From a virus, in IMG/VR virus record IMGVR_UViG_3300027561_000001, positions 1 through 49,184 of that record: DNA of 49,184 nt; one strand, written 5' to 3'. This document shows, one piece after another, positions 1 through 49,184 of the stretch. Position 1 is the stretch's first letter, and each line of letters starts with the position of its first letter. The notes beneath the pieces were generated by a model that was not told the DNA's origin, did no database searches, and saw only the letters and a program-made list of their open reading frames with translations. The translations under genes and the position numbers were made by a program.

Positions 1-346
1 CGCGGTGATCGCTCGGGCTTTCGGCATAGGTCAGGTAGCCGTCAGCGTGGGAGCCGCCCCGGCCGTCATCGCCCGGGCCTTCACCATCCCGCCGCCATCG
101 GTGAGCGTCGGTATCGCTCCGGCGGTCATGGCCTTGGCGTTCACGATGCCGCCAGTCACGGCCGACGGTGGCGCAGCCGGAGATGCAACCGTGTCCCCGG
201 CGACGATCGCCTTGGCGTTCGCCATCCCCCAGGTCACCGTTGACGCCGAGATCACCCTGCCCGACAAACCCTGGAAGCTGCTCGGCGGCGGCAGCGTGAT
301 TCGCAGTCCCCAGAAGTACCCGAACCGGCGCCCAGGCTGGTCTTGA
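1..346 (+). CDS. Repeat-bearing virion protein, C-terminal part (runs across the window junction)
   Basis: Open reading frame entering from the window start and stopping at TGA 344-346. It contains imperfect repeats of about 19-20 residues of the type PAVIARAFTIPxPSVSVG, rich in Ala, Val and Pro, then a tail ending in PNRRPGW-S. The last codon of the window (GC) plus base 1 (C) gives Ala and the frame continues, so this is the C-terminus of the protein starting at 48382, about 382 residues in total. Repeats of this kind are common in fibre-like or decoration proteins of phages of high-GC bacteria; that role is inferred. At the junction one unit is two residues shorter than its neighbours, which may be natural or an assembly collapse. 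Confidence 0.7.
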   Translation, partial: AVIARAFGIGQVAVSVGAAPAVIARAFTIPPPSVSVGIAPAVMALAFTMPPVTADGGAAGDATVSPATIALAFAIPQVTVDAEITLPDKPWKLLGGGSVIRSPQKYPNRRPGWS

Positions 347-370
347 CCACGACCGTAAACATGGTAGGGT
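343..370 (+). promoter_or_regulatory. Candidate promoter upstream of the terminase gene
   Basis: TTGACC (343-348) and TAGGGT (365-370) are separated by 16 bases, resembling a housekeeping sigma promoter, in the 192-base gap before the terminase start. The -10 is a poor match and no other support is visible. Apart from this I see no gene in 347-538. Confidence 0.25.
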
Positions 371-538
371 GCGGATTCCCAAGGCGTGGCGGCCGGCGGG
401 CGCAGCTTGACAACCATCGACCCAACCCGGGGTCGAGCTGGTTCGTCAAGCGCCGAGGCTCATTGCACAGAGGCTCGCCGGTCGTCACGCCATACCTCGA
501 AATCCCGTGAGAGACCCCAAGCGGGCTACCCTCCGGCC

Positions 539-2440
539 GTGGTCGGCAACGCGCATAACCGAAGCAAGTCGCGTGCCAGCTACCTCAGACGCCAGAACTT
601 CCTCCAGATCTACGCCGAGACCGGTGCCAGCATCGAGGAAGCCTGCGAGCGAGCGCAGGTCCCTTACGGGACTTACATGGGATGGCGCCAGAATCAGAAG
701 CACGAGCGTTTCGCCGAGAAGGTCGACGCCATCAAGCGTCGCAACTACCACAGCATCCAAGACTTCGACGGATCCTTCGTCAGTTTCCGCCAGGTCTACC
801 TCGGGATGGAGACGCCGGCCTTCCAGCAGGTCATCGCCGATGCCATCGAGCACGCCCGACCCGGCGAAGTCACCCTCGTCTTGATCCCGCCCGAGCACGG
901 CAAGACGACCCTGCTCGAAGACTGGTGCACCTACAAGCTGGTCACCGACCCCAGCTTCCGCATTACGGTCGCCTCCGAGAAGGTCGATCACGGGGTCAAA
1001 GTGCTGTCCCGCGTGCGTGAACGTCTGGAGGCCCACGGCCCCACTCCCCACATCACCAGAGACTTCGGTGGATTCGAGCCTGAGGGCTCCAAGGCCGACC
1101 AGGAGTGGAGCCTCAAACGCTTCAACATCGCCCAGAAGCGATACTCGGACGAGCGCGACTACTCGATGTCCTGCGTCGGCATGACTGGTGGCGTCCAGGG
1201 CACCCGCTGCGACCTGCTGGTTCTCGACGACATTCAGGACATCAAGTCCACCGAGCTGTCCAAGAAATACTTCTCGATCGTCACCCAGAGCTTCCTCTCC
1301 CGGCCGTCGATGTTCGGCCGCACCGTCATCATCGGTACCCGAGTCGACGAGTGGGACACCTACCGCCTGCTCATGGAAGCCGAGATCCCTGACCAGATCG
1401 TCAAGATCCCCGCCTACGACCTCGATCGTTCCCCGCACTGGCCAGCCCCCTCCAAGAAACCGACCCTTGACGACCCTGCTACCTGGGCGCCGGAAGGTGT
1501 CGAGTTCCTGTGGCCCGAGATGTACGACCAGGAAGAGCGCGGCGGAATGGTGACCCCGGGTCTGCATCGTTTCCGCTATGCCGCTCTGCGTCACCGTGTT
1601 GGTGAACCGGTCTGGTGGCGCATCTACATGCAGAAGCCCGAGGCGGCCTCGGCGATGACCTTCGACGAGCCGACCACCGAGGCCATGAAAGACGAGCATC
1701 GTTCGGTCATCGCCGACGCGCGCCCACTCACGTCCTTCGACTCGGAGCAGATCCCCAAGGCCGAGAAGCGGCCAGTGCCCATCATCATCACCGTGGACCC
1801 CGCGGTCGGCGGCGGTAACGGCGTCCTGGCGGCAGCCAGCCGGCCCAAGGTGCTGGAGGTGATGCACGTCCGGCTCGATTACGGACTCACCAAGTTCTCC
1901 CAGATCGTGCAGATTCTCGAAGAGGAGTGCTTCCGCTACACCACCCCCGACAGCTTCATCAGTGAAGTGGTCGTCGAGCAGAACGCCTTCCAGAAGGGAC
2001 TCCTGGAGGACGACCGGATGATGGAGCTACAGCAACGCTTCGGCTTCCGGCTGATTCCCCACACCACCAACCGCAACAAGGCCGATCCCGACCTTGGCAT
2101 CCCGTCGATGCCGGCGGCGATGATCCGGCGCGAGATCACGATCCCCTGGTCTGACGAGGAATCGACCACCAACATGGGGATGCTGCTCGATCAGCTCCAC
2201 ATCTGGCGGCCGTGGATGGCCGGCAACCGCCCCGGGGGCAGGAACAAATACGTCTCCGGCAGGGATTCGATCCCCCAGGATCTCGTCATGACCCTCTGGT
2301 TCGCCTACCGACAGTGGCGCGCCACCCGTGACACCCCCTCGTATCCGTCACCCGATGTAGCATCCTGGCGTTCCTCGGCGTCGCCTCTGCGTCGTCGTAG
2401 GGTGTCGGTGGCCCGCAGGCCCTCTCGGGCGCGGAGGTAG
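539..2440 (+). CDS. terL: Terminase large subunit (packaging ATPase/nuclease)
   Basis: DNA-packaging motor: it cuts the concatemer and pumps DNA through the portal using ATP. Numbered from the GTG at 539 (633 residues), an N-terminal helix-turn-helix-like segment (IYAETGASIEEACERAQVPYG) resembles a small-terminase domain. The Walker A-like loop PPEHGKTT is near residues 117-124 (Lys122), the Walker B stretch DLLVLDDIQD at 225-234, and the RNase H-like nuclease site begins with Asp420 in IITVDPAVGG, followed by VVEQNAF. The C-terminus is very Arg-rich. The frame stays open up to 386, but the sequence upstream of 539 looks non-coding, so GTG 539 is preferred although no clear ribosome site is seen. 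The portal gene follows after 6 bases. No separate small terminase gene was found. Confidence 0.9.
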   Translation: MVGNAHNRSKSRASYLRRQNFLQIYAETGASIEEACERAQVPYGTYMGWRQNQKHERFAEKVDAIKRRNYHSIQDFDGSFVSFRQVYLGMETPAFQQVIADAIEHARPGEVTLVLIPPEHGKTTLLEDWCTYKLVTDPSFRITVASEKVDHGVKVLSRVRERLEAHGPTPHITRDFGGFEPEGSKADQEWSLKRFNIAQKRYSDERDYSMSCVGMTGGVQGTRCDLLVLDDIQDIKSTELSKKYFSIVTQSFLSRPSMFGRTVIIGTRVDEWDTYRLLMEAEIPDQIVKIPAYDLDRSPHWPAPSKKPTLDDPATWAPEGVEFLWPEMYDQEERGGMVTPGLHRFRYAALRHRVGEPVWWRIYMQKPEAASAMTFDEPTTEAMKDEHRSVIADARPLTSFDSEQIPKAEKRPVPIIITVDPAVGGGNGVLAAASRPKVLEVMHVRLDYGLTKFSQIVQILEEECFRYTTPDSFISEVVVEQNAFQKGLLEDDRMMELQQRFGFRLIPHTTNRNKADPDLGIPSMPAAMIRREITIPWSDEESTTNMGMLLDQLHIWRPWMAGNRPGGRNKYVSGRDSIPQDLVMTLWFAYRQWRATRDTPSYPSPDVASWRSSASPLRRRRVSVARRPSRARR

Positions 2441-2446
2441 GCGACC

Positions 2447-4306
2447 TTGAGCTGGACGATCCAGCAGATCAGCGAAGAGATGGCCAGGCGGCGGTCGGCT
2501 CAGGAGCCACTCATCCAGCGGATGCTCTCGGTGCGCGACCGCTACGACGCCGACGTGGTGGTCCCGGTCGCTGACACCGACGACGACGTGCCGATGGACG
2601 GGCTCCAGCCCCTACTCATCGCCGAGGCCGTCGATCACAGTGCTGTCTACGCCGCCCAGGCGCCACCCAACATCTTCGTGCCGGCCATCGACGCCACCAA
2701 GGAGTCCGGCGTGCGCTCCTCCGATTACGCCTCGCGCCGCCGCAAGGCCCTCTACTACTCATGGGATAAGTCCTGGTGGGAGATGGTCTTCGGCCGCTTC
2801 TACCGCCACTTGGCCGCCTATGCCGTCAGTGCCTTGGTAGTCGAGCTGGACGAGGCCAACAAGTGCCCCAAGTTCACGACCCGCGATCCCCTCACTGCGT
2901 ATCCCGAGCCGAAGGCCCCTGAAGACCTGACGATGCCGATCAACGTCGGCTTCATCAAAGGCAAGAGTCTCGACTGGCTGCACGCCCACTGGCCCGAGAC
3001 CCGAGACCGCTTCCCCCGGGGCTCCGGCTACGCCGCGCAGACCTCGGCTGAAGGCGAAATCTGGGATCTGGTCGAGTGGTGCGACGAGAACGAGACCGTG
3101 CTCGGGGTGCTTGGCCCCCGGGACGTGTACCACTCGTGGACCTCTGAGCCCATCAAGTGGGCCTGGGAACTGGGCCGCTACCCGAACATGCTCGGCCGCT
3201 GTCCCGCCGTATGCCCGAGACGGGTCACGCTCAGTCGTATCGCCAGCCAGATCGCCAACCTCACCGGCCATGTCGATCTCATGGCCAAGCTCATGTACCT
3301 CGACATCCGGGCCACCGAGCGCAGCATCTTCCCTGACCGCTACATCCTCGCCAAGACCGGTCAGAACCCGCGCTTGGCCGGCGGTCAGTGGCTCGACGGC
3401 GCCACCGGCGAAGTCAACTTGGTGACCGACGCCGACCTGATCGGGAACCTGCCAGCCACGCCTGACCCCAACAATAAGGTCACGATGGATCGCCTGGAGC
3501 GCAACTTCCGCGTATCCTCCGGGCTGATCCCCCAGGCTGGCGGGGAGACCTACGGCGCCCTTCGAACCGGTCGGGGGATCGACGCCCTCATGGGCGCGGC
3601 GCTCGACCCCAAGACCTCCGAGCTGCACCACATCGCCGAGCGCTATCTGGGCGAGGTCAACGAGCTGCTGCTGCTCGGCTATCGCAAGACGTGGGGCAGC
3701 CGCACGTTCTCGGTCTACAGCCCGCTCGACCCGGGTGCCATCAGCTTCACGCCCAACGAGCACATCGAGTTGAACCAGGACAACGAGCCGTTCCTCGACA
3801 ACGCCGTCTACTACCCGATCCCGGGCATGGACGACATCAACGCCACCCAGGTGATCGGCCAGATGATGGGCGCCGAGCTGACCTCAAAGCGCGGTGCCCG
3901 CCGGATGCACCCTCACGTCAAAGACCCCGAGGGCGAGGAACGTCAACTCCTCGTCGAAGCCATCCAGTCGATGGAACTGGCGGCGCTCGGCACCCGCGCC
4001 AGCACACCCCCAGGCATCCCGCCCGAGGACATGGCCCGCATGGAGGAGCTGGTCGCCGAAGGCAAGTCGCTCAGCCAGGCGATACTTCAGGCCAGCAAGG
4101 AAGCCCAGGAACGACAAGCCGCGATCCCAGAAGAGCAACCGGGCGCGCCGCCGGGTGCGGAGCAGATGCCAGGGCTCGCTAACCCCGGCGAAGGCATGGA
4201 AGCCGGAAGCATGGCGCAAGGCATGATCTCCCCCGGCGGCACCAACCTCGAACGAATGCGCGAACTCATCGGCGCGGTCCAAGCGCCACCACAAGGAGGA
4301 CCCTGA
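2447..4306 (+). CDS. Portal protein
   Basis: Dodecameric ring at the capsid vertex through which DNA enters and leaves. The 619-residue length, the position right after the terminase and the pattern (N-terminal RDRYDADVVVP, many aromatic residues in the first 150, then a long helical region with GLIPQAGGETYGALRTG) fit podovirus-type portals. The C-terminal 120 residues are Pro, Ala and Gln rich and probably disordered. The start is TTG at 2447, chosen because GGAGGT lies at 2432-2437. The stop overlaps the next ATG (TGATG). Confidence 0.8.
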   Translation: MSWTIQQISEEMARRRSAQEPLIQRMLSVRDRYDADVVVPVADTDDDVPMDGLQPLLIAEAVDHSAVYAAQAPPNIFVPAIDATKESGVRSSDYASRRRKALYYSWDKSWWEMVFGRFYRHLAAYAVSALVVELDEANKCPKFTTRDPLTAYPEPKAPEDLTMPINVGFIKGKSLDWLHAHWPETRDRFPRGSGYAAQTSAEGEIWDLVEWCDENETVLGVLGPRDVYHSWTSEPIKWAWELGRYPNMLGRCPAVCPRRVTLSRIASQIANLTGHVDLMAKLMYLDIRATERSIFPDRYILAKTGQNPRLAGGQWLDGATGEVNLVTDADLIGNLPATPDPNNKVTMDRLERNFRVSSGLIPQAGGETYGALRTGRGIDALMGAALDPKTSELHHIAERYLGEVNELLLLGYRKTWGSRTFSVYSPLDPGAISFTPNEHIELNQDNEPFLDNAVYYPIPGMDDINATQVIGQMMGAELTSKRGARRMHPHVKDPEGEERQLLVEAIQSMELAALGTRASTPPGIPPEDMARMEELVAEGKSLSQAILQASKEAQERQAAIPEEQPGAPPGAEQMPGLANPGEGMEAGSMAQGMISPGGTNLERMRELIGAVQAPPQGGP

Positions 4307-4488
4307 TGGCCAACAGATCAACCGCGAGGGCCAAGGCGGCCGCCGCCGGCATCACCAAGAAGGCGCCCGCCAAGGCTGTCGCCGCCAAGAAGAAGGGTCG
4401 CAAGAAGCCCATGCCGGCGCGGTCCAACAAGGGCGGCCTCCTGCGAGGTAAGGCTCGGGCGGCGGTGGCCAAGACCTACGGGCACTGA
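4306..4488 (+). CDS. Small Lys/Ala-rich basic protein
   Basis: A 60-residue protein made almost entirely of Ala, Lys and Arg (for example KKAPAKAVAAKKKGRKK), like the tails of bacterial histone-like proteins. It overlaps the portal stop and the next start by one base each, so translation is probably coupled. Its place between portal and the giant virion protein suggests a virion-associated or DNA-binding role; this is inference from composition and position. Confidence 0.7.
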   Translation: MANRSTARAKAAAAGITKKAPAKAVAAKKKGRKKPMPARSNKGGLLRGKARAAVAKTYGH

Positions 4489-4817
4489 TGCCACGCGAAC
4501 GCGACAAGCCCCGACGCCGACCCAAGCCCGCCTACCCGAAGGTAGGCAGCGGTGAGGACTTCCCGGCACGTCGCCCCGGCACCAAGGTCGGCGAGGGACC
4601 CCGAGGCCGACAGGTCAAACAGTCGACCCGTACCACCCAGGCCCGCCGCACCAAGGCCCGACGACGGTTCGAAGCCGATCCGCTTGAGCCGTCCCGGGGC
4701 CGCAACGTCACCCCGTTGCCGAACTGGCAGTACGGCAAACCCACCGGCAGAAGGCAGGCCCCTTTCTCACACGGAGTGAGAGGCAAGCCGACCAAACGCA
4801 ACCCGTGGCCCCTCTGA
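4488..4817 (+). CDS. Small Arg/Pro-rich basic protein
   Basis: A 109-residue protein, strongly basic and rich in Arg, Pro, Gly and Lys, probably disordered. No known domain is recognised. Start and stop overlap the neighbouring genes by one base (TGATG). It is the second of four consecutive small basic proteins; virion association is inferred from location. Confidence 0.65.
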   Translation: MPRERDKPRRRPKPAYPKVGSGEDFPARRPGTKVGEGPRGRQVKQSTRTTQARRTKARRRFEADPLEPSRGRNVTPLPNWQYGKPTGRRQAPFSHGVRGKPTKRNPWPL

Positions 4818-4954
4818 TGCCAGTTCGCAGGGTTCGCGGCGGGTGGCAGTGGGGTTCCAAAGGCAAGGTCTATCGCTCGAAGGCCAAGGCTGCCGCCCAA
4901 GGCCGAGCCGCGTACGCGCACGGCTACCGACCCAAGAAGGGAAAGAGGAGATGA
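4817..4954 (+). CDS. 45-residue basic protein
   Basis: ATG 4817 overlaps the previous stop and TGA 4952-4954 overlaps the next ATG at 4951. The product begins MPVRRVRGGWQWGSKGKVYR and ends in GYRPKKGKRR. The WQWGSKGKVY segment followed by KAKAAAQGRAAYAHGY is a pattern I associate with small phage proteins near portal genes, but I cannot name a family. The frame and overlaps fit the operon well. Confidence 0.65.
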   Translation: MPVRRVRGGWQWGSKGKVYRSKAKAAAQGRAAYAHGYRPKKGKRR

Positions 4955-5088
4955 AGCCCAAGCGCAAGCCCCGCGAGCACGTCCTGACCAAGGACTGCTG
5001 GTGCCAGCCCAGGGTCATCAAGGTCGCCAGGCAGGGGAAGAAGGGCCAGCTCGTCAGGCAACAGCGCGAGGTCGTCGGCGAGGGCTGA
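4951..5088 (+). CDS. 45-residue basic protein with DCWC motif
   Basis: Begins MKPKRKPREHVLTKDCWCQP. The Asp-Cys-Trp-Cys-x-Pro-Arg-Val core resembles short phage proteins that may bind a metal through the Cys pair and neighbouring residues. The start at 4951 is preferred to the longer open frame from 4843 because AAGAGGAG lies just upstream and it overlaps the previous stop. The stop overlaps the next ATG. Confidence 0.65.
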   Translation: MKPKRKPREHVLTKDCWCQPRVIKVARQGKKGQLVRQQREVVGEG

Positions 5089-5507
5089 TGCCCCGAGCCC
5101 GCACCCAGTCGGGTGCACCAGCTTCCCCTCCTCGTCCCCCGGTAGGCGTGCCCTACGGGGAGGGAGAGCGCGCCCTTGAGGCGCAACGTCGCACCCCTGT
5201 GCCGGCTGGCCCACCCTCGGCACCAGGGGCGGCGGGCGGTGGAGCGGCCGGTGGGGAAGCAGCACCCACCGACCGCTTCGCCCAAGCCGTTGCTGCCGCC
5301 CAGGAGATGGCGCCCCCCGAAGGCGTGCTGGGACAGCCCACCCGCCGCCCGGCCGAGCCGGTGCAGACCGGGTTGATGCCCGGTCAGATCGCCCATCAGG
5401 GACCGGAGTTCCAAGACGCCCTGTTCGATCTGCGGGCTATCGCCGCCGAATACCCCGAGTACCGGGGCCTCCAACGTCTGATCGCTCTCGCCGAGGACCA
5501 GGTGTGA
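5088..5507 (+). CDS. Pro/Ala-rich protein before the giant virion protein
   Basis: 139 residues from ATG 5088, which overlaps the previous stop; the frame is open further upstream but the earlier part looks like shadow sequence. The first 90 residues are low-complexity Pro, Ala and Gly, and the last 40 look folded and helical (FQDALFDLRAIAAEYPEYRG). The TGA overlaps the GTG start of the giant gene (GTGA). Function unknown; possibly a virion or assembly factor. Confidence 0.65.
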   Translation: MPRARTQSGAPASPPRPPVGVPYGEGERALEAQRRTPVPAGPPSAPGAAGGGAAGGEAAPTDRFAQAVAAAQEMAPPEGVLGQPTRRPAEPVQTGLMPGQIAHQGPEFQDALFDLRAIAAEYPEYRGLQRLIALAEDQV

Positions 5508-8500
5508 TCTTCGACGACGTGTTCGGTGAGCTGAGTGCCGTCTCGGCCTACGAGTCCCGCAAGCGACGCGCCCAAGAGGTCGCCAAAGCGATCCACCCGG
5601 CTCACGTCGTGGCGCTCAACAACGCCGCTGACCGGTGGCCGTACATGACCCCGGACGCCGCTATGGGCGCCACCCGTACCAACCGGACCTTGGCCAACGA
5701 GACGTTCGAGATGCTGGGTGAGCTGTCGACGAAACGGTGGATGCGCGACCACCCGGCCGGCATCGGCTACGGCCAGCCGTTGACGACCCCGCAGATGCGC
5801 CGAGCCCGCACCCGCTCAGCCAACCTGCGGGCGCAGGCCAACCAGGGGATCAACTACGCCACGATGCAGGCCCAGCGGGGCGCCGAGGCCAGCCAGACCA
5901 AGGAACTACGCGACCTGGATCTGCTCACCGACGAAGGCGAGCTGCGATCACCGGTGCCGTTGGAGGAGCTGGAGGCGTACAGCAAGCAGGGCGTCCGCCT
6001 CGATCCCCGCATCCAGAAGTTCCGCGAGATCACCGAGATGCTCGCGGGAGGCCAGAACGGCGAATGGCAGGAGGTACCGTTTGTGCTGCCGGAGGGTGGT
6101 GCCGGCAGATACCGGCCGCCCGTCGAAGGCGGTGAAGGTGGCTTCTTCCGCCCTGAGCCCGGCGTCGAAGGCGCCAACGTACTTCAAGCTCTGGGCCGGC
6201 TCGGGGGTCGAGTCGGCAACATCCGACTCCCCCAGCTCCAGCTCCCCGGTGCTGGTCCGTCACCCGGCGAACTCACTCGTCAGACCGCGGGGCCATCATC
6301 GGTGCAGGACGTGGTGCGCACCGGCTCGATGGCGATGGACTTCCCGGTCCAAGAGGCGGTCGGCCAGTTCCGCAACGCCTACGGCTGGGCGCACGGCAAG
6401 GATGTGTCCTGGGCCGAGCCCCAATCAGACTTCCTGATCCAGATGCAGACCGGCAAAGAGGCCGGCAACGGGTTCCTGGTCGACCTCGAATCCGAGGTGG
6501 CAAAGGAACGCCGTCGCCGTGAGGCCGAACGAGGTCAGATCCACGGCCACAACATCTCGGTGGGCCGCTGGGTGGCCGACGCGCTGCCATTCGCCCCCGA
6601 CACCAAGCCGTGGATGCTCATGTCGGGCATCGTCGACCTCGGCGTCCAGACCGCCGATCCGACCGCCGCCGCCCTCGGGGCGGCAGGCAAAGCCGGCCGG
6701 GCGCGTGATCTGTTCGCCAATCCCGAGCTGTACGAGAAAGCGGGCCTGTACGCCGGGCTACGGCGCACGTTTGCCGGCCCTGACGTGGCCAAGGCCCTCA
6801 ACTCGGACCGGGGCGCGCGTGCCGTCTCCTGGCTGACCGAACACACCGATCCCTACGAAATCTGGGCGGGCCTGAACCGCAAGGTCAACAACGACGTGGC
6901 AGTTCGGCTCGCCGACACCCGCAGTGCCGCCGACACCCGGCGCATCCTTGAGACCGAGCTGGGTAAGGGCGGGCTCCGGGCGCCCTCGACGTTCTACGGC
7001 GCTGGCATCGACCCCTTGACCGGCCAAGGTCTGTTGCACGGAACCCCAGTGAAGCGACCCAAGGTGATGCCGATACGGGGGCCGATCGAGGCCGACGACG
7101 GTGACTTGATCGGCCGTGAGATCGAAGCCTTCCTCCACAACGCCGGTGGCACTGACGAAGAGATCGCCAAGCATGTCGGCGGCGTCATGCGCGCGGGCAA
7201 GTCCCGCGAGCGCCTCAACGCCTCGATCCGCGACGCGTTGCGGGCTACTGACGGCATCCTCGCCCGAGGTGGGATCGACGATCCCGTGCTCCGCTCCGAG
7301 CTGACCCGTCTCCATGCCTCGGCCACCGAGGAGGGCTCGAAGACGTGGATCGACCTGACGACCGCCCAGCGTCAGACCGACGACATCATCAACGTGGGCG
7401 GCGATGCCGTCGAGGATCTGCCGGTGCGGCTCTACAACGAGTACGCCCCCAAGTATCTGAAGCTGCCCGACGCTCGCCGCATCCGCCGGCTCGTGTCCGA
7501 TCACGAGCGAACCATGATGCTCGTCGCCAAGCAGTCAGGCGAAGCTAAGGGCGAGCTGCGCTGGCCGATCGCTGCGCTCGAAGCCATCCAGAACGAGATC
7601 TGGAAGCCGGTCATGCTCGCCACTCGCATCGCCTGGCCGATCCGGGTGATCGGCGAAGAGCAAGTCCGCATGGCGGTGGCCGGCTACGACTCGATGTTCA
7701 ATCACCCGGTCTCGTTCCTGGCTGGGGCCATCGGCAAGAAGAAGGGCGAAGGCATCGCCGACAACTTCCTGCGCGAGGCCGCCTCGCAGACCGGGGCGAT
7801 CACCAGGGCTCATGGCCACTGGATCGAGCGGGCGGTGGCGAACGGCCGTCGCAAGACCTACACGAAGGGACCGCACGAGGCGCGCGCCTACCGACGGGCG
7901 TTGGCTTCGGAGACCGCCCGGCTCGCCAACGACCCGATCGCCTCCGAGGTCGCCAAGGCCGAGTCGCTCGACGACGTGAAGGAATGGTTCAAGCGCGGTG
8001 CCGGCCAGAAGTTCCACGGCGATCTGGTCAAGGAAGACCCCCGTAGGTTCGGCACCCCCGAACAGGCCGACGCCTACATCGAAGGGGTGGAGCGACGCAT
8101 CCGCCAGCAGACTGGCGGCCACGAAGACATGCTCGAAGCGGTGCGGACCGGCAAGTTCCGGGGCTCCAGCATCATCGACGAGCAAGGCAACCTCGACAAG
8201 GACGTGCTCAAGGGGATCGACGAGATCATCCCCGAGTACGGCCCCGCCAAGATCGTCGGCGACGAGTGGCACTCACTGCGCGACACCCAGGATCTCAAGG
8301 GGCTCGTCCAGTCGTGGGACCGGACCGTCGACAAGGCTTTCGGCTGGCTGATGACCTACGAGACCAACTGGCTGTCCCGGGTGCCCACCTTCTCCCAGTC
8401 CTACTGGCAGGAAGCCGAGCGGCTCCTCCCTCACGCCGACGAGGCGGCCAAGCAGCGGGCGATCGCCACCGCCGAACGGTGGATCGCCGGGCCGGACCGA

Positions 8501-10279
8501 CGGGCGACCGTCAACCGGCTGAAGAAGATCACCCCGGCGTCCGGCCCCGACGCCGCCGACTACAAGGCCGTCGACTTCCTGGCCAAAGGCCACGGACTCG
8601 ACCGAACCAAGGAGCTGCTCTACGACCTGTCCCGCCGGGGCCGGACGATGGATGCCCTGCGGGTCATCTTTCCGTTCGGCGAAGCCTGGTCCGAGGTCAT
8701 CACCCGCTGGTTCGGCTCGGGCCGCGCCGGGCAACCGCTCGGTCTGGTGTGGAAGAACCCGAAGACGATCCGCCGCTTCCAGCAGCTCATGCAGGGCGCC
8801 CGAGGCGAAGAGTTCGGCGAGTTCGCAGGCACCCCGATGGGCGTCGACCCCGAGACCGGCAAGCCGACCGGGACCGGCTTCTTCTTCCCCAACCAGTACG
8901 GCGAAGAGATATTCGCATGGCCCGGCACCGACATCCTCACCGACAAGCTGCTCGACGTGCCGATCCCGTTGACCGGCCGGGTGCAAGGTCTGTCGATGTT
9001 CGGGACGGTGATGCCCGGCCTCGGCCCCGTCGTGCAGATGCCGGTCGGCTGGTTCCTCCAGACCAAGCCGGGACCGCAGGCGTTCAAGGAGATGCTCAAC
9101 GACGTGCTCCAGTGGAAGCCACCCGTCGTGGGTGGGTTCACGGGCACGGTGCGAGAACAAATCCTGCCGTTCGGGTCGGTGGGCGCCGAGGACCAGTCGC
9201 AAATCTTCTCAGCGTGGTCCTACGTGCCGCCCTACATGAAGTCGCTCGGCCAGTTCGTGACCAACGGTGACGTGAACGGCAAGCAGTGGAACCAGTCGGT
9301 CATGGAAGTCATGGCCGCCAAGAAGGCCGAGGGCGGTTACGGCGATTCGGTCGAGGAAACCAACCGGCTCGTCGATGACTCCCGCAAGTCGGCCCGCTGG
9401 TTCTACCTCATCAAGGGACTCGCGGGTGGGGTGGCTCCGGCGGCCCCCGACGGTGAGTGGATGCTGGAGACCAAGAACGGCCAGGCCCTTCGGGCGTCGG
9501 CACTGGCCGAGGTGCTCCAGACGATGCGCGAAGACGACTTCGACACCGCTGACCAACGCTTCATGGAGCTGTACGGGCCGGACGTGATGACGGTTCTATC
9601 GACCCCGATGACGACCTCGACGATCTACTCGGTGCCGACCACCAGTGAGGGTGTCGCCTGGGTGATGGCGAACCCGGGAATCGAAGACAAGTTGCCCAAC
9701 GTTTACGGCTTCTTCGCACCCGAGGGCGGCGAAGAGGACTTCACGATCTACAACGACTACTTCCGCAAGGGTGAGGCGATCCGGCTGTCCCCCGAGAACT
9801 GGGGTCGAATGCTCAACCACACCAAGGGCAACGTCGCCTACCGCCAGTACGTCGAGGAGGTAGGCGACCAGGAGAACACCAAGGTCGGCAAGGCGTACCT
9901 GAAGATGCGCCGCGAGGAGCTGTGGGACCAGTACCCGGGGTGGCGCGACGAGCGGGGCAAGCTCAACAAGGCTCCCGACCGCACGTTCATCGACGAGGCA
10001 TACCGGGCGCTCGACATCCCTGCGATCCGCCGCACCGACGCCGGCCAAGGGCTAGCGAAGTACTTGGAGGCCCGGGACGAAGTGGCCGCCTTCGCCGAGC
10101 GCGAAGGGTACGCCTGGCCCGGCACGTCGCAGGCGATGCTCCCTGGTCGCTTATACCTCGACGAACGGGCTCGCGACATCATCGACGAGCACCCGCAGTT
10201 CAAGAAGCTCTACGACTACATCCTGTCGCGCGAGACCGAGGAGTTGGAGGAGGTGGCCGGTGCCCAGGGAGAGGGATGA
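5504..10279 (+). CDS. Giant virion protein, putative internal/ejection protein (1591 residues)
   Basis: The largest gene in the window, starting at GTG 5504 inside the previous stop. No catalytic domain is recognised. The protein is mostly soluble and rich in charged residues, with a distinctive block near residues 700-730 (RIAWPIRVIGEEQVRMAVAG) and aromatic- and Pro-rich stretches in the last third (SAWSYVPPYMKSLGQF). Size and place between portal and a peptidoglycan hydrolase resemble internal virion proteins that short-tailed phages eject to build a channel across the envelope. That role is inferred; a multidomain minor head protein is the main alternative. It overlaps the next gene by 20 bases. 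Confidence 0.65.
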   Translation: MIFDDVFGELSAVSAYESRKRRAQEVAKAIHPAHVVALNNAADRWPYMTPDAAMGATRTNRTLANETFEMLGELSTKRWMRDHPAGIGYGQPLTTPQMRRARTRSANLRAQANQGINYATMQAQRGAEASQTKELRDLDLLTDEGELRSPVPLEELEAYSKQGVRLDPRIQKFREITEMLAGGQNGEWQEVPFVLPEGGAGRYRPPVEGGEGGFFRPEPGVEGANVLQALGRLGGRVGNIRLPQLQLPGAGPSPGELTRQTAGPSSVQDVVRTGSMAMDFPVQEAVGQFRNAYGWAHGKDVSWAEPQSDFLIQMQTGKEAGNGFLVDLESEVAKERRRREAERGQIHGHNISVGRWVADALPFAPDTKPWMLMSGIVDLGVQTADPTAAALGAAGKAGRARDLFANPELYEKAGLYAGLRRTFAGPDVAKALNSDRGARAVSWLTEHTDPYEIWAGLNRKVNNDVAVRLADTRSAADTRRILETELGKGGLRAPSTFYGAGIDPLTGQGLLHGTPVKRPKVMPIRGPIEADDGDLIGREIEAFLHNAGGTDEEIAKHVGGVMRAGKSRERLNASIRDALRATDGILARGGIDDPVLRSELTRLHASATEEGSKTWIDLTTAQRQTDDIINVGGDAVEDLPVRLYNEYAPKYLKLPDARRIRRLVSDHERTMMLVAKQSGEAKGELRWPIAALEAIQNEIWKPVMLATRIAWPIRVIGEEQVRMAVAGYDSMFNHPVSFLAGAIGKKKGEGIADNFLREAASQTGAITRAHGHWIERAVANGRRKTYTKGPHEARAYRRALASETARLANDPIASEVAKAESLDDVKEWFKRGAGQKFHGDLVKEDPRRFGTPEQADAYIEGVERRIRQQTGGHEDMLEAVRTGKFRGSSIIDEQGNLDKDVLKGIDEIIPEYGPAKIVGDEWHSLRDTQDLKGLVQSWDRTVDKAFGWLMTYETNWLSRVPTFSQSYWQEAERLLPHADEAAKQRAIATAERWIAGPDRRATVNRLKKITPASGPDAADYKAVDFLAKGHGLDRTKELLYDLSRRGRTMDALRVIFPFGEAWSEVITRWFGSGRAGQPLGLVWKNPKTIRRFQQLMQGARGEEFGEFAGTPMGVDPETGKPTGTGFFFPNQYGEEIFAWPGTDILTDKLLDVPIPLTGRVQGLSMFGTVMPGLGPVVQMPVGWFLQTKPGPQAFKEMLNDVLQWKPPVVGGFTGTVREQILPFGSVGAEDQSQIFSAWSYVPPYMKSLGQFVTNGDVNGKQWNQSVMEVMAAKKAEGGYGDSVEETNRLVDDSRKSARWFYLIKGLAGGVAPAAPDGEWMLETKNGQALRASALAEVLQTMREDDFDTADQRFMELYGPDVMTVLSTPMTTSTIYSVPTTSEGVAWVMANPGIEDKLPNVYGFFAPEGGEEDFTIYNDYFRKGEAIRLSPENWGRMLNHTKGNVAYRQYVEEVGDQENTKVGKAYLKMRREELWDQYPGWRDERGKLNKAPDRTFIDEAYRALDIPAIRRTDAGQGLAKYLEARDEVAAFAEREGYAWPGTSQAMLPGRLYLDERARDIIDEHPQFKKLYDYILSRETEELEEVAGAQGEG

Positions 10280-11150
10280 CTTCGTTAGCCGAGTCGGCAA
10301 CGTCTTCGGCGGCAGCAAGGTCACGAGCGGCGGCGGTGGGGCCTCGACGTTCGAGCAGTTCGTGCAGCAGTTCGGCGGCGGTGAAGAAGACGGCGGCACT
10401 ACCGACCGCCGAGCGGCCCGCCCCTACGGTGGTGAACGGCTGCCGAAGGTACCGCTGGCCTCCTACGCCCACGGCTACTCCTACGCCCAGGGCCGCTATC
10501 CGGGCGGGGTGCCCCGCTACTTCGACGGTGCCGACATGCTCCCCGCCGGGCTGCCACCCCACAACATCGCCGCCCTCCAGCGGATGATGGTCGACTCCGG
10601 CCTGCTCAAGAACCCCCGCTATGGGTTCTGGGACGAGGAATCCCAGGATGCCTACCGCCAAGCCCTGCACGAATCGAACCAGAAAGGCACCGACGTGCAG
10701 ACGCTGCTCGCCACCTACAGCGAAGTAGCCGCCGCCGCTGAAGCCGAAGCCCGTGGTCCGTTCGTGGCCCCGGCCCTGGAGATCAAGACCCACAACCCGA
10801 AGGATCTCGACGCGGTGTTCCGCAAGTCGGTCATCGAGCTGCTCGGTGAAGGCTGGTCGCAGGCCGACATCGAGCGGGCGCGTAACGCCTACATCGCCGA
10901 AGAGACCCGCATCCAGACCGACGCCCAGATGCAGCAGATCGAACGGTTGCGCCAGGAGTACGAGTACAAGGGCGGTGGTCCGGCGCCGACGATCGACAAG
11001 ACCACCGAAGTCGTCATCCGTGACCCCAACCTCTACATCGAGGACGAAGCCAAGCGCCGCGACCCCGCTGGCTACCAGGCCACCCAGATCGCCGAAGACT
11101 TCGCCCCGGCGTTCTTCCAGGCACTCCAGGGTTACGGAGGCGGACGCTGA
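10260..11150 (+). CDS. Putative internal virion protein (296 residues)
   Basis: Starts at GTG 10260 behind a strong ribosome site (GGAGGAGG) inside the end of the giant gene and stops on the ATG of the cell-wall hydrolase. Gly-rich disordered N-terminus, then a motif like a peptidoglycan-binding repeat (ALQRMMVDSGLLKNPRYGFW, residues about 106-125), then a helical C-terminal half. The middle segment suggests attachment to cell wall or to the neighbouring hydrolase; this is inference. Confidence 0.6.
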   Translation: MPRERDDFVSRVGNVFGGSKVTSGGGGASTFEQFVQQFGGGEEDGGTTDRRAARPYGGERLPKVPLASYAHGYSYAQGRYPGGVPRYFDGADMLPAGLPPHNIAALQRMMVDSGLLKNPRYGFWDEESQDAYRQALHESNQKGTDVQTLLATYSEVAAAAEAEARGPFVAPALEIKTHNPKDLDAVFRKSVIELLGEGWSQADIERARNAYIAEETRIQTDAQMQQIERLRQEYEYKGGGPAPTIDKTTEVVIRDPNLYIEDEAKRRDPAGYQATQIAEDFAPAFFQALQGYGGGR

Positions 11151-12196
11151 TGGGCGGGCTCGACGGCGTCGCCCCGGCACTGGCGGGCGCCTTCCTGCGG
11201 ATGCAGGCCGCAGCCTCTCAGGCCGGCTACAGCATCGGGGTCGGCTCAGGCTACCGCGACTCGGCATCGCAAGCCCGGCTCCGTAGAGAGCACTGCTGCA
11301 ATGACCCCAACAGCTCCAAGTGCGGCTGCGGACCGCCGACTGCCCCTGTCGGCCGCTCCAACCACCAACATGGTCTCGCCATCGACGTAGCAGCTACACC
11401 CGCCGCCAAGCGCTGGCTTGGTCAGAACGCCTCCAAGTTCGGGCTCCATCTCCCCGTGAGCGGCGAGGACTGGCACATCGAGCTGATGGGCTCCGACGGT
11501 GCCTGGCATGGCCAGGGCGCCCAGCAGATGGGGGCTGTCGGTCTCGACCTCAACTGGCTCGGCCAGGCCCAGTCCCCCGAGGAAGCCCAGGACCAGAAGG
11601 TCGCGAGCATCATGGACGCGATCACGGGTGCTCAGCGCGAAGAGCTGATGGCCACGCCGGAGGCGAACGTGCTGGCCACCCCTGTGTCGCCGGAGTTGGC
11701 TGCTCCCACTGCCCCCCAGTTGGGCTCTCCGGGCTCACCAGGCGAGGCACAGCAGACGATCCGCATGGAGACCTCCACCATCCCTGGCGCCCCCGGGGCG
11801 CCTGCGGCTGGCGGCCAATGGCAGGGCAAGGTGCCACCGCCCGGCTACGTGCCGCCCGGTGAAGGTGTCGGCCGTTGGCGCCCCATCATGGAAGCGGCGC
11901 TGCGCTACGCGGGCATCAACCCGACCCCCGAGCTGGTCAACCTGGGCTTACGGCGTATGGGTCAGGAGTCCTCGGGTAACCCGACGGCGGTCAACAACTG
12001 GGACATCAATGCCAAGCGTGGCGACCCCTCCAAGGGGCTCATGCAGAACATCGGTTCCGCTTTCCCTGAACGCGCGCGCGAGCTTACGAACAGGGGGATC
12101 TTCGACGGATTCGCGAACATCGTCGCCTCGATCCGCTACACGGTCGGGCGGTACGGCAGCCTCCAGAAGGGTTGGGGTCGCTCAGGCGGATACTAG
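11150..12196 (+). CDS. Virion-associated peptidoglycan hydrolase (M15/VanY-like peptidase plus lytic transglycosylase)
   Basis: Two predicted cell-wall-cutting domains joined by a Pro/Ala-rich linker. Residues about 25-112 match the M15 D,D-carboxypeptidase family: GSGYRD, then S70-x-H72-x-x-G75 with D79 (SNHQHGLAID) and E106-D-W-H109 as the usual zinc ligands and general base. Residues about 255-345 resemble a soluble lytic transglycosylase, with the catalytic Glu in RMGQESSGNP and the SKGLMQN signature. Both act on peptidoglycan, which fits local wall opening during DNA entry, distinct from the amidase endolysin at 24597. Three Cys cluster at residues 49-60 and may form disulfides or bind metal. 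Confidence 0.8.
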   Translation: MGGLDGVAPALAGAFLRMQAAASQAGYSIGVGSGYRDSASQARLRREHCCNDPNSSKCGCGPPTAPVGRSNHQHGLAIDVAATPAAKRWLGQNASKFGLHLPVSGEDWHIELMGSDGAWHGQGAQQMGAVGLDLNWLGQAQSPEEAQDQKVASIMDAITGAQREELMATPEANVLATPVSPELAAPTAPQLGSPGSPGEAQQTIRMETSTIPGAPGAPAAGGQWQGKVPPPGYVPPGEGVGRWRPIMEAALRYAGINPTPELVNLGLRRMGQESSGNPTAVNNWDINAKRGDPSKGLMQNIGSAFPERARELTNRGIFDGFANIVASIRYTVGRYGSLQKGWGRSGGY

Positions 12197-12198
12197 AT

Positions 12199-13089
12199 AT
12201 GGCCACTCTCCAAGAACGCGTAGCCGAGCGGTACCCCGACCTTCTACCGCTGCTCAACCATCCCCAGGTCGGGCCTCTGCTCCGGCAGGCAGTCGACCTC
12301 AACAACCCGATCTCCGAAGGTTCGTTCATGTCGAAGCTGCGGGCCACCTCGTGGTTCCGCGGCCAGTCGGCGTCGGCCCGCAACTGGTGGATCACCTCTG
12401 CTATGGACCCCGGGGAGGCAGCCCAGCAGCGCCGCCTCGGGCAGGAGTCGATCGTCGCCCGGATGCGCCAACTGGGCGTCGTCGGCACCCAAGCCGAGAT
12501 CCGAACGATCCGCGAACAGATGCTCCGGCAGGGCCTCACCCCCGACGACTTCTGGGTCACGAACGCCATCATGAAGCTGACGGCGAAAGGTGGCCGGGCC
12601 GACATTGGTGCTTGGACGACGACCGCCACTCAACTGCGGGCAATCGCCGAAGGCGACTACTTCAAGGTCCTTCCCCCCGAGACGACTCGCAAGTGGACCG
12701 GGTGGATCATCACTGGCCAGCGCAGCGTCGAAGACTTCCAGGCCGCGATCAACATAGAAGCCACGAAGCGGTTCCCGCACATGGCCGAGCAACTCAAGAC
12801 CGGGATGACCGTCCGCGACGTGGTAGCACCCTGGGTGGAGATTTACGCCAACGAGTTCGACACGACCCCCGACGCGATCATGGCCTCGATGCGTAAGCAC
12901 GCGGGTACTCCGTCTCGGCAACTGCTCGGCATCAAGGACCCGAAGACCGGCCAGACCAGGATGCCCACCGAGCCCGAAGCCGTGAGGATCGCGCGCAGCC
13001 AACCACAGTGGGCAGAGACCACTAACGGTAAGCAGATGCAGAACGAGTGGGGGTCGACCATCCTTCGAGCCTTCGGAAAGCGGGTCTGA
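12199..13089 (+). CDS. Putative virion protein (296 residues)
   Basis: ATG at 12199, two bases after the hydrolase stop; an upstream in-frame ATG at 12172 would overlap and is less likely. The N-terminus (LQERVAERYPDLLPLLNHP) and the segment MSKLRATSWFRGQ are helical, and most of the protein looks alpha-helical without membrane segments. With the next gene it forms a pair of similar-length helical proteins in the ejection-protein region. No family recognised. Confidence 0.6.
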   Translation: MATLQERVAERYPDLLPLLNHPQVGPLLRQAVDLNNPISEGSFMSKLRATSWFRGQSASARNWWITSAMDPGEAAQQRRLGQESIVARMRQLGVVGTQAEIRTIREQMLRQGLTPDDFWVTNAIMKLTAKGGRADIGAWTTTATQLRAIAEGDYFKVLPPETTRKWTGWIITGQRSVEDFQAAINIEATKRFPHMAEQLKTGMTVRDVVAPWVEIYANEFDTTPDAIMASMRKHAGTPSRQLLGIKDPKTGQTRMPTEPEAVRIARSQPQWAETTNGKQMQNEWGSTILRAFGKRV

Positions 13090-13931
13090 TGGCTTACACG
13101 CTCCCGACCGTCAAGGCGTTGCTGGACCGTTACGGGCTGGGGTCGCTCGCCGAATGGGCGACCGGAGTCATCATCGACGACATGAGCGAGGACGAGTTCC
13201 AGAACCTCCTCTACGACCGGCCCGAGTTCAAGGCCGCGTTCCCCGAGATCGAAGGCCGCCAGCAACGGGCCAAGCAGCTCGGCATCTCGATGACGCCGAT
13301 CTCGCCGGAGGATGTCATCTCCTACCGGTCGGGCTACCGGCAACTGCTGCGCTCCTACAGCGTCCCGCCCAACCTGTGGGACTCGAACGCTGACATCGCC
13401 GAGCAGATCATCGGGGACAAGTCGCTCGACGAGATCAACGCCGGTCTGGAGCTGGTGTCGAAGCGGGTGCATCTAGCGGCCCCCGAGGTGCGATCCATGT
13501 TCGACGAGCTGACCGGCAACAACGGCGACACGGCACTCTTCTTGATGTTCCTCAACCCGACCCAAGCCCCAGCCGCCCTGGAGGAGATGGTCGAGCAAGC
13601 GGAGATCGGTGGGGCTGCCCGCCGCTTCGGCTTCAACCCGACGCGTGACCGCATCGAGCAGTTGGCGCTCTACAACATCGACTACGGGCAGGCGACCGAA
13701 GGCTTTGCCCAGCTCGACGAGGTGCGGGGTCTGTTCGACGAGTCGCTGTTCGAGAACGTCGACTACAGCGCCGAAGAAGAGGGCGCCTCCGCGGTGTTCG
13801 GCGTCGGTGGTGGGGCGGCCGAGAAGCTCAAGCAGCGGGCCGAGACCCGTACCGCCCAGACCGCGGGCGGCAGCGGTGGTCTCCAGGAAGAGCGCGGCGC
13901 CACCTCACTCGGTGGGGCGGGACGCAGGTAG
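13089..13931 (+). CDS. Putative virion protein (280 residues)
   Basis: ATG 13089 overlaps the previous stop. Helical acidic protein whose N-terminus (YTLPTVKALLDRYGLGSLAE) and a segment resembling FLxxLRxTxWYR-type repeats of ejection proteins (YRQLLRSYSVPPNLWDSNAD) echo the preceding gene, so the two may be distant paralogues. The C-terminal 50 residues are Gly, Ala and Arg rich and disordered. A 28-base gap holding GGAGGT follows. Confidence 0.6.
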   Translation: MAYTLPTVKALLDRYGLGSLAEWATGVIIDDMSEDEFQNLLYDRPEFKAAFPEIEGRQQRAKQLGISMTPISPEDVISYRSGYRQLLRSYSVPPNLWDSNADIAEQIIGDKSLDEINAGLELVSKRVHLAAPEVRSMFDELTGNNGDTALFLMFLNPTQAPAALEEMVEQAEIGGAARRFGFNPTRDRIEQLALYNIDYGQATEGFAQLDEVRGLFDESLFENVDYSAEEEGASAVFGVGGGAAEKLKQRAETRTAQTAGGSGGLQEERGATSLGGAGRR

Positions 13932-13959
13932 TAACGTCAAATTGACCCAGGGAGGTCAG

Positions 13960-14169
13960 ATGGCATCCAAGGCAATGATCGGCAAGACGAAGGCCAAGAG
14001 CCCGAAGGCGGCCAACTCGACGGCCCCCAACGTTCACCCGGATGGCCAGTCTGGCTCCGGGGTACGGGTGACACCGGGTGCCGGCGGCGCCGGTCGTATC
14101 GGCCCCGACCACTGCACCTCGACGGGGGGTGCGGCCAACGTCACAGAAGGGGCCTACGGGCATGGCTGA
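13960..14169 (+). CDS. Small basic/Gly-rich protein
   Basis: 69 residues from ATG 13960, with GGAGGT at 13951-13956. The N-terminus is Lys/Ala rich (MASKAMIGKTKAKSPKAANS), the rest Gly/Pro rich with one Cys. No domain is recognised. The C-terminus YGHG resembles the end of the basic protein at 4306 (KTYGH). It overlaps the next gene by 8 bases. Confidence 0.6.
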   Translation: MASKAMIGKTKAKSPKAANSTAPNVHPDGQSGSGVRVTPGAGGAGRIGPDHCTSTGGAANVTEGAYGHG

Positions 14170-14500
14170 GAGCAAGACGACAGCACAAGAGAAGACCGCC
14201 GCCGTCAAGGACCGCCAAGAGGCATCCGCCAAGCGGCAGGCCGACGAGCAGGACAAGGCCGCGAAGCTGGGCAAATCGGTCGATTCGGGCAAGGTCACCG
14301 TCGTGCTGCGCGACGAGTCTGACCAGACCGCGTACGACGTGAAGCAGTTGGTCGCCGAACTGGGTGGGACCACCAAGTCCGAAGCCAAGGGCAAGCTCAC
14401 GGTGGAGCTGCCCGATGAGTCGGAACGAGGCACCGGCGCTCACCGGCAGAAGGTCGTCGCCGGGCTCGCCGCGTCTCCGCTGGTGGAAGAAGTCGAGTGA
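14162..14500 (+). CDS. Charged coiled-coil protein (112 residues)
   Basis: Starts at ATG 14162. The first 50 residues are a Lys/Glu/Gln/Ala-rich predicted coiled coil (QEKTAAVKDRQEASAKRQAD). The second half looks like a small alpha/beta fold (KVTVVLRDESDQTAYDVKQL). Role unknown; it lies in the virion gene run. The stop overlaps the 11-codon reading frame at 14500. Confidence 0.6.
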   Translation: MAESKTTAQEKTAAVKDRQEASAKRQADEQDKAAKLGKSVDSGKVTVVLRDESDQTAYDVKQLVAELGGTTKSEAKGKLTVELPDESERGTGAHRQKVVAGLAASPLVEEVE

Positions 14501-14535
14501 TGCCCCGAGGCACAAAGAAGCATGGAGGGTACTGA
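14500..14535 (+). CDS. 11-residue micro reading frame between coupled genes
   Basis: ATG 14500 overlaps the previous stop and its TGA overlaps the next ATG (TGATG at both ends). The product would be MPRGTKKHGGY, basic like its neighbours. It carries GGAGG close to the next start, so its main purpose may be to pass ribosomes on by coupling. Whether the peptide itself matters is unknown. Confidence 0.35.
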   Translation: MPRGTKKHGGY

Positions 14536-14732
14536 TGACCACCCGCAGGGCAGTCGAGGCGTCCTCTGAGCGGTCTGTCGGCGATGGGATCATCGACACC
14601 CGAGATCAGCCCACTTCGGTAGGCCGAGGGACCAGGGAAGACGGCAGCGGATCTACGACGCCGCACAACCGGGCGGCTCGTGCCGGCGAGGGGCCGGTGC
14701 CTGACCGACAGTTGAACATCCGGACCAGATAG
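14535..14732 (+). CDS. Small hydrophilic protein (65 residues)
   Basis: ATG 14535 with GGAGGG just upstream. Polar, Arg- and Gly-rich and probably disordered; no family recognised. Followed after 12 bases by the next virion gene. Confidence 0.55.
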   Translation: MTTRRAVEASSERSVGDGIIDTRDQPTSVGRGTREDGSGSTTPHNRAARAGEGPVPDRQLNIRTR

Positions 14733-14744
14733 GGGCGCCGACGC

Positions 14745-15521
14745 GTGGCGGACGACATTCTCTACTCCGAGGGCAGGCTCATTACTCGGAGGAGTCCTCC
14801 TGTCGGGGGTCTGCTGCTGCCCCACCCGCTGCTGTTCTGGCAGCATCCGACCGCGGTCACGGTCCCCAACAACGCGTGGACGCCGTTCCCGTTCAACACG
14901 ATCCGGTCACAGACAGGCACATGGTCTACCTACACGGCCGCGTCGACCACGATCGCTGCTGGCTCTGACGCCCAGGCGCTACCGCAGGGCACGATCAACG
15001 TCGCCTCGAACGTCGCCTTTTCGTCGACGGGCTATCTAGTCATCACGATCGGCGGCACTGACCGCATCGTGCGCTACACCGGCAAGTCCGGCACCACCCA
15101 ATTCACCGGCTGCACGCTGGGTGTGGGCACCATGGGCACCGGCAACCCGGTGGCCCAGGCTCAGGTAACGTTCAATCCGATCACGAACTCGGTGGCCGCG
15201 GCAGTCGCCGAGGTGGCATGGGCGAGCAACGCGACCGGACTGCGAGGCATCCGGTTCCGCTTCATGGACGGCACCTTCAACTTTCCGGGTGGCACGGTAG
15301 TCATCCCCGCGGTGGCAGCCACCGACCCCCTACTCCACACTCAGAGCTTCGAGCAGCCCGCGACACTGCCGGCGGCAGTGCCGAGTACGCCGCTGACCGG
15401 GACCGTTGTCGAGGTCTACCAGTCTTCGGGCGGCAACCTCGACGTGCCCTTCACCAATGACCTTGCCCAGCCCCGGCTAGTGGCGATAAACGGCGGCTCA
15501 TTCACAGGGACCTCGTACTGA
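14745..15521 (+). CDS. Beta-rich virion protein (258 residues)
   Basis: Starts at GTG 14745. Rich in Thr, Ser, Gly and Val, with alternating hydrophobic residues typical of beta-sandwich capsid-decoration or tail proteins (TGYLVITIGGTDRIVRYTGK, residues about 97-116). Ends in GGSFTGTSY. No enzymatic motif. Downstream, in another frame, a short Pro/Thr-rich frame (QPTFTDAAGKPWTMTAPAII) ends at 15599 and could be a decayed or shifted extension. Structural role inferred from composition and location. Confidence 0.6.
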   Translation: MADDILYSEGRLITRRSPPVGGLLLPHPLLFWQHPTAVTVPNNAWTPFPFNTIRSQTGTWSTYTAASTTIAAGSDAQALPQGTINVASNVAFSSTGYLVITIGGTDRIVRYTGKSGTTQFTGCTLGVGTMGTGNPVAQAQVTFNPITNSVAAAVAEVAWASNATGLRGIRFRFMDGTFNFPGGTVVIPAVAATDPLLHTQSFEQPATLPAAVPSTPLTGTVVEVYQSSGGNLDVPFTNDLAQPRLVAINGGSFTGTSY

Positions 15522-15832
15522 CTCGGCAGCCGACCTTCACCGACGCAGCCGGTAAGCCCTGGACGATGACCGCGCCCGCCATCATCGGCGTGGCCTGATT
15601 CCCGCTCCTGACACGGCAGCGGGCTATCATGCGCGCTCATGGAGTTCGGCCCTATTCGGCCCTTGCGATCACAAGGCGTGCTGTCTGGGTGTGCTGGGCA
15701 ACATCTTCCCGAAGGGCGTCGCCAGCCCTGAGGAGTAGCAGCCCTCCGCTATGACCGGCGGCGGGCGATGGCAGATGGGTCAACACCTACCCATCACCCT
15801 CGGATGGGCAGAGCCGGACAGAGGAGAACTCA
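15522..15832 (+). other. Gap of 311 bases without a convincing gene
   Basis: Holds an inverted repeat CCCGCT/AGCGGG at about 15601-15623, possibly a weak terminator, a few short open frames without ribosome sites, and the alternative hairpin pair near 15774-15808 just before the scaffold candidate. This is the longest gene-free stretch in the rightward virion region and may separate two transcription units. Confidence 0.5.
15774..15808 (+). promoter_or_regulatory. Two mutually exclusive hairpins before the capsid genes
   Basis: GATGGGT (15774-15780) can pair with ACCCATC (15789-15795), or the same ACCCATC can pair with GATGGG (15803-15808). Only one stem can form at a time, as in attenuator leaders. 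The unit sits 25 bases before the GTG at 15833 and ends near the ribosome site GAGGAG. A regulatory role is inferred only from this geometry. Confidence 0.35.
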
Positions 15833-16123
15833 GTGTCAGACCAGAGCCAGGAGGCTCAGGAAGAGCCTCGGCCTGACTCCGACCGCCTAGATCAAGTGCG
15901 GGCCTGGGGTGAGCGCAACGAGAAGCGAGCCAAGGAAGCCGAAGAGCGGATCATCGAGCTTCGGCAGACGATCGCAACCTCCGCGATTCGTGCAGCGGGC
16001 GCACCGCCCGACTCATGGACCGAGAAGGTCGTGATGGCCGCCGTCGAGCGCGACAGCATCTCCGATCCCGACGACATCGCCGCGTTGGTCAGAGTCGTCC
16101 AAGCCGAGAACCGAGGAGCATGA
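15833..16123 (+). CDS. Putative scaffolding protein or coiled-coil head factor
   Basis: 96 residues from GTG 15833, preceded by AGAGGAGAAC. Very acidic N-terminus (SDQSQEAQEEPRPDSD), then a strong predicted coiled coil (QVRAWGERNEKRAKEAEERI), then a helical end. Small size, charge and position two genes before the major capsid protein fit a scaffold, but no family is recognised. Confidence 0.5.
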   Translation: MSDQSQEAQEEPRPDSDRLDQVRAWGERNEKRAKEAEERIIELRQTIATSAIRAAGAPPDSWTEKVVMAAVERDSISDPDDIAALVRVVQAENRGA

Positions 16124-16524
16124 TGCCCCCCATCGACCTGAGCAAGTTGCGTGAAGACGCCCAGAAACTCGCGGCACCACCGCGTACGCCTGCACCGGGC
16201 GAAGTCCTGGAAGACCCCGCCGCCGACCAGCGGCGCCAACTCCAGGATGCCCGAGGGGCTTTGCACGCTGAGACATTTGCTCCTGGCCAGGAACCGGTAG
16301 CCGATCCCATCGACCAAGCCCTCCATGCTGGTGCCCAGTTTCCGCGTGGTTCCGACCAGGCGATGCAGGCGTACCTCGGTCCCATCCTTGAGGCCGCCCA
16401 TGCAGGAGATCCTCGGGTTGCAGCCACCGGTGTCGTCGACAGCGACATCAACAGGCAGTGGTCCGAGGCGGCACACGCTCGTCAGATCGCCAACCGGAAC
16501 GAGTCAGGCGCCGCCCACCGATGA
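16120..16524 (+). CDS. Small head-region protein (134 residues)
   Basis: Start at ATG 16120 overlapping the previous stop (ATGATG; the second ATG at 16123 is the alternative). Hydrophilic and helical, with Pro-rich linkers and many Ala, Gln and Asp. No domain recognised. It may be part of a split scaffold with the preceding gene. It overlaps the next start by four bases. Confidence 0.55.
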   Translation: MMPPIDLSKLREDAQKLAAPPRTPAPGEVLEDPAADQRRQLQDARGALHAETFAPGQEPVADPIDQALHAGAQFPRGSDQAMQAYLGPILEAAHAGDPRVAATGVVDSDINRQWSEAAHARQIANRNESGAAHR

Positions 16525-16817
16525 TCCACCCTCCCGACTGCGATTGTGATGCCTACGCCTGCGTGCTCCGACGCAAAGGCATCGGGTTCAGCTACGACGC
16601 CACACCCACACATCGGGCTCGGCGGCCGTGGCGCCCGAAGGTCAACTGCTCGTGGGAGGCAGGGATCGCCGGTGAGCACCGACCTGGCGGCTTCTTCTCA
16701 CCCTTCCGGGGTGAGGACAGCCTGCGGCCGATCCACCTGAAGGAAGCGGCCGAACGTCGACGCGAGTTCTCTGAAGTCAGGCGACGCCAGATCCAAGGGC
16801 CTGCTCTTCAGGAGTAA
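16521..16817 (+). CDS. Small Cys-containing protein before the capsid gene
   Basis: 98 residues from ATG 16521 (ATGA overlap). The N-terminus PPDCDCDAYACVLRRKGIGF has three closely spaced Cys, possibly metal binding, and the C-terminal third is a charged helix (EAAERRREFSEVRRRQIQG). It ends just before the major capsid gene. Role unknown. Confidence 0.55.
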   Translation: MIHPPDCDCDAYACVLRRKGIGFSYDATPTHRARRPWRPKVNCSWEAGIAGEHRPGGFFSPFRGEDSLRPIHLKEAAERRREFSEVRRRQIQGPALQE

Positions 16818-16823
16818 CCCCTC

Positions 16824-17966
16824 ATGCCTACAGGTATGGCCAGCACCTATGACCTCACGGTCGGGGTGGTGGTCAACATGGACGAGGCCATCTACATGCT
16901 CTCGCCTGTCGACACTCCGCTGTTGACCGGCCTCGGGGCGGATGGCCTCACGATCATCGGATCTGATCCGGTCGACGAGCGCCAGTTCTCGTGGATGGAC
17001 GACACGATCCTCACGCCCCGTTCGGCGCTCGCCGCCATCTTGGTGACCGCCGGCACGACTGCCCAGGTGACGACAGGTCAAGGCACTCGATTCTCGACGG
17101 GCGACCTGCTCACCTTCGAGATCGACGGCAACACCACCGAAGTGGCCAGGGTCACCGGCTACACGACCGACGTGCTCACGATCACCCGAGCATGGGCGGG
17201 CACTGCCCAGCAGTACGCCACCGCCTCGCTCGTCGTCAGCGTCGGTTCGGCACTGCCCGAGGGCTCGAACCCCGAGGCGGCACGCACTGTCGACCGGGTG
17301 GAGAACACCAACGTCACGCAAATCTTCGGCCCCACCAAGGTCGATCTGTCCCGCACCGAACAGCAGGTGCGGAAGTACGGCGTCGGCAACGAGTTCTCGC
17401 ACCAGCTCGCCGGACGCATGAAGGAGAACGCCATCGCTCGTGAGCAGGCGTTCCTCTACGGCGCGCGCGTCGACTCGACCACGCTGGAAGCTCGGAGCAC
17501 GGGCGGCCTGCGGTTCTACATCACGACGAACCGCAACGCCACGGCTACCCAGCTCACGGCAGCCAACATCCAGACGGCCCAGCTCACCGGCTACAACCAG
17601 GGCGGCTTCGCTGATGTGGTGATGGCCAACCCGGTGGCGTTCGCCGACCTCAACGACCTGGCCAACACCACGGTCGTGCGCGAGACGGTCGACGACCCGA
17701 TGCGTGGTCGCACTCGGGTGTCCTGGGTCGACACCGAGTTCGGCTCGTCGCTCATGGCCCGTAACCGCTGGATGCTTCCCAACGACGCCTTCGGCTTCAG
17801 TCGGGAGCAGGTCATCCGTCGCGTGCTCCAGCCGCTCATCTACGAGCGTCTGGCCAAGACGGGCGACAGCGACCAGGGCCAGATCGTGTGCGAGGAGGGC
17901 CTGGAGGTCAAGGGCGAGGAACACGCCTACGCCTTCACCCTGCTCGGCTACACGGGCTCCAACTAG
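16824..17966 (+). CDS. Major capsid protein (DUF5309/SU10-like)
   Basis: Forms the icosahedral shell. The 380-residue sequence matches the pattern of DUF5309 (SU10-type) capsid proteins: an N-terminal arm with LSPVDTPLLTGLG, and a central helix with QIFGPTKVDLSRTEQQVRKY then EFSHQLAGRMKENAIAREQA. A beta-rich insert (residues about 75-140) and a P-domain-like part near FADVVMANPVAFADL follow. Codon use is the most biased of the neighbourhood, as expected for an abundant protein. The ribosome site CAGGAG lies in the end of the previous gene. A strong hairpin 9 bases after the stop probably ends most transcripts. Confidence 0.8.
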   Translation: MPTGMASTYDLTVGVVVNMDEAIYMLSPVDTPLLTGLGADGLTIIGSDPVDERQFSWMDDTILTPRSALAAILVTAGTTAQVTTGQGTRFSTGDLLTFEIDGNTTEVARVTGYTTDVLTITRAWAGTAQQYATASLVVSVGSALPEGSNPEAARTVDRVENTNVTQIFGPTKVDLSRTEQQVRKYGVGNEFSHQLAGRMKENAIAREQAFLYGARVDSTTLEARSTGGLRFYITTNRNATATQLTAANIQTAQLTGYNQGGFADVVMANPVAFADLNDLANTTVVRETVDDPMRGRTRVSWVDTEFGSSLMARNRWMLPNDAFGFSREQVIRRVLQPLIYERLAKTGDSDQGQIVCEEGLEVKGEEHAYAFTLLGYTGSN

Positions 17967-17974
17967 ATGTCGGT

Positions 17975-18017
17975 CGGCTCCCCGGACGGCGATTCCACCA
18001 CCGGCTCCGGGGAGCCG
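17975..18017 (+). terminator. Strong hairpin after the major capsid gene
   Basis: Perfect 12-base inverted repeat CGGCTCCCCGGA (17975-17986) and TCCGGGGAGCCG (18006-18017) with a 19-base loop and no U-run. It probably stops or attenuates transcription after the capsid gene. It also argues that the glycosyltransferase starts at 18039, beyond the hairpin, not at the in-frame ATG 17967. Confidence 0.75.
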
Positions 18018-18038
18018 GCGACTCCCGAAAGGACCGAC

Positions 18039-18875
18039 ATGGCGTCCTCCCCTGGCGTATGCCTGGCCTGGATCGACGGCGGCACCACATCGGGCTGGTT
18101 CACGTGGTCGCTGGCGCAGCTCGTCACGCTCGACTCGCGGCTCAACCAACACGTCACCGGCCCGCAAGGGGACATGATCCACATCCAGTCGTCCCCCCGT
18201 ATCCACGAGGCCCGCAATCAGGTCGTCGACCAGTTCGCCCAGTTGGACCAGCAGCCCGAGTGGCTACTGATGCTCGACTCGGATATGACCTTCGAGCCCG
18301 ACCTGCTCGAACGGATGATGGCCTACGCCCACCCGGAGCGGGTCCCGATCCTCGGAGGTCTGTGCTTCGGCGGCGGTCGGGTCAACGATCCCTTCCCGAC
18401 GATCTACCGCCTCACCCAGGAAGGCAACTACGCCTCGCTGGACAAGGTGCACGACTACCCCCGCGACGCGCTGGTCAAGGTGGGCGCCACCGGTGCCGCC
18501 TGCCTGCTGGTACACCGCCAGGTGTACGCGGCGATGCACAAGGCGTTCGGCACCCTGGCCGACGGCCGTATGAACCCGTCACCGTGGTTCGCCGAGGGCG
18601 TCTTCGGGGCCAACGGCGAGAGCTGGGGCGAAGACACCGCCTTCTGCCTGCGCGCCCATGCCCTGAGCATCCCGGTCCACGTGCACACCGGCATCAAGCT
18701 CGGGCACGTGAAGGACCAGATCATCGACGAGCAGTTCTACGACGCCCGTCGCGCTGTCGTAGCGGAGGACAATCTCCGGAAAAGCGCTTCAAGCGAGACG
18801 CCAGCAGTGAACGGTAACGGCAGCCGAGCCGAACGTCGCCGCAAGGCGCGTGTCCTAGCTAAGGAGCAGACATGA
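18039..18875 (+). CDS. GT-A type glycosyltransferase
   Basis: Transfers a sugar from a nucleotide-sugar donor to an unknown acceptor. From ATG 18039 (GAAAGGA upstream) the 278-residue protein carries a DxD-type motif in WLLMLDSDMTFEPDLLERMM, a mid-domain GGLCFGGG stretch, and the late catalytic block ANGESWGEDTAFCLRAHAL, the usual layout of family-2-like enzymes. No membrane segment. The C-terminus is basic. Being inserted between capsid and connector genes suggests it decorates the virion, but modification of host wall or DNA is possible. Confidence 0.75.
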   Translation: MASSPGVCLAWIDGGTTSGWFTWSLAQLVTLDSRLNQHVTGPQGDMIHIQSSPRIHEARNQVVDQFAQLDQQPEWLLMLDSDMTFEPDLLERMMAYAHPERVPILGGLCFGGGRVNDPFPTIYRLTQEGNYASLDKVHDYPRDALVKVGATGAACLLVHRQVYAAMHKAFGTLADGRMNPSPWFAEGVFGANGESWGEDTAFCLRAHALSIPVHVHTGIKLGHVKDQIIDEQFYDARRAVVAEDNLRKSASSETPAVNGNGSRAERRRKARVLAKEQT

Positions 18876-19180
18876 GCAACTTCACACTCGCCGTCAGCCT
18901 GACATCCGCATCCAGCCCTACCCAGGTCGCCGATGCCGAGAACCGGGATCGGATGGTCCACGTTCGCGTGGTTGGCGCTACCGACACCACCGTTGGGATC
19001 GGGTTCACCTCGGGAGAAGTCGACGCGGCTTCCAAGGGCTTGCGTCTCTATGGCGGCGCCAATGCTGGTGGCTTCGCAAGCACGGTCTCCTTCCTCTTGC
19101 CGGAAGACACCGAGTTGTGGGTCGGCCCCACCTCCAACTCGGGCGTGATAGCCAGCTTCTTGGTAGTGGAGACCCGATAA
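18872..19180 (+). CDS. Small beta-rich protein, candidate capsid decoration
   Basis: 102 residues, ATGA overlap with the glycosyltransferase. Composition rich in Ser, Thr, Val and Gly with alternating beta pattern throughout (TVGIGFTSGEVDAASKGLRL). Similar small beta proteins next to capsid genes are often decoration or head-completion proteins. No motif proves it. Confidence 0.5.
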   Translation: MSNFTLAVSLTSASSPTQVADAENRDRMVHVRVVGATDTTVGIGFTSGEVDAASKGLRLYGGANAGGFASTVSFLLPEDTELWVGPTSNSGVIASFLVVETR

Positions 19181-19747
19181 ATGAAGATGAACCTGGGCTG
19201 CGGGCGCGACATCAAGGAGGGGTGGGTCAACGTCGACCTCATCTCCGGTGATGGCGTGGACGTAGTGCTGGACCTCGATCAGCCCAAGCCTTTCGAGTTA
19301 GCCGACGAGAACACCGTCGATGTGTTTCTGGTGTCGCATCTGATCGAGCACTTACAGCATCCGTTGCCACTGGCCGAGGCTATGTGGCGGGCCGCGAAGC
19401 CCGATGCTGTGGCGATTTTCCGGTGCCCTCATGGCGCCAGCGATGACGCCGACGAGGATCCCCAGCACGTCCGCCGCATGTTCCCTCACTCGTGGGACTA
19501 CTTCGGTCAGCCCGCGTACCACCGTGCCGACTACGGCTACCGCGGTGACTGGCGTACGGACGAGGTGAAACTGCGCTGCCGACCCGAGCGCATGGGCGAG
19601 ACCAACGCGGAGACCTACGAGTTGATCGGCATGGAGCGCAATATCGTGGTGGAGATGCAGGTTCTACTGCGAGCAGTCAAGCCTGCACGGCCACAGACTC
19701 CCGACGCTAGCGACTCCATGCACATCGTCATTGAGGCGATCGAATGA
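19181..19747 (+). CDS. SAM-dependent methyltransferase (class I)
   Basis: 188 residues starting at ATG 19181 directly after the previous stop. Motif I is the N-terminal NLGCGRDIKEGWVNVDL, typical of Methyltransf_11-like enzymes that begin at the SAM-binding loop, and SHLIEHLQHP is the conserved HxxEH-like block after the third strand. The core is compact with no target-recognition domain, so this is unlikely to be a classical DNA methylase. Beside the glycosyltransferase it may modify a glycan or a virion protein; acceptor unknown. Confidence 0.75.
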   Translation: MKMNLGCGRDIKEGWVNVDLISGDGVDVVLDLDQPKPFELADENTVDVFLVSHLIEHLQHPLPLAEAMWRAAKPDAVAIFRCPHGASDDADEDPQHVRRMFPHSWDYFGQPAYHRADYGYRGDWRTDEVKLRCRPERMGETNAETYELIGMERNIVVEMQVLLRAVKPARPQTPDASDSMHIVIEAIE

Positions 19748-20664
19748 CCCTCGCCACAACGGTCGATGCTCTGGTGGAGCGGGTCCGGCGTGACTCGCTG
19801 CTGGCCAGCCGAGGCCCCGTCTTCACGGTGGGGGCCAGCTACACGGCCGGCGGCACCACGATCACCACCGCCGAGACTTTCACCAACATCGGGCCGGGAT
19901 CTCTGCTCAGCGTCGAGTACGAGATGATGTACGTGCAGGGCGCTAACTCATCGACCAAGACGATCACGGTCATCCCCGGCTACTTCGGGAGCACCCAGGC
20001 CGACCACGCCGCCGGTGTGGTCATGGAAGTCGATGCCCGCTTCCCCAAGGCGGCGCTGCTCGACCATCTCCAGCACGAGATCATGTCGTGGCGCCACGAG
20101 CTGTGGCGCGAGGAGGACCTGCCGCTCGACCTCACGGTCTCCGAACGGACCTACGACCTAGTGGGCATCACCGGCGACATCTTCTTCCTGCTCGACGTGC
20201 GCCAGCAGCCGACCGGCGGGTCGACCTTCTGGAACTTCTCGTGGACCGGTGACGCCTGGCCGCATCTGAGCGCGCGACTGCTCCGCAACATGCCCATCGC
20301 CGATTTCCCCTCCAGCTACGCGCTCCAGCTCCAGCAGAACCCGACCCACTCCAGTGATGCCAGGGTGATGCTCGCTCGACCGCTCGACGCCACCACCCTC
20401 ATCGGCACTACCGACCTCGACGGCGATGTGGGCGTCAGGATCGACTGGCTGGACATCGCCGAGCTGGGCACCAAGTGGCGCGCTCTCACCTCGGCGGTGA
20501 TCGGCCGCTCCGACTGGCGCACCAGCAACGTCATCCGTAGTGCCGAAGAGGTGTCGGCACTCGACACCATCCGGGCCGTGTCCACCTTCAAGGAGATGCG
20601 CGACGCGCGCTTCGCCAACGCGGCTATGGACCTGAGGGCCAACTTCCCCTTCCGGCAGCAATGA
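19744..20664 (+). CDS. Putative head-tail connector / tail tube-like protein
   Basis: 306 residues with ATGA overlap. A short beta region (residues about 25-95) with the repeated pattern SVEYEMMYVQGANSSTKTIT is followed by helical and beta segments. Position between capsid and the large tail protein fits a connector or tail-tube protein of a short-tailed phage. The assignment rests on gene order. It overlaps the next ATG. Confidence 0.5.
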   Translation: MTLATTVDALVERVRRDSLLASRGPVFTVGASYTAGGTTITTAETFTNIGPGSLLSVEYEMMYVQGANSSTKTITVIPGYFGSTQADHAAGVVMEVDARFPKAALLDHLQHEIMSWRHELWREEDLPLDLTVSERTYDLVGITGDIFFLLDVRQQPTGGSTFWNFSWTGDAWPHLSARLLRNMPIADFPSSYALQLQQNPTHSSDARVMLARPLDATTLIGTTDLDGDVGVRIDWLDIAELGTKWRALTSAVIGRSDWRTSNVIRSAEEVSALDTIRAVSTFKEMRDARFANAAMDLRANFPFRQQ

Positions 20665-23186
20665 CCGACCTCTCCGGCGGCCTCGTCTTTCCAGGCGGCA
20701 TCTTCTACGAGGACAGCGGTGGCACCGTCTCCTCCGACGTGGTGCCTGCCCAGTTCCCGGTGGCGATCGCCGGCCATCCCTACAACGTCGAATGGTCGCT
20801 GTACCGGCTCACCCACCTGCCGATGCGCCGCGCCGCCCAGGACGACCAAGCCGAGCCCGGGGAGCAAGCCCTGGATACCTCGGGCCTGTGGCGCCGCTCC
20901 CAGTCGGACTGGTCCTTGGGTGCCGGCCAGCTCTGGCTCGACGAGCAGGAGTCGACCCGGCGGCGTTTCAACTCCAGTCTCGGCATCGACTCGTTCAACG
21001 ACCGCGAACTGTCTCTGCTGCCCGCCACCGAGGAGAAACGCAGCAGCGCCAACACGAACCAGAGGCTCCTCACTGTCGACACCCGGCTCTACGTGGTCGA
21101 CGGCACTGCCCTGATCTTCTCGAACGGGACCGGCGCCGAGCAGAACTCCACGTGGACGACCGGCTGGACCACAGCCACCGGCCTGCCGGGCGGCAGCATC
21201 TTGGACATCGCGTACTCGGGCAGCCACGTCTACGTGCTTGGGTCTGACAACTCGATCTACCGGGCCACCCCCGGCACCGCCGCCTTCACCCTCTACTACA
21301 ACCCCGCAGAGGTGGCGATCCGTATCTTTACCGGGCTCGGCCGTCTGTTCTTCGCGTCCGACGCCGGTCAGTCCCTCTTCGAGGTCACTTCCGCGGGCAC
21401 CGCCGAGACCCTCGTCTTCACGCACCCTGACCCCAACTACGTGCTGTCGTCGCTGATAGGCACGCCGACCGGCGTGTACTTCTCAGGCAACATCGGCACC
21501 GGTTTCGGGGAGATCCGTCGCACCGTGGTCAACACGGGCGGCACCGCCTTCGACCCTCCGGTGGTCGCCGCCGAGCTACGCAACGAGACCATCAACGTGC
21601 TCCGCACGACCGGCATGAACTGCGTCTTCGGCACCTCGGTCGGGTTCCGCTACGCGCCGCTCAGTGACCAAACCGCGGGCCTGGACTTCGGCCCCGCCAT
21701 CGAAGTCGGGCCGGTCTACGACATCGTGGTCGAGTCGGCCATCAACAATGACACCGGCAAGCTCGACACCTTCGGCTGGTTCACCTGGGGCGGCATCCAC
21801 GAGGGCTCCGAGTCGGGGCTCGGGCGTATCCGGCTCAGCCGCTTCACCGAGCCCGGGGTCCCTGCCTACGCCTCCGACATCTTCAGCGCGGCCGGTGGCA
21901 CACCGATAGCGGTTGCCAGCATCGGGGGCCGCCGCTACTTCGGCATCTCCGCTGACGGCTTCTTCGGTGCCACCTCCAACTTCGTCGCGGAGGGCGAGCT
22001 GCGCACCGGGCGCATCCGCTACGGCATCTTGGACAACAAGGTCTACGACGACGTGAAGTGGCGCACGGACCCGCTTACCGGTCAGGTGATCGTCGATGCC
22101 GAGTTCGACCTCGGCGCCAGTGCCCACGCCGGTGAGCAGTCGGCCGCCGATTCGGTCACCGGCACCGGCCACCTGGGACCGGTGTTCGCCGAGTGGGGCG
22201 AGCTGATCTTCACGCTGCAACGTGGCGGAGTCATCACGCCAGCCCTGTTCATCAACGTGAGCGGCACGGCTACGACCCCCGATCACGCCGACTTCGCGAT
22301 CACTGACCTCGATGTCGAGATCACGCTTGCCGCCGACAACTGGAACCCGGGCGGTGGAACCACTCAGCTCATCGTCATGCAATCAAGCGTCTTGGCCAAC
22401 GTGGCCTGGCAGATAGGACTGACACCCGAAGGCCGGATCGTCGTCAGCACCAGCCCAGACGGTTCAGTCGCCAGCACGGTCTCATTCACCACCACCGATC
22501 CGGTCACCTTCGACACTGGCAGCGAGCACACCATCCATGTGACTGTCGATGTCAACAACGGGGCCGGTGGCCGCACCTACACCATCGAGACGGACGGCTC
22601 TCTCTTCGAGACCTCCAGTCCCGCCGGCACCACGTCGATCTTCAACTCCACCACGGTGGCCAACATCGGAGGGGCTGGTTCGGCGGTTTTCCAGGGCTAC
22701 GTCTCGCAGATGACCTGGCTAGGAAGTATCGGCGGAGCGGTGATTGCCAACCCCAACTTCGCGATCCAAGAGGTCGCCGACTCCAGCTTCGCTGACACGG
22801 CGCCCACCCCTAAGACGTGGACCGTGAACGCGCCGGCCGCCATCGCTCTCGTCAACGAAGGCGAGGCACTGACCCCGCGACTGCACTGGTGGGTCCTCCG
22901 AGCCATCCCCGCGGTCGAAGAGACCTTGCAGATCCTGGTCCCGATCCGGCTCCATTACATGGAGCAGACCCCCAACGGTCCAGCCAAGAACGCCAGCTAC
23001 CTCGATGAACTCGACTTCCTGATGAGCCTCGCCAACACGAAGTCGGTCGTTACGTACCAGCAGGGTCTTACGAGCTATCAGGTGTATGTGAATAACATCG
23101 AGGCCAACCCCGAATACTGGAACTCAGGTGACAACTCGCCGGAGGGCATCGTCATGGTCGAGCTTCACACAACCTCGCACCCCTAG
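20661..23186 (+). CDS. Large tail protein with propeller-like and lectin-like parts
   Basis: 841 residues, almost all beta. Residues about 120-460 contain recurring short strands with Gly/Trp turns (ILDIAYSGSHVYVLGSDNSI) like a beta-propeller. Residues about 530-710 resemble a concanavalin/LamG-type sandwich (HTIHVTVDVNNGAGGRTYTI). The final 90 residues look like a separate assembly domain. It may be the tail nozzle/tubular protein of a podovirus or a receptor-binding protein; both fit its position before the collar-domain fibre. Confidence 0.55.
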   Translation: MTDLSGGLVFPGGIFYEDSGGTVSSDVVPAQFPVAIAGHPYNVEWSLYRLTHLPMRRAAQDDQAEPGEQALDTSGLWRRSQSDWSLGAGQLWLDEQESTRRRFNSSLGIDSFNDRELSLLPATEEKRSSANTNQRLLTVDTRLYVVDGTALIFSNGTGAEQNSTWTTGWTTATGLPGGSILDIAYSGSHVYVLGSDNSIYRATPGTAAFTLYYNPAEVAIRIFTGLGRLFFASDAGQSLFEVTSAGTAETLVFTHPDPNYVLSSLIGTPTGVYFSGNIGTGFGEIRRTVVNTGGTAFDPPVVAAELRNETINVLRTTGMNCVFGTSVGFRYAPLSDQTAGLDFGPAIEVGPVYDIVVESAINNDTGKLDTFGWFTWGGIHEGSESGLGRIRLSRFTEPGVPAYASDIFSAAGGTPIAVASIGGRRYFGISADGFFGATSNFVAEGELRTGRIRYGILDNKVYDDVKWRTDPLTGQVIVDAEFDLGASAHAGEQSAADSVTGTGHLGPVFAEWGELIFTLQRGGVITPALFINVSGTATTPDHADFAITDLDVEITLAADNWNPGGGTTQLIVMQSSVLANVAWQIGLTPEGRIVVSTSPDGSVASTVSFTTTDPVTFDTGSEHTIHVTVDVNNGAGGRTYTIETDGSLFETSSPAGTTSIFNSTTVANIGGAGSAVFQGYVSQMTWLGSIGGAVIANPNFAIQEVADSSFADTAPTPKTWTVNAPAAIALVNEGEALTPRLHWWVLRAIPAVEETLQILVPIRLHYMEQTPNGPAKNASYLDELDFLMSLANTKSVVTYQQGLTSYQVYVNNIEANPEYWNSGDNSPEGIVMVELHTTSHP

Positions 23187-23195
23187 GAGACCGCA

Positions 23196-24374
23196 GTGGT
23201 AGTCGTCGATAGGGCCTACAAGGGCGCAGCCGCCGCCACCATCATCAACACGTCGATGACCTCCACGACGCCGGGCATCGGCGGCACGATCACTGTTGCC
23301 GATGACTCGGGCTACCCATCCTCGGGCAAGTTCGAGATCACCATCGACCGCGAGGTCCCCGGTGCCCAGGAACACGTCCTCATCAGCTCACGCTCGGGCA
23401 CCACGTTCACGATCGGCCAGCGTGGCTACGACGATTCAGTAGCCAAGGCCCACACGTCAGGCCAGGCCACCTGTGAGCTGTGGCTGTCGGCCCGCACGGT
23501 GCAGCTCCTCGGCGACCACGTGGACGACGTGGAGTCCGATCCTCACTCGGGCAAGCTGCTCAACAACGCGCGCCACGACCTCGAAGCTCGCCATACGTTC
23601 GGCGCTGCGCTCGGTACACCGGTAACACCGACCGACATCGCCACCGCAGGCGCGGCCGGCACCGGCAACAACCCGGCCAGGGAAGACCACACCCACAAGC
23701 TCGGCACCGGCGCGATCAACAGCGCCGGCATGTTCGCCTCGGGGGTGGTCGACGCTGCTGCCATCGCCACCGATGCGGTCGGCACACCCGAGATCGCCGC
23801 TAACGCCGTGGGCGCATCGGAGCTGGCCGACAACGCTGTCGACATCCTCGCCATCATCGCCGCAGCCCGAGACATCCTGTGCCCGCCCGGCATAATCGTC
23901 GCCTACGGCGATGACACTCCTGCCCCCACCGGCTGGCTGCTCTGCAACGGCACCGCCGTGTCCCGCACCACGTTCGCCACCCTGTTCGGCATCATCGGCA
24001 CCACCTATGGGGTCGGCGACGGATCGACGACGTTCAACGTTCCCGACCTGCGTGGACGTTTCCCGCTGGGCAAGGCCACCGCCGGCACCGGATCGACGAT
24101 GGGTGGCACAGGTGGTTCGCTCGACCACACCCACGCGCTGGATACGTCGTCGTCGGGTGCTCAGCTCACAGGGGTCGCCGGGTCGACCAACAACTGGTAC
24201 ATGATCCGCAAGACGGTCGCCGGCTGGAACTCGAACCAACGAGGCGACATGGGGGGCTTCGGCGGAAACGTGACGGCGCAGACGACCGGCGCCCAACTGG
24301 TCGGCGACAGCGACACCGCCAACCCGGCATTCCAAGTAGTCATGTACATCATCCGAACGGGGAACACCTCATGA
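23196..24374 (+). CDS. Tail fibre with phage tail-collar domain
   Basis: Starts at GTG 23196 after the ribosome site TAGGAGACC. Residues about 235-290 match the phage tail collar domain (GWLLCNGTAVSRTTFATLFG, then TTFNVPDLRGRFPLG). A Gly/Thr-rich tip follows with HTHALD. The middle carries repeated helical-trimer-like pieces (DAAAIATDAVGTPEIAANAV) typical of fibre shafts. It probably contacts the host surface. Confidence 0.8.
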   Translation: MVVVDRAYKGAAAATIINTSMTSTTPGIGGTITVADDSGYPSSGKFEITIDREVPGAQEHVLISSRSGTTFTIGQRGYDDSVAKAHTSGQATCELWLSARTVQLLGDHVDDVESDPHSGKLLNNARHDLEARHTFGAALGTPVTPTDIATAGAAGTGNNPAREDHTHKLGTGAINSAGMFASGVVDAAAIATDAVGTPEIAANAVGASELADNAVDILAIIAAARDILCPPGIIVAYGDDTPAPTGWLLCNGTAVSRTTFATLFGIIGTTYGVGDGSTTFNVPDLRGRFPLGKATAGTGSTMGGTGGSLDHTHALDTSSSGAQLTGVAGSTNNWYMIRKTVAGWNSNQRGDMGGFGGNVTAQTTGAQLVGDSDTANPAFQVVMYIIRTGNTS

Positions 24375-24604
24375 CCGATCTCGATCCCGATGACGATGGC
24401 CAGCTCGATGGCTGCGACGTTGACATGACGGTCGAGGATCAGCTCACCGAAGACGGCGAGCAGACCGACGCACTAGTCATGTTCGCCGACGTGTGGGATG
24501 ACCCCACTGCTGTCGAGTACCGGCGCCGCGAGTTGACCGCATGGGCGGCTGCCCTGCATAGCCCACCCGACGATCTGCCGACGACTGGGGCTCCCGATGC
24601 ATGA
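24371..24604 (+). CDS. Small acidic protein (77 residues)
   Basis: ATGA overlap with the fibre gene. Very acidic: the first 35 residues are about one third Asp/Glu (MTDLDPDDDGQLDGCDVDMT). The C-terminal half is more neutral and helical. No family recognised. It could be a fibre or lysis accessory protein judging by neighbours. Confidence 0.6.
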   Translation: MTDLDPDDDGQLDGCDVDMTVEDQLTEDGEQTDALVMFADVWDDPTAVEYRRRELTAWAAALHSPPDDLPTTGAPDA

Positions 24605-25397
24605 CACAGGACTAGCCGACCGTATCCGCGCCAAGGGCGTCAGGGTCGTGGAGATCGCTGGCTGGCAGACCCGCGGCAATGGTTCCGGCTTTCAGCCTCG
24701 GGGCGCCATCCATCACCACACGGCCGGCTCGTCACGCGGCGCCACCCCGTCTCTGAACACGAACATCTATGGCCGTCCCGACGTACCCGGCCCGCTCGCC
24801 CAGGTCATGCAGTCCCGTGAGCCAGGCGCGCTCGACAAGGCGTACGTGATTGCTGCCGGCAAGTGCAACCACGGCGGCGTCGGCCACTGGAACAACCCGG
24901 CGACCGGGGAACTCATCAACTCGAACTACGAGTCGGAGGGCCTGGAGGTCGAGCACACTGGCACCGGCGCGGTCGATCCGGCCCGTCACGAGATCTCGTG
25001 TCGCATCCTCGCGGCGATGCTCGAAGCCCCCGGCTCGTCCCGTGACTGGCGGATGTGCTGCGAGCACTACGAATACGCCGACCCGGACGGCCGTAAAGTC
25101 GACTTCCGGGAGCTGAATCCACCATTTGCTAACCGGGCCGCTGGGATACGTGCCCGAGTCGGCTACTGGATCGGCCGCACTATCACCACCCCACCGCCTG
25201 TTCCCATCATGGAGGAGCTACCAGAGATGTTCTTGTACAAGGGGCCTGGCCCCGCGTTCTTCTTCTGCCACGCCGGCAAGTCGGTCGGCATCAACGAAGC
25301 CTCCGACCTTGCCACGTTCACCGATGCTGACGTGCCTGTCCTCCGTCTCGACGACGACACGTTCGCCAAGTTCCGGGCCGCTTTCCCGGGCTCGTGA
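24597..25397 (+). CDS. Endolysin, N-acetylmuramoyl-L-alanine amidase
   Basis: Cuts between muramic acid and the stem peptide to release progeny. Residues about 30-175 form an amidase_2/PGRP-type domain: GAIHHHTAGS (His40/His41 region) gives the first zinc ligand, and CCEHYEYADPDGRKVDF gives His157 and the downstream Lys/Asp. Residues 195-266 look like a separate wall-binding domain (EMFLYKGPGPAFFFCHAGKS). No signal peptide. It is followed by a methyltransferase and then by membrane-protein genes that probably include the holin. Confidence 0.85.
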   Translation: MHDTGLADRIRAKGVRVVEIAGWQTRGNGSGFQPRGAIHHHTAGSSRGATPSLNTNIYGRPDVPGPLAQVMQSREPGALDKAYVIAAGKCNHGGVGHWNNPATGELINSNYESEGLEVEHTGTGAVDPARHEISCRILAAMLEAPGSSRDWRMCCEHYEYADPDGRKVDFRELNPPFANRAAGIRARVGYWIGRTITTPPPVPIMEELPEMFLYKGPGPAFFFCHAGKSVGINEASDLATFTDADVPVLRLDDDTFAKFRAAFPGS

Positions 25398-26062
25398 TCT
25401 GCCCGCTCTGTAGCCACAGAGTCGACACCCACCAGGATCGCATCGCCATCCACGGCGACTGTCCGGGTGGCTTCGCGCGCTACGACCTGGCCGAGACCAA
25501 GCTGGAGTCCCGCTACACGGAGCCCCGCCCCGACTGCCCGCACCCCGAGCGGTGGCACTCCGACGACTGGGACTCCACCGAGCACGAGGTCACCGCGTTG
25601 GTGGCCGCGTTCGTCGGTGCGCTCCGGCCCGAGCTGGTGCTGGAGACCGGCACCGCCTTCGGCCAGACCGCCTACGCGATTGGTGCCGTGCTGGCCGAAG
25701 CTGGGGTCGGCCGGCTCGTCACCATCGAGCCCGTAGAAGACCGGATCCACATCGCTCGCAAGCGATGCAAGGGACTGCCCGTCGAGGTGCTCGAAGCCTC
25801 GTCGCTCGATGTCCATCTTGAGGTGGAGGAGCAGATCGGCTTCGCCTGGTTCGACAGCCTGCTCCCCCTGCGAGCGCCAGAGTTCCGCCACTTCTACCCG
25901 GCAATGGCACCGGGCGCGTTCGTCGGCTTCCACGACACATCACCCCACCACGGCCAGCAGCTCTGGGCTGACATCCTTCGCTTGGAGGACGAGGGACTAC
26001 TGCTGCCGGTCCGCCTGCGTACCCCTCGTGGCGTCGTCATCGGCGAAGTGAGCGGGAAGTAA
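25394..26062 (+). CDS. Class I methyltransferase with N-terminal zinc-binding motif
   Basis: 222 residues from GTG 25394 (GTGA overlap). The N-terminus ICPLCSHRVDTHQDRIAIHG followed by DC could bind zinc. The core LVLETGTAFGQTAYAIGAVL is the SAM-binding loop of Methyltransf_24-like enzymes, with LVTIEPVEDRIHIARKRC as the acidic second strand and GAFVGFHDTSPHHG near the active site. Substrate unknown. Placement inside the lysis cassette is unusual. Confidence 0.7.
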   Translation: MICPLCSHRVDTHQDRIAIHGDCPGGFARYDLAETKLESRYTEPRPDCPHPERWHSDDWDSTEHEVTALVAAFVGALRPELVLETGTAFGQTAYAIGAVLAEAGVGRLVTIEPVEDRIHIARKRCKGLPVEVLEASSLDVHLEVEEQIGFAWFDSLLPLRAPEFRHFYPAMAPGAFVGFHDTSPHHGQQLWADILRLEDEGLLLPVRLRTPRGVVIGEVSGK

Positions 26063-26107
26063 ACTGATGGCGCAGAAGTCCCTTGGACGGGGAGGAGTGT
26101 GGCGGGC

Positions 26108-26647
26108 ATGGCGGGCGACAATCCGGGGGCGGGCGTCGATGCGGAAGGCCGGGCGGTACTCGACCCGACGAAGAACGTCCTCGATCTCGTCAACGCCGCG
26201 ATCAAACGCCAAGACGACCTCCGCATCACCGAGTTCCAACGCCAAGACCAACTCCGCATCGCCGAGTCCCGGCATCTGCGGGAGATCGCCGGGCTCCGCG
26301 CCGAATACCAGGCCGAGATACGTGAAAGCGAAAAGGACCGAATCAACGCGATCCGAGAGGTTGACGTTCAAGCCGTCCAACGGGCCGCCGAGGTCCAGGC
26401 GACCCAGGCGTCAGCATTGGCAGCGCAGGTTGTCGCCACAGCAGACGCCTTCCGGGTGTCGCTGGCGGCGGCGCTTGAGCCGTTGCAGAAGGACATCGCT
26501 GAGCTTCGCAAGTCGCAGTACGAACTCGCAGGGCAACGGGCGCAGGTCGGCGAGTCACGGCTCAACGTCGGCGCCATCGTGGGCGGTATCAGCCTGCTCG
26601 TCGCCATCGTCAGTGTGGTGGTCGTCATCCTGGTGGCCACCGGTTGA
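26108..26647 (+). CDS. Coiled-coil protein with C-terminal membrane anchor
   Basis: ATG 26108 is preferred (GGAGGA at 26091-26096); GTG 26099 is an in-frame alternative. A long charged coiled coil (residues about 25-140) is followed by one hydrophobic helix at the very end (SLLVAIVSVVVVILVATG). The topology resembles tail-anchored lysis or envelope-associated proteins. Next to the endolysin it may help lysis or regulate the holin; inferred. Confidence 0.6.
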   Translation: MAGDNPGAGVDAEGRAVLDPTKNVLDLVNAAIKRQDDLRITEFQRQDQLRIAESRHLREIAGLRAEYQAEIRESEKDRINAIREVDVQAVQRAAEVQATQASALAAQVVATADAFRVSLAAALEPLQKDIAELRKSQYELAGQRAQVGESRLNVGAIVGGISLLVAIVSVVVVILVATG

Positions 26648-26662
26648 TAGCTGGAGGAATCC

Positions 26663-26875
26663 ATGAACGTGTACGAGAGTGCCAAGGCGCTCGTAGCCGC
26701 CGCCGTGTCCGCCGTGTTCGGCGTCATAGCGGTTGTGCAGGTCGCTGTCGCCGACAAGGCGATCTCGCTCGACGAGGCCAACGGCATTTGGCTTGCCGTG
26801 ACCCTCGCCGCGGGAGCCATCGCCACGGCTTACGGCGTCTGGCGGACCCGCAACAAGCCAGCGGGCGGTGCCTGA
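26663..26875 (+). CDS. Putative holin (two membrane segments)
   Basis: 70 residues, ribosome site GGAGG upstream. Two hydrophobic helices (about residues 9-28 and 42-60) and a basic C-terminus (GVWRTRNKPAGGA). This is the usual make-up of a class II holin, which makes pores in the membrane at lysis. It is next to the endolysin and another two-helix protein, so holin and antiholin roles cannot be told apart. Confidence 0.65.
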   Translation: MNVYESAKALVAAAVSAVFGVIAVVQVAVADKAISLDEANGIWLAVTLAAGAIATAYGVWRTRNKPAGGA

Positions 26876-27048
26876 TGCACGTCTTCACCCTCATCCTGTG
26901 GATCGTGTCGCTGGTCCTGTTGGCGCTCGCCGCCCTGGCCCCGCGACCGTTCACCTACGCCAACACTCTGCCGGCCGGGGTGTTCTTCTTCGACCTATGG
27001 ATCGGACTTCAGTTCCTCATCGAGGTCGCTGACCCGATCACGTTCTAG
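26875..27048 (+). CDS. Second small two-helix membrane protein (holin/antiholin candidate)
   Basis: 57 residues; ATG 26875 overlaps the previous stop (TGATG). Hydrophobic helices near residues 3-23 (VFTLILWIVSLVLLALAALA) and 33-50, separated by a short Pro-rich turn. The coupled arrangement with the preceding gene is typical of holin pairs. Confidence 0.6.
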   Translation: MHVFTLILWIVSLVLLALAALAPRPFTYANTLPAGVFFFDLWIGLQFLIEVADPITF

Positions 27049-27050
27049 TC

Positions 27051-27122
27051 ATGCTCTGGACGATCTTCATCGTGGTGGTCATCGTGGCGATTGTCTTCTG
27101 GGCCTTCGGGCGTCGCCGCTAG
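27051..27122 (+). CDS. 23-residue single-helix membrane peptide
   Basis: Reading frame MLWTIFIVVVIVAIVFWAFG plus RRR, two bases after the previous stop. Nearly the whole peptide is one membrane helix with a positive end. It closes the lysis operon and overlaps the end of the leftward gene at 27079 by 44 bases. Too short for statistical proof; position and pure hydrophobic pattern support it. Confidence 0.5.
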   Translation: MLWTIFIVVVIVAIVFWAFGRRR

Positions 27123-27369
27123 CCAGCACGCGTGTAACCGAGTCGGTCACCGATAGGCCGGCACGCAACCCTTCGACCACCTCGGTGTGCAGTTCTGTGG
27201 AGCTGATGCCGAGGTGGTCGGCCGCCTGGCGCTCGATGTCCAGCAGCCGAGCAGTGACGGCCTCGCCGGAATGGGCGGTCGCGCGATAGCGGCGGTCCCT
27301 GAGCTTGCGCGCCCAGCGATCCCATGCCAACCAGGCTTCGGCGAGTAGTACGGGGCTCATGTTGGTCAT
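27079..27369 (-). CDS. Small leftward helical protein of unknown function
   Basis: 96 residues from ATG 27369; an in-frame GTG at 27396 and an ATG at 27360 are alternatives. Sequence features: LLAEAWLAWDRWARKLRDRR near the start, a helical middle (VTARLLDIERQAADHLGISS) and a basic end. It is a single gene facing the rightward early operon, the usual place of a regulator, but no clear helix-turn-helix is seen. Its 3' end overlaps the lysis operon, with no terminator between. Confidence 0.5.
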   Translation of the reverse strand: MTNMSPVLLAEAWLAWDRWARKLRDRRYRATAHSGEAVTARLLDIERQAADHLGISSTELHTEVVEGLRAGLSVTDSVTRVLASGDARRPRRQSPR

Positions 27370-27441
27370 GTCGGGTCGAGGTGAGATGGTAGGCACTAAT
27401 GATAGGGTGGTTCAACTATCCACCTGTCACTAGGAGACCAC

Positions 27442-28125
27442 ATGCAGTACCAAGATGCCGTCGCCGAAGCTCGGCGACTCGTGAAGCGGTCCGAAGAGGA
27501 CCAATGGCGGCTCGCAGAGCTGACCTGGGAGCAGGTCAAGGAAGCCGGGAAGTCACAACGCCAGTGGGCTGAGGATGTTGGTGTGAGCGCGGCGCACGTC
27601 AACTACTTGGCTGGGATTTGGGAGACCTATCGCGTTCACCAGGTGAACGATCGGCCTGCCTTCCGTGATGCCTACGCCGAGGTCAAGGGACTGCCCGTCG
27701 ATGCCGCCGAGCGGCGCCAGATGGAGGCCGACCGGAACGTGGCCAACCGTTCGGTGGCCGAGCGTGCCCGCATGGCTGCTGAACTCCTCGAAGACGAGGA
27801 GGTGGCCGAAGAGGTCGAGGAGATGCAGCTCAGCCGCCGCGGCCCGATCGGCGAGCCCCTTCCTGATCCCGAGGAAGCCGGCCGCAAGGTCGCCAACAAC
27901 ATGGCCCGCGCGATGGACACCGATCTCGCCTCTAGTGCCCTCCGTTCCGCCAGCGGCTTCATCGCCGAGGCGATCCTGTGCCGCGAGGAGTACGGCATCC
28001 GCAATCAGGTGGAGTTCGATTCCGAGCTGGAACGCCACAAGGGTCTCGTCGGTCGGCTGGAGCATGGCGACGGTCTCACTCAGGCTGACCGCGAGTGGGC
28101 CGAGGCGAACGGAGTCTCGCTGTGA
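27442..28125 (+). CDS. Putative DNA-binding protein, first early gene
   Basis: 227 residues; ATG 27442 with TAGGAG upstream. Residues about 28-62 (QWAEDVGVSAAHVNYLAGIW) look like a helix-turn-helix as in ParB/KorB-type proteins. The rest is acidic and helical. As the first gene of the rightward early operon it may act as a regulator or in DNA maintenance. The stop overlaps the next GTG (GTGA). Confidence 0.55.
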   Translation: MQYQDAVAEARRLVKRSEEDQWRLAELTWEQVKEAGKSQRQWAEDVGVSAAHVNYLAGIWETYRVHQVNDRPAFRDAYAEVKGLPVDAAERRQMEADRNVANRSVAERARMAAELLEDEEVAEEVEEMQLSRRGPIGEPLPDPEEAGRKVANNMARAMDTDLASSALRSASGFIAEAILCREEYGIRNQVEFDSELERHKGLVGRLEHGDGLTQADREWAEANGVSL

Positions 28126-28625
28126 GCACCTTCGTGGAGGTGGTCGAGCTTGCGCTCGATCGCTACGTGTCGGAGATGGGTAAGCGGGGCGTGGACCCGA
28201 ACGGTATCCGCGTCGCTACTCTCGCCCAGCTCGCAGGAGTCGAGCGCAAGGCCATGAGCACGATGCTTCAGGAGTACCGCTACCGCCAGGGGACCATGCC
28301 CGCCGAGAAGAAGTCTCGCTACGTCATCGGGTGTGAAGGCTACGGCCGGGCGGCACGCTGGTCGATCATGGCCAAGCCCCGCACCGACCCGGTAGTGGTC
28401 GAGAACAATCGCATGGATCACGCCATCTACGTGGCTGGCGATGCGCTGAAGCGGCTGGTGAAGGACTACACCGCCGAGGTGTACCCCGCCCTGCGGAGCA
28501 AGGACCGTGACCGGGTAATCGAGATCGCCACCCGCGGTCTAGTCGACCACGTGAAGGTCGACGTGAATACTGCTGTGCAGCTCATCAAGGGAGACGGCGG
28601 TGCCAACGGATTGGCGGTGACGTGA
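28122..28625 (+). CDS. Early protein of unknown function (167 residues)
   Basis: GTG 28122 is chosen for its GTGA overlap, although the frame is open from 28095. The N-terminal half has a possible helix-turn-helix (IRVATLAQLAGVERKAMSTM). A second half with DHVKVDVNTAVQLIKG is helical. Probably works with the preceding gene, with which translation is coupled. Confidence 0.55.
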   Translation: MSTFVEVVELALDRYVSEMGKRGVDPNGIRVATLAQLAGVERKAMSTMLQEYRYRQGTMPAEKKSRYVIGCEGYGRAARWSIMAKPRTDPVVVENNRMDHAIYVAGDALKRLVKDYTAEVYPALRSKDRDRVIEIATRGLVDHVKVDVNTAVQLIKGDGGANGLAVT

Positions 28626-29194
28626 TGAGCGCGTACCTCATCGAACACGGAGGGATAGATCTGGACCGGGCCTACAAAGATACCGGTGAGGTGTCGATCA
28701 TTGGCCCATTCGGTGATGTCAACGAGGCGTGGGCGTTCACGGCAGCCTTGATCGCCGAGCCATCGGAGCTCTGGAGCCCTTCATCCTTTCATGTGTTCGC
28801 TGGGACCGTGACCGATGCGCCACGAGCGTTGGAGGTGACCTCGCCGACCGAGCGTCTACGCGAAGAGGTTGACGACTTCGCCGACCCCCAGGAATGGGAT
28901 CCCGAGGACCCCACTCTTGGCATTGAGGAACCAGTGACAGTCTTCGATCGTCATTGGCCGACTTGGCGACAGGAGCGTCAACAGGAAGCCCAGCGACAAC
29001 AAGAGGACCAGGCTCAACGAGAGGCCGAGTGCCAGGCTTCGGGCCATCGGTGGTCGAAGTGGAGGCCGTACTACAACGTCAGCGGACTGGAATACCGGAC
29101 CTGCGAACGCTGTGGACAACGTGGGGAGCAGCCGTTGTCGGAGGGACCGGACCTCGGTCGGTTGACTTCATACCTGACTTCATACCCGACCTGA
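28625..29194 (+). CDS. Early protein with C-terminal zinc ribbon-like motif
   Basis: ATG 28625 overlaps the previous stop; GTG 28622 is in frame and possible. The N-terminal 60 residues resemble a small alpha/beta domain (VSIIGPFGDVNEAWAFTAAL). A Gln/Arg-rich helix follows, then Cys-x4-His (ECQASGH) with CERCGQRG completing a possible zinc site. The gene ends inside a triple direct repeat (LTSYLTSYPT). Confidence 0.55.
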   Translation: MSAYLIEHGGIDLDRAYKDTGEVSIIGPFGDVNEAWAFTAALIAEPSELWSPSSFHVFAGTVTDAPRALEVTSPTERLREEVDDFADPQEWDPEDPTLGIEEPVTVFDRHWPTWRQERQQEAQRQQEDQAQREAECQASGHRWSKWRPYYNVSGLEYRTCERCGQRGEQPLSEGPDLGRLTSYLTSYPT

Positions 29195-29203
29195 CTTCAT
29201 ACC
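29163..29203 (+). repeat. Three direct copies of TGACTTCATACC
   Basis: The 12-base unit occurs at 29163-29174, 29175-29186 and 29192-29203, two adjacent and the third after 5 bases. The first two lie in the end of the preceding gene; the third extends past its stop. It could be slippage, an iteron-like binding site or a decayed coding repeat. Confidence 0.7.
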
Positions 29204-29253
29204 CGACTGCGTGAGCCCCAGGCGCCCAGGCCCCCGGGGGGAGAGGAAGGTGG

Positions 29254-29337
29254 ATGAAGACCTCTCTACCGCACCCGGGGGACGAGACGGCTACGCACAC
29301 CTGGGTGGGCAGACGCTGGCGCCTCGTGTGGTCCTGA
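29254..29337 (+). CDS. Possible 27-residue protein behind a start-associated sequence
   Basis: ATG 29254 follows GGAAGGTGGATGA-type sequence, the same element that precedes the gene at 29450 and several leftward genes. The product starts MKTSLPHPGDETATHTWVGR. A 54-codon frame from GTG 29211 to 29375 overlaps it in another phase and also has high GC at third positions, so it is uncertain which is used, if either. Confidence 0.3.
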   Translation: MKTSLPHPGDETATHTWVGRRWRLVWS

Positions 29338-29449
29338 GCGCCGCCATCATCGCATCTCGACGGCCCCAGGTCTAGTGCACGATCGGAAACATTGGGTCTG
29401 GATTAATTGCTTGCGAGGGAGTACGGTGGGAGTCGACGGAAGGTGGATG

Positions 29450-29821
29450 ATGAACACCCAGCAGGAGTTGTTCCCCAACAGCGTTGGTCCCTCGCACCAC
29501 AACGCACCCGAGACCTCACACCGAGCAGCGCTGGCAAACGCGCCCCGCTCGGGCAGCCAGCGCGCCAAGGTGCTGCTGGCCATCCACAACTTCAGCTACG
29601 TCGACCGCAACGCGGTCGGCCCCGGGCTCAACGACGACGAGATCGTCAACGCCTCCAAGCTGACCGGCAACTCGGTCCGCCCCCGTCGTGGCGAGCTGCA
29701 CCGGGGCGGGTTCATCGAGGACAGTGGCGGACGCCGTAGCTCGATGCTCGGTAACGACTCGGTCGTATGGTCCCTCACCGACAAGGGACTGCGCGCAGCG
29801 AGGGAGCTGACCGATGGCTGA
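29450..29821 (+). CDS. Winged-helix DNA-binding protein
   Basis: 123 residues from ATG 29450 (29447 also possible), behind AAGGTGG. The region LNDDEIVNASKLTGNSVRPR followed by RGELHRGGFIEDSGG reads as a winged helix: recognition helix, then a wing with Gly. Such proteins are common in phage early regions next to RecB/Cas4-like nucleases. DNA binding is likely; the target is unknown. Confidence 0.65.
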   Translation: MNTQQELFPNSVGPSHHNAPETSHRAALANAPRSGSQRAKVLLAIHNFSYVDRNAVGPGLNDDEIVNASKLTGNSVRPRRGELHRGGFIEDSGGRRSSMLGNDSVVWSLTDKGLRAARELTDG

Positions 29822-30113
29822 TGTGACCATGACCACCTACAAGCAGGCTGATGGTGAGCCGGTCGGAGGCGAATACTCGTTCGTTACCGATCTCGACCAC
29901 TTTGACGAGTGCTGGCGTCCGGTTGAGGTGGTCGAGCAGGTATGGGTGCAGGCGGCCACCCGCACCTTCTGGCAGTTCCCGGTGACGCTGTATAGCTGCG
30001 AGATCGAAGATCAGGAGCCTTGCGACGAAGACGCCGTGGCGTGGGAACAGGTCGACGACGACGGTACCTGGATGCAGGTCTGCGAGCAGCACCGGACACA
30101 GACCGATGGCTGA
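29814..30113 (+). CDS. Early acidic protein (99 residues)
   Basis: Overlaps the winged-helix gene by 8 bases and the nuclease gene by 8. Acidic and aromatic-rich, with three Cys in the second half (LYSCEIEDQEPCDEDAVAWE, then MQVCEQH) that could bind zinc. No family recognised. Confidence 0.55.
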   Translation: MADVTMTTYKQADGEPVGGEYSFVTDLDHFDECWRPVEVVEQVWVQAATRTFWQFPVTLYSCEIEDQEPCDEDAVAWEQVDDDGTWMQVCEQHRTQTDG

Positions 30114-31131
30114 GTTCCGTTCCCTCGAAGGGCTGCCCAAGCCCCCCCGTTCCGAAGGCCATCCCCCCGACGCCGAGTCTCGCTTCGGCCGGGTGCTGGT
30201 CGACAAGTGGCACGCCGAAGCCGTCGAGCGCGACGCCTCGTTCCGTGACATCGACAAGCACGGCATCGAAGGCGTGCGCTTCTACCACTCGCACGCCGCC
30301 CAGTGCGCCCGGGCTGTCGCCTATGCCGTGCTCGGTGTCCCCGAGTCCGATCCGGTCGGACCCTCCGGGCACTTCATCATGCACCTGGGCTCGATGATGC
30401 ACGAGGTGTGGCAAGAGGCCATGCAGGAGCGATACCCGAGCGCCAAGATCGAGGTCACGGTGGTCGATGACGGCGGCGAGATGGGCGGCCACGCCGACAT
30501 CGAGCTGTTCGACTCGATGCAGAACAAGGACAGGCGCATCAGCATCGAGCTGAAGAGCCAAGGCGGGGTGGCCTACAAGATCGCGGTCGGCGACCGCAAC
30601 GCTGCCGCCGGCCCCAAACTGGAGCACGAGACTCAGGGCGCGCTCAACGCCAGAGCCAGCGGCGCCGATGAGATGGTGATCATCTACCTGACCCGCGACG
30701 CCATCGGCATCGACGTGGCCAAGGCCAAGGGCCTCGACGAGATGACCCGGGTCACAGCCGAGTGGACCTACACCCGCGAGGAGTACGAGGCGATCGCCGA
30801 CGAAGAGATCGCCCGGGTGAAGGGCATCCTCAAGATCCTCGACGAGGACAAGGTGCTACCGGCCCGCAAGATCCCTCAGATGACCCGCAAGCACCGGCCG
30901 CACAACGCGGTCGTGGCGAGCCCGAAGACGGGCCACGTCACGGTCTACGACATCGACAAGGACGGCACTGAGCAACTGGTCGACGGTGACAAGGCTTGGA
31001 ACTGCGCCTACTGTCGCTGGCAGACAACCTGCGCGCGGACAGGCGCCCATCGAGAGCCAGTGGCTGTGCTCGTCCAGCTCGGGGTCCTCAATGAGGAGGC
31101 GGGCAATGGCGAAGGCGAAGCACGTGAGTAA
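30106..31131 (+). CDS. Cas4/RecB-like PD-(D/E)XK nuclease with iron-sulfur cluster
   Basis: 341-residue DNA exonuclease. Active-site motifs: GGHAD at 127-131 (Asp131), then ISIELKSQ with Glu148 and Lys150. An iron-sulfur site as in Cas4 and AddB is suggested by Cys67 plus a C-terminal triad Cys300-x2-Cys303-x5-Cys309 (WNCAYCRWQTTC). It probably processes DNA ends for recombination-dependent replication. There is no CRISPR array or other Cas gene, so an adaptation role is not suggested. The end overlaps the next gene by 26 bases. Confidence 0.8.
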   Translation: MAEFRSLEGLPKPPRSEGHPPDAESRFGRVLVDKWHAEAVERDASFRDIDKHGIEGVRFYHSHAAQCARAVAYAVLGVPESDPVGPSGHFIMHLGSMMHEVWQEAMQERYPSAKIEVTVVDDGGEMGGHADIELFDSMQNKDRRISIELKSQGGVAYKIAVGDRNAAAGPKLEHETQGALNARASGADEMVIIYLTRDAIGIDVAKAKGLDEMTRVTAEWTYTREEYEAIADEEIARVKGILKILDEDKVLPARKIPQMTRKHRPHNAVVASPKTGHVTVYDIDKDGTEQLVDGDKAWNCAYCRWQTTCARTGAHREPVAVLVQLGVLNEEAGNGEGEARE

Positions 31132-31294
31132 GGACACCCCCGTGGTTGTCAACATCGAAGACACCGGCGAGACGCGCGTCACCATCGACCCGGACGACGA
31201 TCCGGTGGTGCTGGTGGCCGACGATCCGGTGACGATGGAGACCGTGATCGTCGAAGCCGACCTGGAGCTGAATCGCGAGGAGCAGCAGCCATGA
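31106..31294 (+). CDS. Small acidic protein (62 residues)
   Basis: ATG 31106 with GAGGAGG at 31093-31099, inside the end of the nuclease gene. Basic first eight residues, then an acidic beta-like stretch rich in Val, Asp and Thr. No domain recognised. Stop overlaps the next ATG (ATGA). Confidence 0.6.
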   Translation: MAKAKHVSKDTPVVVNIEDTGETRVTIDPDDDPVVLVADDPVTMETVIVEADLELNREEQQP

Positions 31295-31422
31295 CTCCCG
31301 CCGTCCGGTTCCGGCTGAAGCTCGCGTTCATCTGCTTCGCCGTCGTCGTGGTCGCTCTGGTCACCGCTCCGTCGCCCGAGCCCCGGGTCGCCGAGTTCCG
31401 GCAAGTCGAGGCCCAACCATGA
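31291..31422 (+). CDS. 43-residue single-pass membrane protein
   Basis: ATGA overlaps on both sides. N-terminus MTPAVRFRLKLAFICFAVVV: positive residues, one hydrophobic helix, then a Pro-rich polar tail. It could be a membrane-anchored peptide or an uncleaved signal; no lipobox. It fits the tight early operon. Confidence 0.55.
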   Translation: MTPAVRFRLKLAFICFAVVVVALVTAPSPEPRVAEFRQVEAQP

Positions 31423-31670
31423 CCGCACGCGACGAAGCCATCCAAGCGATCTTGGATATGCCGAAACGGCACATGATCGCCAAACTCGACGGCGAGTTCT
31501 TCGGATCTGTTCTCGACGCCATCCCCGGCGACGTGTTGGTGCGGCTCGCTATCGAACGCGGCGCACTCATCGAGACAGCCCCCGAGTTCACCGCCGGCAT
31601 CTACTTCGATGTTGCCACTCGGCAGGACTTGGACGACTTCCCGCCGCTGTACCGGGTGGTGGAGTCGTGA
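31419..31670 (+). CDS. Small early protein (83 residues)
   Basis: ATGA overlap with the membrane peptide and GTGA overlap with the next gene. Helical first half (ARDEAIQAILDMPKRHMIAK), beta second half. No known family; coupled to the Gp3-like gene that follows. Confidence 0.55.
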   Translation: MTARDEAIQAILDMPKRHMIAKLDGEFFGSVLDAIPGDVLVRLAIERGALIETAPEFTAGIYFDVATRQDLDDFPPLYRVVES

Positions 31671-32719
31671 CCATCGTCAAGATCGGCGACAAGCCCAACC
31701 GTCCGCCCCGCGCCGGCCGCATCCGTACTGGCTACTCGGTCCCGGTGACCAAGGGGGGCAAGACGTACAAGCAGCCGAGGACGCTCAACACCTTCCGCTT
31801 CACGTCCTCGGACCCGACCCTGCTCGAACCACTGGCCGCCAAGTACCACGGGACCATCAAGCCCTGGAACGAGCCCCGCTCGCCGGACACCCACGAGGTG
31901 ACCACTGAGGCCAGCAAGATCGCCGTGGTGATCCCCCCTGATCCGATCAGCCAGTCCAACGAGCTGTGGGACCCGCACCTGAAGCGGGTGTGTAACGGCC
32001 CGGGCGGCACCTGCCGGCTGCTGGTCGAGACCCAAGACGATGCCGAGTTCCAAGAGGTGCCCTGCATCTGTGGGCGCAAGGGCATCGCCGAGTGCCGCTA
32101 CAAGCTGCGCCTCAACGTGGTTCTCCCCGAGACCGCATCCATCGGGTACTGGCGCTGGGACTCATCGTCTGAGATCGCCGGGGAAGAGATGCCCGGCGTC
32201 GCCGACCTGATCGAAGAACTCAGTGTCCGGCGTGGCTTCAACCGGGGTGTGCTCCGGCTAGAGCAGCGAGCGGGACGCAACAAGCGGTATCCGGTGGTCG
32301 TGCTCGACCTGGATGCCTCGATCGAAGAACTCATGGCCGGGACCACCCGGCTGGGTTCGCTGCCAGTGGCGCCTCCTGTATCGGCGGGCGAGCTGGTTAG
32401 CGGCGGTGGGACAGGGGGAGGATCGCATACCCCCGCGACTCCTCCTGTCCCGCCCTCCACCGACGACGAGATCGTGGACGCCGAGCTGGTCGACGATCCT
32501 GGCGACCCCGAGGACGAGCCCGAGCACGTAGAGCCGATGTTCGGTCGCGCCACCCTCGACGCGCTGCCCCAGAAGCAGAAGAACTGGGCGCTACGCCGAG
32601 GCCGTGAGCTGTCGGCCGAGTTCGCCGAGCCGGTGCCGACGAGCATCGCTGTGTTCTCGGAGCGGGTCGTCGATCACCTGGTCGAAGAGTTAGAGCTACA
32701 GAGAGCGGGCGAAACATGA
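31667..32719 (+). CDS. phiC31 Gp3-like (recombination directionality factor-like) protein
   Basis: 350 residues from GTG 31667. The first 190 residues follow the pattern I associate with the family of phiC31 gp3, the recombination directionality factor of serine integrases: LNTFRFTSSDPTLLEPLAAK, then IAVVIPPDPISQSNELWDPH, Cys-rich TCRLLVETQDD...CICG, and YKLRLNVVLPETASIGYWRW. A Gly/Pro/Asp linker and a helical tail (residues 270-350) follow. No integrase is present here, so it may act in DNA metabolism instead. Family match is from memory. Confidence 0.6.
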   Translation: MTIVKIGDKPNRPPRAGRIRTGYSVPVTKGGKTYKQPRTLNTFRFTSSDPTLLEPLAAKYHGTIKPWNEPRSPDTHEVTTEASKIAVVIPPDPISQSNELWDPHLKRVCNGPGGTCRLLVETQDDAEFQEVPCICGRKGIAECRYKLRLNVVLPETASIGYWRWDSSSEIAGEEMPGVADLIEELSVRRGFNRGVLRLEQRAGRNKRYPVVVLDLDASIEELMAGTTRLGSLPVAPPVSAGELVSGGGTGGGSHTPATPPVPPSTDDEIVDAELVDDPGDPEDEPEHVEPMFGRATLDALPQKQKNWALRRGRELSAEFAEPVPTSIAVFSERVVDHLVEELELQRAGET

Positions 32720-32895
32720 GAACTCACGTGCAACGTCTGACGGTTGAGATGCTGGAAGGCGCCTGGTACGCGGCCAGGTCGACAGACCACATGGTGGAGC
32801 TGTTCGATGACACGGCGCACGTGGCAGCGGCCGTCGATCCGGCGGGTCATGTGGTGCTGGTCGGGCGCGAAGACCTGTATCGGACGGCACCATGA
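32716..32895 (+). CDS. 59-residue early protein
   Basis: ATGA overlaps on both sides. Begins MRTHVQRLTVEMLEGAWYAA, ends LVGREDLYRTAP. Small alpha/beta pattern, no motif. Third-position GC is high, as in the neighbouring genes. Confidence 0.55.
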   Translation: MRTHVQRLTVEMLEGAWYAARSTDHMVELFDDTAHVAAAVDPAGHVVLVGREDLYRTAP

Positions 32896-32999
32896 GTTCC
32901 TGGGGCAAGGCTTCGTGGATCAGCCACCCGTGGCACCCACCGCGCGTGCGTCGTTGGCTCCGTCACTTCTTCTACGGGTGGTTTGAAGACGGTGCCTGA
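32892..32999 (+). CDS. 35-residue Trp/Arg-rich peptide
   Basis: ATGA overlap upstream and an 8-base overlap with the next GTG. Six Trp and four His in 35 residues (MSSWGKASWISHPWHPPRVR) with a basic centre suggest an amphipathic, possibly membrane-binding peptide. Function unknown. Confidence 0.45.
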   Translation: MSSWGKASWISHPWHPPRVRRWLRHFFYGWFEDGA

Positions 33000-33156
33000 C
33001 CTCGATCCCCTCGAAGTCGCCGACTACGTCAACCGCGAGGTCGACCGGCGAACCCAGGACATGACGGTCGACGAACAGCTCGTCGTCGTGGACATGATCC
33101 ACGCGGCCACCAGCACCAAGCTCCGGTTCCTGCAACGCGCCAAGGCTCAGACATGA
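32992..33156 (+). CDS. 54-residue early protein
   Basis: GTG 32992 within the end of the previous frame; stop overlaps ATG 33153. Two short helices: DPLEVADYVNREVDRRTQDM and EQLVVVDMIHAATSTKLRFL. Soluble, charged. No family recognised. Confidence 0.5.
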   Translation: MPDLDPLEVADYVNREVDRRTQDMTVDEQLVVVDMIHAATSTKLRFLQRAKAQT

Positions 33157-33545
33157 CCACCGACGATCGCGGGATGACTGACCTCGACCCGCTCTCGCAG
33201 GATCAGGTCGAGCGCGAGATCCTCCGTCTCTCGGGTGAACTCACCCGTCAGACGATCATGGTCCGCACGTCCGCCCAGCAGGCCGCCCAGGGGGACGTGG
33301 ACCACAAGCGGGCCACCGCTATGGCGTGGCTCGAACGGGTCGGCCGTGAAGGCACAGTGCCCGAAAAGGAAGCCGCGGTGACGGTGGCGTGTATCGCGGA
33401 GTACCGCGAGTGGAAGCTCGCCGACGCGGTGTTCAGGGCGGATCGCGAGAAGGGCCAGAACCTGCGCTCGCAGCTCGATGCCCTCCGCACGATCGCTGCC
33501 AACCAGCGCGCCGCCATCGACTACTCACGAGGGACAGGTGACTGA
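33153..33545 (+). CDS. Helical early protein (130 residues)
   Basis: Predominantly helical and charged: QVEREILRLSGELTRQTIMV, and the end LRSQLDALRTIAANQRAAID. This C-terminal pattern recurs in small phage proteins encoded near recombination genes; function not established. The segment EYREWKLADAVFRADREKGQ is echoed in the next gene (RQWKLADAAFKADCEERG), suggesting a local duplication. Confidence 0.6.
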   Translation: MTTDDRGMTDLDPLSQDQVEREILRLSGELTRQTIMVRTSAQQAAQGDVDHKRATAMAWLERVGREGTVPEKEAAVTVACIAEYREWKLADAVFRADREKGQNLRSQLDALRTIAANQRAAIDYSRGTGD

Positions 33546-33546
33546 C

Positions 33547-33693
33547 ATGAGGACGCTCGTGGTGGCGATCGTCGTGCTGGCTGTGCTCGCCGGTGTCGGC
33601 GCCAGCTACCTGGCCGCGTCGATCTGGCTGGACCGACAGTGGAAGCTCGCCGATGCCGCGTTCAAGGCGGACTGCGAGGAGCGCGGGCGATGA
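33547..33693 (+). CDS. 48-residue membrane peptide
   Basis: ATG 33547. One N-terminal hydrophobic helix (MRTLVVAIVVLAVLAGVGAS) and a charged tail WKLADAAFKADCEERGR that repeats part of the preceding protein. The repeat suggests the tail was copied onto a membrane anchor. Confidence 0.55.
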   Translation: MRTLVVAIVVLAVLAGVGASYLAASIWLDRQWKLADAAFKADCEERGR

Positions 33694-34010
33694 CGGAACC
33701 GGTCCCCCAGGGTGGCTACGAGGTCCAGACCGCTCCGGCTGGGGCCGGGCGCCGGGGCCGAGGGAACACCTACGACTGGGAAGAGATCGTGAAGTGGGCG
33801 CGGGCTCACCCGGGGCACAAGTACGTCTATCGCAACGTGCCCAACGGCAGCATCGGTGATCTACGCAAGAAGTACCCGGATTGCCGGTTCCCCACCTACG
33901 ACCGCCGCCAGCTCCTCTCGGGGCCAGGCATGACCAGGCAGACAGTTGTCGACGTAGTTGTCACATGCGAACTAGGAGCGGGCGATGAGACAGCACACAC
34001 GGGCGATTAA
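33690..34010 (+). CDS. Early protein (106 residues)
   Basis: ATG 33690 (ATGA overlap). Gly-rich disordered start, then a compact region TYDWEEIVKWARAHPGHKYV that could be a small DNA-binding fold with YRNVPNGSIGDLRKKYPDCR. No family recognised. It overlaps the next gene by 26 bases. Confidence 0.55.
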   Translation: MTEPVPQGGYEVQTAPAGAGRRGRGNTYDWEEIVKWARAHPGHKYVYRNVPNGSIGDLRKKYPDCRFPTYDRRQLLSGPGMTRQTVVDVVVTCELGAGDETAHTGD

Positions 34011-34284
34011 GGCGATCAACAGGATCGAGGATGACGCCGACCTACTGGAGCAGGTGAAGCCCCTCTGGAATCGACTCTCTGTCCACAACTTCTGCCCATT
34101 CTGTGGATGTGATGTGGAGCAAGCCACGTTCCCGTGGCGATTCAGGTCTCACGATATCCACGGCACCTGTGGACGGAGCCTGCCGACATGCGCCGGCTCG
34201 CGCAACGTATACACGCTGGAGATGCTCGGCATCGGTGACGCGTTCCTCGCCACCGGGATTCGAGAGCAGCTTCAGGATGACTGA
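33985..34284 (+). CDS. Small zinc-finger-like protein (99 residues)
   Basis: Cys-x2-Cys-x-Cys in NFCPFCGCDVEQATFPWRFR with later His and Cys residues (SHDIHGTCGRSLPTC) makes a likely zinc site. Basic N-terminus. It overlaps the FHA gene by 8 bases. Confidence 0.55.
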   Translation: MRQHTRAIKAINRIEDDADLLEQVKPLWNRLSVHNFCPFCGCDVEQATFPWRFRSHDIHGTCGRSLPTCAGSRNVYTLEMLGIGDAFLATGIREQLQDD

Positions 34285-34540
34285 CCGCATCTACATCGGC
34301 CGTGGCCCTGACGCCGACGTGTCAGTGCCCGACGACTACATCTCGCTGCGCCATGCCAGCGTCACCATGCGCGACGGCCGGCTCTTCATTCGCGACGAGG
34401 GCTCGACCAACGGCACTTTCGTCAACGGCCTGCGGATCTGGGGGGACGTGGAAATCTTCCCGCTGGATACCCTCGCGCTTGGGCGCACCCGGTGCAGCGT
34501 GGGCCAGTTGGTGGAGGCGATCAGGGATCGGCATGACTGA
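34277..34540 (+). CDS. Stand-alone FHA domain protein
   Basis: 87 residues from ATG 34277, almost exactly one forkhead-associated domain, a module that binds phosphothreonine peptides. The conserved positions are present: Gly8-Arg9 in IYIGRG, Ser23 and His26 in ISLRHASV, and Ser43-Thr-Asn45-Gly in EGSTNGTFVNG. Actinobacteria have abundant Ser/Thr kinase-FHA signalling, so the phage protein could bind or mask phosphorylated host proteins. There is no other domain and no kinase in the window. It lies in the early operon with 8-base overlaps on both sides. Confidence 0.85.
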   Translation: MTDRIYIGRGPDADVSVPDDYISLRHASVTMRDGRLFIRDEGSTNGTFVNGLRIWGDVEIFPLDTLALGRTRCSVGQLVEAIRDRHD

Positions 34541-35195
34541 CCAGCTTCCCCTCCAGGGGCCGCTCAAGATCATCTGTCCGTGTGGCTGCGGGGTGTTCGG
34601 CACCCCCAAGCGCAAGGCATGGGGCGACGGACTCCACCACGTGAAGGGCTGTGGCCCATGCAAGCGTTGCTCGGGATCGCGCGCCAAGAAGAACGCATAC
34701 GTGCGGGAACGCAAGATCGCCAAGGCCATCAGCGGGGAGCGCGACGCCATGTCCGGTGCCCTGTCAGGCCGAGATGTCCACATGGGCCTGTGGTCGATCG
34801 AAGAGACCGCGGAGGAGGCGCTGGTGCGTGGGTTGCGGCGCTGGTGGACCTCGAAGCAGATCCGCACCAAGGTCGCTCGGCTAATGGCTCGGCATGGCGA
34901 AGCACACGGGTTCGTGGCCTCGTGGGATGGACGCCCTCAGATCGTCGTGGTTCCCTACGACGACTGGGTGGGGCAGGTCCGCCAGGAACCCGCAAGCAAA
35001 GCCGGAGCAATTGAAGCAGCGGGCAATGGGAGGCTTGGCGTTGGCGGCTCGAACGACGAAACTACAGAAGATGGACGACTGCGAACGAGACCGCCAGGAC
35101 GCGGCTCGGGAGCAAGGGCTGCGAACGCCGATGCAGATGGCGTTGGGTCGCAAGCGCGACGACAACGTGGCCCGGGTGCGGGGGATGCTCCGTGA
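34533..35195 (+). CDS. Cys/His-rich zinc-binding protein, possible nuclease or DNA-binding factor
   Basis: 220 residues from ATG 34533. N-terminus ICPCGCGVFGTPKRKAWGDG followed by HHVKGCGPCKRCSGSRAKK forms one or two zinc-binding clusters with a basic tail, reminiscent of HNH or resolvase-like zinc folds, though no catalytic set is sure. After about residue 155 the sequence becomes Gly/Arg low-complexity and overlaps another well-formed reading frame (35026), so the true end or a frameshift is in doubt. Confidence 0.55.
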   Translation: MTDQLPLQGPLKIICPCGCGVFGTPKRKAWGDGLHHVKGCGPCKRCSGSRAKKNAYVRERKIAKAISGERDAMSGALSGRDVHMGLWSIEETAEEALVRGLRRWWTSKQIRTKVARLMARHGEAHGFVASWDGRPQIVVVPYDDWVGQVRQEPASKAGAIEAAGNGRLGVGGSNDETTEDGRLRTRPPGRGSGARAANADADGVGSQARRQRGPGAGDAP

Positions 35196-35307
35196 GCCGT
35201 TCGCCCCAGAGGTGCAAGAACGGGGGATCGCCGACGCGCGGGCGGCCATGCAGCGCGGCAACCTGCACGTACTGCGCGACGAAGATGGCCAAACATCCAC
35301 CCCGTGA
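35026..35307 (+). CDS. Charged helical protein overlapping the zinc-binding gene
   Basis: 93 residues from ATG 35026 (frame open from ATG 34894). Helical and charged: KMDDCERDRQDAAREQGLRT and DDNVARVRGMLREPFAPEVQ. It overlaps the previous gene by 170 bases in another frame, which is unusual here; either the upstream gene is artificially extended or the two frames are joined by a shift. Ends inside the start of the WhiB gene. Confidence 0.45.
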   Translation: MGGLALAARTTKLQKMDDCERDRQDAAREQGLRTPMQMALGRKRDDNVARVRGMLREPFAPEVQERGIADARAAMQRGNLHVLRDEDGQTSTP

Positions 35308-35596
35308 ACTGTGGATGGCGGAAGGCAACTGCTACGGGCACCCCGAGTGGACCAACCTGTTCTATCCCGAGCGGGGCGAGAATGAGAAGGCAGCAGCAGC
35401 TCGTGACATCTGCCTGTTCTGCCCGGTGAAGCAGGAGTGCCTCGACTACGCCAACCGTTGGGGCTTGAACCGAGAGGTGGACGGCATCATGGGCGGCTAC
35501 ACGGGCCGCCAGCGTCGTCGCCTACTAAAAGAGGAGCAGGAACGTGGCCTGGATCGTGTTCACGACCATTCACACCGTGACGATCTCGCAAGCTGA
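35285..35596 (+). CDS. WhiB-family iron-sulfur regulator
   Basis: 103 residues from ATG 35285. Four conserved Cys carry a [4Fe-4S] cluster: Cys16 (EGNCYG), Cys43-x2-Cys46 (DICLFCPVKQ) and Cys52. The GIMGGYTGRQRRRL block matches the G(V/I)WGG turn and basic tail that contact the sigma factor and DNA, with Met in place of the usual Trp. WhiB proteins occur only in Actinobacteria and their phages, so this fixes the host group. It may control host or late phage promoters. The 3' end overlaps the next gene by 53 bases. Confidence 0.9.
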   Translation: MAKHPPRELWMAEGNCYGHPEWTNLFYPERGENEKAAAARDICLFCPVKQECLDYANRWGLNREVDGIMGGYTGRQRRRLLKEEQERGLDRVHDHSHRDDLAS

Positions 35597-35801
35597 GACC
35601 GAAGAGGGGGCTCGCAAGGACGCCCTGGAGAAGCACGGCCTCAAGTACAAGCCCTACCTGGCGCGGGACTGGAAGGTGCGGGTCGCGACCGAGGCCGAGC
35701 TGCGCCTGTACGCCAACCAGGCCGACAACCGCCGGCCCTCACAACCGACCGCCAAGGTGCCGGAGAACCCAGGCAAGGCCCAGCGCAAGCTCTTCGCCTA
35801 G
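35544..35801 (+). CDS. Last gene of the rightward early operon (85 residues)
   Basis: GTG 35544 with AAGAGGAGCAGG upstream, inside the WhiB gene. N-terminal beta segment (AWIVFTTIHTVTISQAETEE), central helix and basic end. Its TAG shares the CTAG with the stop of the convergent leftward gene, so there is no room for a terminator between the operons. Confidence 0.6.
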   Translation: MAWIVFTTIHTVTISQAETEEGARKDALEKHGLKYKPYLARDWKVRVATEAELRLYANQADNRRPSQPTAKVPENPGKAQRKLFA

Positions 35802-35944
35802 TCGGCTCCGGCCGACCCCGCTGCCGCGTGTCCTGGCTTGCCGTCGTTCTCTTGAAGCAGGTCGCGGTAGTGGTCGGCTTGCGAGCCACCTCTGATCTGT
35901 GCTCGCTCGTAGGCCAGCGCCCAACACTCGTCACAGGCGGGCAT
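35798..35944 (-). CDS. 48-residue Cys-pair protein, last gene of the leftward operon
   Basis: ATG at 35944. Begins MPACDECWALAYERAQIRGG; the Cys-x2-Cys may bind metal. The C-terminus AAGSAGAD is a decayed version of the Ala-Gly-Ser-Ala-Thr-Pro repeat found in upstream genes. It overlaps the preceding gene by 14 bases. Confidence 0.55.
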   Translation of the reverse strand: MPACDECWALAYERAQIRGGSQADHYRDLLQENDGKPGHAAAGSAGAD

Positions 35945-36284
35945 GGTGCGTGTCCTCCTCGGGTGTCGCCGACCCCGCCAACCGTTGTTGGTCGCCATGG
36001 ATCGGGCAGCCGTGGTACGGGAACTCGTCGCAGTCGCAGGTGGGTGTTGCCGACCCCGCCACCGCCGCTGGGTAGATCGTGTCGAGATAGCGACGAATCT
36101 GACGGGCGTCGTCCTCGGTGAGCGTCACCCGCTTCAAAGATGTGCTGTCACCGAGACATTTGGGGCCAGCAAGCCGGTACCCGTGGCCGACCCCCTCATC
36201 GTTCTCTACGCCGATCAAGACCTGGATGCCGCCCGTATAGCGGTCACGGTCAATGTCGAGCGTCACTTTCGTATAGTCAGTCAT
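35931..36284 (-). CDS. Small leftward protein with two repeat insertions (117 residues)
   Basis: ATG at 36284. The first 75 residues look like a folded alpha/beta domain (TKVTLDIDRDRYTGGIQVLI). Then comes AAVAGSATPTCDCDEFPYHG with three Cys and nearby His, possibly zinc binding, and a second LAGSATPEE near the end. The two repeat copies flank the Cys segment as linkers. Overlaps neighbours at both ends. Confidence 0.6.
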   Translation of the reverse strand: MTDYTKVTLDIDRDRYTGGIQVLIGVENDEGVGHGYRLAGPKCLGDSTSLKRVTLTEDDARQIRRYLDTIYPAAVAGSATPTCDCDEFPYHGCPIHGDQQRLAGSATPEEDTHHARL

Positions 36285-36493
36285 CGGGTCTCCCTGTCGG
36301 CTGTCGCCGCCATGATCCGCTTGAGCCGTTTAATCTCGTCACGCATACCGGTCACCTTGACGATGGCCTCATCCCATGCCTGCTTCGGCGTGATCGGCAT
36401 GGCACCAGCGAACAGTCCGGCCGCCTCACGCAACTCACGGATCTGGTCCTGGTGGTTAGGGCGACCGTGGGAGCAAATATCGTCAGCCATCAT
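36281..36493 (-). CDS. 70-residue helical protein
   Basis: Starts at ATG 36493 (or the adjacent ATG 36490) with GGAGACG upstream; a repeat copy lies in the end of the preceding gene, about 10 bases before the start. Sequence: ICSHGRPNHQDQIRELREAA, then a basic helix. The opening Cys-x-His-Gly resembles the neighbour at 36725 (CICPHG), so the two may be relatives. Confidence 0.55.
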   Translation of the reverse strand: MMADDICSHGRPNHQDQIRELREAAGLFAGAMPITPKQAWDEAIVKVTGMRDEIKRLKRIMAATADRETR

Positions 36494-36725
36494 CGTCTCC
36501 GGTGGGTGTCGCCGACCCCGCCGGACAGTTCCTCGTACGGTGGATTGGGCACCACGGCTTCGACCACCATGGCCGAGACGCCCTGTAGCCCTTGGTGTAG
36601 CCGCGGCAAGAGTCGTGGGCGGGGCAGCCAGATGTCGTGGACAATCGGACCGTCCCGCGACCCATGCTGATGCCGTGCAGCCTCCCCAGCGAGCGCACGC
36701 CATGGGGGCAGATGCATTCAGTCAT
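36483..36725 (-). CDS. 80-residue Cys-rich protein ending in the repeat
   Basis: ATG 36725 behind AAGAGGACG. Six Cys and several His (TECICPHGVRSLGRLHGISM; GCPAHDSCRG) suggest a zinc-binding fold. It ends PAGSATPTGDDDG, with the 19-bp repeat followed by an acidic tail that overlaps the next start. Confidence 0.55.
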   Translation of the reverse strand: MTECICPHGVRSLGRLHGISMGRGTVRLSTTSGCPAHDSCRGYTKGYRASRPWWSKPWCPIHRTRNCPAGSATPTGDDDG

Positions 36726-36852
36726 CGTCGTCCTCTTGGTCGGGTGTCGCCGACCCCGCCACCGCCGGAGCCTCACGGGCACGACGCACGAGATCAGCGA
36801 AGTGTGCTCCGATGGCATCGGTGGGTGTCGCCGACCCCGCCGCCTCAATCAT
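36718..36852 (-). CDS. 44-residue protein made of two repeat copies and a short helix
   Basis: ATG 36852 overlaps the preceding stop and TGA overlaps the next ATG. It reads MIEAAGSATPTDAIGAHFAD, a basic helix, then APAVAGSATPDQEDDDD. Repeat copies therefore form both its N- and C-terminal parts. The reading frame is kept open and exactly coupled on both sides, which supports it as a real gene despite its size; alternatively it is a spacer kept open only for coupling. Confidence 0.5.
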   Translation of the reverse strand: MIEAAGSATPTDAIGAHFADLVRRAREAPAVAGSATPDQEDDDD

Positions 36853-37039
36853 CGAAGTCGCCTCTCGCTAGGCGGGCGAGGATGTCGTCGCGGGTGTGCT
36901 CCGGAACCACGTAGCTGTCCAGCGAAAGCCAGTGGCCGCACATGGGGCACATACCCACGGCGATGGTGCCGTTTCCGGTACCAGTCGCAGGCGGACAGCC
37001 GGATCCCTCGCACCGGATCAGGATGGGCTCGGCCATCAT
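36845..37039 (-). CDS. 64-residue zinc ribbon-like protein
   Basis: ATG 37039 (or 37036) behind GAGGAGGAGGG. Two Cys pairs (IRCEGSGCPPATGTGNGTIA; GMCPMCGHW) form a likely zinc ribbon. No repeat copy in the gene, but one lies just upstream of its start in the previous gene. Confidence 0.6.
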   Translation of the reverse strand: MMAEPILIRCEGSGCPPATGTGNGTIAVGMCPMCGHWLSLDSYVVPEHTRDDILARLARGDFDD

Positions 37040-37254
37040 CCCTCCTCCTCGGGTGTCGCCGACCCCGCCGCAGCCTCGGCTTGGCGCCGAAGATCGTCAG
37101 CGAGATCAAGAGCCTCTGCGGGCGTCAGGTGGGCGGCCGACACGATCGTCGGTGGGTCATGGGCGTACCGGACAGTGACGACGAGAGATTCGCTGCCGTG
37201 AGCAACATCTACCCGGTCACCTGATGTGAGTCGGTGAACTACGTCAGTCACCAT
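37036..37254 (-). CDS. 72-residue protein ending in the repeat
   Basis: ATG 37254 behind CGGAGAC. Beta then helix (SGDRVDVAHGSESLVVTVRY; LTPAEALDLADDLRRQAEAA) and the C-terminus AAAGSATPEEEG made by the 19-bp repeat. ATGA-type overlap with the following gene. Confidence 0.55.
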   Translation of the reverse strand: MVTDVVHRLTSGDRVDVAHGSESLVVTVRYAHDPPTIVSAAHLTPAEALDLADDLRRQAEAAAGSATPEEEG

Positions 37255-37624
37255 CGTTGTCTCCGGTCGGTGTCGCCGACCCCGCCATCGCCGCCGTTCC
37301 TGGTTCTTCGCCCGAGCCACCACACCAGTCGCATGTCACGTAGCCATCTCGGGAGAACTCCCACGTATGACCTCGACCCTCGCACTCGTGACATCGGGTG
37401 GCCGTCGCCGACCCCGCCGCCGACGGATCGTCGTCTTGCCACATGTCTTCGGCGGGCGTGATCCACTCAGATTCGGGTATCGCCGACCCCGCCACCACCG
37501 CCAACGCCGCCCGCAGGGCCTCGTAGAGTCCTCCGATCGTGGCGATCAGCTCATCGGGGTGAAGTTCGTAGCCCTGCTCCCACCGTTCGAGCATCCTCTC
37601 GGCGGCAAGTAGCTGGTCGGTCAT
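37244..37624 (-). CDS. Protein with DnaJ-like Cys motif and three repeat copies
   Basis: 126 residues from ATG 37624 (ATGA overlap). Helical first half (ERMLERWEQGYELHPDELIA). Repeat-derived linkers VVAGSAIPE, SAAGSATAT and MAGSATPT separate the parts. Between the second and third is CHECEGRGH...CDWCGGSGEE, a pair of Cys-x2-Cys-x-Gly-x-Gly motifs as in the zinc centre of DnaJ. The repeats mark domain borders, as if tolerated only in flexible positions. Confidence 0.6.
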   Translation of the reverse strand: MTDQLLAAERMLERWEQGYELHPDELIATIGGLYEALRAALAVVAGSAIPESEWITPAEDMWQDDDPSAAGSATATRCHECEGRGHTWEFSRDGYVTCDWCGGSGEEPGTAAMAGSATPTGDNDGD

Positions 37625-38082
37625 CTCATCCTCCGTCGTGGTCGGCGCACCAGCCTGGGGGACACCATCCATCCCATCCAGCACAGCGCGCGCTTTGTCG
37701 TCTGATAGCGGCGTTGACGCCGGACCTGGCGGACACGAGCGGCTTTGACCTGTATGCGCTCAACCTTGCGGGCCTCGCGTAGAACCTCGTCGGCCTGCCG
37801 ACGCAGCTCGACCATGCGAGCCGCGTTAGCGCGTTCGTAGCCGGCCATGATGAGCCAGGCCCGCTCGTCGAGCCCGGCCAACCAGCAGTCCTCGAACATC
37901 GGCGTGCGAGGGATGCCTTCAGGCCAGGGCTTAGCGTCGCGCGCAGCCCGGTACACCCGGCCTTCCCAGGTGGCCCGTCTGCGTAGGTCCCGCTCTAGCT
38001 CACGGTCGAGCCCGGTGAGCTGGCCTCGGGGGAGGAGCAGGCGATTGGGGTCGGCAGTCCAGTGGGGACCGGTCGTCGTCAT
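37621..38082 (-). CDS. Basic helical protein (153 residues)
   Basis: ATG 38082 (ATGA overlap). Arg-rich throughout: LDRELERDLRRRATWEGRVY and a long helix EVLREARKVERIQVKAARVR, ending RRPRRRMR. DNA or RNA binding is plausible from charge alone. The preceding and following genes are coupled to it. Confidence 0.6.
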   Translation of the reverse strand: MTTTGPHWTADPNRLLLPRGQLTGLDRELERDLRRRATWEGRVYRAARDAKPWPEGIPRTPMFEDCWLAGLDERAWLIMAGYERANAARMVELRRQADEVLREARKVERIQVKAARVRQVRRQRRYQTTKRALCWMGWMVSPRLVRRPRRRMR

Positions 38083-38564
38083 TCAATGGCCTCCGGCGTC
38101 CATAGCTCGGGCACTCTGACCACGATGGCGCCATCGCCAACGGCGAGGAACAGGTCCGCGGAGTACAGCACATAGGACACAGCCTGCGACTTCCATACGG
38201 CCCACGCGTCAGACGGCGGGGAGTCCTCGCACTCGAACGCAGCTCTAGCGAACGTAGGCAGGGTCGAGCGACCGCGTGCCTCGTGGCCTATGGCCTGTTC
38301 TAGCGCCACCGCGACTTGCATCCGGTGGACCGCGGGCTGCGCCCAGTAGCGCGTGGCGCCCCTGGCTCCCCCACCAGTCACAGCTTCGCCGGAGTCGATG
38401 GCCTGAACCATCGTGCCCAGGTATTCGAGCTGGCGCATCGACACTGACTCGCCCAAGAACGCCAGCAACTCGGTAGTGGTCAGGGGCACCGGCGCCTCGA
38501 CTGGCTTCCCACTGGCGGCGCGCTGCGCCTGCTGGTAGTTGAGTGCTCCTGGTCTAGTAGCCAT
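38079..38564 (-). CDS. Leftward protein (161 residues)
   Basis: ATG 38564; GTG 38579 is in frame but overlaps the ribosome site GGAAAGGTGG. The first codons ATGGCTACTAG are identical to a sequence found in the leaders at 39264-39275 and 39817-39828. Helical protein with LTTTELLAFLGESVSMRQLE and a hydrophobic-acidic C-terminus. No family recognised. Confidence 0.6.
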   Translation of the reverse strand: MATRPGALNYQQAQRAASGKPVEAPVPLTTTELLAFLGESVSMRQLEYLGTMVQAIDSGEAVTGGGARGATRYWAQPAVHRMQVAVALEQAIGHEARGRSTLPTFARAAFECEDSPPSDAWAVWKSQAVSYVLYSADLFLAVGDGAIVVRVPELWTPEAIE

Positions 38565-38593
38565 GCCCCAGCCATCCACCTTTCCACGTTGTC

Positions 38594-38622
38594 ATCGTAC
38601 CACGTCTGTCAACGGTCGTCAC
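38594..38622 (-). promoter_or_regulatory. Candidate internal leftward promoter
   Basis: On the minus strand GTGACG and TACGAT are separated by 17 bases; the TACGAT is identical to that of the stronger promoter at 40644-40672. It lies before the gene at 38564 and inside the end of the gene at 38873. Confidence 0.35.
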
Positions 38623-38873
38623 CACTTATCCCCGCCTCTCCACTCTTCGCGGGTGTCGTAGCGGTCACGCCAGCTTGGCGGGTCGCCGGTGAGCGGGTGC
38701 GTTGAGCAATCCCAATCGCCAGGCTCGTCGAGTGACCCGTGGGCATGGTCTGCGATCTGGTCGCAGGGTGGCTCGTCTTCCCACGGCCCCGGATCACCAT
38801 CGGTGTCGCGCGGGTCGGGAGCGATTGGGTCGTCCATCATCGATCCCGCTCGGCGCGGTAGGCGTTCACCCAT
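38619..38873 (-). CDS. Small acidic protein (84 residues)
   Basis: ATG 38873 with GAGGAG five bases upstream; the MM pair at 38840 is the alternative. Asp/Pro/Glu rich (DDPIAPDPRDTDGDPGPWED), with two Cys. Probably largely disordered. No function proposed. Confidence 0.5.
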   Translation of the reverse strand: MGERLPRRAGSMMDDPIAPDPRDTDGDPGPWEDEPPCDQIADHAHGSLDEPGDWDCSTHPLTGDPPSWRDRYDTREEWRGGDKW

Positions 38874-38882
38874 GCCATCTCC

Positions 38883-39242
38883 TCACGTAACTTCTTCCTC
38901 GTCGTCTTCCTCTAGGACGCCATCGGCTAGAGCGCGCCCGACTGTCTCAAGCGCGTACCACGCCAGCAAGCAGTCGCGACCGTCGCGAGTGTCGGCCATG
39001 TCGGCGCGGCCAAACGTGGCGATCAGGGCCGCCACGCTGTCGAGGCCCATGCTGTCGGCATCATCGGCCAACATCTCGTCAATGATCCGATCGTTGGCCC
39101 GGTAGAACTCCGCACCGTCGATCGTGTACGTGAAGCCTGGCCAGCCGGTATCCGCGCCATGCTCTCCCGCCTGACGTATCTGATCGTTGTCCATACTTGA
39201 GTGCTCGCGGATCGCTGCCAGCAGCTCGCTCATGTCAGTCAT
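38883..39242 (-). CDS. Acidic helical protein (119 residues)
   Basis: ATG 39242; ATG 39251 is in frame but directly abuts AGGTGG. Mostly helical (SELLAAIREHSSMDNDQIRQ), ending in an acidic DDEEEVT tail. It follows leader copy A. No family recognised. Confidence 0.55.
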   Translation of the reverse strand: MTDMSELLAAIREHSSMDNDQIRQAGEHGADTGWPGFTYTIDGAEFYRANDRIIDEMLADDADSMGLDSVAALIATFGRADMADTRDGRDCLLAWYALETVGRALADGVLEEDDEEEVT

Positions 39243-39247
39243 GACTG

Positions 39248-39323
39248 TCATCCACCTTTCGTGCTAGTAGCCATGCCTCACGCCCCACGCCTTTCACGCG
39301 GGACGCTCGGGTAGGTGCTAGCT
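39248..39323 (-). repeat. Leader copy A with start-associated sequence and hairpin
   Basis: Read leftward: AGCTAGCACCTACCC, a hairpin CGTCCC (39305-39300) paired with GGGGCG (39286-39281), GGCATGGCTACTAGC, then CGAAAGGTGGATGA before the start. It matches leader copy B at 39801-39874. ATGGCTACTAGC opens an 8-codon frame that stops at the TGA of the ribosome-site element. Confidence 0.7.
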
Positions 39324-39552
39324 ATGACTCGTCGCGCAGCCCCATCAGCTCACGCCCGGAGATGTAACCGCGGGTGTCATAGGAGAGGATGGCGTAGTAA
39401 CCCATCCCCCCGCTGTAGCCATGCCAGCGAGGGAAGATGTCCAGGGTCCAGGCACCTAGCCCGGCGATCAGGGGCGGGTCAGTAGCTAGTCCCAGATCGG
39501 TGAGCGCGGTAGTGCTCACGGCCCCGATCAGGTTGGCCAGTATCTCAATCAT
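39322..39552 (-). CDS. 76-residue protein
   Basis: ATG 39552 behind CGAAAGGTGGATGAGTC. N-terminus is hydrophobic (MIEILANLIGAVSTTALTDL), possibly a membrane or amphipathic helix; the rest is rich in Gly, Tyr and Trp. Its ribosome-site element overlaps the end of the preceding gene. Confidence 0.55.
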   Translation of the reverse strand: MIEILANLIGAVSTTALTDLGLATDPPLIAGLGAWTLDIFPRWHGYSGGMGYYAILSYDTRGYISGRELMGLRDES

Positions 39553-39800
39553 GACTCATCCACCTTTCGGTTCACGTTGGAGCGGTAGACCTCGCGGCCT
39601 CCGCGCTCGTCGGCGTCGACGATGTCGAGCACGACCAGGCCGGTATCTAGGTTGACGAATTCGGAGCCGGGTTGCTCGTCGTCCTCTAGTGCCTTGACGA
39701 AGCGACGGCCGTCAACAGTGCACTTACGGTGCATCGTGCCAGCGAAGCGTGAACTCTCTAGGTCTCCCCAGACGTGCTCGTGTTCGTTTACCGGGTTCAT
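39549..39800 (-). CDS. 83-residue protein
   Basis: ATG 39800 after CGAAAGGTGGATGAC. Begins MNPVNEHEHVWGDLESSRFA, similar to the MNEHEQL opening of the gene at 40613. Beta-rich middle. The C-terminal codons NRKVDES are produced by the start-associated sequence of the next gene and end in an ATGA overlap. Confidence 0.55.
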   Translation of the reverse strand: MNPVNEHEHVWGDLESSRFAGTMHRKCTVDGRRFVKALEDDEQPGSEFVNLDTGLVVLDIVDADERGGREVYRSNVNRKVDES

Positions 39801-39874
39801 GTCATCCACCTTTCGCTAGTAGCCATGCCAGCCGGCCCCACCCCTCACGCGGGACCGGTGGGTAGGTGCTAGCT
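39801..39874 (-). repeat. Leader copy B with start-associated sequence and hairpin
   Basis: Same layout as copy A: AGCTAGCACCTACCC, hairpin CCGGTCCC (39858-39851) with GGGGCCGG (39839-39832), GGCATGGCTACTAGC, then GAAAGGTGGATGACATG. The first base pair of the shared six-base stem is C-G in copy A and G-C in copy B, a compensating change. A 9-codon frame from ATGGCTACTAGC ends by overlapping the real start. Confidence 0.7.
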
Positions 39875-39900
39875 GTCTGGGACTTCCTCGTGGAGTCGGG

Positions 39901-40329
39901 TCATCGTCCCGCCGCCTTGCGCATCTCGGTGACGACGCTCTCTAGGCGCTGTCCGGCCTTGAGGGCGTCGTCACTGCGTCCGAGCGTCCGGAGGGCGTGA
40001 GCCTGGAGCGCATCCCACCAGACTTCGTCTCGCCCTTGCTCCCACGCTTCGGCGATGATGTTCTCAACGTCAGCGTGGTTGGCTTGGCCAACGTCGTCAG
40101 GTGTCCAGCGCAGACCTAGAACATCGTTGGCGAGGCTGGCGGGTGTAGGGTCATCGGCCCACTCACCCGATAGGTTTGGCGGCTCGTAGTTGTCGAGGAC
40201 CATCGGATCCACGTCTCCGAGAATGCTGGTCGCATCGCCTTCGGACATTTCGAGCCACGAGGCAGCAGCCATCGCAGCATCGGCGCCGAGGTAATGGGCC
40301 TCGGCTTCGTAGGTGGCGCTCATGGTCAT
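39901..40329 (-). CDS. Acidic leftward protein (142 residues)
   Basis: ATG 40329 (ATGA overlap). Helical and acidic: ADAAMAAASWLEMSEGDATS and ADVENIIAEAWEQGRDEVWW. No motif recognised. It is the second gene of the leftward operon, likely translated by coupling to the first. Confidence 0.6.
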   Translation of the reverse strand: MTMSATYEAEAHYLGADAAMAAASWLEMSEGDATSILGDVDPMVLDNYEPPNLSGEWADDPTPASLANDVLGLRWTPDDVGQANHADVENIIAEAWEQGRDEVWWDALQAHALRTLGRSDDALKAGQRLESVVTEMRKAAGR

Positions 40330-40613
40330 GCCTTCCCCATGAGGCTCGCAACGAATCGGCCGTACTGGTCGCTGGTGTTGCTGAGCATGCAGCAGTGCCC
40401 ACGCTCATACGCTTCGGCTTCGAGCGCAGCGAACTTGGCGAAGGCGAAGTCCAGACCGCCGACGTTGCCCTTGGTGCGCTCGTCGCCAGCGTCCTGCCTG
40501 CCCCAGCAGTACGCGAGGCTCTGCTGGTAGCGGTCGTGCGCACGCTTGCTCAGTCGGACGGTCATCAGCCTGCCGTGCTCGAAGAGATCAGCGAGCTGCT
40601 CGTGTTCGTTCAT
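40326..40613 (-). CDS. First gene of the leftward operon (95 residues)
   Basis: ATG 40613 after CGAAAGGTGGATGAC. Starts MNEHEQLADLFEHGRLMTVR; basic central helix, then EAYERGHCCMLSNTSDQYGR. Helical protein without a recognised family. The longer open frame to 40697 is not used, because the promoter lies there. Confidence 0.6.
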   Translation of the reverse strand: MNEHEQLADLFEHGRLMTVRLSKRAHDRYQQSLAYCWGRQDAGDERTKGNVGGLDFAFAKFAALEAEAYERGHCCMLSNTSDQYGRFVASLMGKA

Positions 40614-40643
40614 GTCATCCACCTTTCGTGATTCCACACAGCC

Positions 40644-40672
40644 ATCGTACACCCTCACGCCCCTGAGAACAA
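40644..40672 (-). promoter_or_regulatory. Leftward promoter of the 35.8-40.6 kb operon
   Basis: Minus strand: TTGTTC (40672-40667), 17-base spacer, TACGAT (40649-40644), with a start expected near 40637, about 24 bases before the first ATG. TACGAT also recurs at 38594-38599 and 42020-42025. Confidence 0.6.
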
Positions 40673-40714
40673 CCACAATGTGGAATGCAGGACACAAGGA
40701 TCCACGTACAACGC

Positions 40715-40732
40715 TGTGACCACCCGGTCACA
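40715..40732. promoter_or_regulatory. Dyad TGTGACC-ACCC-GGTCACA
   Basis: Perfect 7-base arms with a 4-base centre, 18 bases overall, about 43 bases upstream of the leftward -35. The size and symmetry suggest a dimeric regulator site. Confidence 0.5.
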
Positions 40733-40821
40733 AACTTGTATGACCACACCCACCAGCCACACGCACCAAACAGCAACACACCCCGCACCTGAACCGCCGC
40801 CAACAGCACGCACAGCGCATC

Positions 40822-40839
40822 TTGTACCGATCGGTACAA
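40822..40839. promoter_or_regulatory. Perfect 18-bp palindrome TTGTACCGATCGGTACAA
   Basis: A complete 18-base palindrome in non-coding DNA, resembling operators of TetR-type repressors in actinobacteria. No TetR-like gene is present, so the binder may be a host protein or one of the unassigned DNA-binding proteins. Confidence 0.55.
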
Positions 40840-40992
40840 AAACGCATGTTTGTGCAGGTCAGAGGCTATGCACGCACCCGGGGGATGTACCCGGAGGGGG
40901 GGCTCACCGGTGTTATTCGCTTAGCGCCCCACATCACGGCCCAGAACACCTGTTCGAGAGCCGTCAAGGACGGAAAACCAGTCTGATGTACC

Positions 40993-41018
40993 CGATCCCC
41001 CGGGGTTACGGGGGATCG
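40993..41018. terminator. Perfect 10-bp hairpin in the gene-free region
   Basis: CGATCCCCCG (40993-41002) and CGGGGGATCG (41009-41018) with a 6-base loop GGGTTA. Very stable; no U-run on either side. It may be a terminator or part of a larger structured element. Confidence 0.55.
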
Positions 41019-41101
41019 CAGCCGCCGCAGGCACCCAAGCTCGACGCCAGTCGCCCCGAACGAGGTTTTTCCTTCCTTGTCCTGTGTGCGTGGTCTTCTC
41101 A

Positions 41102-41178
41102 CCAGGGGGGACTTGCGTCTCAGGAAAGGGAAAGTAGTGGTCACCTCTTCCCCCCTGGGCACCTTCCATGGTGACCAC
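41102..41178. ncRNA. Candidate pseudoknot-forming element
   Basis: Stem 1: CCAGGGGGGA (41102-41111) with TCCCCCCTGG (41149-41158), 10 perfect pairs. Stem 2: GTGGTCACC (41137-41145) with GGTGACCAC (41170-41178), 9 perfect pairs. The arms interleave, and only three bases (41146-41148) separate the inner arms, as in an H-type pseudoknot; alternatively the stems compete. The strand is not known because stems read on both. Confidence 0.45.
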
Positions 41179-41300
41179 CCCGACCTTTCGCTGCGTCAGT
41201 TGCCGTCTGACCGGGATGTCGTCTCCCGTTGCCCCCCGCTGCGCTCATCACGGTCTTGGCCGGGGGCATGGCTCCGCTGTTAGCTCCGTGAGGACACCAC

Positions 41301-41320
41301 CCCAGGGCTGATTACCTGGG
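41301..41320 (-). terminator. Weak hairpin after the leftward zinc-protein gene
   Basis: CCCAGG (41301-41306) and CCTGGG (41315-41320) with an 8-base loop, about 75 bases beyond the stop at 41394. Possible terminator of the small operon; short stem, so low certainty. Confidence 0.3.
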
Positions 41321-41393
41321 TCACTCCCGACAACGTGTCACCGGGCCGCTACGCGAGCTGCGTTCGACGCTCTTGGCGCCGCCTGGTCCCCAG

Positions 41394-41663
41394 CTAGTGC
41401 CTGGTGCTTCTCCACTGTCGGCGGGTACGGGCGAACACTGCCGGCAGGTCGACGGGTTCGACTTTGGGCAGCGAGATGACGCGCAGCACCCCGTCCTTGT
41501 GGGGTTCGCAGCGTCGGCAGAACGTGGAGCCGGCCGAGCGGGCTCCGTTGCACCAGGCGCAGCGTGGCTGCGGTGTCGACTTGCGGGCGAGGGTCCGGGC
41601 GTCGTCGGCTCTGCGGGCTCGACGTGCCAGGATCTTGGCTCGCAGCTCGGGGTCGAGGGTCAT
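41394..41663 (-). CDS. 89-residue zinc-binding protein
   Basis: ATG 41663 (ATGA overlap with the preceding gene). Basic helical N-terminus (DPELRAKILARRARRADDAR), then RCAWCNGARSAGSTFCRRCE with two Cys-x2-Cys pairs, a compact zinc ribbon. Basic end. Likely nucleic-acid binding. Confidence 0.6.
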   Translation of the reverse strand: MTLDPELRAKILARRARRADDARTLARKSTPQPRCAWCNGARSAGSTFCRRCEPHKDGVLRVISLPKVEPVDLPAVFARTRRQWRSTRH

Positions 41664-41782
41664 CGGTCTCTGCCGCTCCGTATGGCGTTGTCGACGATGG
41701 CGACACAGAGCACGGCGAAGAAGATCACGGCGGTGGCCACGAAGGTCCACCACACGATGTCGAGGAACCTGTCGAGGGTCAT
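41660..41782 (-). CDS. 40-residue single-pass membrane protein
   Basis: ATG 41782 overlapping the previous stop (ATGA). One long membrane helix: LDIVWWTFVATAVIFFAVLC plus VAIVDN, with a basic end. Pairs with the next smaller membrane peptide upstream. Function unknown. Confidence 0.6.
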   Translation of the reverse strand: MTLDRFLDIVWWTFVATAVIFFAVLCVAIVDNAIRSGRDR

Positions 41783-41868
41783 CAGCCCACCTCGATCATC
41801 ACATACAAGGACCACCACACGGTGAGCGTGGCGAAGGCCAGCCACACGAACGCCCAGCGCAGCGTCAT
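41782..41868 (-). CDS. 28-residue membrane peptide
   Basis: ATG 41868 with CGAGGTGACG upstream. Sequence MTLRWAFVWLAFATLTVWWS followed by LYVMIEVG is one hydrophobic helix. TGA overlaps the next ATG. Same opening residues (MTL) as its two downstream neighbours. Confidence 0.5.
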   Translation of the reverse strand: MTLRWAFVWLAFATLTVWWSLYVMIEVG

Positions 41869-41872
41869 CGCG

Positions 41873-41977
41873 TCACCTCGTAGCGCCAGCGGCGTAGTTG
41901 TTCTGCGGGGTGTGTCCCGTGCTCAGCACGTGAAGGAGCCAGGCTCGCAGCCTGCTCGCCTCGCCCGCTTGACTCAC
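41873..41977 (-). CDS. Possible 34-residue leader protein
   Basis: GTG 41977, product begins MSQAGEASRLRAWLLHVLST. Third-position GC fits the genome. A competing 50-codon frame from GTG 42017 ends with an ATGA overlap onto 41868 but has poor codon use and would start before the predicted transcript. Only one is likely real. Confidence 0.3.
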   Translation of the reverse strand: MSQAGEASRLRAWLLHVLSTGHTPQNNYAAGATR

Positions 41978-41995
41978 GATCTTCCCCGATCTCTC

Positions 41996-42024
41996 TTGAC
42001 CTGGAGCGGTGCGTCACTTATCGT
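41996..42024 (+). promoter_or_regulatory. Candidate rightward promoter
   Basis: TTGACC (41996-42001), 17 bases, TATCGT (42019-42024). It faces the FtsK-like gene but reads first through the hairpin at 42046-42087 and antisense through the AlpA-like gene. On the other strand TACGAT (42025-42020) may serve the leftward genes. Confidence 0.4.
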
Positions 42025-42045
42025 ACACGCACCCGATACAGTGTT

Positions 42046-42087
42046 GAGTCTGCCCCCTTCTGTGCTCACGGTCAAGGGGGCAGACTC
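42046..42087. terminator. 14-bp perfect inverted repeat at the end of the AlpA-like gene
   Basis: GAGTCTGCCCCCTT (42046-42059) and AAGGGGGCAGACTC (42074-42087) with a 14-base loop. The right arm overlaps the stop and last codons of the leftward gene. It is a very strong stem usable in both directions, most simply a terminator. Confidence 0.7.
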
Positions 42088-42299
42088 GCGTCTGGGGGTC
42101 GTTTCCGGCGGTGCCTGCGAGCCCAGCGCGTCACGTCGGAGCGGTTCCACACCTTGAAGCCCGGCCACTCTTTGAGCGGCTCAGGAAAGTCGGGGTAGCG
42201 CCCGCGGTAGACGGTGATCGAGTTGCGGAGCCCCAGGCCGAGAACTTCTGCGACCTCTTGTGCACTCAGGATGTTCTCGATGTCAACTCGTTTGCCCAT
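42072..42299 (-). CDS. AlpA/excisionase-like helix-turn-helix protein
   Basis: 75 residues from ATG 42299. ILSAQEVAEVLGLGLRNSIT is a MerR/AlpA-type recognition helix pair, WPGFKVWNRSDVTRWARRHR the typical wing and final helix, and the end is very basic. Such proteins serve as excisionases or regulators in actinobacterial integrative elements. No integrase exists here, so regulation of the divergent FtsK-like gene is the better guess. A near-palindrome (ACACTGACATCAGGTGT) lies between the two genes at 42320-42336. Confidence 0.7.
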   Translation of the reverse strand: MGKRVDIENILSAQEVAEVLGLGLRNSITVYRGRYPDFPEPLKEWPGFKVWNRSDVTRWARRHRRKRPPDASLPP

Positions 42300-42335
42300 C
42301 CCGGGCGATGATAGTCGTACACACTGACATCAGGT

Positions 42336-44627
42336 GTGATTACAGTAGTGATCGTGCTCCGGCAGATCACCTTCGTGCTCCCCGGCATCGCTGCGCTCAT
42401 CGCTATCCCCCTGTGGGGACGCTTCGCCGAGCAGCGCCACGAGCTGTGGCCCGACCGTGAAGTTGCCTGGGCACTGTGGCACTGGTTCAGCGGCGCTCGC
42501 GCCACCTGGCAGTGGCCACCCCTCGAAACGGGCAGAAGCGACCTGAAAGGAGAACTGCCACGCCGTGCCGTGACCGGCGCCGCCCGTACCGCCGGCACGG
42601 TAACCCTCGTCTACCTCTGGTCTGGCAAGACCGGCGATCCCCTCTTCTGGGGGGTGACACTCACCGCCGGCTGGGCCGGCATCGCCATCCTGGCGACCCA
42701 CGTTGCCATCCGCCGTGCCATGCGCGGCTGGTGGGTATTTCCCCTGGAGGAAGCCCTCTACGAGACCTCCGGCTGGAAATCGGTGTTCTCCGACGACGAA
42801 GCCTCCCGAGCCCAGGTGGTTCGAGGCCGGAGATGGGTCAAGGTTCGCCGCCTACGCCTCCGCTGGCGCAAGCGCAAGACCCAGCGTCTGCCCCGGCCCT
42901 GGCTGGACACCCGCCTGTTCTTCAAGGTCGAGCTGCCCTACCGCTTCGACAACTCCGACCTGAACCGCAAGAACTTCCTTAACCAGGCAACCCACAAGCT
43001 CGACCTCGGTGAGATCGTGCCAGGGTGGCACACCACCGGGCACTTCTCCCTGGTACGCCTCTATCCCGAGCTGCGGCTGCCACCCCCGCCCAAGTGGCAC
43101 GACAAGCATGTCCGCCAGATCATGCGGCCGGCATTGGGACCGATGATCTGGCCTCACGGACTTGGCAAGGGTGGCGTTGCCATCACGCGCAGCCGCAAGA
43201 CCGACAACCCGCATCTGATGATCTCGGCTGGCACCATCGGTGGCAAGTCGACGGCCCTGCGCTGGTATGCCGCCAACGTGCTCCACTTCGGCGGCCTGGT
43301 CGTCATCTGCGACATCAAGCGGCACTCGCACATCTGGGCGCGCGGGCTGCCCGGCACACTCTCGTTCCCCGACGTGACGTTGCCGGAAGACGCACCCGGG
43401 GCCGGCGCGCAGATCAACGAGGCCCTCCTCGGCGTCTGGGCCGAGATCGAGCGCCGCAACCGGGAGTGTGACCCGCTGCGGGTCGGTGACCCCTGGCCCG
43501 AGTTCCAGCCGGTCCTCCTCGTTTTCGACGAGCTGAACACCACCACGACCGCCATGAACCGCTGGTGGAAGACGGCTCGCCCCAACACCCGGGCCGGTGA
43601 TCTCGCCCCCGGCACCCACGCCCTACAGGACATCCTCCATCAAGGCCGAGCCGTCTGCGTCAGTGCCGCCTTCGGCGCCCAGGCCGCCCGCCGCCGCGCC
43701 GTCGGTGGCGGTGAAGGCTTCGAGGACATCGGCAACATCCTGATGGTCCCCCCTTACAGCAAGGCCACCTGGAACGTCTGCGCCCCTCACATCGAGTACA
43801 TTCCCGCCAAGTCCCACCACGACCACCCCGCTTGGGGCATCCTGCTCGACGGCCTTGACGCCATCGAGGTACAGCGCATCGAGATGACCGAGCGCGAAGC
43901 CGTGCGCTTCTCCCGTGCTGGGGACGCCAGACGGGCCGCCTGGCAGGAGACCCCTGCGATCGCTGGCCTCAGAGCCCTCGGAGCTGGGCAGCCCCGACCC
44001 CCGGAACCAACTATGCGCGTGGAGGTGGCGATCGGGGCCGCCCACGGCAACGGTAACAAGCCCGACCCTGGGACCTCCGGCCCACCCGATGACTTCGATG
44101 CCGCCACCCTGCGCCAGTTCTCCAGCGACGAAGGCGCCGGCACGGTCCCCATGCGCTACGACGCTCTCCGTAAGGCCGCCGACAAGCCCGGATTCCCCGG
44201 CCCCGCCCGGAAGGGACCGATCAAGGCCGACGGGACCGAGATGGTTTCCAAGCGCCTGTACCTGCGCCAGGAGATCGAAGTGTGGTTCGAGGAACGCTCC
44301 AACCTCGGCGACCCAGGCGTGTACGTCATCGAGCCACCGCACGACCTCAAGGTAAAGATCGGCGAGACCAAGCGGCTCGAAGATCGCATCGACGAGTTCT
44401 CGTGGAGTGGGGTCGGCGACCAGATTGTCAAGCAGTGGTTCCCGTGCACCGACAAGCAGCACGCCCAAGACCTGGAGACCTGGCTGCACGCCAAGTACGA
44501 CTCCCAGCGCATCCCCAGGACCGAGTGGTTCCGCAAGGAAGGCCAGCTCGACGAGGACTACCTGGACGCCGATCGGCTCCTGGCCGGCTGTCCCGATGAG
44601 CTGCGGCCAGTGAAGGAGGCGGCATGA
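42336..44627 (+). CDS. FtsK/TraB-like DNA translocase fused to a GIY-YIG nuclease domain
   Basis: 763 residues from GTG 42336. N-terminus: one membrane helix (residues about 8-24) and two more (about 85-130). Motor: Walker A SAGTIGGKST with Lys304, and Walker B VLLVFDELN with Asp398-Glu399, as in FtsK, TraSA and TraB, which pump double-stranded DNA. Residues about 595-655 resemble a DNA-binding helix-turn-helix with basic linker (MRYDALRKAADKPGFPGPAR). The C-terminus 660-750 is a GIY-YIG/T5orf172-type domain: GVYVI (661-665), KIG (674-676), Arg684, and Glu714 in DLETWLH, then EWF. A membrane pump carrying its own nuclease is an unusual build. It overlaps the next micro-frame by four bases. 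Confidence 0.85.
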   Translation: MITVVIVLRQITFVLPGIAALIAIPLWGRFAEQRHELWPDREVAWALWHWFSGARATWQWPPLETGRSDLKGELPRRAVTGAARTAGTVTLVYLWSGKTGDPLFWGVTLTAGWAGIAILATHVAIRRAMRGWWVFPLEEALYETSGWKSVFSDDEASRAQVVRGRRWVKVRRLRLRWRKRKTQRLPRPWLDTRLFFKVELPYRFDNSDLNRKNFLNQATHKLDLGEIVPGWHTTGHFSLVRLYPELRLPPPPKWHDKHVRQIMRPALGPMIWPHGLGKGGVAITRSRKTDNPHLMISAGTIGGKSTALRWYAANVLHFGGLVVICDIKRHSHIWARGLPGTLSFPDVTLPEDAPGAGAQINEALLGVWAEIERRNRECDPLRVGDPWPEFQPVLLVFDELNTTTTAMNRWWKTARPNTRAGDLAPGTHALQDILHQGRAVCVSAAFGAQAARRRAVGGGEGFEDIGNILMVPPYSKATWNVCAPHIEYIPAKSHHDHPAWGILLDGLDAIEVQRIEMTEREAVRFSRAGDARRAAWQETPAIAGLRALGAGQPRPPEPTMRVEVAIGAAHGNGNKPDPGTSGPPDDFDAATLRQFSSDEGAGTVPMRYDALRKAADKPGFPGPARKGPIKADGTEMVSKRLYLRQEIEVWFEERSNLGDPGVYVIEPPHDLKVKIGETKRLEDRIDEFSWSGVGDQIVKQWFPCTDKQHAQDLETWLHAKYDSQRIPRTEWFRKEGQLDEDYLDADRLLAGCPDELRPVKEAA

Positions 44628-44650
44628 GCGAGTACAGGGAGCCGGACTGA
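44624..44650 (+). CDS. 8-residue micro reading frame between coupled genes
   Basis: ATG 44624 (ATGA overlap with the FtsK-like stop) behind a perfect AAGGAGG; product MSEYREPD; its TGA overlaps the next ATG. Probably a translational bridge that hands ribosomes to the next gene. Confidence 0.35.
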   Translation: MSEYREPD

Positions 44651-44943
44651 TGGCTGGTGGTCAGAAGGGTTTGAGTTTCATCGGTGAGGCCGGGGTGGCA
44701 TTCGCCCTGCTGGGTTTCATCAGTGGCTGTACGGCGCGCGGGTGGTTGGACGGCCAGCACGACGATCCGATGTCCCGGCACCAGCACGATTGCGAGCAGG
44801 CGTGGGCTGACAGCGAGGCCGGCAAGGCGGACGAGGATGACGAGGTGTTGTTGGCTACCCCGTTCTGTCAGCAGAACAACCTGGCCGCGGTCGCTGAGGT
44901 CCAGCAGGAGGACCAGGAACGAGTGCAGGAGGCAGCACCATGA
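44650..44943 (+). CDS. Possible lipoprotein or membrane-anchored protein (97 residues)
   Basis: N-terminal hydrophobic stretch GVAFALLGFISGC ends in I-S-G-Cys, which fits a lipobox, though a Glu inside the preceding stretch weakens this. The remainder is acidic, Gln- and Glu-rich. It follows the DNA pump in an operon with other membrane proteins, so a pump accessory role is possible. Confidence 0.5.
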   Translation: MAGGQKGLSFIGEAGVAFALLGFISGCTARGWLDGQHDDPMSRHQHDCEQAWADSEAGKADEDDEVLLATPFCQQNNLAAVAEVQQEDQERVQEAAP

Positions 44944-45224
44944 CCATGTACGACGACGAACCCCAGAAGGCAGCGGCACCTATCCCGCTTCTGCTCGACA
45001 CCATCGACAAACAGACAGCGATCGTGACCGAAGCTGCTCGCACGTTGGCCGAGCACCTCGACAATGTGCTCCGTCCCGAGGAGGATGGTCCGTCGACCGG
45101 TGGCAGTGTGCCCCGAGAACGATTGGGGGGTTCCAACTTGGCGACCCGGCTCCAGTCGGTCTCGACCAATCTCGGAGACCTGGGCGTCTACCTGAATCAG
45201 CTCATGGCGAGGTTGGAGCTGTGA
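44940..45224 (+). CDS. Helical soluble protein (94 residues)
   Basis: ATGA overlap. Predicted helices PIPLLLDTIDKQTAIVTEAA and TRLQSVSTNLGDLGVYLNQL around a Pro/Gly linker. No family recognised. The stop lies in the GTGA of the next gene. Confidence 0.55.
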   Translation: MTMYDDEPQKAAAPIPLLLDTIDKQTAIVTEAARTLAEHLDNVLRPEEDGPSTGGSVPRERLGGSNLATRLQSVSTNLGDLGVYLNQLMARLEL

Positions 45225-45862
45225 CCGTGATCGAGGTGTCGACGAACGGTCGTGAGGCCGCGTATGCCCGCTATGTCGCCGATGGTGGCAACTGGACGAT
45301 CGCCCAGGTGGCGGCGGCCACAGGACTAGGCGAGCGCCGAGCGGGGGATATCAGTAGAGAGTGGAAGGTACGTCTTGCTGCTACAAATGGCAGTGAGCCG
45401 AGCGGGGTGTCGTTGCCGCCCGCCACGGCACCCCGCGTCAGATCGTCGACCGCCGGTGCGGCCGCCGCCCGCCCGCACCGGCGGTCGGCTCCACCCACCT
45501 GGGTTGTCGTTGCCACCAAGCTGGCAGTGGCCGTGGTCACGATCATCGCTGCCCTGCTGTCCTACTCAGGCATCCGGGCGCTGGCCATCGACGCCGGCCT
45601 CGGCTGGCACGGCGACATCTTGCCCCTCGGGGTCGACGGGCTCGTGGCCGCCTGCCTACTGGTGCGGGTCGTGCATCCCCGCAACCAGATAGCGCGCCTC
45701 GCCATGTGGGTGGCACTGATCGGCTCGGTGGCTGCCAATGTCATCACCTACGGACCCTGGCACCCGCCGCTCGGGATCGTCGCCGCGATCATGGCCGGGT
45801 TCATGCCGATCGCCGCCGCCACCGGCTACCACCTGCTGGGCCGGATGCAGGTCGAGCAGTGA
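45221..45862 (+). CDS. DUF2637-like membrane protein with N-terminal helix-turn-helix
   Basis: 213 residues from GTG 45221 (GTG 45227 possible). Residues about 20-55 (WTIAQVAAATGLGERRAGDI) look like a helix-turn-helix. After a Pro/Arg linker come about four membrane helices, with the signature ALLSYSGIRALAIDAGLGWH followed by LPLGVDGLVAACLLV, characteristic of DUF2637 proteins of actinobacterial plasmids and integrative elements, where they accompany TraB/FtsK pumps. This links the block to plasmid transfer functions. Confidence 0.65.
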   Translation: MTVIEVSTNGREAAYARYVADGGNWTIAQVAAATGLGERRAGDISREWKVRLAATNGSEPSGVSLPPATAPRVRSSTAGAAAARPHRRSAPPTWVVVATKLAVAVVTIIAALLSYSGIRALAIDAGLGWHGDILPLGVDGLVAACLLVRVVHPRNQIARLAMWVALIGSVAANVITYGPWHPPLGIVAAIMAGFMPIAAATGYHLLGRMQVEQ

Positions 45863-45951
45863 GCAACGGGTGGCCGAAGGCCATCTCCATCCAGTTGGCG
45901 TTCATCTCCATCCAACTGCTGGTTCTCACGATCGTGCTATTGGTTCGATGA
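45859..45951 (+). CDS. 30-residue membrane peptide
   Basis: GTG 45859 (GTGA overlap). Sequence SNGWPKAISIQLAFISIQLL followed by VLTIVLLVR: one membrane helix. ATGA overlap with the next gene. Confidence 0.5.
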   Translation: MSNGWPKAISIQLAFISIQLLVLTIVLLVR

Positions 45952-46154
45952 ACGCCTGGGGCGCCCTGACCATCGTCCTTTTCACGGCGATCGTCGCCGT
46001 TTGCATCCTGTGGGACCGGCAGGCCGACCGGCAGGCAGCGTTCCGGTGGGAGGAGCGGTTCTATCAGCCGCATCTGCGGGCCTGGGGTCGTGTGATTGAT
46101 GTGGCATCAAGATCCACGCCTGAGATACATGAGAGGATTCGGTCTGATGGATGA
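45948..46154 (+). CDS. 68-residue membrane-anchored protein
   Basis: ATG 45948. N-terminal helix (WGALTIVLFTAIVAVCILWD) and a charged tail QADRQAAFRWEERFYQPHLR. Topology like small spread or spanin-type proteins. Overlaps the next gene by 8 bases. Confidence 0.55.
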   Translation: MNAWGALTIVLFTAIVAVCILWDRQADRQAAFRWEERFYQPHLRAWGRVIDVASRSTPEIHERIRSDG

Positions 46155-46362
46155 GGAACGGCTACACACCATAACTGCCGTAGTTGATGATCTCGCCAAG
46201 ATCGATCCGCCCATCGAGGACACGCTGCGCTGTTTCCTGTGCGGCCGAGACATCTTCGGCGACAGTGAAACGGAACCAGCTACCGATCTAACCAACCCCG
46301 CTCAGCATGAGGCCGAATGCGTTTGGCGTCGCGCCATCGAGCTGCGTAGTGACCCATCCTGA
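46147..46362 (+). CDS. 71-residue zinc-finger-like protein
   Basis: ATG 46147. LRCFLCGRDIFGDSETEPAT with later QHEAECVW gives a Cys-x2-Cys...His-x3-Cys zinc pattern. Helical ends. Overlaps the next GTG by 14 bases. Confidence 0.55.
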   Translation: MDEERLHTITAVVDDLAKIDPPIEDTLRCFLCGRDIFGDSETEPATDLTNPAQHEAECVWRRAIELRSDPS

Positions 46363-46504
46363 GGAAGCCGCCGCTGTGCGGTGGATGGTGGGTCGCACCG
46401 TCGAGATCGGTGCAGGGAGCAATCCCACTCCGGGGGTGGTCACCACCGTGGATCACACCCCTACTGGCCAGGCTGGAGATGCAGGCTGCGAGAGCCGCCA
46501 CTAA
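46349..46504 (+). CDS. 51-residue small protein
   Basis: GTG 46349 within the previous gene. Sequence begins MTHPEEAAAVRWMVGRTVEI, with a Gly/Thr-rich second half. The last gene before the hairpin at 46548. Weak evidence. Confidence 0.4.
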   Translation: MTHPEEAAAVRWMVGRTVEIGAGSNPTPGVVTTVDHTPTGQAGDAGCESRH

Positions 46505-46547
46505 CGTCCCCATCCGCAGAGGGAGGGGCGCCTTCCCTCTACTCCCA

Positions 46548-46593
46548 GTGACGCCCCCGGTTGCTCAGTCCCATGCGCCGTCGGGGGCGTCAC
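46548..46593. terminator. 12-bp inverted repeat after the transfer-like block
   Basis: GTGACGCCCCCG (46548-46559) and CGGGGGCGTCAC (46582-46593) with a 22-base loop; a smaller stem AGAGGGA/TCCCTCT lies just upstream. It probably terminates the 42.3-46.5 kb operon before the zinc-ribbon gene. Confidence 0.6.
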
Positions 46594-46611
46594 CGCGTCT
46601 ACCCTGCGGCC

Positions 46612-46764
46612 ATGAAGTGCAGGTGTGGCTGGGAAGGCGAGCTAGCCCATGTCGTGGCGCGCGACGGCACCAAGTCGGAGCCGTTGTGCCTGCATTGCCG
46701 CTGTGACTTCCGATCCAAGGTGCTTCGGAAGGCGGGGAGCCGGGTAGTACCCTCGAAGCCGTGA
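46612..46764 (+). CDS. 50-residue zinc ribbon protein
   Basis: ATG 46612. MKCRCGWEGELAHVVARDGT then LCLHCRCDFRSKVLRKAG: Cys-x-Cys and Cys-x2-Cys-x-Cys with a basic tail. No clear ribosome site, so a leaderless or coupled start is possible. Stop overlaps the next GTG. Confidence 0.55.
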   Translation: MKCRCGWEGELAHVVARDGTKSEPLCLHCRCDFRSKVLRKAGSRVVPSKP

Positions 46765-47000
46765 CGGACGTGCCGGCGGACGACGAACGGACCGAGATCG
46801 AGGCCGATCTGCGTCAACAGGGGCTCCTCGGCGAGGTGACCTACGACGACGTGGCCGCCACGTTCAACCTGTGGCAGGAGATGGAGCCACCCGACGAGAT
46901 CGGCCCCTCGCCGTCACCGGCGATGGGTGAAGACTTCCGCTACCAGCCCCAACCTGGCGAAGAAGACATCTTCGCACCCGAGGGCCAAACTCCGGCCTAG
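46761..47000 (+). CDS. Acidic small protein (79 residues)
   Basis: GTG 46761 (GTGA overlap). Very acidic throughout (TDVPADDERTEIEADLRQQG; QPGEEDIFAPEG). Probably the first gene of the virion group or a linker to it; no family recognised. Confidence 0.55.
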   Translation: MTDVPADDERTEIEADLRQQGLLGEVTYDDVAATFNLWQEMEPPDEIGPSPSPAMGEDFRYQPQPGEEDIFAPEGQTPA

Positions 47001-47027
47001 CCCTGCAATCCTGGTACGTTCTGTGCC

Positions 47028-47285
47028 GTGAGCGGGCTCTGGACGCCCCCGAGCGGCGTGGCACTCCTCAAGATGCGGAAACGGGAGCGGCTCGTCGTCC
47101 TCGAAGGCGGTGAGCGGGTCAAGGTGACGGTCGACGACTGGGGCAACACCCAGATCGAGCACGATGAGACCCTCGACGCCATCGTCAAGCCCCGGCCCAT
47201 CAAGATCAAGCGCGACCCGCGGCTCTTGGACCGTGACCTGGCTGCGCTCCGAGCCCGAGGAGTGAAGGTCAATGTCCGACGATGA
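47028..47285 (+). CDS. Basic small protein (85 residues)
   Basis: GTG 47028. Beta-rich start (VALLKMRKRERLVVLEGGER) and basic end (RDPRLLDRDLAALRARGVKV). The gap 47001-47027 contains GGTACGTT that might be a -10. Overlaps the next gene by 14 bases. Confidence 0.55.
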   Translation: MSGLWTPPSGVALLKMRKRERLVVLEGGERVKVTVDDWGNTQIEHDETLDAIVKPRPIKIKRDPRLLDRDLAALRARGVKVNVRR

Positions 47286-47511
47286 CCTCGTGATCCGGTC
47301 GGCCGAGGCCAACCTGGCGTGCGTGAAGCTCGAACGAAAGCTGTCCGCCGCCAAAGAGGTCGGTGAGGTGGACGCCGACCTCAAGCTGAAGCTGCGCGAC
47401 GCCCGTCGGGTCGCCAGAGAGCTACGCGACCAGCTCAAGCCCGAGCCCGGTCCCGGCGATGCGGTCGTCAACCCCAGCGTGATCTCGGCCAGCGCGGAGG
47501 TGCAGAAGTAA
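47272..47511 (+). CDS. Helical small protein (79 residues)
   Basis: ATG 47272. Predicted coiled coil LACVKLERKLSAAKEVGEVD and DADLKLKLRDARRVARELRD. Stop overlaps the next ATG. Virion assembly role possible from position. Confidence 0.55.
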   Translation: MSDDDLVIRSAEANLACVKLERKLSAAKEVGEVDADLKLKLRDARRVARELRDQLKPEPGPGDAVVNPSVISASAEVQK

Positions 47512-47969
47512 TGGCCATCACCGCCTCGGGCATCTTCGGGCTGACGCTAGAGAAGATGATGAACTCCACGTCGCTGCCGGCGTCGGGCCTGGAGTCAGAA
47601 ACCGCCACCAAGATGGCGATGATCACCGACTCGGCGACGCCTAACTTCGACACAATGGACTTCTGGAACGATCTGGAAGCCAACGAAGTCTCCGGTACCG
47701 GCTACACGGCGCAGGGCAACGTGCTGACCTCCACCGAGGTCACGCTGTCCTCGGGGGTCCTCACCTATGACGCCGCCGACCCCGCCTGGGTTACTTCGAC
47801 GATCGCCAACGCGATGGCCGGCGTCGATATGTTCGACCGTGGCGGCGCCACCTCGGCCGACGAGATCGTGTGTCTGCTCGACTTCGTGACCGCAGCCTCC
47901 TCATCGGGCGGCACGTTCACGATCAACCTCAACGCGTCGGGCATCTGGACCCTAGATTATACCCCCTGA
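47511..47969 (+). CDS. Virion protein whose 3' end is duplicated by a homing endonuclease
   Basis: 152 residues, beta-rich with helices: MAITASGIFGLTLEKMMNST, AWVTSTIANAMAGVDMFDRG. It ends GIWTLDYTP with codons acc cta gat tat acc ccc tga, A/T-ended unlike the rest. The downstream HNH gene ends in the same T-L-D-Y-T-P with phage-like codons (acc ctc gac tac acg cca tag), so the original end of this gene is probably the distal copy. Structural role inferred from position. Confidence 0.65.
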   Translation: MAITASGIFGLTLEKMMNSTSLPASGLESETATKMAMITDSATPNFDTMDFWNDLEANEVSGTGYTAQGNVLTSTEVTLSSGVLTYDAADPAWVTSTIANAMAGVDMFDRGGATSADEIVCLLDFVTAASSSGGTFTINLNASGIWTLDYTP

Positions 47970-48357
47970 TGATCTTTCGATATATCTCATGATCTACACC
48001 TGCGATCATTGCGGCACGGACTTTGAGGGCCAACGGAAGCGCAGGGGATCGAGAGCCTTTTGTTCTCGTAGATGTAAGGACAAGGCTCGCATCGGCTCAC
48101 CTGAGCAGAGGGCCGCGCTTCTACGCTGCTACTACAAGCGTCAATACGGACTCACGATCGAGGAAGTCGCTGAGCTGCGAGCCGAGGGCTGCCAGATCTG
48201 CGGACGCCTCGATGGCACTGGCAGATTCGGCCAGCTCCACATCGACCACGATCATCAGTCAGGCAAGGTCCGGGGTGTGCTCTGCCACGGCTGCAATGTA
48301 TCCATCGGGCACTTCCGTGATGATCCGAAGCTGTTGTTGGCAGCCATTAACTACCTG
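47949..48357 (+). mobile_element. Putative HNH homing-endonuclease insertion carrying a recoded 3' end
   Basis: 409 bases between the two T-L-D-Y-T-P codings. The first part is locally A/T-rich (tgatctttcgatatatctca), unlike the rest of the region. The simplest reading is that an endonuclease gene landed at the end of the upstream gene and replaced its last codons with synonymous ones, leaving the original codons as its own 3' end. Confidence 0.55.
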
Positions 48358-48378
48358 ACCCTCGACTACACGCCATAG
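47989..48378 (+). CDS. HNH (endonuclease VII-like) homing endonuclease
   Basis: 129 residues from ATG 47989. N-terminal zinc ribbon (YTCDHCGTDFEGQRKRRGSR, then FCSRRC) for DNA binding. Nuclease: GCQICGRLDG, QLHIDHDHQSG with the HNH His and Asp, VRGVLCHGCNVSIG, as in recombination endonuclease VII. Codon use is less GC-biased than neighbours, which suggests recent arrival. Ends INYLTLDYTP, repeating the preceding protein's C-terminus. No good ribosome site. Confidence 0.85.
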   Translation: MIYTCDHCGTDFEGQRKRRGSRAFCSRRCKDKARIGSPEQRAALLRCYYKRQYGLTIEEVAELRAEGCQICGRLDGTGRFGQLHIDHDHQSGKVRGVLCHGCNVSIGHFRDDPKLLLAAINYLTLDYTP

Positions 48379-48381
48379 GTC

Positions 48382-49184
48382 ATGGCGATCGGCTTCCGGG
48401 CGCAGACCAACATCGCGTCCGGTGGCGCCACTGACCCCACCTCTGCCCCGGCGTTGCCTACCGGCACCGCCTCGGGCGACATGGTGGTGTACGGCGTCAT
48501 CGTCAAGTACGCGTCGACGACCATCGCCACCAACCCGCCGACGAGCTGGCAGGACCCGTCTGACAATGAGGCCGCCAACAGCGGACTGACCGACTCCGGT
48601 AACGACGCCGGCAACATCCGCTGCGCGCTGTTCTTCCGTGAGTACGACGGCGTGTGGACGATGCCCACCATCGACCTGTCGGGCACCCCCAACTGCACGA
48701 TGGTGGGCGCCATCTCCTACTCCAAGGCCGGCGGCGAGACCTGGGCAGCACCGGTGTGCGCCACTGCCGTCGACAACACCGTGGCCTCGACGGGGGTCGA
48801 TCCGGCGGCATCGGGCACGACCATCGATCTCGCTACTGGCGACTGGTTCGGGGCGTTCTGTGGTGTCAACGGTGATGCCGGCACCCCGACCGTGCCGATG
48901 ACTGCCACCGTCGCGGGCGTCACGTTCGGGGCCGCCACCACCCGCTGGAACGGCTCCACCAGCTCGGGCACCGACCTGCGCGGCCACAGCATCGATCAGA
49001 CCTACACGTCGGGCACCGCCTCGGCCGGACCCGATGGCGTGTTCACGCTCACCACCGGCGGCGCGTCGGGTGCCGGGGTGATGGTCTTCTACCGGCTGCG
49101 TCTCGCCGGGGGGGACGCCACTGCCAGCCCGGCCGTGATCGCTCGCTCGTTCGTGATGCCGGCGGTTACGGTCTCGGTCGGTGC
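48382..49184 (+). CDS. Repeat-bearing virion protein, N-terminal part (continues at window start)
   Basis: ATG 48382, three bases after the HNH stop. 267 residues to the window end: a beta-rich N-terminal domain (GFRAQTNIASGGATDPTSAP; GDWFGAFCGVNGDAGTPTVP), then the first Ala/Val repeat unit (SPAVIARSFVMPAVTVSVG). The frame continues at base 1 and stops at 346. Probably a tail or decoration protein; the repeats may form a fibrous part. Confidence 0.7.
   Translation, partial: MAIGFRAQTNIASGGATDPTSAPALPTGTASGDMVVYGVIVKYASTTIATNPPTSWQDPSDNEAANSGLTDSGNDAGNIRCALFFREYDGVWTMPTIDLSGTPNCTMVGAISYSKAGGETWAAPVCATAVDNTVASTGVDPAASGTTIDLATGDWFGAFCGVNGDAGTPTVPMTATVAGVTFGAATTRWNGSTSSGTDLRGHSIDQTYTSGTASAGPDGVFTLTTGGASGAGVMVFYRLRLAGGDATASPAVIARSFVMPAVTVSVG

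Follow-up and report, generated by a model that had tools for sequence, protein, structure and literature searches.

To our knowledge, how a circular molecule is handled in Streptomyces-type conjugation is unsettled: double-stranded DNA is moved by a single pump, and no cutter is known. The Streptomyces pump TraB moves double-stranded DNA alone; its C-terminus recognises repeats, and SpdB2, a membrane protein, is one of its interaction partners (PMC4170104, PMC5365140). In Thermus transjugation, efficient DNA donation by the HerA-like pump TdtA requires a NurA-like nuclease and a restriction enzyme (PMC5365140). We analysed a virus record of 49,184 bases, hereafter the window, in which an initial annotation had proposed an FtsK/TraB-like DNA pump fused to a GIY-YIG nuclease in a phage. 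Profile searches, structure prediction, homologues and a second fusion in another contig (L019) all upheld this proposal.

The window protein shares with Streptomyces TraB the predicted design of a membrane-anchored FtsK-type pump with a C-terminal DNA-recognition domain and, putatively, an Spd-like membrane partner (PMC4170104, PMC5365140); TraB, in contrast, has no nuclease domain. The pRL2-11/DUF87 plasmid ATPases, such as those of pRL2 and pPR2, have the same motor family (26-33% identity), membrane N-terminus and C-terminal helix-turn-helix (HTH), and several also have a DUF2637 neighbour; however, they stop after the HTH without a nuclease, whereas the window protein has one and is very divergent. 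The Thermus system is similar in that an FtsK-HerA pump depends on a partner nuclease for donation (PMC5365140), but its components are encoded by separate genes, the nuclease is NurA-like instead of GIY-YIG and the host belongs to another phylum. HerA-NurA and the defence HerA-nuclease complexes follow the same pump-plus-nuclease logic with weak structural similarity, and differ in being cytoplasmic, made of two proteins and built with other nuclease folds. Lastly, the motor-only FtsK-like protein of Streptomyces phage Dagobah shares its motor core with the window protein (34% identity over residues 288-522) but, at 309 residues, lacks the N-terminal membrane region, the HTH and the nuclease, and its phage has no DUF2637 gene.

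Genome context

The phage structural genes were confirmed in the window, namely the terminase large subunit (386-2440), portal (2447-4306), SU10-type major capsid protein (16824-17966), tail collar protein (23196-24374) and endolysin (24597-25397). A single gene with repeated VIARAF/VSVG motifs spans both contig ends (48382-49184 and 1-346). Because the ends run into one repeat-rich gene, the genome is probably circularly permuted, and the window is apparently a near-complete tailed-phage genome. Filamentous actinobacteria are the putative host, as judged from relatives of the motor in Streptomyces and other actinobacteria. Neither a tyrosine integrase nor an unassigned open reading frame (ORF) of sufficient size for a serine integrase was found in the window; an episomal state of the phage would fit this absence. 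Replication initiator and partition genes were not recognised in the window. Other genes included a recombination endonuclease VII, a second phage nuclease located just downstream of the pump region (47989-48378, plus strand; Pfam 6.1e-19), a WhiB-type transcription factor (35192-35596, plus strand; Pfam 2.6e-12) and a protein like the Gp3-like recombination directionality factors (31667-32719, plus strand), although no integrase was found. ARAGORN called a tRNA-Ala(ggc) of 92 bases (33440-33531, minus strand), which overlaps an ORF and may be spurious.

Overall architecture of the fusion protein

The fusion protein of 763 residues is encoded on the plus strand at 42336-44627, in a single frame with a GTG start and no internal stop. 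It was composed of four parts: an N-terminal membrane/helical region (residues 1-144; 42336-42767), an FtsK-HerA type motor domain (residues about 194-545; 42915-43970) with Walker A K304 and Walker B D398-E399, a C-terminal HTH common to the plasmid homologues (residues about 587-656; 44094-44303) and a GIY-YIG nuclease domain of the MUG113/T5orf172 type (residues about 661-745; 44316-44570). The nuclease is appended directly after the HTH, and homology to the plasmid proteins reaches residue 654. GC at third codon positions was 0.78-0.92 all along the ORF and 0.87 within the GIY-YIG part; this uniform codon-position GC shows that pump and nuclease domain share one coding frame. Neither a chimeric assembly nor a misreading of two separate genes explains the ORF: it is a single frame of uniform composition, its homology to the plasmid proteins extends up to residue 654, and the second contig has the same domain order.

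The predicted membrane helices were borne out by hydropathy, which placed hydrophobic stretches at residues 1-31 and 102-125, and by the model, in which N-terminal helices covered residues 2-33, 70-96 and 102-144, with low confidence before residue 100. The segment first described as an HTH-like linker proved to be the conserved C-terminal HTH of the plasmid homologues, whose alignment with the window protein extends to residue 654. Hydropathy, alignment and the model together indicated a membrane-associated N-terminus and an HTH on the C-terminal side of the motor, as expected of a TraB-type protein.

Structure of the motor and the HTH

A full-length AlphaFold2 model was built with 39 alignment rows. 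The pLDDT was mostly above 90 in the motor and around 77-92 in the HTH. A Foldseek search against the PDB gave an FtsK motor (6t8o) as the top match with an E-value of 8.4e-13, followed by TcpA of plasmid pCW3, a conjugation coupling protein, EccC and HerA. With its modelled RecA-like fold and its Walker A and B motifs, the window motor is assigned to the FtsK-HerA superfamily. Of the Walker residues named in the initial annotation, K304 and E399 were invariant in the alignment of 39 sequences, as were S305, G437 and R438; the strict GxxxxGK[ST] pattern, however, was not matched, as A298 replaces its glycine. Family relatives also carry alanine or serine at this position. By sequence, no close homologue of solved structure was found, and the Pfam motor profiles gave barely a hint (T4SS-DNA_transf, 0.077; AAA_10, 0.15), which reflects a very divergent motor. 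The window protein gave no match to FtsK_SpoIIIE (PF01580), whose cut-off was just passed by its relatives L019 and L026.

Structure of the GIY-YIG domain

The nuclease domain matched Pfam MUG113 at residues 673-733 (3.5e-8; 34.3 bits against a curated cut-off of 22.3) and T5orf172 at residues 662-733 (3.1e-7; 31.3 bits against a curated cut-off of 20). The GIY-YIG landmarks were located at G661-V-Y663, K674-I-G676, R684 and E714, and no other match to this landmark pattern was present in the six frames of the window. Upon alignment with five stand-alone GIY-YIG proteins, residues K674, I675, G676, R684, E714, H718, E730, W731 and F732 were invariant, which confirmed the full set of landmarks reported at the outset, including Arg684 and Glu714. 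A chance occurrence of the motif was excluded by the conserved residues and by the matches above curated cut-offs.

The nuclease part was ill-defined in the full-length model, and adding stand-alone homologues solved this. Residues 634-763 were modelled with the five stand-alone GIY-YIG homologues as rows (L126 and L127 being identical), which yielded a beta-beta-alpha-beta-alpha fold in which the core pLDDT was about 80-93. When this model was compared with the PDB, the three matches of highest probability (0.41-0.51) were all to the GIY-YIG enzyme Slx1, with E-values that were not significant. The modelled fold of the C-terminal residues was GIY-YIG-like, in agreement with the Pfam families above their cut-offs. 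The catalytic arginine and glutamate are retained, and the domain is predicted to cut DNA.

Homologues and rarity of the fusion

The tblastn search matched 46 plasmids, 43 of them from Streptomyces, in proteins named pRL2-11 or DUF87, and all matches ended at residue 654 or earlier. As evident from the alignment, the plasmid proteins have the N-terminal region, motor and C-terminal HTH of the window protein and then stop. The description as an FtsK/TraB-like pump was supported, the motor being of a plasmid type; by sequence it falls within the pRL2-11/DUF87 family found on actinobacterial plasmids, and not among the characterised TraB proteins themselves. On Streptomyces plasmids, pRL2-11 is often followed directly by another, shorter motor paralogue (L039-L051 region; for example L014, 4481-5374); in L014 and L012, the lysine is missing from the P-loop of this paralogue, which reads GGGST.

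Among 50,697 phage records, only Dagobah, a cultured phage predicted to be temperate (PMC7650747), matched the window protein, through its motor-only protein annotated as hypothetical (L002, 2547-3476). When viral contigs were scanned with a single protein sequence, either full-length or restricted to the nuclease, nothing was matched, and alignment-based scans were needed to recover relatives. These revealed motor-only short forms of about 304-390 residues, similar to the Dagobah protein and recurring in about a dozen viral contigs, and long forms with the HTH.

The fusion was rare. Among the chromosomal and plasmid homologues, the C-termini of about 45 were read and all terminated after the HTH, so a fusion common in plasmids or chromosomes was not found; about 20 other viral long forms terminated likewise, which makes about 65 other homologues with the C-terminus read that lack the nuclease. 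A homologue was present in 34 of 394 Streptomyces genomes, with no alignment extending into the nuclease. A search for the same fusion elsewhere returned one further, unrelated phage contig (L019; IMGVR_UViG_3300026078_000074), whose protein of 824 residues was the only other long form to run past the HTH into a nuclease-like domain. It is surrounded by phage tail genes, with a DUF2637 gene 124 bp downstream. Its C-terminus contained GIVY, GYVGQT and the arginine and glutamate landmarks; it matched PF01541 at 6.3e-5 in a single-record search and at only 0.089 against the whole of Pfam, and matched phage endonuclease families at about 0.01. By hhalign, no similarity was detected between the window GIY-YIG domain and this C-terminus. 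As judged from these profiles, L019 carries a different and more weakly supported GIY-YIG subtype. The two fused proteins did not group in the motor tree; both lie on long branches (2.23 for the very divergent window protein), and given such branches the two fusions may have a single origin.

No description of a GIY-YIG/FtsK fusion was found in the literature searched, the coverage of which was incomplete, so the novelty of the fusion is provisional. What appears to be new here, with that proviso, is a plasmid-type FtsK/TraB-like pump in phages with an added nuclease.

GIY-YIG and DUF2637 genes near the pumps

Stand-alone GIY-YIG genes were sought by T5orf172 searches of whole records. In the phage L016, where ORF 6466-8025 was recognised on reading as encoding a terminase, a stand-alone GIY-YIG gene lay 259 bp from the pump gene on the same strand, in the order pump, small membrane ORF, GIY-YIG. 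In L126, which L124 and L127 match, the GIY-YIG gene likewise came after the pump, at a distance of 261 bp and again on the same strand. In L018 and in plasmid L014, the gene was located about 1 kb from the pump on the opposite strand. Over the full records, the combined p for this closeness was only about 0.001 under uniform placement, a rough value that ignores gene clustering. The recurrent pairing of pump and GIY-YIG, fused or adjacent, suggests a joint function, and pumping and cutting probably work together. The proposal that the protein cuts and pumps in one unit is plausible on these genomic grounds. The same pump and GIY-YIG region was observed at matching positions in IMG/VR contig 2862561106_000004 and Streptomyces solincola (L018, L072, L125), so a known isolate probably carries this contig as a prophage.

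The window also encodes, at 45224-45862 on the plus strand, a protein of 212 residues with an N-terminal HTH-like region and a DUF2637 membrane domain (Pfam 2.6e-11). Of the 22 long-form phage records, 14 had a DUF2637 gene no more than 2 kb from the pump; one weak match was found in the 13 short-form records. In pRL2, pPR2 and the NBC_00691 plasmid (L015), the ATPase gene is preceded, immediately or one gene away, by a DUF2637 gene. In the papers searched there was essentially no literature on DUF2637 and no experimental test of its function; we infer a likeness to the Spd spread proteins. Directly upstream of the pump, a divergent gene (42072-42299, minus strand) encodes a putative HTH protein of 75 residues, a possible regulator; this assignment is tentative, as HTH_17 was matched only at an E-value of 0.15.

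Proposed mechanism and alternatives

Our main reading, to which we assign a probability of about 0.42, is that the protein is a conjugation-like pump for double-stranded DNA which spreads the phage genome through the mycelium, with its own nuclease cutting or nicking at a site chosen by the HTH. The N-terminal helices would anchor a hexameric FtsK/TraB-like motor in the membrane, where the DUF2637 protein would probably be its partner. The HTH would select a site on the phage DNA, and the GIY-YIG domain would nick or cut there, which may provide a free end for the pump or relieve topological strain. The motor would then push naked, double-stranded phage DNA into adjacent compartments or cells. 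By analogy with TraB and TdtA, this sequence of anchoring, HTH binding, nicking or cutting, and pumping is probable. The absence of a detected tyrosine integrase would fit an episomal phage that has to spread in the mycelium. Several observations weigh against this reading: no clear clt-like array of 8-bp repeats was found near the gene, replication and partition genes were not recognised, and most pumps of the family lack a nuclease, which means that the family can do its work without cutting. A bolder version, which we regard as rather doubtful, is that some actinobacterial phages possess a self-contained cut-and-pump machine with pump, site reader and nuclease in one chain; such a "conjugating phage" would pass naked double-stranded DNA between cells without a virion or a relaxase.

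The initial annotation had offered phage-plasmid transfer, DNA segregation or attack on competing DNA. Given the plasmid-type motor and the DUF2637 partner, transfer or spread is the most favoured of the three. For attack or superinfection exclusion, in which a membrane-anchored pump would grip incoming or rival DNA through the HTH for the GIY-YIG domain to cut, there are precedents in the HerA pump and nuclease pairs of defence systems; HerA-DUF4297 and similar complexes were among the Foldseek matches, and the GIY-YIG gene beside the L016 pump matches the candidate defence family PDC-S57. However, the window protein matched no PADLOC model, and a motor of the plasmid-transfer type with DUF2637 nearby is unlike the HerA-defence arrangement, so we consider this role unlikely.

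Slightly less probable still is a role in the segregation or stability of an episomal prophage, whereby the pump would move phage DNA across septa or into daughter compartments and the nuclease would resolve multimers or tangles. An FtsK-type motor and the lack of a detected integrase in the window are compatible with it, and in Streptomyces plasmids stability is tied to spread (PMC4170104). Resolution genes, like partition genes, were not recognised, and this role overlaps so strongly with transfer that sequence hardly separates the two.

It is improbable that the GIY-YIG domain is a homing-type nuclease or passenger that settled beside and then onto the pump gene with no functional link to pumping. 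Homing nucleases do exist among GIY-YIG proteins, and the stand-alone genes near pumps vary in position and orientation; nevertheless, two fusions of different subtypes are placed identically after the HTH, the active-site residues are retained and the pump genes are uninterrupted. A lytic-cycle role, namely degrading or shifting the host chromosome or processing phage genomes for packaging, is very improbable: the gene does lie within a phage with full head and tail genes, and packaging ATPases resemble FtsK-like motors, but this phage has its own terminase and endonuclease VII, and its pump carries membrane helices and lies near a DUF2637 gene.

Returning to conjugation-like spread, a natural pump with a nuclease behind its DNA-reading domain, or adjacent to it in relatives, makes the question of how the circular molecule is handled directly testable. 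The finding also suggests that conjugation-like transfer may be, alongside virions, a second route by which phages of mycelial bacteria spread their DNA.
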